Assembly (NCBI GenBank): GCA_017434025.1 | Contig: JAFRGC010000029.1 | Span: 1 to 50,305 of the forward strand | Reading direction: 5' to 3' | Origin: Mogibacterium sp. | GTDB taxonomy: Bacteria > Bacillota > Clostridia > Peptostreptococcales > Anaerovoracaceae | DNA length: 50,305 bases | Part shown: one piece after another, positions 1 to 50,305 of the stretch | Numbering within the stretch: the first letter of the stretch is position 1 | Layout of the letters: the number at the start of each line of letters is the position of its first letter | The notes under the pieces: model-generated | Databases searched by the model: none | Seen by the model: the letters and a program-made list of their open reading frames with translations, nothing else | What the model was told of the DNA's origin: nothing | Program-made: the position numbers and the translations under genes

Positions 1-8
1 TAATTCAA

Positions 9-64
9 ATTGCGTGCCCGGCGGGGGCGGGTCACATGGGGGGGCGGGTTTAAAGGCACGCAAT
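9..64 (+). terminator. Hairpin with G-quadruplex-type loop, possible terminator of an upstream gene
   Basis: A perfect 10-bp inverted repeat, ATTGCGTGCC (9-18) and GGCACGCAAT (55-64), is followed by CTTTTA. The 36-nt loop holds four G runs (23-27, 29-31, 38-44, 46-48) split by C, TCACAT and C, which is a canonical intramolecular G-quadruplex pattern. It could end a gene lying left of the window. The T run is short, so terminator activity is only inferred. Confidence 0.45.
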
Positions 65-310
65 CTTTTACGAAAAAAATACCCCCTCATCATTTCTGAT
101 GAGAGAGTATCTCTTAGTCATCTTAACTTAATGACATTGGGAAAATACCGGGGGCTTGTTTTTCTTTGCCTAAAGAAAGATGATTAACTGACTTAATTAT
201 CAATATCACGCTTGTATGCTTTCATATCAGTGTTTTACAATGGATTTGTATTCATTGCATCCAGTATTATACGAAGATATATCTGCTGATTAACTAATGA
301 CAAGGAGACA
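65..310. other. Non-coding leader upstream of proC
   Basis: I see no convincing gene here. A small hairpin CTCATCA-TTTC-TGATGAG lies at about 86-103, and a C run near 80-86 could pair with a G run near 150-155, so the transcript may be folded. No promoter with good spacing was found: TTTACA (234-239) and TATTAT (265-270) are 25 nt apart. No riboswitch class is recognised. Confidence 0.3.
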
Positions 311-316
311 GTGATC

Positions 317-1114
317 ATGGATGTCAGAAATGTGAAAGTAGGATTTATAGGATTCGGAAATATCGCAGGAGCGGTATGTGATGGACTGCTGATCAGGAAA
401 GCTGTCGATCCGGCTAATGTCTATGCTAGCGCAAGGAATTGGGACAAGCTTAAGGCAAGGTGTGATGTCAGAGGGATCAACGCTTGCGAGACTGCTGCTG
501 AAGTGATCGCAGCAAGCGATTTCGTGATTATGGGAGTGCTGAGTGATCAGGTCGAAACTGTAGTGAAAGAAAATGCCGATGCGCTCAGGGGCGTCCCGGT
601 ATTCTCGCTCTCTTCCAAGGTATTCTGCTCAGATTTTGACAGGTTCCTCGGGGAAGGATACAACCATATCTGCGGACTTCCTAATCTTTCGACCGCAGTA
701 GGAGAGGGCATCATCGTTGCGGAAGCAGAACATACCTTGACGGAAGAACAATTTGAGCTGTTCGAGAGTCTTATCGGACAGGCAGCAAGAATAGAATATT
801 TCAAGAAAGAAATGATGGGAGTTGCCGATATCGGCGCCGGCTGTGCGCCGGCTTTCGCCGATATGTTTGTAGAAGCTCTGTCGGATGGCCTTGTAAAGTA
901 CGGGATGCCGAGAGCGCAGGCATACAGTATAGTGCCGCAGATGCTCATCGGGACCGCTGCATACATGATGCAAAGTCACAGACATCCCGGGGACCTCAAG
1001 GATTCCGTCTGTACTCCGGGAGGGAATACGATCAAAGGAATCAGCGCCCTTGAGGAGAAAGGTTTCAGGCATGCGCTGATATCTGCCGTGGATGCGATAA
1101 TGGGCAAGAATTAA
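317..1114 (+). CDS. proC: Pyrroline-5-carboxylate reductase
   Basis: Cytoplasmic NAD(P)H-dependent enzyme reducing 1-pyrroline-5-carboxylate to proline. The 265-residue product has an N-terminal Rossmann fold with GFGNIA at residues 12-17. Its C-terminal helical dimer domain carries the family signature region DSVCTPGGNTIKGI near residue 230. ATG 317 is chosen over GTG 311 because AAGGAG at 302-307 is 9 nt from the ATG but only 3 nt from the GTG. The gene is monocistronic here and converges with the leftward dehydrogenase only 7 bp away. It may supply the reducing step for pyrroline-5-carboxylate made by the hydroxyproline dehydratase 29 kb downstream; that link is inference. The family assignment is secure. 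Confidence 0.92.
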   Translation: MDVRNVKVGFIGFGNIAGAVCDGLLIRKAVDPANVYASARNWDKLKARCDVRGINACETAAEVIAASDFVIMGVLSDQVETVVKENADALRGVPVFSLSSKVFCSDFDRFLGEGYNHICGLPNLSTAVGEGIIVAEAEHTLTEEQFELFESLIGQAARIEYFKKEMMGVADIGAGCAPAFADMFVEALSDGLVKYGMPRAQAYSIVPQMLIGTAAYMMQSHRHPGDLKDSVCTPGGNTIKGISALEEKGFRHALISAVDAIMGKN

Positions 1115-1121
1115 CGGGACT

Positions 1122-2210
1122 TTAATCCGGGAAGACGATGGCGACTTTGCCGCATCTGCCGCTTGCCATCAGAGCGTAGGCTTGGTCTGCCTGCTCAACA
1201 GGGAATTCATCGGTGATGAGATCTCCCGGATGGATGTTCCAACGTACCAATCTTTCGACCAGATCCATCATTCTCCAGGTAGATGTGACCCAGGAGCCGA
1301 ATACCGTCTTCTGCGGATGCATCATATCCGGACTTGGATTGAGTGAAAGCGTATTGCCTTCACCAACGAATACAACTTTACTCCAGTCACGGGCAGCCCT
1401 GACCGCAGTTTGTCTGCCGGCATCGCTGCCCGAACAATCAATTGCTTTCTCAACACCCTTGCCGCCAGTCAGCGCAAGGATTTCTTTTATTGTGTTTTCT
1501 GACGGCTTGAATGCATAGTCGATCAGGCCGAGTCTCTTTGCCATCTCTATCCTGTAGTCGTTCATTTCAACACCGATCAGTTTCTCCGCACCCATTGCTT
1601 TGCACAGCATAAGTGTCGCGAGGCCGACTGGTCCGAGACCGACAACAAGTACAGCATCATCACCGCTGATGCCGATCTTTTCGAGTGCTTCATAAGCTGT
1701 GCCGAACCCGCAGGCGACAGAAGCACCGTCTTTGTATGTCAGCTCATCAGGCAGAGCTACGAGATCTTTCTCATCACAGAGAATGTACGGAGCCATGCCG
1801 CCGTTGCGCTGCCATCCATATGCTTTGCGCAGTGGACTGGTGCACGCGATCATATATCCCTTGCGGCAGTTGTAGCACAGTCCGCATCCGGAGATGTGGT
1901 AAACGATCACACGGTCGCCTTCACGGAACTGCCTGCATCCCGGACCGGCTTTGGCAATTACACCGCAAGGTTCGTGGCCTGCGATCATGCCCGGAATATA
2001 TCCTTCCGGGCCTTTCCCTACATGCTCACGATAGATCGCGCGGATATCCGACCCGCAGATTGTGCTTGCCCGGGTAGCAACAAGCACTTCTCCGTATCCC
2101 GGTTCCGGGATCTCAAATTCTTTCAGCTCAACAGTGCTGTTGCCCGGAAGGGTAGCACCTATCATTCTCTTCATTACTAGTTCATGTAATGCATTATTCA
2201 TTCCAGCCAT
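1122..2210 (-). CDS. Zinc-dependent medium-chain alcohol/polyol dehydrogenase
   Basis: NAD(P)-dependent MDR-family dehydrogenase of 362 residues, expected to oxidise a secondary alcohol such as a polyol. The catalytic zinc ligands are visible as C52 in ICGSD and H79-E80 in GHE. The structural zinc lobe is complete, with C109, C112, C115 and C123 in the usual spacing. A Rossmann motif VVGLGPVGLA lies near residues 189-198. The start ATG is preceded by AAGGGGGA. It sits 48 bp downstream of the ROK regulator on the same strand, so the two are probably co-transcribed and form the leftward arm of the catabolic island. The substrate cannot be deduced. It differs clearly from the second MDR enzyme at 8829. 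Confidence 0.85.
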   Translation of the reverse strand: MAGMNNALHELVMKRMIGATLPGNSTVELKEFEIPEPGYGEVLVATRASTICGSDIRAIYREHVGKGPEGYIPGMIAGHEPCGVIAKAGPGCRQFREGDRVIVYHISGCGLCYNCRKGYMIACTSPLRKAYGWQRNGGMAPYILCDEKDLVALPDELTYKDGASVACGFGTAYEALEKIGISGDDAVLVVGLGPVGLATLMLCKAMGAEKLIGVEMNDYRIEMAKRLGLIDYAFKPSENTIKEILALTGGKGVEKAIDCSGSDAGRQTAVRAARDWSKVVFVGEGNTLSLNPSPDMMHPQKTVFGSWVTSTWRMMDLVERLVRWNIHPGDLITDEFPVEQADQAYALMASGRCGKVAIVFPD

Positions 2211-2258
2211 ATACTATATTCCCCCTTGATAAACTCTCTAAGTCTGTCAGTTATTGCC

Positions 2259-3404
2259 TTATCTGTGCCTCGTAAGGTAGTCTGCATTGTCAAGAAAATT
2301 CTTGATGTATGGAAGCGCGGCACCAATGTTGATGTTGTGGGATGGCATCTTGCTGATGAGGATATAATCATCCGGTTCTTCGAATGGACAGTCAACTCTC
2401 ACCACATCATATAATACCCGGATATCTTCTTTCGTAAAGTAAGGCGCGAGATGCCCTCCGAGAATAAAGTCGACATCATTCACAAGATGCACAGCACCGA
2501 TCAGTGAACCAAGAATTTGAAGAAAAGAATGCCATTTCTTTGATTCAGGTGTGCCATGCGTACGTGCTTTGGCGAAGAATTCGTCTGCATCTTCATCTCC
2601 GAGCAGTGCGTGCATCGAAAGAACGGTTTCAAAGCATCCGGTCTTGCCGCAATAGCATTTCTCACCATGCGGATCATATTGGATGTGTTCAAATGTTGCG
2701 GAATGTCCGCTTTTGCCTCTCACTACGTTGCGGTCCAGTATCAGTGCGCCGCCGAGGTGTTCACTGATAGAGAGATAGATCGCGCTGCTCAGCTCAGGCG
2801 ATACCCACAATTCAGAAAGAGCCGCTCCTTCCGGATCATGTATGAATGTGCATTTATACGGCAGGCGTTTCTGGAAAACATCAATAGTGACCCCCGTGCA
2901 TTTCATGATCTCTCCGTAGATCACGGTATTGCCGTCAGGAGATACGAGACCCTGCATGGCGATTCCCATACCAATGACCTGATCAGGCGTTATTCCGCGT
3001 GATCCGGTAAAGTCCATGATAAGATCACAGACTTTGGAATAGTAGGTGTCATTGTTTTCATATTTGACTTTATGAACTACACGGTCTATTTTGCGGCCGT
3101 ACAGATCTACATTGATGATCTTGACATGACGGCCGGTAAGCTCGACTCCGATAGCAATGCGATAATCGGGAACTACCGAATAAACAATAGCTTTGCGGCC
3201 GATCTGATCAGAGTCCTGCTGCCCGTCCCTGCAGATCATTCCATCCTCTTCAAGCTCCGAGATGTTTGCAGTCACGGTTGGACGGCTGAGCCGCAGGGCA
3301 GAGACGATATCGTTCTGAGAGACTTTACTATGACTGTATATATAGTCATATATCATCTTGCGGTTGTTCTTCCGGATAGCATCCGGAGTGATAGTTCTTG
3401 CCAT
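2259..3404 (-). CDS. ROK-family transcriptional repressor (NagC/XylR type)
   Basis: Sugar-responsive DNA-binding regulator of 381 residues. Residues 1 to about 75 form a winged helix-turn-helix (the stretch SQNDIVSALRLSRPTVTANI is the likely recognition region). The rest is a ROK fold with the zinc motif CYCGKTGCFE near 250-259. It is transcribed away from the SDR-ABC-dehydrogenase operon across a 211-bp divergent region holding repeated operator-like sites, which makes it the likely local repressor of both arms. Its inducer is probably the transported sugar or a pathway intermediate. The ROK ATP-binding region appears degenerate, as usual for regulators. Family assignment is firm; target and ligand are inferred. 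Confidence 0.88.
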   Translation of the reverse strand: MARTITPDAIRKNNRKMIYDYIYSHSKVSQNDIVSALRLSRPTVTANISELEEDGMICRDGQQDSDQIGRKAIVYSVVPDYRIAIGVELTGRHVKIINVDLYGRKIDRVVHKVKYENNDTYYSKVCDLIMDFTGSRGITPDQVIGMGIAMQGLVSPDGNTVIYGEIMKCTGVTIDVFQKRLPYKCTFIHDPEGAALSELWVSPELSSAIYLSISEHLGGALILDRNVVRGKSGHSATFEHIQYDPHGEKCYCGKTGCFETVLSMHALLGDEDADEFFAKARTHGTPESKKWHSFLQILGSLIGAVHLVNDVDFILGGHLAPYFTKEDIRVLYDVVRVDCPFEEPDDYILISKMPSHNINIGAALPYIKNFLDNADYLTRHR

Positions 3405-3432
3405 TTTGTGCCCCCATTCATGTGTTTTCTTA

Positions 3433-3438
3433 ATTATA
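3433..3438 (-). promoter_or_regulatory. Extended -10 promoter of the ROK gene
   Basis: On the minus strand TATAAT is preceded by TG one base upstream (TGtTATAAT), an extended -10 element. The base of the hexamer nearest the gene is 28 bp from the ROK start codon. No good -35 element is visible. Confidence 0.5.
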
Positions 3439-3479
3439 ACAGATAACGAATAAATTCAGTTATTTAATTTTGAAAAATA

Positions 3480-3493
3480 ATTTTACAAAATTA
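3480..3493. promoter_or_regulatory. Operator-like site 1, ATTTTACAAAATTA
   Basis: First copy of a 14-bp AT-rich sequence found twice in the divergent ROK/SDR region. It lies just upstream of the -35 element at 3505. An identical copy is at 3548-3561. Assignment to the ROK protein is by position only. Confidence 0.55.
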
Positions 3494-3504
3494 GCAAAAA
3501 TGCA

Positions 3505-3533
3505 TTGACAACACCTATAGGATTGACTATTAT
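3505..3533 (+). promoter_or_regulatory. Sigma-A promoter of the catabolic operon
   Basis: TTGACA (3505-3510), a 17-bp spacer and TATTAT (3528-3533). The predicted start near 3540 falls inside the second operator-like site, so repressor binding there would block initiation. Confidence 0.75.
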
Positions 3534-3534
3534 A

Positions 3535-3561
3535 AATTTGTAAATACATTTTACAAAATTA
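3535..3561. promoter_or_regulatory. Operator-like site 2, imperfect inverted repeat
   Basis: AATTTGTAAA, a TACA spacer and TTTTACAAAATT form an imperfect palindrome over the predicted transcription start. Its right half contains the second exact ATTTTACAAAATTA copy (3548-3561), 68 bp from the first. Known ROK operators are AT-rich palindromes of similar layout. Confidence 0.55.
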
Positions 3562-3615
3562 ATTATGAAAAATGATTTAGAAATTACATCGCCGAGGAGT
3601 AAAAGGAGAAAAATC

Positions 3616-4392
3616 ATGGGAATCGTAGAAAGAATGCGACTTGACGGAAAGAAAGGCTTCGTCACCGGAGCTGCTCGCGGAATTGGAAAGTGCGCTGCCA
3701 GAGCTTTTGCTGAAGCCGGCGCTGATGTAGCTATCGTAGATATGGATCTTGCAACTGCAGAGCAGACTGCTGCTGAGATCGCTGCTGCAACCGGGCGCAA
3801 AGTTATCGCGCTGAAGTGTGATGTTACAAACGAAGAAGAAGTTAAAGCAATGGTAGATGCTGTAGTGGAGCAGCTCGGCGGTCTTGATTTCTGCCATGCA
3901 AATGCCGGTATCTGCATCAATGCAGCTGCAGATGAGATGACATATGCACAGTGGAAGAAGAACATCGATGTTAATCTGAACAGCGTATTCCTTACCGATA
4001 CGATCGCCGGCAAGTACATGCTCGCTAACGGTGGTGGATCGATCATCAATACTGCTTCGATGTCCGCTCACATCGTAAACGTTCCGCAGCCACAGTGCGC
4101 ATACAATGCATCCAAGGCAGGCGTTATCCAGCTGACAAAGTCCCTCGCGATCGAATGGGCTAAGAGAGGCGTCAGAGTGAACAGCATCAGCCCTGGTTAT
4201 ATCGGAACAGACCTTACACTTTCATCGCCTACACTCCAGCCGCTGATCGCACAGTGGAACGCTATGGCTCCTACCGGAAGACTCGGTAAGCCGGAAGAAC
4301 TCGAGTCGATCTGCGTATACCTTGCAGGCGATACCTCATCTTTTACAACAGGTGCGGATTTCACAATTGACGGAGCATTCACCTGCTTCTAA
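3616..4392 (+). CDS. SDR-family oxidoreductase, polyol/ketose dehydrogenase-like
   Basis: Classical short-chain dehydrogenase of 258 residues. TGAARGIG at 17-24 binds the cofactor, NAG follows near residue 100, and the catalytic Ser150, Tyr163 and Lys167 are present with normal spacing. The C-terminal TGADFTIDGAFTC resembles SDR enzymes acting on sugar alcohols, such as arabinitol, mannitol and sorbose reductases. The start at 3616 is chosen because AAAAGGAG lies 7 nt upstream; an in-frame ATG at 3565 lacks a ribosome site and falls close to the operator. It is the first gene of the ROK-controlled operon and probably interconverts a polyol and a ketose. The exact substrate is unknown. Confidence 0.88.
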   Translation: MGIVERMRLDGKKGFVTGAARGIGKCAARAFAEAGADVAIVDMDLATAEQTAAEIAAATGRKVIALKCDVTNEEEVKAMVDAVVEQLGGLDFCHANAGICINAAADEMTYAQWKKNIDVNLNSVFLTDTIAGKYMLANGGGSIINTASMSAHIVNVPQPQCAYNASKAGVIQLTKSLAIEWAKRGVRVNSISPGYIGTDLTLSSPTLQPLIAQWNAMAPTGRLGKPEELESICVYLAGDTSSFTTGADFTIDGAFTCF

Positions 4393-4475
4393 ACATGTTA
4401 ATTTACGCTTCTGAAGAGCGTTGATTAAAGATTATTTAAGACAGAAAGAAAACGAAAAACGAAAGGAGTTCAATC

Positions 4476-5558
4476 ATGAAAAGACGTTTCTTAGCTATCC
4501 TGTGTGTTTTCGCAATGGTACTCGCGCTCTTCACAGGATGCGTAAACAAAGGTGATGACGGCGGTGCAGCAACAGACGACAGCACTCCTACTGAGGCTAC
4601 AGATACTGCTGCAACAGAAGGGATCCAGGCTAGCCCTGAATTCTATGCAAAGGCAGACATGTCCGTACTTGACGGAAAGAAGATCGGTATCACGATCCAG
4701 TCACTTCAGAATCCTTACTGGGCAGGCGTTATGACAGCTCTCCAGGAGGTGCTCGAAGCTAACGGAGCTAAGGTCACTATCGTAGCATGCGATGACAGCT
4801 CTGCAACACAGATCGGCCAGATCGAGAACTTTGTTTCTTCAAAGTGCGATCTCATCATGGTACACCCATCTGATGCAGCTGCAGTTGAAGATTCCTGCAA
4901 AGAAGCACGTGATGCAGGCATCAAGGTAATGTGCTGGGATGACCCAATGACTAACACTGACGGAAACTGGATCCTTAACAACACTGATCTGGGTATCGCT
5001 ATCGGCAGACTTTGCGGTGATTTCATCAATGAGCACTACAGCGAAGACAATCAGGCACAGGTAACAGTAATCGGCTATCCGCAGACAACGATCCTCCTCG
5101 AGAGAGAAGAGGGAATCATGCAGGGTCTGGAAGAAGTAGCAGCCGGCAAGTATGAAGTAGTTGCTAACCAGGCAGCTATCGATGCTAAGGCAGCTCAGGA
5201 TGCAATGGAGACGATCCTCCAGAAGAACCCAGACTGCAAAGTCGTAACAGGTATCGGCGCAGGAGCTATGGTCGGCGCTGACGAAGCACTCCAGATCCAC
5301 ACAGGCGGAAATATCCCTGAGGATATGGGCGTATTCACAACTGACGTTACAAAGCAGCAGCTCGAGCAGCTTGCTGACCCAACATACCCGGCTAAGGGTA
5401 TCATCGGATTCGAAGGATCTGATGAGGATACAGCAGGTGCATGCGCAGCAATGTTCGCATTCATCCTCGGCGATGCTCTTGAACAGCAGAATGTATTCCG
5501 CGGAGTAGCTCCAATCACAGCAGAGAACGTTGCAGAGATCAGCGCAGGCATGAAGTAA
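4476..5558 (+). CDS. Sugar ABC transporter substrate-binding lipoprotein (CUT2 type)
   Basis: Extracytoplasmic ligand-binding protein of 360 residues for the transporter encoded by the next two genes. The N-terminus MKRRFLAILCVFAMVLALFTGC is a lipoprotein signal with lipobox LFTGC and lipidated Cys22. An acidic Thr/Ala-rich linker precedes a type-1 periplasmic-binding fold (the ITIQSLQNPYWAGVMTAL region is typical of RbsB-like proteins that bind free monosaccharides). AAAGGAG lies upstream of the ATG. An 83-bp gap with a weak hairpin near 4405-4421 separates it from the SDR gene. Ligand is probably a monosaccharide, polyol or sugar acid. Confidence 0.88.
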   Translation: MKRRFLAILCVFAMVLALFTGCVNKGDDGGAATDDSTPTEATDTAATEGIQASPEFYAKADMSVLDGKKIGITIQSLQNPYWAGVMTALQEVLEANGAKVTIVACDDSSATQIGQIENFVSSKCDLIMVHPSDAAAVEDSCKEARDAGIKVMCWDDPMTNTDGNWILNNTDLGIAIGRLCGDFINEHYSEDNQAQVTVIGYPQTTILLEREEGIMQGLEEVAAGKYEVVANQAAIDAKAAQDAMETILQKNPDCKVVTGIGAGAMVGADEALQIHTGGNIPEDMGVFTTDVTKQQLEQLADPTYPAKGIIGFEGSDEDTAGACAAMFAFILGDALEQQNVFRGVAPITAENVAEISAGMK

Positions 5559-5587
5559 AATTCAGCCAACTCATTCATCAAACAGAA

Positions 5588-5613
5588 GGATGTCCCTGGC
5601 AACGGGGACATCC
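5588..5613 (+). other. Intercistronic stem-loop after the binding-protein gene
   Basis: GGATGTCCC (5588-5596) and GGGACATCC (5605-5613) form a perfect 9-bp stem with an 8-nt loop. No T run follows; the AGGAGG site for the ATPase starts soon after. Such stems commonly protect the upstream part of binding-protein transporter messages and raise binding-protein yield relative to the membrane parts. Confidence 0.65.
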
Positions 5614-5640
5614 CTGCAGAAAGATATAGGAGGTAACTGC

Positions 5641-7170
5641 ATGAGTGAAGATTTCGTTCTGGAATTGGAACACATCCGTAAGGAATACCCAGGTGTAGTA
5701 GCACTCAAAGATGTTACGCTTCAGCTCAGAAGAGGTGAGATCCTCGGTCTCATCGGTGAGAATGGAGCAGGAAAGTCAACACTGATCAAGTGCTGCTCCG
5801 GCGCAGTAGTTCCGACATCCGGAAAAATTAAAATAAACGGAAAAGAATTTGACCGTATGACTCCGCAGCTCGCGGCAGAAAACGGCATAGCAATCATATA
5901 TCAGGAATTCAATAACGTTGGAGAACTCTCTGCAGCGGAGAACCTCTTCCTCGGCAGACCTATCCGCAAAGGAATGGTCATTGACAGAAAAGCGATGGAA
6001 GAGGAAGCGGCAAAAGCTTTCGATCAGCTGCAGATCAAGATCGATCCTAAGGAACTCGTCAAGAATCTGTCTGTAGGTTATCAGCAGATGATAGAGATCG
6101 CGAAGGCGATACAGCAGAACGCACAGGTCCTCATCATGGATGAGCCAAGTGCGCCGCTCACGACCAATGAGGTAGAGAACATGTTCAAGGTCGTAGAGCT
6201 GCTGCGTGAGAAGGGCGTTTCGATCATATATATCTCTCACAGACTGGAGGAGATCTTCCACCTGTCAGACCGTATCGAGGTCATCAGAGACGGAGAGTAT
6301 GTTGACACACTCATCACACCTAAGGCTACTGTAGATGAGCTCATCAAACTGATGGTAGGACGTGAGATGACACAGCAGTATCCGCCTAGGAAGCCTTGCA
6401 TCGACAAGAGCAAAGTCGTTCTTGAACTGAGGAATGTCTATGGTAACGGAGATGAGGACATGAGCCTCAAGATCCATGTCGGCGAAGTCCTCGGACTCGG
6501 CGGACTTGTCGGAGCCGGCCGTACGGAACTTGCTGAAGTCATATTCGGAGCAAAAGCTAAGACATCCGGACAGATCCTGCTCAACGGCAAAGAGATCAAT
6601 CCGAAATCGCCGAGAGAGGCGATCGATCTGGGCATCGCGCTTGTTCCGGAAGACCGCAAACGTCACGGCGCACTTCTGACGAACTCCATCAAGAATAACA
6701 TCAACATGCCTATCTATGAACGCATTTCAAAGGCAAGCGTTATAGATGCTGCCACAGAAAAAGCGAATGCTGAGAAATACCGCAAAGACATACAGATCAA
6801 ATGCCCGAGCATCAATCAGCTTGTCAGGAACCTCTCCGGAGGTAATCAGCAGAAGGTGATCCTCGGCAAATGGCTGGCAGCTAACTCACAGCTGATCATC
6901 TTCGATGAGCCGACCAGAGGTATCGATGTCGGAGCAAAATACGAGATCTACAAACTGATCAATGATCTCGTAGAGTCCGGCCACAGTATCCTCATGATCT
7001 CATCTGAGATGGAGGAACTGATAGGTATGTCTGACAGGATCATCGTTCTGGCAGAGCATCAGATGACAGGTGAACTTCAGAAAGAAGAATTCAATGCTGA
7101 TACGATCATGACACTCGCATCGGCGATCGTGGATAATGCAGAAAATGCAGGCGTTAAGGAGGCATCCTGA
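5641..7170 (+). CDS. Sugar ABC transporter ATP-binding protein, double ATPase (RbsA/MglA type)
   Basis: Energises CUT2 sugar import; 509 residues with two fused ATPase domains. The first has Walker A GENGAGKS (39-46), the unusual signature LSVGYQQ near 140 and Walker B ending in MDEPSAPLT. The second half starts near 255, has the degenerate P-loop GLVGAGRTEL characteristic of RbsA/MglA, signature LSGGNQQ near 399 and Walker B FDEPTRGIDVG. ATG 5641 is chosen because AGGAGG is 7 nt upstream; the longer in-frame ATG at 5590 lies inside the intercistronic stem. It works with the lipoprotein upstream and the permease one base downstream. Confidence 0.92.
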   Translation: MSEDFVLELEHIRKEYPGVVALKDVTLQLRRGEILGLIGENGAGKSTLIKCCSGAVVPTSGKIKINGKEFDRMTPQLAAENGIAIIYQEFNNVGELSAAENLFLGRPIRKGMVIDRKAMEEEAAKAFDQLQIKIDPKELVKNLSVGYQQMIEIAKAIQQNAQVLIMDEPSAPLTTNEVENMFKVVELLREKGVSIIYISHRLEEIFHLSDRIEVIRDGEYVDTLITPKATVDELIKLMVGREMTQQYPPRKPCIDKSKVVLELRNVYGNGDEDMSLKIHVGEVLGLGGLVGAGRTELAEVIFGAKAKTSGQILLNGKEINPKSPREAIDLGIALVPEDRKRHGALLTNSIKNNINMPIYERISKASVIDAATEKANAEKYRKDIQIKCPSINQLVRNLSGGNQQKVILGKWLAANSQLIIFDEPTRGIDVGAKYEIYKLINDLVESGHSILMISSEMEELIGMSDRIIVLAEHQMTGELQKEEFNADTIMTLASAIVDNAENAGVKEAS

Positions 7171-7171
7171 T

Positions 7172-8125
7172 ATGAAAAATCTTAAAGGAAACAGTTTGAT
7201 TAAATCGAATGCGATCTGGATCGTATTCATTTTGGAAGTAATCATATTTGCCATAGCGAGCGGCGGCACATTTGTGACAGGCAGCAATATTGTAAACATT
7301 GCCAGACAGGTATCATATTACGGAATCGCTTCCATAGGAATGACATTCGTAATCCTGATCGCAGGAATCGACCTTTCCATAGGTTCGATCATCACTCTTG
7401 TCAATGTAGTCTGCGCTTTCCTCATGGTAAATGCAGGGATGAATATGTGGGTGGCAGTACTGGCTGCTCTGATCATGGCTACACTTATCGGCGTGATCAA
7501 CGGTGCTATGGTAGCATCGATCGGCATCCCGGCCCTGATAGCGACATTTGCTACTCAGACAATATTTGAAGGTGTTGCTTACCTGATCTCGGGTGGACGC
7601 CCGATCGCAGGATTTGATCAGAACTTCGGACTGTTCGGACGCTGGTCGATCGGACCGATCCCGATCTGCGCGATCATCATGATCCTGTGCTTCGTTCTCG
7701 GCAGCTTCATCCTGAACAAGACATACTTTGGCCGCTACTTCTACGCTATCGGCGGTAATGAAGAAGCAGCTGAGCTCTCCGGTATCAGAGTCAACAGAGT
7801 TAAGTATCTGATCTACGCACTCTCAGGTCTGTTCGCAGGACTTGCAGGTATCGTACTGCTGTCCAGATCAGGTTCCGCTCAGAGTACTGTAGGTAAAGGT
7901 CTCGAATTCGACGTTATCACTTGCGTAGTACTCGGTGGAGTATCTGTAAATGGTGGTGTAGGACGTATGTCCGGAGTTATCGCCGGCGTTCTGATCATTG
8001 GATCACTGACCAACGGCATGATCCTGATGGATGTCAGTGAATATACACAGATGGTAGTCAAAGGTATCGTACTTGCTATCGCTGTAGGTATTGACTGCTT
8101 GTCCAAGAAGCGCCAGGCAGTTTAA
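7172..8125 (+). CDS. Sugar ABC transporter permease (RbsC type)
   Basis: Integral membrane subunit of 317 residues of the BPD_transp_2 family, forming the import channel. About eight to ten hydrophobic segments are visible. The GIDLSIGSI region near residue 75 and the conserved loop region NEEAAELSGIRVNRVK near 200 are typical of CUT2 permeases. The ATG at 7172 follows the ATPase stop codon by one base, with AAGGAGG ahead of it inside the ATPase gene, so translation is coupled. The longer in-frame start at 7136 would overlap the ATPase gene and is not preferred. Confidence 0.9.
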   Translation: MKNLKGNSLIKSNAIWIVFILEVIIFAIASGGTFVTGSNIVNIARQVSYYGIASIGMTFVILIAGIDLSIGSIITLVNVVCAFLMVNAGMNMWVAVLAALIMATLIGVINGAMVASIGIPALIATFATQTIFEGVAYLISGGRPIAGFDQNFGLFGRWSIGPIPICAIIMILCFVLGSFILNKTYFGRYFYAIGGNEEAAELSGIRVNRVKYLIYALSGLFAGLAGIVLLSRSGSAQSTVGKGLEFDVITCVVLGGVSVNGGVGRMSGVIAGVLIIGSLTNGMILMDVSEYTQMVVKGIVLAIAVGIDCLSKKRQAV

Positions 8126-8133
8126 AGAGAAAG

Positions 8134-8205
8134 CAGTTTTTTCCTCTTATATAAAACTGACAGAGAGAGACCCCGTTCCCAAGGTCTGGGGCGGGGCCTT
8201 TCTCG
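8134..8205 (+). terminator. Tandem hairpins, possible partial terminator inside the operon
   Basis: CAGTTTT and AAAACTG (about 8134-8160) form one stem. CCCCG (8171-8175) and CGGGG (8192-8196), flanked by GAGA and TCTC, form a second stem ending in CCTTTCTC. There is no clean T run, so this is more likely a read-through or processing element between the transporter genes and the enzyme genes. Confidence 0.4.
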
Positions 8206-8223
8206 TCAGGAAATGGAGTGACT

Positions 8224-8820
8224 ATGAAAGAATCTGGCAGATCATTTGAAAACTACTTCGAGATCCTGAGCCCGCGTGACAGAAGACTGTTGTTTGATGA
8301 ATTATCAGGACTGGATGAGGAAACGCAGGAATTCTACAGGCGCATCTACCGCGAACGTTATCAGGACAAGAAGGATCCGGAACGCAGAGTAGACAACTGG
8401 CTCTGGAAGGCAGTATATCTGCCGGGACTGTACAAAAGAAGAAAACTGCTCGGGAAAGCGATCGCCAATGAGGTGGCTGAGACGCTGAAAGATCTTCACC
8501 TTGAAGATCCTGAGGAGCTCAGCGAAACAGAAAAGTTTATTCTCTATAATGAGTTCCGCAACGCAGCGAAGCGGTATCTGTCGACATGCAAGGGTGTCAA
8601 TTACGGGAATAAACTGTTTGGCCTCAAGAAAGCGACAGAAGACGATAAGAAGAAAAAAGCCTGTGAGGATATATGGATGGCATCCAGAGGGTTTGCGCTT
8701 GCAGCCGGTGAGGAGGAAAGATTGAGTTTGTGGTGTGAAGCTTTCTATGACGAACTCATGGTATACTATTCTGCAGGGAAGAAATACTATGACGAACTGG
8801 AAAACAATCATAAGAAATGA
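8224..8820 (+). CDS. Unrecognised 198-aa charged protein in the catabolic operon
   Basis: I do not recognise this protein with confidence; a DUF6553-like family is a guess from memory. It is 198 residues, soluble, mostly helical by composition and rich in Lys, Glu, Arg, Tyr and Trp. No signal peptide or membrane segment is seen, and no catalytic motif. The stretch ERRVDNWLWKAVYLPGLYKR near residue 60 and the EFRNAAKRYLSTCKG region near 120 look structured. The start ATG 8224 has TGGAG 5 nt upstream; GTG 8218 is less likely. It overlaps the following dehydrogenase region closely (the stop at 8818-8820 sits in AAATGAGG), so it is translationally linked to the pathway. Role unknown: regulator, chaperone or accessory enzyme are all possible. 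Confidence 0.75.
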   Translation: MKESGRSFENYFEILSPRDRRLLFDELSGLDEETQEFYRRIYRERYQDKKDPERRVDNWLWKAVYLPGLYKRRKLLGKAIANEVAETLKDLHLEDPEELSETEKFILYNEFRNAAKRYLSTCKGVNYGNKLFGLKKATEDDKKKKACEDIWMASRGFALAAGEEERLSLWCEAFYDELMVYYSAGKKYYDELENNHKK

Positions 8821-8828
8821 GGTGCGTT

Positions 8829-9875
8829 ATGTCCGCAACAATGATACAGCAGTTAATGACAGAACCTGGAAACATCACTTTCAGGAATATTCCAATACCT
8901 GAGCCAGGCCCGGATCAGGTACTGATCCGGATCAAGAAGATAGGAATATGCGGAAGCGATATCCATGTTAATCACGGCACACATCCGTACACATCATATC
9001 CTGTGACGCAGGGACATGAAGTAGCCGGTCAGATCGTCGCTCTCGGTGAAGACGTGAAAGACCTGAAGATCGGACAGAAAGTCACTTTGGAACCTCAGAT
9101 CAGATGCGGCAAGTGCTGGCCGTGCAGACATGGCAAGTACAATTGCTGTGAGAAACTTAAAGTCATGGGCTTCCAGGCGACCGGAGCTGCGAGCGAATAC
9201 TTTGCCGCACCGTCCCTCAATGTTACGGCTCTTCCGGATGAATTGACGTATTCTGAAGGAGCTATGATAGAACCGCTTGCGGTTACAGTGCACGCCGCCA
9301 AGAAGTTCGCTGATCTGCAGGGCGCAAACGCAGTTGTACTAGGGTGCGGCCCGATAGGCATTCTGCTGATCCAGTCCCTCAAGGCACTGGGAGCAGCTAA
9401 GGTGTTTGCGACAGATATTTCAGATACAAGACTCAGACTTGCGGCAGAACTCGGCGCAGATTACACTGTAAACACCATGAAGAAGGATTATGCTGAGGAA
9501 CTCCTTGCAGCCTATGGTCCGGATAAAGCAGATGTGATCTTTGAATGTGCAGGATCTGATATCACCATGGATCAGGCGATACAGAATGCGCGTAAGGGAA
9601 GCGTCATTATTCTTGTAGCAGTATTCGGCAAGAGAGCGAATGTGGATCTTGCCAAGCTCAATGACTCCGAGCTGGATCTGAACACTTCGATGATGTACAG
9701 ACATGAGGATTATGTCGATGCCATCAGATTAGTGAATGAAGGCAAGATAAAGCTCAGACCGCTGCAGAGCGCCAGATTTGCTTTCGAAGATTACAAGAAG
9801 GCATATGATTATATAGATAACAACAGAGAAACAACGATGAAAGTCCTGATCGATGTCGATCCATCAGAGGAGTAA
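8829..9875 (+). CDS. Zinc-dependent MDR dehydrogenase (sorbitol/threonine dehydrogenase-like)
   Basis: NAD(P)-dependent dehydrogenase of 348 residues. Catalytic zinc ligands are C41 (ICGSD) and H63-E64; structural zinc ligands C93, C96, C99 and C107 are all present. The cofactor-binding motif VLGCGPIGIL lies near 169-178, and a TDISDTRL acidic turn follows. ATG 8829 is preferred over ATG 8817 because GAGGTG lies just ahead of it; the upstream ATG would overlap the preceding stop. The gene is followed after 6 bp by the UxuB-like gene. Together with the SDR and the leftward MDR enzyme it gives the island three potential polyol oxidases, so this one may act on a different carbon or intermediate. 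Confidence 0.87.
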   Translation: MSATMIQQLMTEPGNITFRNIPIPEPGPDQVLIRIKKIGICGSDIHVNHGTHPYTSYPVTQGHEVAGQIVALGEDVKDLKIGQKVTLEPQIRCGKCWPCRHGKYNCCEKLKVMGFQATGAASEYFAAPSLNVTALPDELTYSEGAMIEPLAVTVHAAKKFADLQGANAVVLGCGPIGILLIQSLKALGAAKVFATDISDTRLRLAAELGADYTVNTMKKDYAEELLAAYGPDKADVIFECAGSDITMDQAIQNARKGSVIILVAVFGKRANVDLAKLNDSELDLNTSMMYRHEDYVDAIRLVNEGKIKLRPLQSARFAFEDYKKAYDYIDNNRETTMKVLIDVDPSEE

Positions 9876-9881
9876 CCGGAA

Positions 9882-11495
9882 ATGAAACTGACATTTGAAG
9901 GGATCAAAGAAAGGGAAGCATGGGATCGTGCAGGTATCGTTCTGCCGTCATATGAACCTTCTGCGGTAGCAGATGCGACCAGAGAAGCGCCGGTTTGGCT
10001 GCACTTTGGCATTGGCAACATCTTCAGGATATTCATCGGCGGAATAGCTGACAGACTGCTGTCTGCCGGGCATATGCACAAAGGCATCACGTGCGCGGAG
10101 ACGTTTGATTTCGACGTAGTAGACAAGATCTACAGACCTTTCGATAATCTGGTGCTGGCTGTCACTATGCATGCAGACGGAAGGCAGGATAAACGGGTCC
10201 TCGGTTCGCTGACGGAAGCCGTCAAAGCGACATGCAGTGACGAAGGTTCCTGGACAAGGATGTCGGAGATCTTCACACATCCAGGGCTCCAGATGGTTTC
10301 TTTCACTATTACGGAGAAGGGATATGCCCTGAGAAGCCCGGACGGGAATTATCTTCCGTATGTCGCTTCAGACATGGCAAATGGTCCTGACAAAGTGACA
10401 GGAGCGATGGGTATCGTCACATCACTTCTGTACAGGAGGTACCTGGCAGGGAAATATCCGATCGCGCTGGTATCGATGGACAATGTCTCGCGCAACGGAG
10501 AGAAATTACGGGCATCAATCATCGAAACAGCCCGTCAGTGGACAGAAAAAGGGTTCACTGATCCGGGATTTCTCGAATATGCAGAGGATGATTCCCGCGT
10601 GAGTTTTCCGTGGACAATGATCGATAAGATCACACCGCGTCCGGGCGAATCTGTCAGCAGGATGCTCGGAGATGCCGGCGTTGAGAACATGGATATCCTT
10701 GTGACCGGTAAGAAGACATATATCGCGCCTTTTGCCAATGCAGAAGGCCCTGAGTATCTCGTGATCGAAGATTCATTCCCGAACGGAAGACCGCCGCTCG
10801 AGAAAGGCGGAGTATATATGGCTGACCGTGAAACGGTCAACAAGTCGGAAAGAATGAAAGTGACTGCATGTCTCAACCCGATCCATACGGCTGTATGCAC
10901 ATTTGCGTGCATGCTCGGGTATGATCTGTTCGCAGACGCAATGTCAGATCCGCTGCTGTATGAGCTTGCCTGCAGGATCGGGTACGCAGAAGGTCTTCCA
11001 GTTTGCGAAGATCCGGGTATCATTTCACCGGTCAAATTCCTTGATGAACTCATGACAGAAAGATTCCCGAACGCCTATCTGGGTGATACGAGCGCCAGGA
11101 TCGCTGTAGATATATCCCAGATGGTAGGGATCCGGTTCGGTGAAACCATCAAAGCGTACACTGCAAGATACGGGAATGCGTCGGATCTGACGGCGATCCC
11201 GCTCGCGATAGCAGGGTGGATAAGATATCTGCTCGCTGCAGATGATAACGGGGATCCGATGGAACTGTCTCCTGATCCGATGCTGCCTGAACTTACTGCA
11301 GCTCTCAGTGGGATACATCCGGGTGACCCGGACAGTATCGGGGACAAACTGAAACCGCTTCTTTCCAATGAAAGACTGTTCGGCTCCGATCTGTACGAGG
11401 CCGGTATTGGCAGTAAGATAGAAGAAATGACAGCATACATGCTCAAGGGACCCGGAGCAGTCAGAGATGCTCTGAGGAAATATCTGAATATATAG
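9882..11495 (+). CDS. Mannitol dehydrogenase family protein, UxuB-like (fructuronate reductase type)
   Basis: Long-chain mannitol dehydrogenase/fructuronate reductase family, 537 residues, normal for Firmicutes members. The N-terminal HFGIGNIFRIF region (about 43-53) is the cofactor-binding entrance. VSMDNVSRNGEKL near 200 and KVTACLNPIHTAV near 325 contain the conserved Lys/Asn/His active-site region of the UxuB type. The reaction is NAD(H)-linked interconversion of a 2-keto or 3-keto sugar (acid) and the matching alditol or aldonate. With no uronate isomerase or mannonate dehydratase nearby, classical hexuronate breakdown is not supported, so the substrate remains open. It lies 6 bp after the MDR gene and 12 bp before the kinase. 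Confidence 0.85.
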   Translation: MKLTFEGIKEREAWDRAGIVLPSYEPSAVADATREAPVWLHFGIGNIFRIFIGGIADRLLSAGHMHKGITCAETFDFDVVDKIYRPFDNLVLAVTMHADGRQDKRVLGSLTEAVKATCSDEGSWTRMSEIFTHPGLQMVSFTITEKGYALRSPDGNYLPYVASDMANGPDKVTGAMGIVTSLLYRRYLAGKYPIALVSMDNVSRNGEKLRASIIETARQWTEKGFTDPGFLEYAEDDSRVSFPWTMIDKITPRPGESVSRMLGDAGVENMDILVTGKKTYIAPFANAEGPEYLVIEDSFPNGRPPLEKGGVYMADRETVNKSERMKVTACLNPIHTAVCTFACMLGYDLFADAMSDPLLYELACRIGYAEGLPVCEDPGIISPVKFLDELMTERFPNAYLGDTSARIAVDISQMVGIRFGETIKAYTARYGNASDLTAIPLAIAGWIRYLLAADDNGDPMELSPDPMLPELTAALSGIHPGDPDSIGDKLKPLLSNERLFGSDLYEAGIGSKIEEMTAYMLKGPGAVRDALRKYLNI

Positions 11496-11507
11496 GAGGA
11501 TCATGAA

Positions 11508-13103
11508 ATGAACGCAGCTGAATTGATTAAGCAGGGAAAGACAGCGCTGGGAATAGAGTTTGGCTCCACTCGTATCAAAGGCGTTCTTATAGATTATGAT
11601 GGCAACGTTCTCGCATCAGGAGCTCACGAATGGGAGAACAAATTCATTGACGGCGTATGGACTTACGATCTCGAAGATGCTGTCAAAGGCATGAGAGCGT
11701 GCTACTCCGCACTCAAGAAAGAGGTTCAGGATAAGTACGGCGTAACGATCAGAACACTGGGAGCTGCGGGAGTCAGTGCGATGATGCATGGCTATATCGC
11801 TTTGGATGAAAATGACAGACAGCTCGCAAGATTCCAGACCTGGCGCAATACTAACACAACAGAGGCTGCTGACGAGCTGACAGAACTCTTCGATTTCAAT
11901 ATTCCGCTCAGGTGGTCCGTTGCGCATCTGTATCAGAGAATGCTGGACGGTGAGGATCATGTTGAGAAGATCGCATCTGTTTTCACACTGGCTGCATATA
12001 TGCACTACAGACTCACCGGCAAGAAGGTCATTGGCGTCGGAGATGCTGCGGGAATGTTCCCGATCGATTCTGATGCGATCGACTATGATGAGGAGATGGT
12101 CAGGAAGTTCGATGAGCTGATCGGAAGCAAGGGGTCCGCTCTGCATCTCAGAGATGTGTTCCCAGCTGTACTCACAGCCGGTGACAATGCAGGATTCCTT
12201 ACTGAAGAAGGCGCAGCGCTTATGGATGAAGACGGAGATCTTGAGGCAGGCATTCCGATGTGCCCTCCGGAAGGAGATGCAGGAACAGGCATGACCGCAA
12301 CGAATTCCGTAGCGCCTCGTACAGGCAACCTGTCCGCCGGAACAAGCACATTTGCGATGGTAGTTCTTGAGAAAAGACTCAGCAAGGTGTACCGCGAGAT
12401 CGACATGGTAACGACTCCGTCGGGATTCCCTTGTGCGATGTCTCACGCGAATAACGGAACGACGGATCTTAATGCCTGGGTACGCCTGTTCGGCGAATTC
12501 TGTGAACTGATGGGGATCAAAGCAGATATGGGAGAGCTGTTCAGTAAGCTCTATACAAATTCACTGAAAGGTGACCCAGACTGCGGCGGACTGATGGCGT
12601 ATGGCTATTATTCCGGCGAGAATATCACTTTCATCAATGAAGGAAGACCTCTCTTCGTGAGAACGACAGGCAGCAAGTTTGACCTTGCAAACTTCTTCAA
12701 GGCCAACCTCTATACATCCATTGGAGCGGTCAAACTGGGAATGGACATTCTTCTCAAAGATGAAGGTGTCAAACTCGACCGTATCATGGGACATGGCGGC
12801 CTGTTCAAAACGCCTCTTGTGATGCAGCGTTACCTTGCTGCGGCAGTCAACACACCTGTCACGGTAATGGCAACTGCTTCGGAAGGAGGAGCATGGGGAA
12901 TCGCTCTGCTCGCTGCCTATCTTGCAGACGGCAAAGCAGATGGAAAACTTGAAGACTATCTGGACAACAGAATCTTCTCGAAACTTGCAGGTGATGCAGT
13001 TGAACCTGATCCTGCAGAGGTCGAAGGTTTCGAACAGTTCATTCAGAGATATTCAGCCGCTCTGGACGTGGAAAGAGCTGCTATCGAGGCAGTGAAATGG
13101 TAA
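11508..13103 (+). CDS. FGGY-family carbohydrate kinase
   Basis: ATP-dependent kinase of 531 residues, expected to phosphorylate the ketose or sugar acid made by the dehydrogenases. The N-terminal phosphate-binding motif GIEFGSTRIKGVLID (about 15-29) and the second-domain motifs GNLSAGTSTFAMV and MGHGGLFKTP are characteristic of the xylulokinase/ribulokinase superfamily. AGGAGG lies 7 nt before the ATG. An ATGAAATGA trinucleotide overlap just before the start is a non-productive ATG. It is the last gene of the island and is followed by a strong terminator. Substrate within the FGGY family cannot be assigned safely. Confidence 0.88.
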   Translation: MNAAELIKQGKTALGIEFGSTRIKGVLIDYDGNVLASGAHEWENKFIDGVWTYDLEDAVKGMRACYSALKKEVQDKYGVTIRTLGAAGVSAMMHGYIALDENDRQLARFQTWRNTNTTEAADELTELFDFNIPLRWSVAHLYQRMLDGEDHVEKIASVFTLAAYMHYRLTGKKVIGVGDAAGMFPIDSDAIDYDEEMVRKFDELIGSKGSALHLRDVFPAVLTAGDNAGFLTEEGAALMDEDGDLEAGIPMCPPEGDAGTGMTATNSVAPRTGNLSAGTSTFAMVVLEKRLSKVYREIDMVTTPSGFPCAMSHANNGTTDLNAWVRLFGEFCELMGIKADMGELFSKLYTNSLKGDPDCGGLMAYGYYSGENITFINEGRPLFVRTTGSKFDLANFFKANLYTSIGAVKLGMDILLKDEGVKLDRIMGHGGLFKTPLVMQRYLAAAVNTPVTVMATASEGGAWGIALLAAYLADGKADGKLEDYLDNRIFSKLAGDAVEPDPAEVEGFEQFIQRYSAALDVERAAIEAVKW

Positions 13104-13150
13104 ACCAGCAGGAAAGACTGGTTATAGAAAAATGATTTGATTCCAAATCA

Positions 13151-13236
13151 AAACCACCGGATCTGTGAACTGAACCCCTTTAGTCAGATTTTGTCTAACA
13201 AAAGGGGTTCACTTCATGATCCCGGTGGTTTTTTGT
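13151..13236. terminator. Nested two-stem bidirectional terminator
   Basis: Outer arms AACCACCGG (13152-13160) and CCGGTGGTT (13222-13230) enclose a second stem GAACCCCTTT (13172-13181) and AAAGGGGTTC (13201-13210). TTTTTTG follows on the plus strand, and TTTTG follows on the minus strand. It lies between the converging kinase and Rrf2 genes and can serve both. Confidence 0.85.
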
Positions 13237-13252
13237 TGTTGTCATAAATAGT

Positions 13253-13648
13253 TCAAAGAAGATCGCTCAGCTTCCTGCCGTAGAAGAAATCGCGGGTAAG
13301 CTGATAGTACTCCTTCCACATAGGAAGCGTATGGCAGCCAGGCGCAAGAGGACATTCTCTGGCGTTTTCCTCCAGACAGGCTACCGGCGCAAGTGTACTC
13401 TCCATGACCTCAAGTATCTCGCCTACAGTATATTCTTCCGGCTTGCGGCAGAGAACGTAGCCGCCGCCTTTGCCGCTCACTCCGCCCAGCAGACCATTCT
13501 TGACCAGGTCTTTGACAATGATCTCCAGATACTTCTTGGAGATCTGCTGTCTCTCCGCGATATCCTTGAGCGGAACATTCCCTTTATCACCATTCTGTGC
13601 AAGATCTATCATGATGCGCAGGGCATATCTTCCCTTAGTTGAAATCAA
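13253..13648 (-). CDS. Rrf2-family transcriptional regulator with Fe-S-type cysteines
   Basis: Small winged-helix regulator, 131 residues with a TTG start. ISTKGRYALRIMIDLA at the N-terminus and the KYLEIIVKDLVKNGLL helix are typical of Rrf2/IscR/CymR proteins. The segment CLEENARECPLAPGCH carries three cysteines and a histidine in the IscR-like region that binds a [2Fe-2S] cluster. The TTG at 13646-13648 is chosen because GGGGGAT lies just upstream and the product then begins at the point where family members begin; the longer form would add 14 unrelated residues. It follows the nitroreductase gene on the same strand by 54 bp. It probably senses iron-sulfur or redox status; targets are unknown. 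Confidence 0.85.
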   Translation of the reverse strand: MISTKGRYALRIMIDLAQNGDKGNVPLKDIAERQQISKKYLEIIVKDLVKNGLLGGVSGKGGGYVLCRKPEEYTVGEILEVMESTLAPVACLEENARECPLAPGCHTLPMWKEYYQLTRDFFYGRKLSDLL

Positions 13649-13702
13649 TGCTGTATCCCCCTGTATCAGTTGTTGCGATATATATATCACCAGATGATAC
13701 TG

Positions 13703-14512
13703 CTAAAGTCCGCACTTTGCTACATATGTCACGCTTGCAGGGAGTTTGAGATCGCGGTCTGTTACAGGATCGAAACTCCAGCGAGGTGTCGTAGGCCTTA
13801 CCGACCACATTACCGAGTAGAAGTTGAACATGACAATACCGTAGTTGAGAAGTCTGTCTCTGTCTGAAGTCTCGTCATCCGGGAGACCGATCAGTGAGAT
13901 CTGATCGTAGTCTACAATGATCTTGTACGGCTGCTTGTTCTGGAAGGACTGAGCGCGTGCAACCGCTCTCAGAGCGTCTTCCAGCTCACGGTAGAACAGG
14001 TCGACAGGAATATCCTGACCGTATCTGAAGCCATCAGTCATTTCATCAACATTCTTCTTATCAACAGCCTTCTCCTTGTTAGCCGGATCGCGGTAACCGA
14101 ACGCGACTACGCATGCGACTTCTTTATCTGTATCTGCACCGAGTGCCGCCTTGGCAGCTTCAGCGTCATTGATCGTCAGCCAGCATGCAGCGAGTCCGAG
14201 CTCTGTCATCTTGAGGGTCAGACCCTGAGCGATATATCCGGCGTTCTCGATATAGTGATCAGCGACCTCTGAGAAGATGACCATATATGCAGGAGCCTTG
14301 ATGCAGAATCCGTTATAGCCTACGCTCTTCCTGAGTTCATTCCATACCGTTCCGACGTAGAACTTGAGTTCGGTGCTGATCTCGTCGACGAGATCGCTCT
14401 CTTCATCTTCGTAGTACAGTATCAGTTCATTGAGAACCTTATCGCTTACTTTCTTATCCGCAAATCCTCTGCAGGAATGCCTGTTCTTGACTATCTGCTC
14501 GAAATATTCCAT
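13703..14512 (-). CDS. Nitroreductase family protein
   Basis: FMN-dependent oxidoreductase of the nitroreductase fold, 269 residues. The N-terminal NRHSCRGFADKKV region (about 10-22) binds the FMN phosphate, and GYIAQGLTLKMTELGLAACWL near 95-115 is the conserved core. The C-terminal part beyond about residue 190 is longer than in minimal nitroreductases and resembles the two-domain clostridial group. It has its own promoter (14566-14594) and reads towards the Rrf2 gene. Substrate is unknown; family members reduce nitro compounds, quinones or flavins. Confidence 0.85.
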   Translation of the reverse strand: MEYFEQIVKNRHSCRGFADKKVSDKVLNELILYYEDEESDLVDEISTELKFYVGTVWNELRKSVGYNGFCIKAPAYMVIFSEVADHYIENAGYIAQGLTLKMTELGLAACWLTINDAEAAKAALGADTDKEVACVVAFGYRDPANKEKAVDKKNVDEMTDGFRYGQDIPVDLFYRELEDALRAVARAQSFQNKQPYKIIVDYDQISLIGLPDDETSDRDRLLNYGIVMFNFYSVMWSVRPTTPRWSFDPVTDRDLKLPASVTYVAKCGL

Positions 14513-14565
14513 CTTATTACCTTACCCTTGTGTGATCAAAATAGTATGTTGCCCAATACGCAAAA

Positions 14566-14594
14566 ATTGTATCATGAGCCTCTTCCTTTTTCAA
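14566..14594 (-). promoter_or_regulatory. Promoter of the nitroreductase gene
   Basis: On the minus strand TTGAAA (14594-14589), 17 bp, then TACAAT (14571-14566) with TG one base upstream. A GCCTCTT/AAGAGGC inverted repeat (about 14578-14602) overlaps the -35 and spacer and could be an operator or the end of the MFS transcript. Confidence 0.65.
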
Positions 14595-14605
14595 CAAGAG
14601 GCATC

Positions 14606-15865
14606 CTAATTGATCCTGTTGTAGACCTTCTCGACATGTTCACGCGCGCCTCCGATAATAAGCAGGGCAGAGACTGCACTGATGATCATAGATATCATCA
14701 GCAGGGTCCGTTCGTTGATGACCTGACTGCCAAAACCCGCTGTCATCTCCCCAACTACTGCGCCAATCATGTAAATTGTATTGAACGCACCGTTGAAACG
14801 GCCCTTCATCTCATCAGGAACATAACTCTGCGTCGCCGAAATGCGTATCGTATAGCTGGTGACACCGCCGAGCCCGATCAGGAAGCAGATGACCATCATC
14901 ACAGGCACATGGAAGAACAGGTAGAACGCTTCACCCAGCGCATTGGCGATATATACGAGCAATGCGACTATATAACGTTTGTCGACCGGTATTACTGTTT
15001 TGTAATGGATCCCTCCTCCGATAGCTCTGCCTGCAAGTGCGCATCCCCAGACGAGCATGTAGATATATTCGCCATTGCTGAATGTGTTCTTGAAATACGG
15101 CAGGGTGATCACGCTGGATATCCCGCCGGTGACTGCAAGGATACCGAAATACAGAGCCACAGCAAGAAGCCCTTTTTCAGTGAAAAGATACCGGAAGCCT
15201 TCGCGGGTATCTTCCAGCACCTGCCTGGCGTGAGAAGCTCCCTCCAGTCTGGTGGCTTTCTGTGTCTCGATATATTCTTCTTCTGTTCTGATCTGTGTTT
15301 CCATCACAGCGGCGATGAAGAAGCAGATGCCATTAGCGGCGAGCAGCGGAGCAAGGCCGATCTGTCTGTACAGGAATGTAGATACCGGGACCATGACGGC
15401 GGAAGTCGTTTCCAGAAGACTGGCGATCGAATATGCTTTCTGATAGTTCCCCTCGGAAATCAGGAGAGGGTAGAAGCTCTCATATGCCACCATGTACGAG
15501 CTCTCGATCGTGCCGAGCACGAAACAGTACGCTGCGAACAGTGGGAAAGAGAACCATCCTGTCGCCAGCACTCCTGCCATCAGCATGTACAGTCCGGCAG
15601 AAATGAAATCCAGTGTGTATATCATCCTCTTGCGCGAGTAACGGTCGAGGATCGCACCAGAGAAAAGCGGCATGATCAGCTGAGGGATCGTGTACATCGA
15701 GATATATATGGCATACAAAAGCGTGGATTTGGAGATGTCCAGCACCATGAGGCTCATCGCAAATCCTGACATTGAGTTGCCGAACATCGATATGATGCTG
15801 CCGGCCGTTATTATAGTGAAATCTCTGGTCCAGAGAGCAGAGGCTGTGGTGTTTTGGTCTGACAT
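14606..15865 (-). CDS. MFS transporter, putative drug/solute exporter
   Basis: Twelve-segment major facilitator of 419 residues, in the group related to macrolide-type efflux proteins (the SMFGNSMSGFAMSLMVLDIS opening and LMPLFSGAILDRYSRKRMIY loop near residues 65-85 are typical). The loop between the second and third membrane segments carries the usual GAxLDRxxRK motif. No binding protein or partner gene is visible. It lies upstream of the nitroreductase and is divergent from the iron-sulfur flavoprotein operon. Substrate is unknown. Confidence 0.85.
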   Translation of the reverse strand: MSDQNTTASALWTRDFTIITAGSIISMFGNSMSGFAMSLMVLDISKSTLLYAIYISMYTIPQLIMPLFSGAILDRYSRKRMIYTLDFISAGLYMLMAGVLATGWFSFPLFAAYCFVLGTIESSYMVAYESFYPLLISEGNYQKAYSIASLLETTSAVMVPVSTFLYRQIGLAPLLAANGICFFIAAVMETQIRTEEEYIETQKATRLEGASHARQVLEDTREGFRYLFTEKGLLAVALYFGILAVTGGISSVITLPYFKNTFSNGEYIYMLVWGCALAGRAIGGGIHYKTVIPVDKRYIVALLVYIANALGEAFYLFFHVPVMMVICFLIGLGGVTSYTIRISATQSYVPDEMKGRFNGAFNTIYMIGAVVGEMTAGFGSQVINERTLLMISMIISAVSALLIIGGAREHVEKVYNRIN

Positions 15866-15922
15866 ATCTTCTGTGCTTCTTCCGTGAAAAGAGCATCCGT
15901 CCGCAGGACATCAGCATTAATT

Positions 15923-15967
15923 ATTATACAATTGGTCAGCCAAAACTTCATCTGCATATGATACAAT
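15923..15967. promoter_or_regulatory. Divergent promoter region of the MFS gene and the Fe-S flavoprotein operon
   Basis: Minus strand: TATAAT at 15928-15923 facing the MFS gene. Plus strand: TG-a-TACAAT at 15959-15967, an extended -10 facing the 897-aa gene. Neither has a convincing -35 element. Confidence 0.45.
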
Positions 15968-16011
15968 AATGTCAATATTGATTATCTTTTTCGGAGAGGG
16001 AGAAAGTATTT

Positions 16012-18705
16012 ATGGAAACCAGACAAGACAAGCTTATCAGGCTTGGAATCACAATGTGTGCAGGTGAGCTGGATATCACTCCTGAGAGTGCGGAATACCA
16101 GCTGCTCGACTATCTGCTGACTGATGATGAGCTCGAATTGATGAGCAATATGAAGCTCGTCACACCTTACACTGCGAAAGCACTCGCCAAGAAGACCGGT
16201 ATGGACCCGGCGAAAGCTAAGCGCGTGCTCGAAGACTGCGCTGAAAAAGCGTACTTCATGGATGTGAAGATCGGAAAGACCGGCAAGCTCTATCTGCTCG
16301 TGCCGTTTGCTCCTGGTATCTTTGAATTCCAGATGGCAAGGGAGAATGGCTGGGCTGACAAGAATCCGGAGATCTCGTATCTCTTCCAGAGGCACGCATT
16401 TGAATCATACTCCAAGGTCGCTGCTTCCAGCCCGATGGGCGTAGGCATCATGAGAGTCGTTCCTGTTGAGAGCGCTCTGCCTGCAGGAACCAAGATCATG
16501 ACAATGGAGAGACTCAGCACACTGATCGAAACGACGGTCGGAGGCGCTTTCTGCCGTGTTCCGTGCCAGTGCCGCAGAGTACGCCGCATCATGGGCGAAG
16601 GAACCGGTGACCTCGAAGATGGTATGTGCATCTACATGGGACTGCTTGCGGAGTCGATGCTGCGTCATGGCCGCGGAGAGAAACTCACCAAAGAGCAGGT
16701 CTATGAGCATCTTGAAAGAACAGAAGCTATGGGCTGCATCCACCAGATCACAACACTCGAGAGCGGTATCTCATTCGCGATCTGCAACTGCCAGCCGCAG
16801 AGCTGCATGGCGATCGGCAGCGCCACATATTACGGCACACCGAATCTGGTGCGCAGCAATTATGTAGCTGAGATCGACAAAGAGAAGTGCGTTGCGTGCG
16901 GACAGTGTGTCGAAACATGCGCGAACAATGCTCTCAGGCTGGGACAGAAGATTTGTTCCAAGACCCCGATCGTTCATGTACAGACGGAGCTTCCTGATGA
17001 GATCGAGTGGGGTCCGGAGAGATACGATGCGGATTACAGGGATCACAGGAAGAACGTAGTTGAGACGGGTACGTCACCTTGCAAGACGACATGCCCGGCC
17101 CACATTGCGATCCAGGGATATATAAGACTGGCTGCTCAGGGCAAGTACATGGAAGCCCTCGAGCTCATCAAGAAAGAGAATCCGCTGCCTGCAGTATGCG
17201 GCCGCATCTGCCCGCATAACTGCGAGAACGAGTGCACAAGAGGAGAAATCGATCAGGCTGTCGCTATCGATGAGATCAAGAGATTTATCGCCGACAGAGA
17301 GATCGAAGCTTCACAGAGGTTCATCCCTCGCAAGCTCTGGCACCATGACAAGAAGATCGCTGTCATCGGTTCCGGTCCTGCTGGCATCTCCTGCGCATAC
17401 TATCTGGCAGCCGGCGGATATAGAGTAACGGTATTTGAGAAAGAAAAGAGACCGGGCGGCATGCTCGTCAACGGCATCCCTGCGTTCAGACTTGAGAAGG
17501 ACGTAGTAGAGGCTGAGATCGACGTTCTGAGAGCGCTCGGAGTTGAGTTCAGATGCGGCGTGGAAGTCGGTTCTGACGTAACGATCCCTGAGCTCCGTGA
17601 GCAGGGTTTTGAGGCCTTCTATCTGGGCATCGGACTGCAGAACTGCGGCAAACTCGGCATCCCTGGAGAGGACGCCAAGGGTGTCATCGCCGGTGTAGAG
17701 TTCCTCAAGGATATCAACCGCGGCAATGACGTAGAACTTAGCGGCAAAGTAGTCGTGATCGGCGGAGGAAGCATCGGTGCAGACGTTGCACGTACTGCTA
17801 AGAGATATGGTGCTGATCAGGTCGACCTCTACTGCCTTGAGTCATATGATGAGATGCCTATGGGTGAAGAAGACCAGGCATACTGCAAAGAGGACGGTAT
17901 CATCATCCATGACGGATGGGGACAGACTGAGATACTGACCACTAAGGATGGCAGGTGCAAGGGCATCAGGTTCCGCAAGTGCACGAGCGTCAAGAATGAA
18001 GAGGGAAGATTCGACCCTAAGTTCGACGACAGCATCACAGAAGAGGCTAAGTGCCAGACCGTGCTGTACTGCATCGGCCAGAGACCTGACTGGGGCAAAC
18101 TGCTCACAGGAGTCAATGTCGAACTGACACCGAGAGGATTCGTAGTGGCTGATCCGCTGACCTATCAGACAAGTGAGCCTGATATCTTCGCAGGCGGAGA
18201 TATCTATACAGGACAGAAGTTCTGCATCGACGCGATCGCTGCCGGCAAGGAAGCTTCGATCTCGATCAACCGTTTCGTATGGCCGGGACACAGCCTGACT
18301 CTTGCCAGAGACAGAAGAGAGTTCAAAGAACTGGATAAGTCCGATATCGACTTCGATCACGTCAGCTGGGACAACATCAAGCGTCAGGTACCGGGTGTCG
18401 ACAAGGCCAAAGTCGGAACCAAACGCAATGAGAGCCTGACCTTCACGGAGGAACAGCTCAAGAAGGAAACCGCGCGCTGCCTCGGATGCGGAGCAACGAT
18501 CGTCGATCAGAACAGATGTATCGGCTGCGGCGTATGTACCACGAGGTGCAAGTTCGACGCGATCCATCTGATCAAGAAGTTCGACGAGCCGATCCATTCA
18601 ATACGTTTCCGCGAGAAATACGTTGAGAATTACCGCAAGAACCGTGAGATGAAGATCGCAGTCAAGAAGTTCAGAGATCAGGAGAACAGCCAGTTCAAGA
18701 AGTGA
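16012..18705 (+). CDS. Large multi-cluster Fe-S flavoprotein, GltD-like NAD(P)H oxidoreductase fusion
   Basis: An 897-residue cytoplasmic electron-transfer protein. In order: a winged-helix-like region (about 20-90); a Cys-rich domain with CRVPCQCRR near 180 and CNCQPQSC near 258; a 4Fe-4S motif CVACGQCVETC near 293-303; a GltD-type Fe-S domain with CKTTC near 356 and CGRICPHNCENEC near 395-410; an FAD site VIGSGPAG near 450; an NAD(P)H site VIGGGSIG near 580; and a C-terminal pair CLGCG near 823 and CIGCGVCTTRC near 836-846. It should move electrons between NAD(P)H, flavin and several clusters, possibly to ferredoxin. AGAGGGAGA precedes the ATG. It heads an operon with HypA, HAD-SGNH and YitT. 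Domain reading is strong; the physiological reaction is unknown. Confidence 0.85.
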   Translation: METRQDKLIRLGITMCAGELDITPESAEYQLLDYLLTDDELELMSNMKLVTPYTAKALAKKTGMDPAKAKRVLEDCAEKAYFMDVKIGKTGKLYLLVPFAPGIFEFQMARENGWADKNPEISYLFQRHAFESYSKVAASSPMGVGIMRVVPVESALPAGTKIMTMERLSTLIETTVGGAFCRVPCQCRRVRRIMGEGTGDLEDGMCIYMGLLAESMLRHGRGEKLTKEQVYEHLERTEAMGCIHQITTLESGISFAICNCQPQSCMAIGSATYYGTPNLVRSNYVAEIDKEKCVACGQCVETCANNALRLGQKICSKTPIVHVQTELPDEIEWGPERYDADYRDHRKNVVETGTSPCKTTCPAHIAIQGYIRLAAQGKYMEALELIKKENPLPAVCGRICPHNCENECTRGEIDQAVAIDEIKRFIADREIEASQRFIPRKLWHHDKKIAVIGSGPAGISCAYYLAAGGYRVTVFEKEKRPGGMLVNGIPAFRLEKDVVEAEIDVLRALGVEFRCGVEVGSDVTIPELREQGFEAFYLGIGLQNCGKLGIPGEDAKGVIAGVEFLKDINRGNDVELSGKVVVIGGGSIGADVARTAKRYGADQVDLYCLESYDEMPMGEEDQAYCKEDGIIIHDGWGQTEILTTKDGRCKGIRFRKCTSVKNEEGRFDPKFDDSITEEAKCQTVLYCIGQRPDWGKLLTGVNVELTPRGFVVADPLTYQTSEPDIFAGGDIYTGQKFCIDAIAAGKEASISINRFVWPGHSLTLARDRREFKELDKSDIDFDHVSWDNIKRQVPGVDKAKVGTKRNESLTFTEEQLKKETARCLGCGATIVDQNRCIGCGVCTTRCKFDAIHLIKKFDEPIHSIRFREKYVENYRKNREMKIAVKKFRDQENSQFKK

Positions 18706-18721
18706 TGAGGAGCAGTTTCAT

Positions 18722-19072
18722 ATGCATGAATTGACATTGCTGTTCGGAATCGCAGAGCAGGTCGGCCGTGTCGTGAAAGAGAATGATCTGGATCATGTCG
18801 ATGCGGTAGTGATCGATATCGGAGAGGCGACTGCCATCATCCCGGAGTTCATGCAAGACGGGTATTCTGTCGTTTCGGATGACTATGATTTCCTGCGTGG
18901 TTCTGAGCTCATCATCAATACCGTCACGGCGGTCGGCAGATGCCGTGAGTGCGGGTGCGAGTTTCCGATCGTAGAGAACAGGGGACTTTGTCCTGAATGC
19001 GGTAGTTTTGATAAAGACATCATAGCCGGACAGGACTTCATCATAAGAGAAGTGAGGATAATGGAAGAGTAA
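18722..19072 (+). CDS. hypA: HypA-like nickel/zinc metallochaperone
   Basis: A 116-residue protein of the HypA/HybF family, which delivers nickel to [NiFe] hydrogenase or urease. The N-terminal MHE (His2 is the nickel ligand in characterised HypA) and two CxxC pairs of the zinc loop (CREC near 77-80 and CPEC near 93-96) are present. No hydrogenase, urease or other hyp genes are in the window. It starts 17 bp after the Fe-S flavoprotein and ends 2 bp before the HAD-SGNH gene, so it is co-transcribed. Either it feeds a nickel enzyme elsewhere, or it has been adapted to serve the flavoprotein; the second idea is speculation. Confidence 0.82.
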   Translation: MHELTLLFGIAEQVGRVVKENDLDHVDAVVIDIGEATAIIPEFMQDGYSVVSDDYDFLRGSELIINTVTAVGRCRECGCEFPIVENRGLCPECGSFDKDIIAGQDFIIREVRIMEE

Positions 19073-19074
19073 GG

Positions 19075-20364
19075 ATGATCAGGAACGTAGTTTTTGACAT
19101 TGGCAAAGTGCTGATCGGATTCGACTGGATGGACTACCTCAGGTCGATGTTCGATGATGAGACTGCAGACAGGATCACTGCTGCGCTGTGGGGCACAGAT
19201 TACTGGAAGGAGCTTGATCTCGCAGTCCTGAGCGAAGAGGAGATCCTGGACCTGTTTTACAGCGCGGGTCCTGGGTATGAGAAGGAGATCAGGCAGACTT
19301 TCGACCGCATCGGAGAATGTGTCACCAGACGCGATTGGGTGATCCCTCTGCTGGATTCACTGAGAGAGCAGGGGTACAGAGTCTATTACCTGTCCAATCT
19401 TTCTGAGCATGTACTCTTCTCGAATGATGACGCGTTCGAGTTCCTCAAGCATATGGATGGCGGCATTTTCTCATGTTATGTCAACACGATCAAGCCGGGG
19501 CTGGATATCTATCAATGTCTGCTGGACAAATACGGACTGGCTCCGGAAGAGTGCCTGTTCATCGACGACCATCCCGAGAATGTCGCGGCATGTCGGAAAC
19601 TCGGGATGAAGGGTATCATTTTCACGGATTATGACCAGTTTGTCATTGATCTTGACAAAGCGCTGACCAAGGACAGAACTCATGACAAGATCACGGTCCT
19701 GTGCTATGGTGATTCCAACACCTACGGATACGATACGATGACAGGCGGCAGGTATCCGTATGAGAAGAGGTGGACAACGATCCTGGCGGATCTTCTCGGC
19801 GACAGGTATGAAGTCATCCCTGAGGGACTCAATGGCAGAACGACTGCGTATGACAGACCCGGAGCAGGGTGGAAGAACGGTGTCAGCAGTTTTGTCGCAT
19901 GCCTGGGAACGCACAAACCTGTCGATTATCTCGTGATCATGCTCGGGACCAATGACTGCAATGCAGGACTGGACCTTTCCGCTCAGGCGATCGCCAAGGG
20001 AATGGAGAACCTGGTCTGTCTGGCGGAAGAGAAGAGCCCGGAACTGCAGGGCTACATTCCGGAGATCATTGTGACTGCGCCGGCAGCGATACAGGGAAAC
20101 ATTGAGGAATCACCGTTCGCATATGCGCTGAGCCAGGAGTCTGTGAGCAAATCATTCGAGCTAGGAGAACTGTATCGCGAGATTGCGGACAGACATTTGT
20201 GCAAGAGTCTTGACGCAACGACCTCAGCGGAAGTATCATCGTATGACTGTGAGCACCTGACGGAGCAAGGACATCGTCAGCTCGCAGAATTGATGTGTGC
20301 AAAGATCAGAGAGTGCAGTTTCGTGATACCTGCACCTCAGTCTGTCAAAGGAACAAGAAAATGA
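19075..20364 (+). CDS. Fusion of a HAD-superfamily phosphatase and an SGNH/GDSL hydrolase
   Basis: Two enzymes in one 429-residue chain. Residues 1 to about 200 are a HAD hydrolase of the YihX-like group: VVFDIGKVL (nucleophile Asp), YYLSNLSE (motif II), KPGLDIY (motif III Lys) and CLFIDDHPENV (motif IV acids). From about 204, an SGNH hydrolase begins: VLCYGDSNTYGYD (nucleophile Ser), GRTT block II, MLGTND block III, and DCEHLTEQGH with the Asp-His pair. Both catalytic sets look intact. No stop or frameshift separates them. The start lies 2 bp after hypA, and the end overlaps the YitT start by ATGA. It may remove both a phosphate and an acyl or acetyl group from one substrate; that is inference. 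Confidence 0.85.
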   Translation: MIRNVVFDIGKVLIGFDWMDYLRSMFDDETADRITAALWGTDYWKELDLAVLSEEEILDLFYSAGPGYEKEIRQTFDRIGECVTRRDWVIPLLDSLREQGYRVYYLSNLSEHVLFSNDDAFEFLKHMDGGIFSCYVNTIKPGLDIYQCLLDKYGLAPEECLFIDDHPENVAACRKLGMKGIIFTDYDQFVIDLDKALTKDRTHDKITVLCYGDSNTYGYDTMTGGRYPYEKRWTTILADLLGDRYEVIPEGLNGRTTAYDRPGAGWKNGVSSFVACLGTHKPVDYLVIMLGTNDCNAGLDLSAQAIAKGMENLVCLAEEKSPELQGYIPEIIVTAPAAIQGNIEESPFAYALSQESVSKSFELGELYREIADRHLCKSLDATTSAEVSSYDCEHLTEQGHRQLAELMCAKIRECSFVIPAPQSVKGTRK

Positions 20365-21251
20365 AGGGTGAAGGACTGCCAAAACCATTAAAATTTCTGA
20401 GAGAAGCGCTGATCGTCATCATTTCGGCATTCTGCGGATCATCCGTCCAGGTGTTCGTCATGATACCTAACGGAATGACTTCGGGAGGGATTCCCGGAGT
20501 TGCAAGACTCATAACACACTTTTTTCCGGTCAGTTATGCTCTTGTGTATTATCTGATATCCATGGTGATCATCGTGGTCGCATTCGTTACCATGGGCATT
20601 AAAGAACTGAGACGTATCATAGCCCTCTGTCTTACTTATCCGGTGATGCTGTTCATATTCGAACGGATGGACTATCAGTTCCTCCCGGAACAGGACAGGT
20701 TCCTGGCTGCACTGCTGATAGGAGTGTTCTACGGGATAGCGACCGGTGTTGGATATGTCGGAGGGTATTCTTCCGGCGGAACGGATACGATCTCAAGAGT
20801 TCTCAAGTATAAATGCTTCAACCATCTGCGCACAGGCGATATACAGATGGTGATCGATGTAACGATAATTGTCATTTCAGCATTCGTGTTCAACACAAAT
20901 ATCGCAATATATGCTATCGTCACAGCGTATGTTGCAGCCAAAGTCACTTCCGCGATCACGGTGGGATATAACGGCCGGTACGTGCAGTTTGATATCATCT
21001 CATCGGAGTCGGATAAGATCGCTGATTATATAATGCATGAGATCGACAGAGCGGTCACATCTCATATCTCCATGGGAGAGTATACTCACACGGAAAGGAA
21101 GACGCTGACGGTCATCTGTACTCCGGCAGAGAGTATCAGGATCAAGAAGTACGTAGCGGAGGTGGATCCGGATGCCTTCGCGACCATCATGCCGCTGACA
21201 ACGGTGTGGGGCAAGAGATTTTCCAATATCAGGGAAGTTGACAATATCTGA
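20361..21251 (+). CDS. YitT family membrane protein (first copy)
   Basis: A 296-residue membrane protein with about five hydrophobic segments over residues 15-165, followed by a soluble DUF2179-type domain (RAVTSHISMGEYTHTERKTLTVICT region near 235-260). The ATG at 20361 overlaps the stop of the HAD-SGNH gene as ATGA, and this start fits the family length; the longer form would overlap by 70 bp. YitT proteins are common in Firmicutes and of unsettled function, probably transport. A second copy lies at 45711. Confidence 0.87.
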   Translation: MKGEGLPKPLKFLREALIVIISAFCGSSVQVFVMIPNGMTSGGIPGVARLITHFFPVSYALVYYLISMVIIVVAFVTMGIKELRRIIALCLTYPVMLFIFERMDYQFLPEQDRFLAALLIGVFYGIATGVGYVGGYSSGGTDTISRVLKYKCFNHLRTGDIQMVIDVTIIVISAFVFNTNIAIYAIVTAYVAAKVTSAITVGYNGRYVQFDIISSESDKIADYIMHEIDRAVTSHISMGEYTHTERKTLTVICTPAESIRIKKYVAEVDPDAFATIMPLTTVWGKRFSNIREVDNI

Positions 21252-21260
21252 ATCAATGGG

Positions 21261-21285
21261 CGGGACATGAGAATGTCCCGTTTTT
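21261..21285 (+). terminator. Intrinsic terminator of the Fe-S flavoprotein operon
   Basis: CGGGACAT, GAGA-type loop, ATGTCCCG and TTTTT. A perfect 8-bp stem with a T run starting at 21281. Confidence 0.92.
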
Positions 21286-21387
21286 AATGCAGGATTTTCG
21301 AGAAACTTTAGCACTTTAAAGCGCGAAATGGTGTATACTATCTGCATCCGGGCAAACGGTGATTTTAGCATGGAACAGGTGGGAGAT

Positions 21388-21681
21388 ATGATAACAGACA
21401 AGGAAAAGCAGAATCTCAGGCAATTCTACGCAGCGGTACTGTCTCTTAAGGATGAAGAGGAGTGCAGGAAATTCTTTGATGATGTCGCGACGATCAAGGA
21501 GGTGCTGGATCTGTCAGCCAGGCTCGAAGTGGCGAGAATGCTGGATATCGGCACTGTGTTCAGCGAGATCAGCAGGGAGACCGGTGCAAGTTCCGCGACG
21601 ATCAGCCGTGTCAACAAGTGCCTTACATATGGCGAGGGCGGATATAAAACTGTGCTGGACAGGCTGAACAACAGAGAATAG
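21388..21681 (+). CDS. yerC: YerC/YecD-type TrpR-related DNA-binding protein
   Basis: A 97-residue helical protein of the TrpR-like superfamily. It contains a clear helix-turn-helix, MLDIGTVFSEISRETGASSATISR, spanning roughly residues 50-75, where GASSATISRV is the recognition helix. ATG 21388 is chosen since AGGTGGGAG directly precedes it; ATG 21370 and the longer start at 21328 are alternatives that add 6 or 20 residues. It is a single gene between two terminators. Targets are unknown in this organism. Confidence 0.82.
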   Translation: MITDKEKQNLRQFYAAVLSLKDEEECRKFFDDVATIKEVLDLSARLEVARMLDIGTVFSEISRETGASSATISRVNKCLTYGEGGYKTVLDRLNNRE

Positions 21682-21715
21682 ACATAGACGGAGCTCTGCA
21701 GATCATATACAAATG

Positions 21716-21750
21716 AAACAGCCGGAAATCATATGATCACCGGCTGTTTT
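21716..21750. terminator. Bidirectional terminator between yerC and nadE
   Basis: AAACAGCCGG (21716-21725) and CCGGCTGTTT (21740-21749) form a perfect 10-bp stem with T runs on both strands, suiting the convergent genes. Confidence 0.9.
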
Positions 21751-21795
21751 ATAATGCGTAAAACTGTGCTGAATCAGCTGATTGAACTGGATATA

Positions 21796-22533
21796 CTATC
21801 CCTCATACTGGAAGCAATCCATGAATCTCAGTTTGAACAGGTTCTTCTCGTGAAGATAGTCGATGCGCTTCTTGGTCTCAGGGTCATCGATCTCGCCTGT
21901 CCTGATGTATCTGTTGAGGACTTCATAGGTAAATCCGAGCTTGTCTTCATCGCTCATTCCCGACAGACCGTCAGTCGGCACTTTGTCGACGAGAACCGAT
22001 GGAAGGCCGAGGACTCTGCCCATAGCGCGGATCTCTTCGGTGGTAAAGCATGACATCGGGCTGAAGTCACCGACGGAGTCTCCATATCTGGTCGAGTATC
22101 CGACCCAGTCCTCGGAGAGGTTGCAGGTATTGACGACTCTGCCGTTGCGGCTCTGGCCGACAGCATACAGAGTAGACATCCTGATCCTCGGCGGAAGATT
22201 GATGATCGAATCCTTGCTGATCTCGATGCCTGCGTCAGAGATCTGCTGGCACAGTGAGTCAAATGCTCCCTGGATGTTGATGATGTAATGTTCGATGCCG
22301 AGATGCTCGACGAGGAGCTTGGCCATATCGATGTCAGCCTGTTCTCCGTTAGGCATAAGCACACCGATAACATGATCCTGGCCGAGTGCTTCAACACACA
22401 GGGCAGCTGCTATTGAGCTGTCCTTGCCTCCGCTGATACCTACGATAGCATTGCAGCCCGGACCGTTCTTGCTGAACCAGTCTCTGATCCATTCTACTGT
22501 AGCGTTAGTGGCTTTAACTGCATCAAAACCCAT
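21796..22533 (-). CDS. nadE: NAD(+) synthase, ammonia-dependent type
   Basis: Makes NAD from deamido-NAD, ATP and ammonia. The 245-residue product has the N-type ATP pyrophosphatase P-loop SGGKDS at 34-39 and no N-terminal nitrilase domain, so it lacks a built-in glutaminase. The conserved RIRMSTLYAVGQSRNG-type region near 130-145 is present. The ATG at 22531-22533 is chosen since GGGAGGTGAC precedes it; upstream codons to 22644 are outside the family and cross the promoter. Monocistronic and divergent from yhaM. Confidence 0.92.
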   Translation of the reverse strand: MGFDAVKATNATVEWIRDWFSKNGPGCNAIVGISGGKDSSIAAALCVEALGQDHVIGVLMPNGEQADIDMAKLLVEHLGIEHYIINIQGAFDSLCQQISDAGIEISKDSIINLPPRIRMSTLYAVGQSRNGRVVNTCNLSEDWVGYSTRYGDSVGDFSPMSCFTTEEIRAMGRVLGLPSVLVDKVPTDGLSGMSDEDKLGFTYEVLNRYIRTGEIDDPETKKRIDYLHEKNLFKLRFMDCFQYEG

Positions 22534-22572
22534 GATGTCACCTCCCGGATATCTGTGTAGCTTAACAACAAC

Positions 22573-22607
22573 ATTATAGCATACCGCCTGTATCTCTGTG
22601 ATATAAT
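22573..22607. promoter_or_regulatory. Back-to-back extended -10 promoters for nadE and yhaM
   Basis: Minus strand TGcTATAAT (hexamer 22578-22573) faces nadE. Plus strand TGaTATAAT (hexamer 22602-22607) faces yhaM. The two hexamers are only 23 bp apart, so the polymerases would compete. Confidence 0.6.
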
Positions 22608-22648
22608 TATTGATTAGATAAAGACAAATGACAGAAGGAGACATTCAC

Positions 22649-23614
22649 ATGAAACCTTATTACATAAAGGATCTCAGGCCTGATGAAGGCCATCGCCTTG
22701 AGGACCGTTACCTGGTCAGAAATGCCGATATCAGAGACGGCAACAATGGCAAGCACCACCTGTACATGACACTTGCGGACGCGACCGGAGAGGTGCAGGC
22801 TGTCAAATGGACTCTCACACCGGATGAAATGAGCACGTACAGCCGCATCAGGACCGGAATGATCATCTCTGTTTCCGGGAGATGCAAGGAGTATCAGGGC
22901 AAACCTCAGCTTATCCTTGACGACATCAAAGGCCGCGCCAGAGATGATTCCTATGACAGGTCAGATTTCTTCAAGGCTGCTCCGGAGTCACCAGAGGGCA
23001 TGTATGAGTATATACTCAGCAAGATCAACGCGTTCGAAGATGAGGATCTCAAGAAACTCTGCCTGAGCTTCTATACTGACGAGAAGGACCGCATCATGTA
23101 CTGGCCTGCTGCCATGAGCAATCATCACGCCGAATACGCAGGACTTCTGTATCACGTCAAGAGAATGATGATGATGGGGGAGCGCGCCTGCGAGGTCTAT
23201 ACCAATCTCAACAGGGACCTGCTGCTTGCAGGTGTCGCGCTGCACGATATCGAGAAGCTCAACGAGCTTGACTCGGATGAGAATGGTGTCGTTCCGGAAT
23301 ATACACTGGAAGGCAAAATGCTCGGACACCTTGTCATGGGCGTTCACTCGATCGGCGACCGCTGCGAGGAACTGGGTATCGACAAAGAGAAGTGTCTGCT
23401 CATGCAGCACATGGCACTGAGCCATCACTATGAGCCGGAATACGGCAGCCCTAAGAAGCCTCTGTTCCCGGAGGCAGAGATGCTGCACTATCTGGACATG
23501 ACGGACGCCAAGATGTTCGACATGGAAGATGCTCTCAAATTCGTTGAGCCGGGAGGATTCAGCGAGAAGGTATTCACCCTGGACAACCGGAAGCTTTATA
23601 AGAAGACGTTCTGA
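22649..23614 (+). CDS. yhaM: 3'-5' exoribonuclease YhaM-like (OB fold plus HD domain)
   Basis: A 321-residue nuclease: an N-terminal OB-fold (about 10-95, GEVQAVKWTL and GRCKEYQGKPQLIL) binds nucleic acid. An HD phosphohydrolase domain (about 140-300) with HHAEYAGLLYHV, LHDIEKL and MALSHHYE metal-binding histidines and aspartate carries catalysis. AAGGAG precedes ATG 22649; the earlier in-frame ATG at 22628 has no ribosome site. It overlaps recD2 by one base (TGATG). YhaM trims RNA and can act on single-stranded DNA, so pairing with a helicase is sensible. Confidence 0.88.
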   Translation: MKPYYIKDLRPDEGHRLEDRYLVRNADIRDGNNGKHHLYMTLADATGEVQAVKWTLTPDEMSTYSRIRTGMIISVSGRCKEYQGKPQLILDDIKGRARDDSYDRSDFFKAAPESPEGMYEYILSKINAFEDEDLKKLCLSFYTDEKDRIMYWPAAMSNHHAEYAGLLYHVKRMMMMGERACEVYTNLNRDLLLAGVALHDIEKLNELDSDENGVVPEYTLEGKMLGHLVMGVHSIGDRCEELGIDKEKCLLMQHMALSHHYEPEYGSPKKPLFPEAEMLHYLDMTDAKMFDMEDALKFVEPGGFSEKVFTLDNRKLYKKTF

Positions 23615-25857
23615 TGATCAAGGAAGGCAAACTGGGAAGGATCATTTTCAACAATCCTGAGAACGGCTATACTGTCGCCGTCTTCGACACCGAAGAGGGC
23701 TCGTTCAGAATAGCCGGTTCTTTTGCTGAGCCGAAACAAGGCGCGAATTACAGACTGGAAGGCCGCTTCATCATCCATGTGAGATATGGGGAGCAGTTCA
23801 GCTTCACTAGCTATGAGGAACTTCTCCCGGAAGGCAGGGAGGCGATCTTCGAATTCCTCTCGGCAGGCAATATCCGCGGGATCGGTCCGAAGACAGCAAG
23901 GACACTTGTAGATACTTTTGGCGAGGACACGCTGCGCATCATAGAAGAGACCCCGGAGAGACTCCTTGAGGTCAGCGGAATAGGATCGAAATCTCTCGCA
24001 AAGATCACAGACTCGTTCAATGAATCGAGAGAATTTGCGGGGACATCGATCGAGCTCAGAGAGCTGGGCATAGAGATGTCGGACGCAGTCAGGATATATA
24101 AGGCATACGGGAGCGATTCGATCGAAGTCGTCAGAGACAATCCGTACATCCTGGTTGAGGACATCCGAGGCATCACTTTCCCTAAGGCAGATGCGATCGC
24201 AGCAAAGCTCGGCTTCGAGCCTGACAGCGTATACAGAATCGAGAGCGGCATCAGATACGTACTCCGTACATGGGCATCCAGCGGAAGTACTCTCATGCCG
24301 GAGGAAGAACTGGTAGAGAAGACTGCCGAATTGCTGGATACTTCCCGTGATAACGTCAGCGATTCGGTCAAAGAGCTGGTGTTCAACGGTGAGCTGGAGG
24401 AAGATGTCATAGAAGACATGCCGGTGATCTACCTGTACGGGTATTTTCACGCCGAGCAGAGAGTGGCATTCAATCTCGGCAGGATCCGCAGCGCAGCGAT
24501 ACAGCCTGTCCCGGCAGATATAGACAATCTCATCAATGACGCAGAATCCAGTCTTTCCCTGGACGGCGTCAGTTATGTGAACCTGTCCGATGAGCAGAGG
24601 TACGCCGTGAGGACGAGCCTTACATCCAATGTATCGATCATCACAGGAGGTCCGGGTACCGGCAAGACCACGATAATCAACGTGCTCGTACGCATTTTCA
24701 AGCGTCTCGGACTCGAAGTGGCCCTTGCGGCACCGACCGGACGCGCTGCCAAGAGAATGGAAGAGGCGTCGGGAGAACCCGCGATGACCATCCACAGACT
24801 GCTGGAGTACGTGTATTCTGATGATGACGACAAACTCATTTTCGGCAGGAACGAAGAGAATCCGCTCGAGCAGGACGTGATCATCGTCGACGAAGCGTCG
24901 ATGATCGATATCATGCTCATGGACGGCCTCCTCAGCGCAGTGAAGAGCGGGACGATCCTGATTTTCACCGGAGACGCAGACCAGCTGCCGTCGGTCGGCG
25001 CGGGCAATGTGCTCCGGGACATGATAGCGAGCGAATATATCTTCACAACGAGATTGCGCGAGATCTTCAGACAGGCAGGGGACAGCAGGATCATAACGAA
25101 CTCACACCTGATCAACAGCGGAGAGTATCCGGAACAGGGCGAGCAGGGAGATGATTTTTTCATAATCAGGAAAGACAGCGAGAACAGCATCCTGGAGACC
25201 ATCAAAGAGATGTTTGAGGGGAGACTTGCCAGGAGCTTTGATTTCATCAGGTCAGCAGATGACATACAGGTGCTGACACCGACCAAGAGAGGCATGCTTG
25301 GCGCTCCAAGCCTCAATTCTGTACTGCAGGATGTCATCAATCCTGCAGAAGAAGGTGCTCCGGAACTGAGGATCGGGGGCAAAGTGTTCCGTGTAGGCGA
25401 CAAAGTCATGCAGCTCCGCAACAATTACGGCGCAGAGTGGAAGGATGAACTCACATGGGCGGAAGGCGAAGGCATCTTCAACGGTGACATGGGAACTGTC
25501 GAGTCTATCGACCTTATTGACAAGAGAATGGTGGTCAGGTCGGATGACAGACTGATCACTTATGAAGGCGAGATGTTCGACGAGATCGACCTCGCATATG
25601 CAGTGACCGTACACAAAAGCCAGGGAACAGAATTCCCTGCGGTCATCATACCGGCATGGAGATTCCCTCCGATGCTGATGACGAGAAATCTCCTGTATAC
25701 TGCGGTGACCAGAGGCAAGAAACTGGTGCTGATCATCGGTGATCCGAGGTGTGTCAGGATCATGGTCGACAACAACAGGGCTGACGGAAGATATACGGGG
25801 CTGCGGTACAGACTGAGACAGCTGGAGATGAATACACTGTTCGGATTTGGGTTATAG
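23614..25857 (+). CDS. recD2: RecD2-type ATP-dependent 5'-3' DNA helicase
   Basis: A 747-residue SF1B helicase, normal length for RecD2. An N-terminal OB-like region and helix-hairpin-helix segments (GNIRGIGPKTARTLVDTFG near 86 and EVSGIGSKSLAKI near 120) precede the motor. Walker A is GGPGTGKTT (about 346-354), Walker B VDEASMID near 426, and VHKSQGTEF motif VI-type near 663 with a further C-terminal AVTRGKKLVLI. It lacks RecBC partners, as expected for RecD2. The start overlaps the yhaM stop. Confidence 0.92.
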   Translation: MIKEGKLGRIIFNNPENGYTVAVFDTEEGSFRIAGSFAEPKQGANYRLEGRFIIHVRYGEQFSFTSYEELLPEGREAIFEFLSAGNIRGIGPKTARTLVDTFGEDTLRIIEETPERLLEVSGIGSKSLAKITDSFNESREFAGTSIELRELGIEMSDAVRIYKAYGSDSIEVVRDNPYILVEDIRGITFPKADAIAAKLGFEPDSVYRIESGIRYVLRTWASSGSTLMPEEELVEKTAELLDTSRDNVSDSVKELVFNGELEEDVIEDMPVIYLYGYFHAEQRVAFNLGRIRSAAIQPVPADIDNLINDAESSLSLDGVSYVNLSDEQRYAVRTSLTSNVSIITGGPGTGKTTIINVLVRIFKRLGLEVALAAPTGRAAKRMEEASGEPAMTIHRLLEYVYSDDDDKLIFGRNEENPLEQDVIIVDEASMIDIMLMDGLLSAVKSGTILIFTGDADQLPSVGAGNVLRDMIASEYIFTTRLREIFRQAGDSRIITNSHLINSGEYPEQGEQGDDFFIIRKDSENSILETIKEMFEGRLARSFDFIRSADDIQVLTPTKRGMLGAPSLNSVLQDVINPAEEGAPELRIGGKVFRVGDKVMQLRNNYGAEWKDELTWAEGEGIFNGDMGTVESIDLIDKRMVVRSDDRLITYEGEMFDEIDLAYAVTVHKSQGTEFPAVIIPAWRFPPMLMTRNLLYTAVTRGKKLVLIIGDPRCVRIMVDNNRADGRYTGLRYRLRQLEMNTLFGFGL

Positions 25858-25881
25858 AGACTGTTGACAAGGGGGAAGCAG

Positions 25882-26547
25882 ATGCACATATTCATAGCAG
25901 TTTACCTGATCGCTCTGTGCTGCTATTTCAAGACCCGGACTTCGGGTAATATACGCGCCAGAGCTTTCAACAAATATCTGATGGCGACCATGTACCTCGT
26001 GCTCGCCATTGTCACGTTTTTCAATAAATACGAGTTCGCCAGCTACCAGACGCTGCTCATGGCAGCATTGATATTTGCGTGGCTCGGCGACATTTTCCTT
26101 GTATTCGACTTCGGCAGGGGAGGAGATTTCTTCCTGGCAGGCAATATCTGCTTCACACTGTACGAACAGATCGTCATGGTGGATCACGGCCATGGATTCA
26201 GAGAATTTGCCTGGACATACGCAGCTGTGGCAGTGATGCTGACGGCATTCATTCTGGCCTGCAAGTACAGACCGGATAAGTTCAAACTCGGCAAAATGCG
26301 CTGGCCTATGACGTTTTATCTGTCATCGATCTTCATGCATGGAATGACCGGACTTGCGATGGTGATCCTCCTTCCGGGAACGAACTTCGTCATGATGGGT
26401 ATCGGATCGCTCCTGTTCATGATCTCGGATATGATCCTCACGGCATACAGGTTTGTTTTCGACAACAACAAGTGGCTCGTCAGAGCGAACAGCCTCACAT
26501 ACTTCACCGGCCTGCTGCTGATCGTTCTGAGCACAGTCTATGACTAA
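25882..26547 (+). CDS. YhhN family membrane protein (lysoplasmalogenase-like)
   Basis: A 221-residue protein with about seven to eight hydrophobic segments, matching the YhhN/TMEM86 family. The conserved acidic positions appear in WLGDIFLVF near 73 and MISDMILTAYRF near 190, which are the family's active-site candidates. Characterised animal members cleave lysoplasmalogens; bacterial function is less clear, though Clostridia make plasmalogens. GGGGGAA precedes ATG 25882. An upstream TTG at 25864 overlaps the ribosome site and is rejected. It lies between recD2 and comF. Confidence 0.78.
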   Translation: MHIFIAVYLIALCCYFKTRTSGNIRARAFNKYLMATMYLVLAIVTFFNKYEFASYQTLLMAALIFAWLGDIFLVFDFGRGGDFFLAGNICFTLYEQIVMVDHGHGFREFAWTYAAVAVMLTAFILACKYRPDKFKLGKMRWPMTFYLSSIFMHGMTGLAMVILLPGTNFVMMGIGSLLFMISDMILTAYRFVFDNNKWLVRANSLTYFTGLLLIVLSTVYD

Positions 26548-26559
26548 GGAGATCTGCTC

Positions 26560-27366
26560 ATGAAATCCATCATCCGGACGATCGGCAATACAGCGCTTGA
26601 CCTGCTGTATCCTCCGGATCTGTACTGCGTATGCTGCGGCAAGATCATTGACTCCAGCAGGACCTACAGACTGTGCAATGACTGCATGGACGGGATCAAA
26701 TGGATCGGAGAGAGGACCTGCAGCAAGTGCGGCAAGAGGCTTGCTGAGATCAATCCGATGGATACTTGTTTCAGCTGCAGAGAACACGAGCACAGCTACG
26801 ACAGGGGATACACGTGCGCCGAATACGGAACGCATGAGAGAGCGATGGTCTATGCGCTCAAATACGACAGCCGGCCGGATATCGCTGACACCATCGGAGA
26901 GATCATGTATGACAGGATGCGTGCGGAATTTGGCAGGAAACTCGGATATCTGTACGATCTGATCCTGCCGGTGCCTGTGAGCAGACGCAGGAAGAGCAGG
27001 AGAGGATATAACCAGGCTGCTCTGATCGCCGAAGCATTCTGCAGACGTGCGGGACTGACCTGCGATGACGATATCCTGATCAGGGTCAGGGATACTCACG
27101 CGATGAGATCGCTGTCACCGGATCAGAGACGCGAGAACATACTGGGAGCGTTCGAGATACGCAGCAGACGCCGGGAAGATATTTCAGGCAAAACACTTCT
27201 CCTTATAGACGATATTTACACGACCGGCGCTACAAGTGACGAGATCGCGCGCATTCTCAAAGAGCCATGGGAGGACCTGACCGGCGAGAAGCAGGCCGGA
27301 GCATCACGCGTAGATGTGCTGACATTTGCAGCCGGAGCAGATATGGTGAAGAGTTCTGACAGTTAA
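26560..27366 (+). CDS. comF: ComF family phosphoribosyltransferase-like protein
   Basis: A 268-residue protein of the ComFC/GntX type linked to DNA uptake and repair. The N-terminus has two Cys pairs (CVCCG near 22-26, CNDC near 40) and a second set CSKCG and CFSC, forming zinc fingers. The C-terminal PRTase domain has LPVPVSRRRKSRRGYNQA near 140-155 and the PRPP loop LLIDDIYTTGAT near 214-225. Family members bind single-stranded DNA-uptake machinery, although activity is poorly defined. AAGGAG lies upstream of the ATG. Confidence 0.88.
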   Translation: MKSIIRTIGNTALDLLYPPDLYCVCCGKIIDSSRTYRLCNDCMDGIKWIGERTCSKCGKRLAEINPMDTCFSCREHEHSYDRGYTCAEYGTHERAMVYALKYDSRPDIADTIGEIMYDRMRAEFGRKLGYLYDLILPVPVSRRRKSRRGYNQAALIAEAFCRRAGLTCDDDILIRVRDTHAMRSLSPDQRRENILGAFEIRSRRREDISGKTLLLIDDIYTTGATSDEIARILKEPWEDLTGEKQAGASRVDVLTFAAGADMVKSSDS

Positions 27367-27401
27367 GATAATGATAGATTGCGGAGAACGGAGGTGCAGA
27401 T

Positions 27402-27749
27402 ATGCTGTTAGTTTGCTATCCAAGATGCAGCACTTGCAAGAAAGCCCAGAAATGGCTGGATGATAAGGGAATCACATATGATTACCGGGACATCAAACTT
27501 GACAATCCTACAAGGGAAGAACTTGTAAAGTGGCATGAGCAGAGCGGCCTGCCATTGAAGAGATTCTTCAACACGAGCGGTATGTTATACCGTGAAATGA
27601 AGCTCAGTGAGAAGCTGCCTGGTATGACCGAGGATGAGATGTTCGATCTGCTCGCGACGGACGGACTGCTGGTCAAACGGCCTATTGCTGTGACTGGTGA
27701 TTCTGTTCTCGTCGGATTCAAAGAAAAAGAGTGGGAAGAGATCTTCTGA
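27402..27749 (+). CDS. ArsC/Spx family protein (arsenate reductase-like)
   Basis: A 115-residue thioredoxin-fold protein. CSTC at residues 9-12 gives the CxxC redox pair; KLPGMTEDE and LLVKRPIAV are family positions. The Spx/MgsR/YffB group contains both redox regulators that bind RNA polymerase and small reductases. The CxxC together with KRPI fits a Spx-like or YffB-like protein better than a true arsenate reductase, and no arsenic genes are nearby. GGAGG lies 6-7 nt before ATG. Confidence 0.8.
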   Translation: MLLVCYPRCSTCKKAQKWLDDKGITYDYRDIKLDNPTREELVKWHEQSGLPLKRFFNTSGMLYREMKLSEKLPGMTEDEMFDLLATDGLLVKRPIAVTGDSVLVGFKEKEWEEIF

Positions 27750-27757
27750 CAGATAAT

Positions 27758-28642
27758 ATGAAGCCTGTGACATCCGGAAAAATGAAAAAGGTGCTTGCCG
27801 CAGTATTACTGATCGCTTTGATCGCGGGAGGAGTTGTTGTGATGCTTCCGACTATAGAAGGCATGAAATTCAAAAATGATGAACTGGAGTCATGTTCCGT
27901 CTCGACCGGAGGCGGTATGCTTGGCGGGAACAGCGGAGCATATCTCAGCAGGGACAATGATGGAAATGCGGTCCTTGAGATCAGGAAGAGAGAGACCCAT
28001 GCTGACAGAGAAATAACGACTACATATAAAGTTGATAACGCAGCGTTTGATCATATCCGCGGGATAGTGGTCAAATGTGACCTGTATGCTGCAAGCAAGA
28101 AAGGTTACAGCGAATTCCAGGCACTCGACGCAGATACGACCACACTGCACTTCAGCTTTTCAGAAGGCTCATTCAGTATCTCCGATGAGCAGGAGCTCGA
28201 CAGGAAGATGAGAGATGGGTTTAATGAGGTCGAGGCTTATCTGTACTCGCTGGCTCAAGGCGAAGGGATCACGACCATGGAACCTCAGACTGCGATGTTG
28301 TACCTTAAGAGCGGTTATACGTTCACTTTCATAGTTGAGGATGCATTTGACAGCAAACTCGACAATATTCTCAGTGAAGAGAAAGAAGTGGTGCCGCAAG
28401 GCAGCTTCGGCATATTGCTGAATACTGCCGACGGGCTGGATACATCAGGGGCTGAGGCACTTGAGACCGGCGCTGCCGGCACGATCGTTTATGACAGCAC
28501 CAACGGGCAGGTCGTGATCCTGTATGAGGATCATGAGTTCGGATATCCTGTGTATCAGCTTGCTCATCTGGAATGGATGAGCGAGAACTCGTTCCCGCTG
28601 ATTGCAGAGATGGAAGGAGTATACAGACTGCATTTCAACTGA
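27758..28642 (+). CDS. Hypothetical membrane-anchored extracellular protein
   Basis: I do not recognise the family. The 294-residue product starts with a short basic region and one hydrophobic helix (about residues 10-30, VLAAVLLIALIAGGVVVML) that is either an uncleaved anchor or a signal sequence without a clear cleavage site. The rest is acidic, beta-rich by look and probably outside the cell. A Gly-rich stretch STGGGMLGGNSGAYLSRDNDG lies near 50-70. It begins 8 bp after the arsC-like stop; the ribosome site is weak, and ATG 27782 is an alternative start. No Cys-based lipobox. Expression is likely coupled to the upstream gene. Confidence 0.65.
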   Translation: MKPVTSGKMKKVLAAVLLIALIAGGVVVMLPTIEGMKFKNDELESCSVSTGGGMLGGNSGAYLSRDNDGNAVLEIRKRETHADREITTTYKVDNAAFDHIRGIVVKCDLYAASKKGYSEFQALDADTTTLHFSFSEGSFSISDEQELDRKMRDGFNEVEAYLYSLAQGEGITTMEPQTAMLYLKSGYTFTFIVEDAFDSKLDNILSEEKEVVPQGSFGILLNTADGLDTSGAEALETGAAGTIVYDSTNGQVVILYEDHEFGYPVYQLAHLEWMSENSFPLIAEMEGVYRLHFN

Positions 28643-28648
28643 AACCGA

Positions 28649-28677
28649 TAGTCAAAAGAGTATTGATGTGATACAAT
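28649..28677 (+). promoter_or_regulatory. Promoter of the structured RNA
   Basis: TAGTCA (28649-28654), 17-bp spacer and TACAAT (28672-28677) with TG at 28668-28669 nearby. A start about 7 nt downstream coincides with the first base of the closing stem at 28685. Confidence 0.6.
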
Positions 28678-28684
28678 TTCAAAC

Positions 28685-28859
28685 GATCCGCGCGGGTCAT
28701 GTTCGTGGTTGAAAGTCCATGCCAGATACGGGCAAAGGGACCCACGTAAGCAGTGCGCAGGAAGCCGCTGTGATCATGGCGTATCTTAGAAGTAAGTCCT
28801 CCGGAAACCGGGTACAGGCAAGTGTGGGGTCAAAGACCAGGTCGAGTGGCCCGCGGATC
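28685..28859 (+). ncRNA. Candidate stand-alone structured RNA (possibly raiA-motif type)
   Basis: A 175-nt GC-rich block with no open frame in an AT-rich intergenic gap. The ends form a perfect 8-bp stem, GATCCGCG (28685-28692) and CGCGGATC (28852-28859). Inside are CCGG-AAA-CCGG (28801-28811), GGTC-AAA-GACC (28828-28838) and the motif GGTTGAAAGTCC near 28708. A promoter ends right before it. The size, clostridial host and GAAAGTCC box recall the raiA-motif RNA, and hpf/raiA lies 6 kb away, but I cannot confirm the match from memory. RNase P is excluded since no ACAGAA/GGCTTA region exists. A very AU-rich hairpin plus ATTTTTAT at 28891-28931 might end the transcript. Confidence 0.6.
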
Positions 28860-28890
28860 AAAAAAACTACGATATACAAAGGAAGTTGAG

Positions 28891-28928
28891 TATATTTATT
28901 GACATGGATTTGTCAATAAATATATAAT
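28891..28928 (+). promoter_or_regulatory. Consensus promoter inside a 14-bp perfect inverted repeat (hypD operon)
   Basis: TTGACA (28899-28904), 18 bp and TATAAT (28923-28928). The arms TATATTTATTGACA (28891-28904) and TGTCAATAAATATA (28911-28924) are perfectly complementary around TGGATT. The left arm holds the whole -35 element; the right arm fills the spacer and touches the -10. The TTGACA-N6-TGTCAA core resembles Crp/Fnr-type or other dimeric operators. Confidence 0.8.
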
Positions 28929-28944
28929 TTTTATAGAGAAAATT

Positions 28945-28958
28945 TAGACCGCGGTCTA
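28945..28958. promoter_or_regulatory. Second palindromic operator candidate, TAGACCGCGGTCTA
   Basis: A perfect 14-bp palindrome just downstream of the predicted transcription start (about 28935) and 16 bp before the activase start codon. Its sequence is unrelated to the upstream palindrome, suggesting a second, different regulator. Confidence 0.65.
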
Positions 28959-28974
28959 TAACAAGGTACACGTT

Positions 28975-29886
28975 ATGCATGCAATAACAAATATCCAGAA
29001 ATATTCAATACATGATGGCGACGGCATCAGGACTACAGTGTTCTTCAAGGGATGTCACCTGAGGTGTCAGTGGTGTCATAACCCTGAGACACAGAAGTTC
29101 GAGAAGGAACTCCAGGTCGATATTCCGAAATGTACAGGATGCGGCAGATGCGCGGCGGTGTGTCCACAAGGAGCGATCAGCATCTCTTCTGAGGGCAAGT
29201 CCGTAACAGACCGCACCAAGTGTATCGTTTGCGGTAAGTGCGAGAACGCCTGCCTCGGCAACTACAGGACTGTAGTTGGCAAAGACTATACGATCAAAGA
29301 ACTCGTCAGGATCTGCATGCAGGACCAGATGTTCTATGAGGAGTCGGGCGGCGGAGTCACACTTTCGGGCGGTGAAGTCATGGCCATGGATACCGAATAC
29401 ATCCAGGCGCTTGTCAAAGCCCTGTACCGTGAAGGCGTCTCTGTGACGATCGATACATGCGGACAGGCACCGTACAGCAATTTCGAAGCGATCGCAAAGT
29501 ATGTCGATACCTGGCTGTATGATGTCAAAGTCATAGATGACGATCTGCACAGGCAGTACATGGGCATGGGCAACAAAGTGATCCTGGAGAATCTTGTCAA
29601 GCTTGCTGCCACCGGCGCACGCATTTACATCAGGATCCCTGTTGTCAAAGAAGTGAATGGCAACTGGGAATCCATGGGAGCGATCATTGATTTTCTCAGG
29701 GAGAACAATATCAGACCGCCGCAGGTCAATCTCCTGCCTTATCACAGCACAGGATCACATAAATACGGCAAACTCGGGATCGAGTATCCGGGACAGCTGC
29801 TGACGACACCGACAGATGAAGAAATGCAGGAGTTCGTCAGGATGTGGAATGAAGCCGGTTTCACCAATGTCAAGATCGGCGGATGA
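28975..29886 (+). CDS. Glycyl-radical enzyme activating enzyme (radical SAM), partner of HypD
   Basis: Radical SAM activase of 303 residues that abstracts a hydrogen from the active-site glycine of its partner. The radical SAM cluster motif is C27-x3-C31-x2-C34 (CHLRCQWC). An inserted ferredoxin-like domain has KCTGCGRCAAVCP near 53-65 and KCIVCGKCENAC near 82-94, giving two more 4Fe-4S clusters, as in the PflC/CutD/HypE group. VTLSGGEVM near 124 is the GGE SAM-binding motif. AAGG precedes ATG 28975. It is followed after 101 bp by the glycyl-radical enzyme in the same operon. Confidence 0.92.
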   Translation: MHAITNIQKYSIHDGDGIRTTVFFKGCHLRCQWCHNPETQKFEKELQVDIPKCTGCGRCAAVCPQGAISISSEGKSVTDRTKCIVCGKCENACLGNYRTVVGKDYTIKELVRICMQDQMFYEESGGGVTLSGGEVMAMDTEYIQALVKALYREGVSVTIDTCGQAPYSNFEAIAKYVDTWLYDVKVIDDDLHRQYMGMGNKVILENLVKLAATGARIYIRIPVVKEVNGNWESMGAIIDFLRENNIRPPQVNLLPYHSTGSHKYGKLGIEYPGQLLTTPTDEEMQEFVRMWNEAGFTNVKIGG

Positions 29887-29987
29887 TCCGGTACTGATAC
29901 TCAGGTAACAATTTAGCTTTAATATAAGAACCACCAGATAAGAACAACCAACAGATCACACAACATCGACTAACACGGAGGGTCAAA

Positions 29988-32360
29988 ATGGAAGAACGCG
30001 GAATGAATGCAAGGATCAGAGCTCTTCGTAAGCTCAGCCAGGAGACACAGCCTCATCTCGACCTCGAGAGAGCGCTTATTGAGACTGAAGTTTACAAGAA
30101 ATGGGAAGACAAGGTCTCCCTGCCAGTTCTGAGAGCGCTCGTGCTCAAAGAGTACTTTGCTAAGAAGACACTTTATCTCGGAGAAGGCGAGCTCATCGTC
30201 GGCGAGAAGGGTAAGGACCCACAGTGCTCACCGACTTTCCCTGAACTCACATGCCATACTCTCGAAGACATGCACATCATGAACGAGCGTGCAGTCGTCA
30301 ATTTCTCGGTAACTGAGCAGGATCTCAAGGACCAGGAAGAGATCATCATCCCTTACTGGAAGGGTAAGTCCATGAGAGACAAGCTCCTTGCCAGCATGAC
30401 TGATACTTGGAAAGAATGCTATGCAGCAGGTATGTTCACAGAGTTCATGGAGCAGAGAGGCCCTGGACACACTTGCGGCGGCAAGAACGTATTTATTAAG
30501 GGATACGCAGACTATAAGAAAGAGATCCAGGATACGATCAACGCTCTGGACTTCATGACCGATCCTGAAGCTCTTGCCAAGAAGGACGAGCTCGAGGCTA
30601 TGCTCATCGACTGCGATGCTGTCATGATCCTCGGCGACAGATATCACGAACTCCTCAAGGCTGAGGCAGAGAAGTGCGAAGACCCTGTCCGCAAGGCAGA
30701 GCTCGAGCAGATGGCTGCTAACTTCGAAGTCATCCCAGCACACAAGCCACAGACTTTCTGGCAGGCTATTCAGCACTATTGGCTGACACACCTTGCTGTT
30801 ACAACAGAACTCAACCCTTGGGACGCTTTCAGCCCGGGCAGACTCGACCAGCACCTCAATCCTTACTATGAGAAGGACGTTGAGGACGGCATCCTCGACG
30901 ACGAGAAGGCTCTTGAACTCCTCGAGTGCCTGTGGGTCAAGTTCAACAACCAGCCGGCACCTGTCAAAGTCGGCGTCACACTCAAGGAGAGCGGCACATA
31001 CACTGACTTTGCCAACATCAATACCGGCGGTATCAAGGAAGACGGAACCAGCGGCGTCAACAATGTCAGCTATCTGATCCTCGACTGCATGGATGAGATG
31101 AGACTCGTTCAGCCGAACTCCAACGTTCAGATCAGCAAGAAGACCCCGCAGAAGTTCCTCAAGAGAGCATGCGAGATCTCAAGAAAAGGCTGGGGACAGC
31201 CGGCATTCTACAACACTGACGAACTCGTTCAGGAGCTCCTCAATGCAGGAAAGACACTCCTCGACGCACGTCAGGGCGGATCATCCGGATGCGTTGAGAC
31301 TGGTTCATGGGGCAATGAGGCATACATCCTCACAGGATACCTCAATATCCCTAAGATCTTCCAACTCACACTGTACAATGGATTCGACCCACAGAGCGGC
31401 AAACAGCTCGGAATCAAGACCGGAGATCCGAGAGATTTCGAGACCTATGAGGAACTCTGGGACGCTTTCACCAAGCAGCTCCACCACATGGTAGACATCA
31501 AAGTCCGCGGCAACAACGTTATCGAGAAGCTCTACGCTCAGTATATGCCTGCTCCATGCATGTCCATCGTTACGAATGACTGCATCAAGAAGGGCAAGGA
31601 CTATAACAACGGCGGATCAAGATACAATACCAGATACATCCAGGGCGTCGGCATCGGAACGATCACTGACTGCCTCTCGGCTATCAAGTACAATGTATTT
31701 GACAACAAGAATTTCACCATGGACGAACTGATCAAGGCGATGGACGACAACTTCGTCGGACACGAGGAGATCTTCAACATGGTCAGCAACAAGACTCCGA
31801 AGTACGGCAATGACGATGACTATGCAGATGACATCATGAAATCTGTATTTGAGCAGTACAGAGATGAGGTAACAGGACGTCCTACAATGAGCGGCGGACA
31901 GTACCATGTCGACATGCTGCCTACAACATGCCACGTTTACTTCGGTTCGGTCATCGGAGCTACCGCAAACGGAAGACTGGCTCACAAGCCGGTATCTGAG
32001 GGAATTTCACCTGAGAAGTTCGCGGATACTCATGGACCTACAGCAGTTATCAAATCCTGCGCTAAGATGGACCACATGTCCACAGGCGGAACACTTCTCA
32101 ACCAGAAGTTCACACCGAGCGCTATCGCAGGTGAGACAGGACTTGACAATCTCGCAAGCCTGATCCGTACATACTTCGCAATGGACGGTCACCACATCCA
32201 GTTCAACGTATTTGACAAGGAGACACTCCTCGAGGCTCAGAAGCATCCTGATGATTACAAGGATCTCATCGTTCGTGTAGCAGGATACTCTGATTACTTC
32301 AGGAACCTTGACGAAGAGCTGCAGAACGAGATCATCAACCGTACTGCACAGTCTTTCTAG
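29988..32360 (+). CDS. hypD: Glycyl-radical trans-4-hydroxy-L-proline dehydratase
   Basis: A 790-residue glycyl-radical enzyme, expected to dehydrate trans-4-hydroxy-L-proline to 1-pyrroline-5-carboxylate under anaerobic conditions. The thiyl cysteine is C435 with E437 (SSGCVETG) and the radical glycine is G766 (RVAGYSDYF), each one residue off the positions known for C. difficile HypD (434, 436, 765). Long stretches recalled from HypD are shared, such as NNQPAP(V/P)KVG, TYTDFANINTGGI and NKTPKYGNDDDYAD. Length also matches (789). Pyruvate formate-lyase and choline lyase are less likely since PFL has a Cys-Cys pair and CutC differs around the active site. GGAGG lies 7 nt before ATG. The product would be reduced to proline by ProC. 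Confidence 0.88.
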   Translation: MEERGMNARIRALRKLSQETQPHLDLERALIETEVYKKWEDKVSLPVLRALVLKEYFAKKTLYLGEGELIVGEKGKDPQCSPTFPELTCHTLEDMHIMNERAVVNFSVTEQDLKDQEEIIIPYWKGKSMRDKLLASMTDTWKECYAAGMFTEFMEQRGPGHTCGGKNVFIKGYADYKKEIQDTINALDFMTDPEALAKKDELEAMLIDCDAVMILGDRYHELLKAEAEKCEDPVRKAELEQMAANFEVIPAHKPQTFWQAIQHYWLTHLAVTTELNPWDAFSPGRLDQHLNPYYEKDVEDGILDDEKALELLECLWVKFNNQPAPVKVGVTLKESGTYTDFANINTGGIKEDGTSGVNNVSYLILDCMDEMRLVQPNSNVQISKKTPQKFLKRACEISRKGWGQPAFYNTDELVQELLNAGKTLLDARQGGSSGCVETGSWGNEAYILTGYLNIPKIFQLTLYNGFDPQSGKQLGIKTGDPRDFETYEELWDAFTKQLHHMVDIKVRGNNVIEKLYAQYMPAPCMSIVTNDCIKKGKDYNNGGSRYNTRYIQGVGIGTITDCLSAIKYNVFDNKNFTMDELIKAMDDNFVGHEEIFNMVSNKTPKYGNDDDYADDIMKSVFEQYRDEVTGRPTMSGGQYHVDMLPTTCHVYFGSVIGATANGRLAHKPVSEGISPEKFADTHGPTAVIKSCAKMDHMSTGGTLLNQKFTPSAIAGETGLDNLASLIRTYFAMDGHHIQFNVFDKETLLEAQKHPDDYKDLIVRVAGYSDYFRNLDEELQNEIINRTAQSF

Positions 32361-32377
32361 AATAACTCGGAAGGATC

Positions 32378-32412
32378 ACTCCCGCACCGGAAATGGTGCG
32401 GGAGTATTTTTA
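32378..32412 (+). terminator. Intrinsic terminator of the hypD operon
   Basis: ACTCCCGCACC (32378-32388) and GGTGCGGGAGT (32395-32405) form an 11-bp stem with loop GGAAAT, followed by ATTTTTATT. Confidence 0.95.
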
Positions 32413-32475
32413 TTAAATAAAAACGAATATTGCGGACAAAATTGTACGTACGTAGATTATTCTTTTCAGATTGTC

Positions 32476-32481
32476 TATAAT
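32476..32481 (+). promoter_or_regulatory. -10 element of the 32507 gene
   Basis: Perfect TATAAT 31 bp before the start codon. The best -35 at 17 bp, TAGATT (32453-32458), is weak. Confidence 0.5.
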
Positions 32482-32506
32482 AGAGCTCAAAAGGAGAACA
32501 GAAGGC

Positions 32507-32992
32507 ATGACATTAAAATATGAACTGACAAAAGAAGAAGCTATGGACGGCCTCAACGGCATACTTCCTAAGAAAAACAAAGGGGCCATGAGGATCGCAG
32601 GCATGTTTACCGGGATAACAGGCGCTCTTGTGCTTTATATGTGTGTGGCAGGCTTCTCATGGAGGTATTTTTTCTTCGCTCTGGCGTGTGGTATTGTGGC
32701 AGGATGGTTTTTTATAAATCGCAAACTCAGCGTAGATATGATAGGCAGACGCGCCATTGGCTCATATATGATAACCATCAGTCCCGAGGGATGGATCCGC
32801 AGCGGAGGCAAAGAGGGGGAGAAGATCCGTTTTACCGCTGACGCTTTCGGTGCGGAGACTCCGCTCACTGTATCATTCAGACCTGATACAAAACACATGT
32901 ATGTCGTTCCCAAGAGCTGCATGACAGAGAAGAAGACCGAGGACCTGATACGCCGCCTTGAAGACGTGGGTTGTCATATCAGCAGGATATAA
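32507..32992 (+). CDS. Small membrane protein, YcxB-like
   Basis: A 161-residue protein with two adjacent membrane segments (about 30-50 and 53-73), cytosolic ends and a C-terminal soluble domain of about 75 residues. The KYELTKEEAMDG start, the two-helix hairpin and the C-terminal MYVVPKSCMTEKKTEDLIRRLE pattern resemble the YcxB family, whose role is unknown. AAAAGGAG lies 9 nt upstream of ATG 32507; a longer in-frame TTG at 32471 is inside the -10 element and is rejected. It is a single gene between the hypD operon and the symporter gene. Confidence 0.72.
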   Translation: MTLKYELTKEEAMDGLNGILPKKNKGAMRIAGMFTGITGALVLYMCVAGFSWRYFFFALACGIVAGWFFINRKLSVDMIGRRAIGSYMITISPEGWIRSGGKEGEKIRFTADAFGAETPLTVSFRPDTKHMYVVPKSCMTEKKTEDLIRRLEDVGCHISRI

Positions 32993-33013
32993 TCCTCAAG
33001 ACCATATATGTGA

Positions 33014-33042
33014 TTGAGCTTTATTTGTGGAAATGGTAAAAT
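33014..33042 (+). promoter_or_regulatory. Promoter of the AGCS symporter gene
   Basis: TTGAGC (33014-33019), 17 bp, TAAAAT (33037-33042) with TG one base upstream. Confidence 0.65.
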
Positions 33043-33060
33043 AATTGTGTAAGTTCTGTG

Positions 33061-33086
33061 AAGAAATGGCATTTGCCGTTTTTTCT
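33061..33086 (+). terminator. Terminator-like hairpin in the leader of the AGCS gene
   Basis: AAATGGC, loop ATTT, GCCGTTT, then further T residues. It lies downstream of the promoter at 33014-33042 and about 54 bp before the GTG start, so it would act in the leader. It could be an attenuator or simply a strong stop for read-through from 32992. Confidence 0.5.
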
Positions 33087-33139
33087 TATGTGTCAAGGTA
33101 ATCGAATTGATCTATGGGTATTAAAAAAGGAGGTTTGTT

Positions 33140-34648
33140 GTGAGTGGTATAATGAGTGTTGTCGGTGCGCTTAACGGATGGCTCTGGGGTCTCCCGATGC
33201 TCTTCGTTATCGGACTCGGCGGAATTTTCCTGACGATCTATCTCGGAGGATTCCAGTTTATCCACCAGAAAGACATGTGGCACCGCATCTTCGACAGAAG
33301 CGATTCCGCAGCTGGTATCTCAACATGGCAGTCGTTCTGTACGACAATGGCTATGCGTGTAGGTACCGGAAACGTTGCCGGCGTAGCGGTAGCGCTGTTC
33401 ATGGGTGGTCCTGGAGCTATCTTCTGGATGATCGTTATCGGTATTACTAACTCCGCTGTTTGCTTTACTGAGTGTACTCTTGGTGTACTCTACAAGACCA
33501 AGATCGACGGTCAGTATCGTGGCGGCGGTGCGTACTTTGCTGAGAGAGGTCTCGGCTGGGGCGCTTACGGCGCAGTATTCGCGTTTATATTCTCGATCGG
33601 CGCTGCCTGCTTCATGCCTGCTGCTGCTACACAGACAATCTGTGATGGCTTCAGAAATGCTCTTGGCATCCCAATGTGGATCTCCGCTCTTGTGATCGCT
33701 GGCATTATGGCTGTTGTCGTAATCGGCGGTGTCAAGAGAATCGGAACTGTAGCATCTTATATCGTACCTCCAATGGTAATCGTTTATCTGATCGCAACAG
33801 TCGTCATAATCATCTTCAATATCACAAAGTTACCTGAAGTCGTTGTTCTTATCGTCAAGAACGCTTTCGCTCCATCTGCAGTAATGGCAGGCGGATTCGG
33901 AGTTGCTCTCCGTCAGGGAATCAAGAGAGGAACATTCTCCTCAGCTTCCGGTATGGGCGAGTCTTCACCTACAGCTGCAGCTGCTGAAACAAGCCACCCG
34001 GTTAAGCAGGGTATGGCTAACGCTGCCGGTGTATGGCTGGATACAGTCATCGTATGTACAGCTTCCGCACTGATGATGCTCTTTACTGACTGCTATAACA
34101 CACAGGCAGGCTATGTAGGTACAGCATACGGCAGAGCTGCACAGGCTGCGCAGATGGCAGATTATGCTGCTAACGGATACAGTGGTGTCAACTTCGTACA
34201 GACAGCATGCTCCACAGTAATGGGAAGCATCGCTCCGCTGTTCATCGCTATCATGCTTGCGCTCTTCTCATTCACATGTCTGATCTCATACTACTACGAA
34301 GCTGAGTCCTCAGCTATGTACCTGTTCGAGAGATCAAACGAGAAGACCCGTAAGGTCGTCATCTGGATCATGAGAATCGTAATGCCGATCCTGATCTTCA
34401 TTTGGGGCAACGTATCCGCTTCATTCGCATGGGATCTGTCCGACTTTGCTCTCGGTTCCTGCACATTCATCAACATGATACCTGTACTGCTCCTCGCACC
34501 TAAAGCAAGAGCAATGTATCTTGATTATGAAGAGCAGATGAAGGCCGGCAAGGATCCTTGGTTCGATCCTCGCAAGTATGACTGGAAGGGCATTGATACC
34601 GAGATGTGGCTCGACATCAACAAGGACTACATCGCAGGCAATAAGTAA
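33140..34648 (+). CDS. Sodium:alanine/glycine symporter (AGCS family)
   Basis: A 502-residue inner-membrane carrier with about eleven hydrophobic segments that imports alanine or glycine with sodium. FCTTMAMRVGTGNVAGVAVAL near 67-87 is the AGCS signature region, and GGGAYFAERGLG and SASGMGESSPTAAAAE-type loops fit the family. The GTG start at 33140 follows AAGGAGG by 6 nt; ATG 33152 is too far. It stands alone between a leader hairpin and a terminator, downstream of the hydroxyproline operon; a shared amino-acid fermentation role is possible but not proved. Confidence 0.9.
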   Translation: MSGIMSVVGALNGWLWGLPMLFVIGLGGIFLTIYLGGFQFIHQKDMWHRIFDRSDSAAGISTWQSFCTTMAMRVGTGNVAGVAVALFMGGPGAIFWMIVIGITNSAVCFTECTLGVLYKTKIDGQYRGGGAYFAERGLGWGAYGAVFAFIFSIGAACFMPAAATQTICDGFRNALGIPMWISALVIAGIMAVVVIGGVKRIGTVASYIVPPMVIVYLIATVVIIIFNITKLPEVVVLIVKNAFAPSAVMAGGFGVALRQGIKRGTFSSASGMGESSPTAAAAETSHPVKQGMANAAGVWLDTVIVCTASALMMLFTDCYNTQAGYVGTAYGRAAQAAQMADYAANGYSGVNFVQTACSTVMGSIAPLFIAIMLALFSFTCLISYYYEAESSAMYLFERSNEKTRKVVIWIMRIVMPILIFIWGNVSASFAWDLSDFALGSCTFINMIPVLLLAPKARAMYLDYEEQMKAGKDPWFDPRKYDWKGIDTEMWLDINKDYIAGNK

Positions 34649-34669
34649 AATAGAACTTACACACAGTTC

Positions 34670-34697
34670 AGAGAGGCCGTCAGGCCTCTCTTTGTTT
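34670..34697 (+). terminator. Intrinsic terminator of the AGCS gene
   Basis: AGAGAGGCC (34670-34678), loop GTCA and GGCCTCTCT (34683-34691) with TTGTTTT after. Confidence 0.92.
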
Positions 34698-34742
34698 TGT
34701 CAAAGGTTTTACACTCGAGACACACAATTCCGTCATTTTGTA

Positions 34743-34751
34743 TGCTATAAT
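34743..34751 (+). promoter_or_regulatory. Extended -10 promoter of hpf
   Basis: TGcTATAAT (34743-34751), 51 bp before the start codon. No convincing -35 element. Confidence 0.65.
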
Positions 34752-34802
34752 AGTAATCGGAGAATTTTAGCTCCAAATTGAATATATAAGGAGGGTCATG
34801 CT

Positions 34803-35336
34803 ATGAAGATCCAGATTTCTGCAAAGAATTACCCTATGAGTGAGAAGCTCAGCAATTATATCGAGAAGAAGCTGGGCAAGCTCGACAAGTATTTTAACGA
34901 AGATGTCACAGCCAATGTAGTCGTATCCAAATTAAGAGAAGTACCTAAGTTCGAGGCGACTATCAATGCGAAACAGGCTGTTTTCAGAGCAGAGATGGCG
35001 AATGACAGTATCTATGATGCTGTAGACCTTGCCACAGAGAAGCTCGCCAATCAGATGTCCAAGCTTAAGGGCAAGCTGGAGGCACGATATAAAGAGAACA
35101 AGGCTCTCAAGCTGGAGTTCGTTCCGGCACCTGAGCTGGAAGAATATGAGGAAGATCTCGAGATCGTAAGAAGGAAGCAGGTAGAACTTTCGCCAATGGT
35201 AGCGGAAGAAGCAGTTCTGCAGATGGAAATGCTCGGACATGACTTCTTCGTTTTCCTGGATATGGACACAAATGCAGTAAGCGTTGTATATAAGCGTAAA
35301 GGCGGAGAATACGGCCTTATCGAGACCGACAGATAG
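34803..35336 (+). CDS. hpf: Ribosome hibernation promoting factor, long form
   Basis: A 177-residue protein that dimerises 70S ribosomes into inactive 100S particles in starvation. The N-terminal ribosome-binding domain (1 to about 97, MKIQISAKNYPMSEKLSNYIEKK) and the C-terminal dimerisation domain (about 120-175, VVRRKQVELSPM-like through VSVVYKRKGGEYGLIE) are both present. GGAGG lies 7-8 nt upstream. It begins a four-gene run with LCP, cdaA and cdaR. It belongs to the same family as RaiA, after which the raiA-motif RNA is named. Confidence 0.93.
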   Translation: MKIQISAKNYPMSEKLSNYIEKKLGKLDKYFNEDVTANVVVSKLREVPKFEATINAKQAVFRAEMANDSIYDAVDLATEKLANQMSKLKGKLEARYKENKALKLEFVPAPELEEYEEDLEIVRRKQVELSPMVAEEAVLQMEMLGHDFFVFLDMDTNAVSVVYKRKGGEYGLIETDR

Positions 35337-35373
35337 CAGAAGGGATACACACTAGTACAAAGGGGACTGATAT

Positions 35374-37110
35374 ATGGACTACAAGGACTGGGATCCGGAT
35401 GAGCTGCTTGACTTTGATTACGGACACAAGGTACCGAGAGACCTCAAGGAACCGTCACAGAGTCAGGTTGGCGCTTCGGACAGTTCATATGATTCTTATG
35501 AAGAACTGAGAAAATATCAGGAATTGAGACACCACGATGAAGAGCAGGCTGTTACAGAGCCTGCATCTTCTCGTGCGATGGATCCTTATGAGGAATACAT
35601 GCAGGCACGCAACAGGGACCGTTCTCCTGAGAGGAACAAACCGGTAGCTGTAGCAGATGATACAGGAAGTATTCTCCATAAGAAAGAGATCGGAGACAGC
35701 TTTAAGAGCGTATTCGGGAAGAAAGCCGGCAAGGACAGCAGCAAGCGCAAAGAGCAGGTCAGGAAGGGATCCGGACAGGCGGCAGAAAAGAAACGCCGCA
35801 AAGCTGCTGTACAGAATGAGCCGGTGCAGGCTGTTGCTGTGAAGGATGAAGCACGCAGGACTCCGGAAGAGAACGCTGCACTCAGGCAGGCTCAGCAGGA
35901 AGCATATGACAGGTATCGCAGCACATATAACAAGAATACCAGGAACACCGGCAGGAAGAAGGCGGGCAAATTCACAAGAGGTCTGTCCTGGGTATATCTG
36001 CTGGCGTTAGCGGTATTCCTGGCGGCGATCACTTACATGGATGTTCTGCCTTTCGGTCTGCTGATCGCGATGTATGTAGTCCTCGGACTCCTGAGTTTGA
36101 TCATAGTGATCCAGCTGCGCAAGGGCAATGTCAAACGATGGACACGGGCATTGGCTTCCCTTACAGGGATCGCACTCATAGCGTTCTACGGGGTTGGCAC
36201 TGCCTATGCGATGGGGACCCTGAATTTTCTGGATGCGACATCCGTTGACAACCCTAACAGTGTCAAACATATTACCAAGGAGCCGTTCAACATCTGCATC
36301 ACAGGCATCGATGTCAAGGGTACGATCGATACAGAGGGAAGGTCTGATGTCAATATGATCCTGACGATCAACCCGTCAACTGCGCAGGTGCTGATGACCT
36401 CCATCCCGAGAGATTATCAGATATACATGCCTGACAAAGACAATGCGATGGACAAGCTCACACACACAGGTTTCTACAGTGTGGCAACCACCATTGGCGC
36501 AGAGGAACAGCTGCTTGACACCAGCATCAACTATTATGTCAAGGTCAATTTCTCGACTGTCGAGAAATTCATAGACGCGATCGGAGGCGTTGACGTTTAC
36601 TCCGAGTATGAATTCAATCCGGTCAAGATGAAGAAATGGACCGTACATGAGGGTATGAACCACATGAACGGCAAACAGGCTCTGGCCTTCGCGAGGGAGA
36701 GAAAAGCCTTCCCGACAGGAGATAACCAGAGAATCAAGAATCAGCAGGCGGTATTCGAGGCTCTGTTCAAGAAGGCAACGAGCAGTAAGACAATGGTGCT
36801 CAGCTACAATACAGTAATATCGAACCTGCAGGAATACTTCCAGATGAGCTTCAGCTCACGTGAGATGAGAGCACTGGTCAAATTCCAGATCGCGAAGAAT
36901 CCTGACTGGAACATCACCAAGAACGCTCTGATCGGCGGTGACGGATCGCTGCCGACCTATACGACCGGCGGGGCATATGCTTACGTCATGACACAGGATG
37001 AGGAAAGCATAGAGAACGCGAAGGCGCTGATCCAGGCAGTGCTGGAAGGCAAATATTTGAAGAAAGACAAAGAAGGCAATGTTAAGATCCTCGACGATGA
37101 TGATCTGTAA
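35374..37110 (+). CDS. LytR-CpsA-Psr (LCP) family protein with long cytoplasmic tail
   Basis: Attaches anionic glycopolymers to peptidoglycan; 578 residues. About 200 N-terminal residues are hydrophilic, highly charged, rich in Lys, Arg, Glu and Gln, and probably disordered and cytoplasmic. Three hydrophobic segments follow at about 203-285. The extracellular LCP domain runs from about 303 to 470, with FNICITGIDVKG, RSDVNMILT, MTSIPRDY and FARERKAFPTGDNQR holding the conserved arginines and aspartates that bind the pyrophosphate substrate. The tail may take part in regulation or septal targeting. It is 37 bp after hpf and 21 bp before cdaA. Confidence 0.88.
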   Translation: MDYKDWDPDELLDFDYGHKVPRDLKEPSQSQVGASDSSYDSYEELRKYQELRHHDEEQAVTEPASSRAMDPYEEYMQARNRDRSPERNKPVAVADDTGSILHKKEIGDSFKSVFGKKAGKDSSKRKEQVRKGSGQAAEKKRRKAAVQNEPVQAVAVKDEARRTPEENAALRQAQQEAYDRYRSTYNKNTRNTGRKKAGKFTRGLSWVYLLALAVFLAAITYMDVLPFGLLIAMYVVLGLLSLIIVIQLRKGNVKRWTRALASLTGIALIAFYGVGTAYAMGTLNFLDATSVDNPNSVKHITKEPFNICITGIDVKGTIDTEGRSDVNMILTINPSTAQVLMTSIPRDYQIYMPDKDNAMDKLTHTGFYSVATTIGAEEQLLDTSINYYVKVNFSTVEKFIDAIGGVDVYSEYEFNPVKMKKWTVHEGMNHMNGKQALAFARERKAFPTGDNQRIKNQQAVFEALFKKATSSKTMVLSYNTVISNLQEYFQMSFSSREMRALVKFQIAKNPDWNITKNALIGGDGSLPTYTTGGAYAYVMTQDEESIENAKALIQAVLEGKYLKKDKEGNVKILDDDDL

Positions 37111-37131
37111 CAGAAGGGACCAGAACAGATA

Positions 37132-37977
37132 ATGGGAAATATTATTGATAATTTTACAGGACTGCTGCTGAGCATCAAGATAACCGATGTCCTTGACATC
37201 GTTATCGTTGCATTTCTCCTGTACAAAACGCTGGGCTTCATCAAAGAGACCCGCGCGCAGCAATTGTTCAGGGGTGTCCTTTTGATTGTCGCGATATTCT
37301 TCCTGTCTCTGGTGTTTGACCTGAGCCTTCTCAACTGGCTCCTCACACGACTCATCACGATAGGTCTGATCGCTGTCGTGATCCTGTTCCAGCCTGAGAT
37401 CCGGAGAGGTCTGGAGCAGATCGGACGACGGGGGATCCTTACAAGTCAGTTCCGCGATCTTGGCAAAGACGAGATCTATGCTGCAGTCAATAAGATCGTT
37501 GATGCGGTTGATGATTTTTCATCGACCCGTACAGGCGCTCTGATGGCTATCGAAAGAGAGACTACTCTTACAGATATCATTGAGACTGGAGTCATCGTAG
37601 ATGCTGAACTGTCTGTCAGACTGCTGGGCAATCTCTTCTATGAGGGCTCGCCGCTCCATGACGGCGCGGTCATCATAAGAGGCATCAGGATCTATGCGGC
37701 GAGCTGCGTTCTGCCGCTTACCAACAGAGCTAATATCGGCAAGAACCTCGGAACGAGGCACAGAGCCGGTGTCGGACTGAGTGAGGTCTCGGATGCTCTG
37801 GTCATCATCGTTTCCGAAGAGACCGGAGCGATCTCAGTGGCTCATAACGGCGAGCTTCGCAGATTCCTTGATCTCAAGACTCTCGAGAAGATGCTTCTCG
37901 ATGTCTATATCCCTTCAGGAGAGGATACAGACTTCTTCTCCAGATTAAGGAAGGGAGGTGTTCGTCTTGGAAAGTAG
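37132..37977 (+). CDS. cdaA: Diadenylate cyclase (c-di-AMP synthase)
   Basis: A 281-residue membrane protein making cyclic di-AMP from two ATP. Three hydrophobic segments lie within the first 90 residues, followed by a DisA_N catalytic domain (about 105-230). The substrate motif is D177-G178-A179 (LHDGAVII), and the second motif is RHRAG at 209-213. The nucleotide controls potassium, osmolyte and wall balance in Firmicutes. It overlaps cdaR by 11 bp. glmM, often the third gene of the operon, is not present here. Confidence 0.93.
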   Translation: MGNIIDNFTGLLLSIKITDVLDIVIVAFLLYKTLGFIKETRAQQLFRGVLLIVAIFFLSLVFDLSLLNWLLTRLITIGLIAVVILFQPEIRRGLEQIGRRGILTSQFRDLGKDEIYAAVNKIVDAVDDFSSTRTGALMAIERETTLTDIIETGVIVDAELSVRLLGNLFYEGSPLHDGAVIIRGIRIYAASCVLPLTNRANIGKNLGTRHRAGVGLSEVSDALVIIVSEETGAISVAHNGELRRFLDLKTLEKMLLDVYIPSGEDTDFFSRLRKGGVRLGK

Positions 37978-38953
37978 CACACACAAAATGTTCAATATCA
38001 TTCTGGCGTTCGTGATCGCTGTGATCGGCTGGGCTTTCGTAGTCTACAATTATTATCCGGACACAGATGTCAGATACAACGATGTCCCGATCATATACAT
38101 AGGCGAAGATATGCTTGCTGACCGCGGATACGGTATCTCGGAGGTCAGCAAAGAGAACCTCTATGTAGTTCTCAAGCAGCAGAGAGTGGACTGCGGCAGC
38201 ATAGATGCTAAGGATATCAATGTTATCGCTGATGTGAGTGACGCGGTAGAAGGGGACAATGGTATCGCGCTTCAGATCTCCGGACCGAATGGGACTCAGA
38301 TCAAAGACAGTGAAGTCAAATCGGTTTCGGTCCAGGTCGAGCGGGCTGAGCGTCAGGAGATGGATGTCCTGGTTGAATACTTCGAGGATACAGAGGCTGA
38401 TACGGAGCCGTTCTTCAAAGATCTGACTGCAGACACTGTAAGAGTTACAGGCGCAGCATCACTCATGGAGTCTGTTGACAAGATAGTCGCGTATATCAAG
38501 ACGACCGATACGAATAATGATTTCAGATCCTTTACGAGAGAACTCAAAGCTCTTGACAGGAACGGTGATGAAGTTCCGCATATCACTATCGAGCCTGGCA
38601 GCGTGACATTTACCGCCAAGAAGGGCTATCTCAAGACGGTTGATGTCCAGGTCAATACATCTGACAGAAATGACGGATACGAGAGGACCATCACAGCTCC
38701 TGCACAGATCGTGATCAAGGGCAGTCCGGCTGATCTGGCAGGTGTCGATACTATTGAGACAGAAGAGGTATATATCGGCGATATCTATGAGGATTCTGAA
38801 CGGGAACTGATATATATTCTGCCTGAAGGCGTTCAGATTGCCAGGGATTCAGAGGGAGACAATATACTCCAGATAAGAGTCTCAGAGAAGAAAGAAGAAC
38901 CGGAGGAGGATCAGACCGAGTCCACCGAATCCGAAGAAGGGACTCAGAACTGA
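37967..38953 (+). CDS. cdaR: YbbR-domain protein, CdaA regulator
   Basis: A 328-residue protein with one N-terminal membrane segment (about 8-30) and several YbbR repeats outside the membrane. It tunes the cyclase in other Firmicutes. The TTG start at 37967 is chosen because GGGAGGTG lies 7 nt upstream; GTG 37958 sits within the ribosome site. The last about 20 residues are a Glu/Thr/Ser-rich acidic tail. A terminator follows. Confidence 0.87.
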   Translation: MESSTHKMFNIILAFVIAVIGWAFVVYNYYPDTDVRYNDVPIIYIGEDMLADRGYGISEVSKENLYVVLKQQRVDCGSIDAKDINVIADVSDAVEGDNGIALQISGPNGTQIKDSEVKSVSVQVERAERQEMDVLVEYFEDTEADTEPFFKDLTADTVRVTGAASLMESVDKIVAYIKTTDTNNDFRSFTRELKALDRNGDEVPHITIEPGSVTFTAKKGYLKTVDVQVNTSDRNDGYERTITAPAQIVIKGSPADLAGVDTIETEEVYIGDIYEDSERELIYILPEGVQIARDSEGDNILQIRVSEKKEEPEEDQTESTESEEGTQN

Positions 38954-38981
38954 CGGATAGGCAGAGAATCAAGAGAAATAT

Positions 38982-39017
38982 AAAAGCTGTGCAGTGATGA
39001 ACTGCACAGCTTTTGTC
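38982..39017. terminator. Bidirectional terminator between cdaR and the nucleotidyltransferase gene
   Basis: AAAAGCTGTGCAGT (38982-38995), loop GATGA and ACTGCACAGCTTTT (39001-39014): a perfect 14-bp stem with T runs on both strands. Confidence 0.93.
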
Positions 39018-39035
39018 ATGTCATGAGATCTGCTG

Positions 39036-39944
39036 TTATGCCCAGAGGTCGACAGGATATGTACCGTCAGCTTTGAGTGATGCGAACTTCGCTACTACTT
39101 CCGGTCTGTCTTCCTTATAAGTAACGCCAAACCATTTATCGGGTGATGTCAGTACTTCGTAGGAAGCAGTCCCATCTGCGATCTGTCTGTTGATCGGAGT
39201 CTGGATGTAGAACTCTCCCTTGAGAGGATTTTCAACGAGGATCTTGTCCAGAGCTTCCACGAAACCGGCTTTGAGCACATCCATATACTCAACCCCGAAT
39301 CCCCACAGGTTCATCGAAACAGGGGAGTCATTCGGGATCACTTCTTTGGTGCCGTCCGGTTTGGTGTCAGTAATAGTACCGTCAGGTTCTTTGCCGACCT
39401 GGAGGCATTCGACGATATCTGTCAGCATGCCGTCTTTCGCTTTGCATATGCCGCGGGAAACAGTGCCATTCTCAGAAAGAGTCTTCTCGACCTCAAATCC
39501 TACCATGCAGTTGTGAGACGCGTCAGCCTTGGTCGTCAGGAATTCATAGATCTTGCGGAAACCTTCCTTGCCATAATAGTCATCTGCATTGATGACTGCG
39601 AATGGAGCATCGATGTAATCTCTTGCAGACAGTACTGCCTGTCCGGTGCCCCATGGTTTGGTGCGGCCTTCAGGGAACGAGTAACCGTCAGGAAGATCGG
39701 TGCCTTCTTGGAAAGCGTAATGCACTTCGTATTTCTTGCCTGCGCCTGCCTCAATGTGTTCTCTGAATACAGCTTCAAAATCATGCTTGATGATGAAGCA
39801 TACTCTCCTGAATCCTGCCTGATAAGCATCGTAGAGGCTGAAATCCATGATGATATCGCCCTGTTCAGTGATCTTGTCGATCTGCTTATTGCCCCCGTAT
39901 CTGCTGCCCATACCCGCAGCCATAATTACCAGAATTGGTTCCAT
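39036..39944 (-). CDS. Sugar-phosphate nucleotidyltransferase family protein
   Basis: A 302-residue NTP_transferase-fold protein. The N-terminal loop AAGMGSRYGGNKQ (about 9-21) is the nucleotide-binding signature, and VINADDYYG near 112 holds metal-binding aspartates. The sequence does not match GalU or GlmU closely, so the sugar is unknown; it may serve wall or capsule precursors. It lies 33 bp after gltX on the same strand, with AAAGGAG before its start, so it is co-transcribed with gltX. Confidence 0.82.
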   Translation of the reverse strand: MEPILVIMAAGMGSRYGGNKQIDKITEQGDIIMDFSLYDAYQAGFRRVCFIIKHDFEAVFREHIEAGAGKKYEVHYAFQEGTDLPDGYSFPEGRTKPWGTGQAVLSARDYIDAPFAVINADDYYGKEGFRKIYEFLTTKADASHNCMVGFEVEKTLSENGTVSRGICKAKDGMLTDIVECLQVGKEPDGTITDTKPDGTKEVIPNDSPVSMNLWGFGVEYMDVLKAGFVEALDKILVENPLKGEFYIQTPINRQIADGTASYEVLTSPDKWFGVTYKEDRPEVVAKFASLKADGTYPVDLWA

Positions 39945-39977
39945 CAGTGATTCTCCTTTGCATACTTGTGAATAGGT

Positions 39978-41651
39978 TTAGCAGTCTATCTGAGCGGATA
40001 TCCTGCTGCGGACGGTCTGTTCTCCCATGATCTGCTGGATAGCCCAGACATCAGGAGAGGTAGCTCTTCCCATAAGAGCAATACGAATGACGGTGCTCAC
40101 ATGCCCGACATGGCCTTTGTATTCTTCCGGATGCTTCTTGAAATCCTTCGGCTTAGCAGCATATCCGAGATCAACAGCAAGCTCTCTGATCTTGCCGAAC
40201 CACTGCTCATTATCGTCAGAGTGGTCATAAGACTCGAGATAGGATCTGAGGATCACATCCTTGTCTGCCGCTGCTTCTGCAGGATACTCATCTTCGATCC
40301 TGAATGCTTCGTCGAAGAAGTAGCCGATATACTCCATGATCTGCCTTGCGTATACCAGGTCAGCCCTTGGCCTTGCGTCATGCCTGCCGAGATCGAGGAT
40401 CGCTGCCAGATGATCCATGTCTCTGAAAACATAACTGTATTCAGGCGCGAATTCCTCTGACCAGGATCTGAGCCATCCCGCAAGTTCTGCTGCGTCGATC
40501 CTCAGCAGAGTGCTCTTGCTGACATCGTTGAGCTTGTCGAGGTCAAACAGAGCCCCGCTGCTTGACATCTTCTCTGTCGTGAAGTCAAAATCATCGGTCG
40601 GCGCGTCAGGATTGGCGAGGCGCCACTCTTCGTAATTCGAGTTGAGAATGGTGAGCAGGTATTCTCTGACTGCAGCAGGGTGATATCCCTGACTCCTGTA
40701 GAAATCAAGTGAAAGCTCAGGATCCTTCCTCTTGGAGAGTTTGCGCTTATTGCCGTCCTCACCGATCTTCATAAGCTGCGCGGTGTGGCAGTATACCGGG
40801 AGGTCCCATCCGAGATCCTCAAACAGTTCAATGTGGATCGGAAGGGAAGGGAGCCACTCTTCGCCTCTGACGACATGAGTGGTACGCATCAGGTGATCGT
40901 CCACGACATGCGCAAAATGATAGGTCGGAATGCCTGTCTGCTTGATGATGACGACATCCTGGAAGTTGTCAGGTACCGACAGCTCTCCGCGGATCGCATC
41001 GATCACAGTGTGCCTTGCGGTCTCTTCTGCGGAAGCGTTCGGTACTCCGTGAGACTTGAGCCTGATGACGAATGGTTCGCCGGCTCTGATCTTCGACTCT
41101 ACCTCAGCTGCCACGGCAGGATCCTTATCCCAGTCTCTGTACTTAGACCAGCCGGCATAGATACCAGGCGAAGTCTTCGCAGCTTCCTGCTGCTCTCTGA
41201 TCGCAGAGATCTCATCCTCAGACAGGAAGCATGGATACGCAAGACCCTGCTCCAGCAGGCGCTTGGCAAATGTGCGGTAGATCTCGCCTCTGTGGCTCTG
41301 AGTATAGTCACCGTAGGTGCCGATATCACCGTTCTCGGTAACGCCTTCGTCAAAATTGATACCGAAGAAAGCGAGCGAGCTGATGATGATCTCCACAGCG
41401 TTCTCCACAAATCTCTTGTCATCTGTATCCTCGATGCGGAGGAAAAATGTTCCGCCGCTCTGATGAGCGAGCCGTTCGTCGACAAATGCTCCGTAGAGAT
41501 TGCCGAGATGGATGAATCCGGTCGGGCTTGGACCGAGACGAGTGACTTTGGCACCCGCAGGGAGGTCCCTTGCAGGATACATTGCTTCGTATTCCTCAGG
41601 AGTATGAGGAAGGGAAGGGTATATAAGATCAGCTAATTCGATATTGTTCAT
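39978..41651 (-). CDS. gltX: Glutamate--tRNA ligase
   Basis: Charges tRNA with glutamate; 557 residues, about 70 longer than the common bacterial form. The class I signature is PSPTGFIHLGN near 41-51, and KLSKRKD near 300 is the KMSKS loop. The start ATG 41651 is chosen with AAAGGA 9 nt upstream; ATG 41660 touches that site. The open frame continues upstream through the giant hairpin and the promoter, so that part is not coding. The C-terminal anticodon-binding region is extended (FKKHPEEYKGHVGHVSTVIRIALMG). An N-terminal about 40-residue extension with an acidic EEYEAMYPARDLPAG is also unusual. Confidence 0.92.
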   Translation of the reverse strand: MNNIELADLIYPSLPHTPEEYEAMYPARDLPAGAKVTRLGPSPTGFIHLGNLYGAFVDERLAHQSGGTFFLRIEDTDDKRFVENAVEIIISSLAFFGINFDEGVTENGDIGTYGDYTQSHRGEIYRTFAKRLLEQGLAYPCFLSEDEISAIREQQEAAKTSPGIYAGWSKYRDWDKDPAVAAEVESKIRAGEPFVIRLKSHGVPNASAEETARHTVIDAIRGELSVPDNFQDVVIIKQTGIPTYHFAHVVDDHLMRTTHVVRGEEWLPSLPIHIELFEDLGWDLPVYCHTAQLMKIGEDGNKRKLSKRKDPELSLDFYRSQGYHPAAVREYLLTILNSNYEEWRLANPDAPTDDFDFTTEKMSSSGALFDLDKLNDVSKSTLLRIDAAELAGWLRSWSEEFAPEYSYVFRDMDHLAAILDLGRHDARPRADLVYARQIMEYIGYFFDEAFRIEDEYPAEAAADKDVILRSYLESYDHSDDNEQWFGKIRELAVDLGYAAKPKDFKKHPEEYKGHVGHVSTVIRIALMGRATSPDVWAIQQIMGEQTVRSRISAQIDC

Positions 41652-41690
41652 AGTTTTCATTCCTTTGTTCAATTGTATTGCAACCATATA

Positions 41691-41720
41691 ATTATAGCGT
41701 AAAGAGAGAGCAGAATGCAA
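41691..41720 (-). promoter_or_regulatory. Promoter of gltX
   Basis: Minus strand TTGCAT (41720-41715), 18 bp, TATAAT (41696-41691). The start near 41684 lies downstream of the giant hairpin, which is thus outside the gltX transcript. Confidence 0.75.
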
Positions 41721-41730
41721 TTTGTCCGTG

Positions 41731-41859
41731 CTTCTGTAAGTGTAATAAGATGCGGCGCGTATGTCCGCGCAAATAAGTGCTCCCTCGCCGGGATATCCAT
41801 CCTCGTCGGTCTTGATTTGTGCGGACATACGCGCCGCATCAGTGGTCACTTGCAGAAAG
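41731..41859. repeat. Giant hairpin / long inverted repeat element
   Basis: GATGCGGCGCGTATGTCCGC (41749-41768) is perfectly complementary to 41821-41840. Pairing continues inward through CAAAT (41770-41774) with ATTTG (41815-41819) and outward through TTCTGTAAGTG (41732-41742) with CACTTGCAGAA (41847-41857), across a symmetric 6-nt internal loop. The central loop (about 41778-41810) contains CGGGATATCC. The block is GC-rich in an AT-rich spacer and has no T run on either side. It could be a MITE-like repeat, a folded RNA or a processing site. Confidence 0.8.
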
Positions 41860-41914
41860 ATCAGGATCAGTTGTAATATCTGCCAAAAAAACACAATAAA
41901 TGTTATTTCCCCGA

Positions 41915-41943
41915 TTGACTGAAAACATTGGAATAACTATAAT
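41915..41943 (+). promoter_or_regulatory. Promoter of the PPi-phosphofructokinase gene
   Basis: TTGACT (41915-41920), 17 bp, TATAAT (41938-41943). A 5' leader of roughly 98 nt follows. Confidence 0.8.
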
Positions 41944-42047
41944 AGAGAAGATTTCGGATCATTTGATATAAAGAAAAACATTATTGACATAGGCCGGTAA
42001 GCTGCAGGAATTGATGCAGTCTCAGAGGCCGGGAAGGAAAATTGAAA

Positions 42048-43295
42048 ATGAAGGGAAATGTAATTATTGGACAGTCAGGGGGACCGACCGCAGTTATCAA
42101 CGCAAGCCTTGCAGGCGTCATCAAAGCATCCTGGAAAGAGGGCATCAGAAGGATCTACGGAATGCACTACGGAATCGAGGGCCTGCTGAATGAAGATATT
42201 GTAGATATCGAGGATTATATCGTTACATCACAGGACCTGTCCCTGCTCAAGAGGACACCGTCTGCGTTCCTCGGAACATGCCGCTACAAGCTGCCTGAGA
42301 TCGAAGGCAACGAAGCAGTATATGAGAAGATCTTCGACATCCTTGATAAGAAGAACATCGAGTTCTTCCTCTATAACGGCGGTAACGATTCGATGGATAC
42401 CATCAAACAGCTTTCAGACTATGCTGCTGCTCATAACAAGAAGCAGAAGTTCATGGGAATCCCTAAGACGATCGACAACGACCTGCCGCTGACAGACCAC
42501 TGCCCTGGATACGGTTCAGCTGCAAAGTACATTGCAACTTCCATGAAGGAGCTCATCCATGACAACGAGAGCTATGGCGCTTCCAAGTCCACAGTCCTCA
42601 TCGTTGAGATCATGGGACGTCATACAGGATGGCTGACAGCATCTGCTGCACTTTCCAAGGACATCGATTGCTCAGGACCGGACCTTATCTATCTTCCTGA
42701 GGTAGTATTCGATGTTGAGAAATTTGTCAACAAGGTCAAAGATCTTGCAAGAAACAAGAAGTCGATCGTTATCGCAGTATCTGAAGGCCTCAAGGTCGAG
42801 GACGGACGTTTCCTCTGCGAACTCGGACAGAGCTCAGAGCATGTAGACGCGTTCGGCCACAAGAAACTGTCAGGCGCAGCTGCTTATCTTGCAGGCGTCG
42901 TAACAGCAGAGACAGGCCTCAAGTCCCGCTACGTAGAGTTCTCATCACTCCAGAGATGCGCAGCACACCTCGCATCCCGCTGTGATAATGACGAAGCTTA
43001 TAACGTTGGATTCCTCGCTGCTAAGGCTGCTTTCAACGGTGAGACCGGCAAGATGGTCAGCATCGAAGTCCAGTCCCGCGATCCGTACATCAGCAGCTAT
43101 GATATGTTCGATATCCACGAAGTAGCCAATGTAGAGCGCAACGTGCCTAAGAACTGGATCATCAATGATGGGACCTATGTAAGCGATGAGTACCTTGACT
43201 ATGCAAGACCGCTGATCAACGGAATGCTCAACCCTTACTTCGCAGGCGGACTTCCAGTCCATCTCACAATGATGAAGAAGAGAAAGACAAAATAG
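42048..43295 (+). CDS. pfp: Pyrophosphate-dependent phosphofructokinase
   Basis: Reversible glycolytic phosphorylation of fructose 6-phosphate using pyrophosphate; 415 residues. Donor specificity is readable: G111-G112-N113-D114 has Asp in place of the Gly of ATP-PFK, and PKTIDNDL (139-146) has Lys140 where ATP enzymes have Gly. The substrate-binding motif MGRHTGWL lies near 191. GGGAAGGA lies 9 nt before ATG 42048; an upstream TTG at 42042 is unlikely. Single gene with its own promoter and terminator. This enzyme spares ATP in anaerobes. Confidence 0.93.
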   Translation: MKGNVIIGQSGGPTAVINASLAGVIKASWKEGIRRIYGMHYGIEGLLNEDIVDIEDYIVTSQDLSLLKRTPSAFLGTCRYKLPEIEGNEAVYEKIFDILDKKNIEFFLYNGGNDSMDTIKQLSDYAAAHNKKQKFMGIPKTIDNDLPLTDHCPGYGSAAKYIATSMKELIHDNESYGASKSTVLIVEIMGRHTGWLTASAALSKDIDCSGPDLIYLPEVVFDVEKFVNKVKDLARNKKSIVIAVSEGLKVEDGRFLCELGQSSEHVDAFGHKKLSGAAAYLAGVVTAETGLKSRYVEFSSLQRCAAHLASRCDNDEAYNVGFLAAKAAFNGETGKMVSIEVQSRDPYISSYDMFDIHEVANVERNVPKNWIINDGTYVSDEYLDYARPLINGMLNPYFAGGLPVHLTMMKKRKTK

Positions 43296-43322
43296 CGATC
43301 TGTCGCATGATAATGACGATCA

Positions 43323-43350
43323 GAACATCCGGGATCATTCCCGGATGTTC
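43323..43350 (+). terminator. Terminator of pfp
   Basis: GAACATCCGGGA (43323-43334), TCAT, TCCCGGATGTTC (43339-43350), a perfect 12-bp stem followed by TTGCATT, a weak T run. Confidence 0.75.
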
Positions 43351-43387
43351 TTGCATTCATGCTTTTATGGAGTAAGGAGCTGTTTTA

Positions 43388-43416
43388 TTGAAATACTCTG
43401 CTCCATGATTTATAAT
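43388..43416 (+). promoter_or_regulatory. Promoter of pta
   Basis: TTGAAA (43388-43393), 17 bp, TATAAT (43411-43416). Confidence 0.75.
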
Positions 43417-43499
43417 CATAATGTTAGGCAGCCTATACTCAGCTGCCGGCATATATTACTGCAGATCAATCATAATGAAGAGATAACAGGAGACCAGAT

Positions 43500-44513
43500 A
43501 TGTTTGATAAACTGATCGAAAAGGTTAAGGCTCAGCCTAAGAAAATCGTTTTCACAGAGGGTACAGATGCACGTATCCAGGAAGCTGCTGCCAGACTTCT
43601 CGAAGAGGAGCTCATGGGCGTAGTACTCGTAGGTAATGTTGATGAAGTCAAGGCTGCTGCAGCTGCCAAGGGATTCAATATCGACAAGGCAGAGATCGTT
43701 GATCCTGCTGCTTATGAGGGAATGGAAGAGATGGTCGAGAAGATGGTCGAGCTCCGCAAGGGCAAGATGACTCCGGAAGAATGCAGAGCTAACCTGCTCA
43801 AGGGCAACTATTTCGGAACAATGCTCGTCAAGATGGGCAAGGCTGACTGCCTCCTCGGCGGCGCTACATATTCCACCGCTGACACCATCCGCCCGGCGCT
43901 TCAGCTCGTTAAGACGAAGCCAGGCGCACACCTCGTAAGCTCATGCTTCATCCTCAACAGAGACTTTGGCGACGAGGCTCTCCGTACCATCGCTATGGGC
44001 GACTGCGCAGTCAATCTTGACTATCAGGACACTGTAGATAAGAAGACCGGCGAGGTCACTTTCACAGGCGCTCAGAAGCTCGCAGAAGTCGCTGTAGAGA
44101 TCGAGAAATGCGCTAAGATCTTCGGCATCGACCCTAAGGTAGCTATGCTGAGCTTCTCAACTAAGGGATCCGGCAAGGGCGGCACAGTTGCTCTCTCCGC
44201 AGAGGCAACCAAGATCGCAAAGGAACTCAATCCTGAGATGAAGATCGATGGCGAGATGCAGTTCGACGCAGCGGTCAGCCCGACAGTAGGACAGCTCAAA
44301 TTCCCTGGATCCGATGTAGCAGGATACGCTAATACATTCGTATTCCCACTCATCGAGGCAGGCAATATCGGTTACAAGATCGCTCAGAGACTTGGCGGAT
44401 ATGCTGCTTACGGCCCGATCCTCCTCGGACTCAATGCACCTATCAATGACCTCTCCCGTGGATGTGATGCAGAGGAAGTCTACAGAATGTCCATCATCAC
44501 AGCAGCGCTGTAA
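43500..44513 (+). CDS. pta: Phosphate acetyltransferase
   Basis: Converts acetyl-CoA and phosphate to acetyl phosphate in acetate fermentation; 337 residues, the short Firmicutes form without the N-terminal regulatory domain. KIVFTEGTDARIQEAA at 15-30, LGGATYSTADTIRPALQ near 121, STKGSGKG near 222 and the PTVGQLKFPGSDVAGYANTFVFP region near 258-280 are all conserved in the family. AGGAGA precedes ATG. ackA is not adjacent, so the acetate kinase gene must be elsewhere. Confidence 0.93.
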   Translation: MFDKLIEKVKAQPKKIVFTEGTDARIQEAAARLLEEELMGVVLVGNVDEVKAAAAAKGFNIDKAEIVDPAAYEGMEEMVEKMVELRKGKMTPEECRANLLKGNYFGTMLVKMGKADCLLGGATYSTADTIRPALQLVKTKPGAHLVSSCFILNRDFGDEALRTIAMGDCAVNLDYQDTVDKKTGEVTFTGAQKLAEVAVEIEKCAKIFGIDPKVAMLSFSTKGSGKGGTVALSAEATKIAKELNPEMKIDGEMQFDAAVSPTVGQLKFPGSDVAGYANTFVFPLIEAGNIGYKIAQRLGGYAAYGPILLGLNAPINDLSRGCDAEEVYRMSIITAAL

Positions 44514-44559
44514 TCAGCCGGCCCGGATATAACGGGTCTGTACAGAAAGGAACAATAAA

Positions 44560-45702
44560 TTGGGCGGGAATATCACGATCAAAGAAGTTACAACCAAATC
44601 ACAACTCAAGATCTTCGTGGACTTGCCGAATAAAATGTACAGGGACGATCCAAACTTCGTCCCTGCATTCTTTGGTGACGATATGGAGGACTGGGACAAG
44701 ACGAAGAACCCTGCTTTCGAGTACTGCGAGGCGAGGGCATTCCTGGCGTACCGCGGCGACGAGGTAGTCGGCAGGATCGGAGCGATCCTCAGTCACGCAG
44801 CGAACGAGAAATGGGGCACTAAGAGAATGAGATTCTCGCAGGTCGATTTCATAGATGACCGCGATGTATCAAAGGCGCTCTTCGATACCGTAGAGAACTG
44901 GGCCAGAGAGAAGGGGATGACCGAGGTACAGGGACCGCTAGGGTTCTGTGACCTGGACAGGGAAGGCATGCTGGTGGAAGGATTTGACAAGCGCAGCATG
45001 TTCATCACCTATTATAATTACCCGTACTATATCGATCATCTTACAGAGCTCGGCTATGTCAAGGACACCGACTGGATCGAGCACACGATCCCGATCGGAG
45101 ACGGCAGTGAGAATGACGAGAATTACCAGCGCCTCAAGAGGATCTCGGACGTAATGCTGAGGCGCACTGGCTTCCACAAGGTAGTGACCAGGAAGCGCAG
45201 CGATATCAAGCCTTATGTTCGTCAGGCATTCGAGCTGATTAATGTCGCATATGCGCCGCTGTACGGTGTCGTTGAGCTCAATGAAAGGCAAATCGAGAAA
45301 TACACCAACAAATTCCTGCCGCTCGTCGATCCGGACTTCTGCTGCCTCATCGTCGATGACAATGACAAGCTGATGGGATTCGGAGTCGGAGCGCCGTCAA
45401 TGGCAGAAGCAATGAAGAAGTGCCACGGACATCTGTTCCCGTTCGGATGGATGGGCGTATTGAGATCTCTCAAGAAGAACGATGCCCTGGATCTGCTCCT
45501 CATCGCTGTCAGACCGGAACTGCAGAAGACCGGCGTCAACGGGATCATCATGGAGCATCTCTACTCAGGCTGCGTCAAGCATGGCATCGACCATGCCGAG
45601 ACAGGTCCTCAGCTTGAACTCAACACCAAGGTGCACAGCCAGTGGAAAATGTTCAATGTTGACATCCAGAAGAGACGCCGCTGTTTCGTTAAAGCATTGT
45701 AA
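44560..45702 (+). CDS. GNAT-superfamily-like acyltransferase
   Basis: A 380-residue cytoplasmic protein that looks like one or two GNAT-type domains. The first part includes RAFLAYRGDEVVGRIGAILSHAANEKW and a strand-turn-helix; the second part from about 220 has DDNDKLMGFGVGAPS and LLLIAVRPELQKTGVNGIIMEHLY, the latter resembling the acetyl-CoA binding helix. The TTG start at 44560 has AAAGGA 7 nt upstream; no ATG lies at the expected position. Substrate unknown. It runs from 46 bp after pta to 8 bp before the YitT gene. Confidence 0.75.
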   Translation: MGGNITIKEVTTKSQLKIFVDLPNKMYRDDPNFVPAFFGDDMEDWDKTKNPAFEYCEARAFLAYRGDEVVGRIGAILSHAANEKWGTKRMRFSQVDFIDDRDVSKALFDTVENWAREKGMTEVQGPLGFCDLDREGMLVEGFDKRSMFITYYNYPYYIDHLTELGYVKDTDWIEHTIPIGDGSENDENYQRLKRISDVMLRRTGFHKVVTRKRSDIKPYVRQAFELINVAYAPLYGVVELNERQIEKYTNKFLPLVDPDFCCLIVDDNDKLMGFGVGAPSMAEAMKKCHGHLFPFGWMGVLRSLKKNDALDLLLIAVRPELQKTGVNGIIMEHLYSGCVKHGIDHAETGPQLELNTKVHSQWKMFNVDIQKRRRCFVKAL

Positions 45703-45710
45703 TTAGGGTT

Positions 45711-46595
45711 ATGGACATTAATTTGAATAAGAAGACCTTGTACAGGATCGCCATCACGGTGCTCGGCAACCTTACTTATGCTGCCGGGGTCAACCTCATG
45801 ATCAATCCTATACATCTGTACAGCGGAGGATTTACCGGGATAGCCCAGCTGGTCAGGACATTCCTGATCGAATACCTGCATGTGCCTGTGATAGGCGGGC
45901 TCGATTACATGGGCATCATCTACTTCCTGATCAATGTTCCGTTCTTCATTATGGCTTACAGAGTCATGGGACGCAAATTCTGCGTTACGACTCTCATATC
46001 GATCGCGATGGCTTCAGCATTTCTCGCGATCATTCCGGTACCTTCGACACCGATCGTTTCTGACCGCATTCTTGCGTCAGTCGTCGGAGGTCTTGGTTCG
46101 GGATTTGGCGCGGGACTGGTGCTGAGAGCAGGCAGTTCGCAGGGAGGACAGGATCTGATTGGAGTATGTCTTGCCAAAACCCATCCGGACTTCAAGGTCG
46201 GTGCGATCGGGATCGTCATCAGTGTGTGCATCTACACGATCTGCCTGTTCGTGTATGATATCGAGACAGTGCTGTACTCCATCATCTTTGCGGTGATGAC
46301 AGGCATTTTCATCGACAAGGTCCATACGCAGAACATCAAGATGCAGTGCATGATCTTTACCAAGAAGGAAGGGCTGGTGGATGCCATTCTGCACGATCTC
46401 AACCGGGGAGCGACCACATGGGAGGGTATGGGTGCCTATACCAGAGAAGACGCTCATGTGATCGTCACAGTGATCTCCAAATACGAAGAGACGCATCTGC
46501 GTGAGATCATCGCCAGAGCCGATCCGGACGCGTTTATGATTATAACTGAGAACACGAGAGTGGCGGGAAACTTCCAGAAGAGATTTACAGAATAA
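45711..46595 (+). CDS. YitT family membrane protein (second copy)
   Basis: A 294-residue membrane protein with five hydrophobic segments and a C-terminal DUF2179-like domain (MCIFTKKEGLVDAILHDL-type region, then ATTWEGMGAYTREDAHVIVTVI near 225-248). It is a paralogue of the protein at 20361 with the same length and topology. The start lies 8 bp after the GNAT-like gene and is thus coupled to it. Function is unsettled. A terminator follows. Confidence 0.85.
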   Translation: MDINLNKKTLYRIAITVLGNLTYAAGVNLMINPIHLYSGGFTGIAQLVRTFLIEYLHVPVIGGLDYMGIIYFLINVPFFIMAYRVMGRKFCVTTLISIAMASAFLAIIPVPSTPIVSDRILASVVGGLGSGFGAGLVLRAGSSQGGQDLIGVCLAKTHPDFKVGAIGIVISVCIYTICLFVYDIETVLYSIIFAVMTGIFIDKVHTQNIKMQCMIFTKKEGLVDAILHDLNRGATTWEGMGAYTREDAHVIVTVISKYEETHLREIIARADPDAFMIITENTRVAGNFQKRFTE

Positions 46596-46607
46596 CACAA
46601 TGAAATA

Positions 46608-46643
46608 AGCAGGGGCTTCTGATGAGGAATGCCCCTGCTTTTT
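46608..46643. terminator. Terminator between the second yitT and xth
   Basis: AGCAGGGGC (46608-46616) and GCCCCTGCT (46631-46639) with TTTT after. It can stop the rightward yitT transcript and, weakly, the leftward xth transcript. Confidence 0.85.
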
Positions 46644-46660
46644 GATATTTATAGAATCGG

Positions 46661-47419
46661 TTATAACTGCAGTTCCACAGTTACCGGACAGTGGTCGCTG
46701 CCCATGATATCTGTCAGGATCTCGGCGTTGATCAGCTTGTCTCTCAGCCTGTCTGATATGATGAAATAGTCTATGCGCCACCCGGCGTTCTTCTCTCTGG
46801 CTCTGAACCTGTAGGACCACCATGAATAGGTGACAGTATCCGGATACAGGTATCTGAATGTATCTGTGAAACCGGCATCGAGCAGCTCTGTCATCTTGCC
46901 GCGCTCTTCGTCAGAGAATCCTGCATTGCCGCGGTTGGTCTTAGGGTTCTTGAGGTCGATCTCGTTGTGCGCCACATTGAGATCCCCGCAGTAGATCACC
47001 GGTTTGACATTGTCCAGCTCGCTCATATATCCGCGCATCGCGTCTTCGAATTCACAACGGTAACCGATACGCGCGAGTCCGTCCTGTGCATTAGGCACAT
47101 AGCAGCAGATGAGATAGAATTCCGGATACTCCAGCGTGATGACACGGCCTTCTTCATCGTGTTCGCCGTTGATCCCATAGGAGACCGACAGCGGTTCGCC
47201 CAGCGACTTCTTCGCGAAAATAGCGGTTCCCGAGTAGCCTTTCTTCACCGCATAGTTGTAGTATTCATAATACTCTGACGGATGGAAATCCGCCTGACCG
47301 GCCTGCATTTTGGTTTCCTGCAGACATACAAAGTCCGCGCCAAGTGACGCGAACACTTCTTCAAATCCCTTGTTCAGGACAGCTCTGAACCCGTTTACAT
47401 TCCAGCTGACGAATTTCAT
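46661..47419 (-). CDS. xth: Exodeoxyribonuclease III / AP endonuclease
   Basis: DNA-repair nuclease of 252 residues in the exonuclease-endonuclease-phosphatase superfamily. The catalytic motifs are SWNVNGFRA near 5-13, LQETK (catalytic Glu) near 35, CGDLNVAHNEIDLKNPK near 150 and GSDHCPV near 242. The ATG at 47417-47419 is chosen since the product then begins at MKFVSWN as in the family; the ribosome site AAGGAG is 13 nt away, and a TTG at 47431 is too close to it. It lies 17 bp after the GH25 gene in the leftward direction and is co-transcribed with it. Confidence 0.92.
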   Translation of the reverse strand: MKFVSWNVNGFRAVLNKGFEEVFASLGADFVCLQETKMQAGQADFHPSEYYEYYNYAVKKGYSGTAIFAKKSLGEPLSVSYGINGEHDEEGRVITLEYPEFYLICCYVPNAQDGLARIGYRCEFEDAMRGYMSELDNVKPVIYCGDLNVAHNEIDLKNPKTNRGNAGFSDEERGKMTELLDAGFTDTFRYLYPDTVTYSWWSYRFRAREKNAGWRIDYFIISDRLRDKLINAEILTDIMGSDHCPVTVELQL

Positions 47420-47436
47420 ATGTTCAAACAAACTCC

Positions 47437-48690
47437 TTATTGTTCTGTATCCTGTTCCTGATCCTGACTCTTATCTTCTATCTTGAACGGGACCATCATC
47501 CAGTTCTTGTATTTGCCGATCCCTCGAACAACGATGTATCCCCGGTCGCCGCCTGTGTTGTTCACGACAGACAGCTGATAATCGTGGCCTCTGGCAAGAC
47601 CGCGGCCTTCATAGGTGATCCCGAGCTTTGGAATTGCGCGGCGGTTCTTGATCTTGGTAACGGAACGCTGGAAGGAGATGTGGCATTCTCCTATCGAGAT
47701 ACGCTGCTTGTCTTTGATGCCTTCGCCGCGGGTTTTGTACACTTTGCCCGGCTCAACGTACCAGAAATCATGATCAACGTTGCTGGTATATCCTCCGATG
47801 CGTCCCTGGTCCGAACACTGCCAGAACATGTAGTCCGCGTCGAGATCCGCTGTGGTGTTGTAACGTGCCAGCCACAGAGTAGCTTCGTCATCGAGGATCG
47901 CAGCATCCATGTAGTGGGTGAGCATGTCGAGGTTAGCGTATACTGCCGACTCATAGCCGGCTTTCTCGACTCTGCGGCAGAACGCCAGCACGATATCGTG
48001 ATAGAGGGAAGCGGCGTACAGATCGCCTGCCTGGATCTTCTTCTCGACTCTGCCGCCGGGATAGATCTCAAAGTCTATAACGAGAGGCATTGTGATATCG
48101 TACTTCTTGACTTTGTCGAGCAGGAATTCCGCTTCGTCCACAGCTTCCGCAGGAGTCGTCGCCTGGGAGTAGAAATACGCTCCGGTCATGATGCCTGCAT
48201 TGGAGGCGCCTTTGATGTTCCTGACAAACTGAGCATCGGCATGCAGACTGCCATCCTCTGCGCTGCGGTATCCGGCGCGGATGAACGCAAAGTCGACGCC
48301 ACTGGATTTGACCTTCTTCCACTTGATGTCTTTGCCCTGATGTTCAGAGACGTCGATACCGTTGAGTACTGCACAGCTGTTGAACCGATCAGAGTGGGTG
48401 AATCCTGCATCCGAGATATACACACTTGTGCCTTTCTGAACGAAATCTACAACTCTGAATGTATAGTAAGCGACGATGATGATCACGATAAGGATGAAGA
48501 AGTATTTGAAAGGCTTGAGAATAGGGTTTCTCTTACGTCTCCTCCTTCTCTGCGGCTGATGCGGATCGCGGCTGTACTGGCTGCTGTCCGGAGATTTCCT
48601 GACCGGAAGATCCTTGACCGCCTTCTCAACAGCGTCATTGACAGCAAAAGGTCTGTATCCGTTATCGCGTGACTCACGATGATCGTCCAT
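47437..48690 (-). CDS. Membrane-anchored GH25 lysozyme-like muramidase
   Basis: A 417-residue type II membrane protein with about 60 cytoplasmic residues ending in a run of arginines, one membrane segment (about 62-80), and an extracellular GH25 domain (about 105-300). Catalytic residues include D113 (GIDVSEHQG) and the acidic pair in LVIDFE near 205-209; FAFIRAGYRS and GAYFYSQA fit the family. A C-terminal beta-type domain (about 330-400) and a short Asp/Gln/Glu tail follow. It should cut peptidoglycan at the cell surface in growth or division. AAAGGAG lies upstream of the ATG. Confidence 0.9.
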   Translation of the reverse strand: MDDHRESRDNGYRPFAVNDAVEKAVKDLPVRKSPDSSQYSRDPHQPQRRRRRKRNPILKPFKYFFILIVIIIVAYYTFRVVDFVQKGTSVYISDAGFTHSDRFNSCAVLNGIDVSEHQGKDIKWKKVKSSGVDFAFIRAGYRSAEDGSLHADAQFVRNIKGASNAGIMTGAYFYSQATTPAEAVDEAEFLLDKVKKYDITMPLVIDFEIYPGGRVEKKIQAGDLYAASLYHDIVLAFCRRVEKAGYESAVYANLDMLTHYMDAAILDDEATLWLARYNTTADLDADYMFWQCSDQGRIGGYTSNVDHDFWYVEPGKVYKTRGEGIKDKQRISIGECHISFQRSVTKIKNRRAIPKLGITYEGRGLARGHDYQLSVVNNTGGDRGYIVVRGIGKYKNWMMVPFKIEDKSQDQEQDTEQ

Positions 48691-48715
48691 GAATGCATAC
48701 TCCTTTCTCCCTTAA

Positions 48716-48745
48716 ATTGTAGCATATGCGGACACTGTTGGACAA
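48716..48745 (-). promoter_or_regulatory. Promoter of the GH25-xth operon
   Basis: Minus strand TTGTCC (48745-48740), 18 bp, TACAAT (48721-48716) with TG one base upstream. Confidence 0.65.
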
Positions 48746-48776
48746 AATAAAAACATCCATGAACATATATAGGTGT

Positions 48777-48782
48777 TATAAT
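48777..48782 (+). promoter_or_regulatory. Extended -10 promoter of the aminotransferase gene
   Basis: TGtTATAAT with hexamer 48777-48782, 106 bp before the start codon. The leader between them has a TTGACA (48830-48835) but without a properly spaced -10. Confidence 0.45.
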
Positions 48783-48888
48783 TTTATCAGAACAATGCTC
48801 TGCAGGCAGTTATCGTGGCTTGCAGACTGTTGACAGCAACTTCTAATTATACTGTTGCCGAATGGATACTAATTAAAGGAGAATAGAA

Positions 48889-50082
48889 ATGGTTAATCAG
48901 AAGTATTATGGCTACGGCACTGCGCCGAGCATCATTCGTGAACTCTTCGCCTACGGACTGGAGCAGGCCAAGAAACTCGGTAAGGAAAAGGTCTACGACT
49001 ACTCCCTGGGCAATCCGAGCATACCTGCTCCGAAGAAAGTTAATGATACGATCAAGAAACTCGTAGAAGAAGAGAGCTCGATCCTTCTGCACGGTTATTC
49101 GATGGCACCTGGATTTGAAGGTACTCGCGAGGCGATCGCCGCTAATCTCAGAGAGAGATTCAATACTAACGCACAGGCTAGTGAACTGTTCATGACCTGT
49201 GGGTGCGCACCAGCTCTCGTATCAGTAGCCTGCGCACTTACCTGCAAACCTGAAGACAATTTCGTCTGCATCGCACCTTACTTCCCGGAATACAATGTAT
49301 TCTTCACTGCCGGCGGCGGCAAGGTCAAAGTAGTTGCGCCGGACGTCCCTGATTTCCAGATCAACCTGGATGCTCTTGAGAAGACTGTAGATGAGAACTC
49401 TGTAGCAGTCGTTATCAACTCGCCTAACAATCCGTCCGGTGTCGTTTATACCAAGGAGACTCTGGAGAAGATCGGCGATGTTCTTAAGAGGAAAGAAGCA
49501 GAGTACGGACATCCTATCTATATCATCGCTGACGAACCTTACAGAGAACTCGTTTACGGCGATGCCAAGGTAACGTTCATACCTGAAGTTTATGACAATA
49601 CCATCGTATGCTACTCCTGGTCCAAGAGCCTGTCTCTGCCGGGTGAGCGTATCGGTTATGTATATGTACCTGCAAAATGCGAAGACGGCAAGGCTGTTTA
49701 CGCAGCTGTTGCAGGAGCGGCCAGAGAGATCGGTTCGGTTTGCCCGCCGACGCTGATCCAGAGAGTCGTGCAGGAGTGCGTAGGATGCGCTCCTGACCTC
49801 ATAGCTTATGACGAGAACAGAAATGACCTGTATAACGGCCTGATTGAGATGGGATATGAGTGCGCTAAGCCTGACGGAGCATTCTATCTGTTCATGAAGG
49901 CTCCTAACGGTGATGACATGGCATTCTCAGAGGCTGCCAAGCTGGAAGAGAACATCCTTATCGTTCCGGGAACCGGCTTCGGATGCCCTGGCTATCTGAG
50001 ACTGGCTTACTGCGTATCCAACGAAATGATCAAGAATTCCCTGCCGGGATTCAAGAGACTGATCGAGAAATACGGCAAATAG
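48889..50082 (+). CDS. PLP-dependent aminotransferase (class I/II)
   Basis: A 397-residue fold-type I aminotransferase of the AspC/AAT family. The Schiff-base lysine is K246 in SWSKSLSLPGERIGY, and NSPNNPSGVVY near 182-192 and IADEPYREL near 212-220 bind the cofactor. The SLGNPSIPAP start region is common in clostridial proteins of this type. Substrate specificity cannot be read, with aspartate, alanine or aromatic amino acids possible. AAAGGAG lies upstream of the ATG. It is monocistronic and followed by the terminator next to which the intron begins. Confidence 0.88.
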   Translation: MVNQKYYGYGTAPSIIRELFAYGLEQAKKLGKEKVYDYSLGNPSIPAPKKVNDTIKKLVEEESSILLHGYSMAPGFEGTREAIAANLRERFNTNAQASELFMTCGCAPALVSVACALTCKPEDNFVCIAPYFPEYNVFFTAGGGKVKVVAPDVPDFQINLDALEKTVDENSVAVVINSPNNPSGVVYTKETLEKIGDVLKRKEAEYGHPIYIIADEPYRELVYGDAKVTFIPEVYDNTIVCYSWSKSLSLPGERIGYVYVPAKCEDGKAVYAAVAGAAREIGSVCPPTLIQRVVQECVGCAPDLIAYDENRNDLYNGLIEMGYECAKPDGAFYLFMKAPNGDDMAFSEAAKLEENILIVPGTGFGCPGYLRLAYCVSNEMIKNSLPGFKRLIEKYGK

Positions 50083-50104
50083 ACGGGACAGTCACACAGA
50101 AGAG

Positions 50105-50131
50105 AAAGCGCGGAAAATTCCGCGCTTTTTT
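50105..50131 (+). terminator. Terminator of the aminotransferase gene, intron target
   Basis: AAAGCGCGGAA (50105-50115) and TTCCGCGCTTT (50118-50128) with further T residues to 50131. The group II intron sequence begins directly after. Confidence 0.93.
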
Positions 50132-50305
50132 GTGTATGACGGGCATGCCGTCAGTCTGTGGTGAAAGTCCACAAGGGGCGTAGTTGCCGACGAACCCCAC
50201 AGCGACTTGCAAGGTTTGCATCGTGAGGTGCAGGCGAGAAGAAGCAATAGCGAAATCGTGGCCCTACGGACAGAAACTGGATATGAAGGCGCACACGGCG
50301 GGCAA
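50132..50305 (+). mobile_element. Group II intron, 5' part (class C-like), cut by the window end
   Basis: Begins GTGTA (GUGYG-type 5' end) right after the T run of a terminator. Hairpin GACGG-CCGTC (50138-50152) is followed by GGTGAAAGTCC (50160-50170), a ACGAACCCCACAGCGAC region, CATCGTGAGGTGCAGGCGA and GGACAGAAACTGGATATGAA, which line up by eye with domain I of the Oceanobacillus iheyensis class C intron (GUGUGCCCGGCAUGGGUGCA opening, GGGUGAGAGUCC and later AACACGAACUUCAUAUGAGG). Class C introns insert after intrinsic terminators, as here. Domains II-VI and any reverse transcriptase are outside the window. Confidence 0.85.

Follow-up and report, generated by a model that had tools for sequence, protein, structure and literature searches.

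Which RNA, if any, lies in the gap in front of the hydroxyproline dehydratase (hypD) operon of a Mogibacterium sp. (GenBank assembly GCA_017434025.1, contig JAFRGC010000029.1; the whole stretch of 50,305 nucleotides analysed is called the window here), and does it act on this operon in cis or elsewhere in trans? An earlier reading made from the sequence alone had placed a stand-alone structured RNA there, suggesting that it may be a raiA-motif RNA and otherwise a new one. As that reading had stated, the gap contains no open frame; it extends from the stop of the upstream ORF at 28642 to the start of the hypD activase gene at 28975. Between them lies a GC-rich block on the plus strand (28685-28859), which starts with GATCCGCG and ends with CGCGGATC. 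A covariance search against Rfam assigned positions 28692-28854 to the raiA motif (RF03072) with 131.8 bits (gathering cut-off 101.3, E 2.6e-32) and an alignment spanning the whole model from 1 to 209, and this was the sole match to the family in the source draft genome (2.2 Mb, 84% complete). Thus, both the RNA gene and the guess at its family were confirmed, a new RNA family was ruled out by the match, and the fallback of a new RNA was not needed. Folding of the single sequence was weak (z −1.68, with 11/200 shuffles equally good), so that the covariance match and the comparison with homologues carry the identification. The Rfam alignment shows five non-standard pairs in the P5 stem, which pairs in a different register.

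For this comparison, an exact pattern for the compact form of the RNA found here was searched in genome contigs, resulting in 116 stretches, many of them assigned to Mogibacterium or Family XIII and others only to Clostridiales or Bacillota, including named strains of Eubacterium brachy, Gallibacter, Baileyella, and Mobilibacterium. RNAs could be cut out at 112 of these loci, using extraction anchors that favour conserved ends, and gave 111 distinct sequences; four loci were dropped for unclear boundaries (L063, L080, L088, and L146), L063 being the contig of the congener G007, whose RNA is internally gapped. The alignment comprised 78 sequences, namely that of the window and 77 of the distinct RNAs, hand-picked and not chosen by score, with 34 left out. 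As counted structure, we placed the published model (P1, P3, P4, P5, P6, and pk-1, as given in PMC11751092) on the window sequence, leaving the two pairs of pk-2 out of the count. Standard pairs occupied 98.2% of the cells compared to 83.3% in shuffles, changes on both sides were seen in 26 of the 41 pairs compared to 17.2, and 550 cells had changed on both sides compared to 190; none of these values was reached in any of 500 shuffles, and the number of pair types was as high in one of them. Structures slid along the alignment paired at most 42% of the cells, a control against which the structure is flattered by having been placed on the window itself. Double changes above both controls occurred in seven of the eight helices, pk-1 among them, so that the comparative folding proposed in the sequence-only reading did reveal covarying stems.

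The helix of P1, P1b, and P1c is formed by a 5' strand at 28692-28710, which pairs with 28835-28839 and 28843-28854, and a 3' strand at 28835-28854 that is backed by the Rfam match and by covariation; 15 of its 17 pairs showed changes on both sides. The perfect 8-bp closing stem noted earlier is partly an alternative register that reaches past the conserved core, while P1 according to Rfam is 28692-28700/28846-28854, and the GGTTGAAAGTCC box could be identified as the P1c/junction/P3a core. Within 28715-28741, P3a (28715-28717/28739-28741) had double changes in two of three pairs, and P3b (28721-28723/28731-28733) in one pair and one sequence only. The P3 loop AGATACG (28724-28730) provides the 5' strand of pk-1 and pairs with CGTATCT at 28780-28786, as in the published raiA model (PMC11751092); these seven pairs were formed in 99.6% of the cells, and four of them were double-changed. 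In the following region (28742-28779), P4 (28742-28744/28777-28779) never varies in the 78 sequences and is hence neutral, and P5 (counted as 28750-28753/28768-28771) covaries, as do P1 and P3a. The small hairpin CCGG-AAA-CCGG at 28801-28811 was recognized by comparison of the 78 sequences as a short P6 that replaces the P6-P8 domain. Its first three pairs are formed in 71-77 of the 78 sequences, the remainder being unpaired in this alignment, and the fourth, the sole covarying one, is GC in 31, CG in 25, AU in nine, GU in six, and unpaired in seven.

P7 and P8 are absent, and P6 is reduced to this small hairpin. According to the description in PMC11751092, 32% of raiA RNAs belong to variant 1 with a short P6 stem-loop, variant 2 carrying the P6-P8 domain, and therefore the form is not new: the element is a raiA-motif (ModT) RNA, a member of a known family in its known compact variant 1. 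Compared by description, the short stem-loop after the pk loop is shared with variant 1, and no difference was found. With the raiA/ModT RNAs of C. acetobutylicum and C. difficile (RF03072) it shares the covariance match, P1, P3-P5, pk-1, the GGTTGAAAGTCC core, a probable promoter of its own and, in its relatives, comFC upstream and hpf downstream; it differs from them in its length (163 nt of model match versus about 200-210), in the short P6 hairpin without P7/P8 and hence without the E-loop, and in the hypD cassette located between RNA and hpf.

Among 40 genomes (the source and 39 relatives), 32 revealed a match to RF03072, 31 of them above the cut-off. Within the genus, 20 of the other 23 genomes had a match, and the three lacking one were 59-90% complete. 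Matches above the cut-off measured 160-167 nt in the genus and 201-218 nt in the 11 matching relatives of the order. A wider draw from the class (293 genomes, 67 with the RNA) displayed the same division, with 163-178 nt in the window's family (seven genomes, counting that of the window) and at least 196 nt in the other sixty. The only genus match below the cut-off, with 45.8 bits, was that of G007 (L172:6950-7400; also L063), in which an internal gap removes P3 together with one strand of pk-1, either by natural loss or by an assembly fault. Such a gapped congener, as well as a score in the window below the 148-204 bits of full-length RNAs, would suit a decaying remnant whose function was lost with P7/P8. 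Yet the 78 sequences preserve the compact form, with covarying pairs and numerous loop positions that never change, and it corresponds to a published class (PMC11751092); we regard decay as extremely improbable.

In regard to transcription, the sequence-only reading had proposed a sigma-A promoter TAGTCA-17-TACAAT, the end of which lies 8 positions before the block begins. The probable promoter (28649-28677, plus strand, 9/12) consists of the weak −35-like TAGTCA and an extended −10 element, TGATACAAT, at 28669-28677 with TG before the −10; the scanned stretch contained three promoter-like sites compared to 0.9 expected. Upstream of the cut-out RNAs, within at most 45 nt, TGnTAnnnT was present at 39 of 112 loci compared to 6.3 in shuffles (highest 13), and the stricter TGnTAnAAT at 33 compared to 0.8. 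Thus, the extended −10 part of the proposal is enriched but not universal, the strict pattern being absent at 73 of 112 loci, and the −35-like hexamer showed no conservation by eye across 17 hand-chosen upstream regions. In these 17, TGnTAnnnT was seen by eye in 14, a flattering set to which we prefer the count over 112 loci.

A scan of the window found no GC-rich (classical) terminator. Downstream of the RNA, at 28891-28924, a perfect inverted repeat of 14 bp followed by TAATTTTTATAG may serve as an AT-rich terminator, and it overlaps the hypD promoter; an 86-nt stretch including the repeat folded with z −4.42, equalled by none of 200 shuffles. At the same place, the loci L093, L098, and L119 carry GC-rich hairpins and T runs instead, as judged by eye. 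From its own promoter, the transcript would thus extend to the vicinity of the P1 stem or to the AT-rich hairpin and would fold into the pseudoknotted raiA core indicated by covariance match and covariation, and judging from the arrangement of these signals, RNA and hypD operon are most likely separate transcripts. On the minus strand, the inverted repeat also gives rise to a site at 28916-28889 that resembles a promoter (11/12) and is directed back through the raiA RNA, either by chance or as an antisense start.

The neighbouring genes for the HypD activase (28975-29886) and HypD (29988-32360), both on the plus strand and above the cut-offs of NF043069 and NF043068, form an inserted cassette (28975-32360). 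The sequence-only reading had considered that the RNA may act on them in cis, and a leader or riboswitch of this operon, sensing for example hydroxyproline or proline, has several points in its favour: the RNA lies on the same strand with 115 nt from its end to the activase start codon, Rfam labels RF03072 as 'Cis-reg; riboswitch', and the cassette directly follows the RNA in seven genomes, namely the window, G007 (L063), G010 (L162), G015 (L093), G023 (L054), L098, and L119. As with riboswitches, a structured RNA precedes a metabolic operon in the same orientation; unlike them, the operon has an independent promoter, no expression platform was seen, and the downstream gene is not constant. 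Of the genus genomes, 21 including the window's have a match to the RNA; hypD adjoins it in five of them, so that the RNA occurs more often without hypD beside it; 12 harbour a full-score hypD elsewhere, which is on another contig in 10 and about 14 and 22 kb from the RNA in G016 and G013, respectively, and in the remaining four (G002, G005, G019, and G021) hypD was not found over the cut-off. Furthermore, a perfect separate promoter (TTGACA-18-TATAAT, 28899-28928, 12/12) and the palindrome TTAGACCGCGGTCTA at 28944-28958, a likely operator of the hypD operon that is conserved in cassette loci, are located between RNA and activase, TTGAC and TAGACYRCGGTCTA each being kept in all six cassette loci aligned (G007 was left out of the seven). 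With a consensus promoter and a conserved palindrome belonging to the cassette itself, control of hypD in cis is unlikely. Taking into account also that complementation in trans has been published for orthologues of the RNA (PMC11706538), we hold a hypD riboswitch to be highly improbable; the adjoining hypD genes would instead represent a lineage-specific arrangement that is not the target of the RNA.

In a tree of hpf, the cassette accounted for three changes, based on eight cassette rows of which one is a duplicate genome (x162 = G010); it may have been gained once, the resolution of this tree being too low to decide. An exact second copy of TTAGACCGCGGTCTA was identified in the source genome (G000:C7:9154-9168, L174), about 40-130 nt, depending on start codon choice, upstream of a gene for an OppA-like peptide-binding protein, with a C-terminal piece of a maturase nearby; a third palindrome-like place on C51 has one base different. 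The second copy makes TTAGACCGCGGTCTA a candidate for the operator of a regulon concerned with hydroxyproline/peptides.

The gene order commonly found around the RNA is recD2, comFC, RNA, and hpf. In the window, the usual upstream neighbour is represented by a comFC-like gene (26560-27366, plus strand; ComF models below the curated cut-off, double zinc ribbon PF18912), separated from the RNA by two ORFs, and the usual downstream neighbour by a displaced gene for a long-form Hpf/RaiA (34803-35336, plus strand; TIGR00741 above the cut-off, PF02482, PF16321) at a distance of 5.9 kb. That hpf is 6 kb away, which the sequence-only reading had regarded as a peculiarity for a raiA-motif RNA, is true but explained by the hypD cassette sitting between them, an arrangement of few genomes; a gene for an amino acid carrier (agcS) and one ORF widen the gap as well. 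With distances counted from where the cut-out RNA ends to where the tblastn match begins, hpf follows downstream on the same strand at 85 of 112 loci, at 19-878 nt (thus at most 0.9 kb) in 82 and at about 3.8 kb in three with the hypD cassette. At five loci (L056, L086, L090, L127, and L144) comF and RNA stay together with hpf upstream on the opposite strand, at one (L134) hpf is downstream on the other strand, and at 21, some with little downstream sequence, none was seen. A comF gene lies upstream at 79 of 112 loci, on the opposite strand in seven of them, and downstream on the opposite strand at two; none was seen at 31. Altogether, the common unit is comFC-RNA-hpf and not RNA-hypD.

This conserved order speaks for an element that ancestrally regulated hpf in cis and was decoupled here by the insertion, as does the association with the raiA gene in 66% given in PMC11706538; that study refers to Soares et al. 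2024 for this figure, for the 74% with comFC as neighbour, and for C. acetobutylicum. At the six loci with hpf on the other strand the RNA is nevertheless retained and cannot be an hpf leader, and it is likewise retained in the cassette genomes in which hpf is displaced by about 3.8-6 kb; nor can it depend on a comF transcript at the seven loci with a divergent upstream comF. Considering also the published complementation in trans, cis control of hpf as the ancestral role appears improbable, and an effect on hpf may exist in some species, as hpf is found downstream on the same strand at so many loci.

With these alternatives weighed, we consider it very probable that the window, from a Mogibacterium-like gut bacterium, harbours a stand-alone compact raiA/ModT gene with its own promoter and a pseudoknotted core, acting in trans, without hypD as a target and with an ancestral output more basic than sporulation or c-di-GMP signalling. 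In C. difficile, ModT is described as an abundant, stable, and trans-acting RNA with a SigA promoter that affects growth transition and, through c-di-GMP, sporulation (PMC11706538), and raiA RNA was found to be monomeric (PMC12286853). For this RNA, a riboswitch role has been argued against (PMC11477304). On the question of cis or trans, left undecided in the sequence-only reading, analogy favours trans, and the trans-acting role described for ModT agrees best with the findings; in the studies consulted, trans action is described only for orthologues of the larger form. By the same analogy, here with knock-outs of orthologues, the RNA would influence the transition from growth into stationary phase, probably within an RNA-protein complex.

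Its output was addressed by the occurrence of GGDEF and Spo0A_C domains in the class draw, using one search each at an E threshold of 0.001; a genome not named among the matches was taken as lacking the domain, as read by hand, and 66 of the 67 RNA-bearing genomes, mostly drafts, are at least 95% complete (source genome 84%). Among these 67, GGDEF was unmatched in 12, Spo0A_C in 19, and both in eight from four families (G026, G037, G169, G185, G197, G215, G257, and G293); all eight possess an HPF domain, as did all 14 genomes looked at. Since the RNA is present in eight of 67 genomes without either match, c-di-GMP or sporulation as a universal output is unlikely, and both look like lineage-specific outputs at most. 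GGDEF was matched in 55/67 genomes with and 174/226 without the RNA (p 0.41), and Spo0A_C was rarer with the RNA (48/67) than without it (190/226; Fisher p 0.03), neither p value being corrected for kinship. Sporulation as the driver of RNA retention was thus not borne out. Among the literature matches listed, no title or abstract opening announced such a co-occurrence test of the RNA with GGDEF or Spo0A.

Within the genus, none of the 24 genomes, including that of the window, had a match to spoIVA (TIGR02836). In the source genome, GGDEF was matched twice and Spo0A_C once and weakly, the latter in a 198-aa protein (G000:C14, L167:552-1148, minus strand) in which Spo0A_C is the sole domain matched, with no receiver, and whose gene adjoins a ComEA-like gene; in 19 of 24 genus genomes Spo0A_C matches fall in reading frames of 137-232 aa. 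G008 and G022 displayed 53 and 27 GGDEF matches, respectively, compared to 0-9 in the other genus genomes.

Because the RNA persists where neither a c-di-GMP synthase domain nor a Spo0A domain is detectable, its ancestral output may be more basic and, speculatively, close to the ribosome or RNA housekeeping. More tentatively, and with rather more doubt than confidence, we suggest that the compact RNA of this lineage without detectable spoIVA is a natural minimal ModT, in which the core of P1, P3-P5, and pk-1 alone would carry the ancestral function, independent of the P7/P8 E-loop arm, Spo0A-dependent sporulation, and c-di-GMP, and nearer to ribosome hibernation or RNA housekeeping. The authors of the ModT study ask whether complementation is possible with orthologues lacking the E-loop and whether c-di-GMP is the general route of ModT action (PMC11706538), and both questions are directly testable in a lineage in which the RNA lacks P7/P8 throughout and whose members have no spoIVA match and partly no GGDEF match. 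Ordinary as the identity of the element is, the lineage is useful in this respect. Besides the raiA RNA, a group II intron (RF02001, 46.7 bits) is represented in the window by its 5' part at 50217-50305, which runs off the end of the contig.
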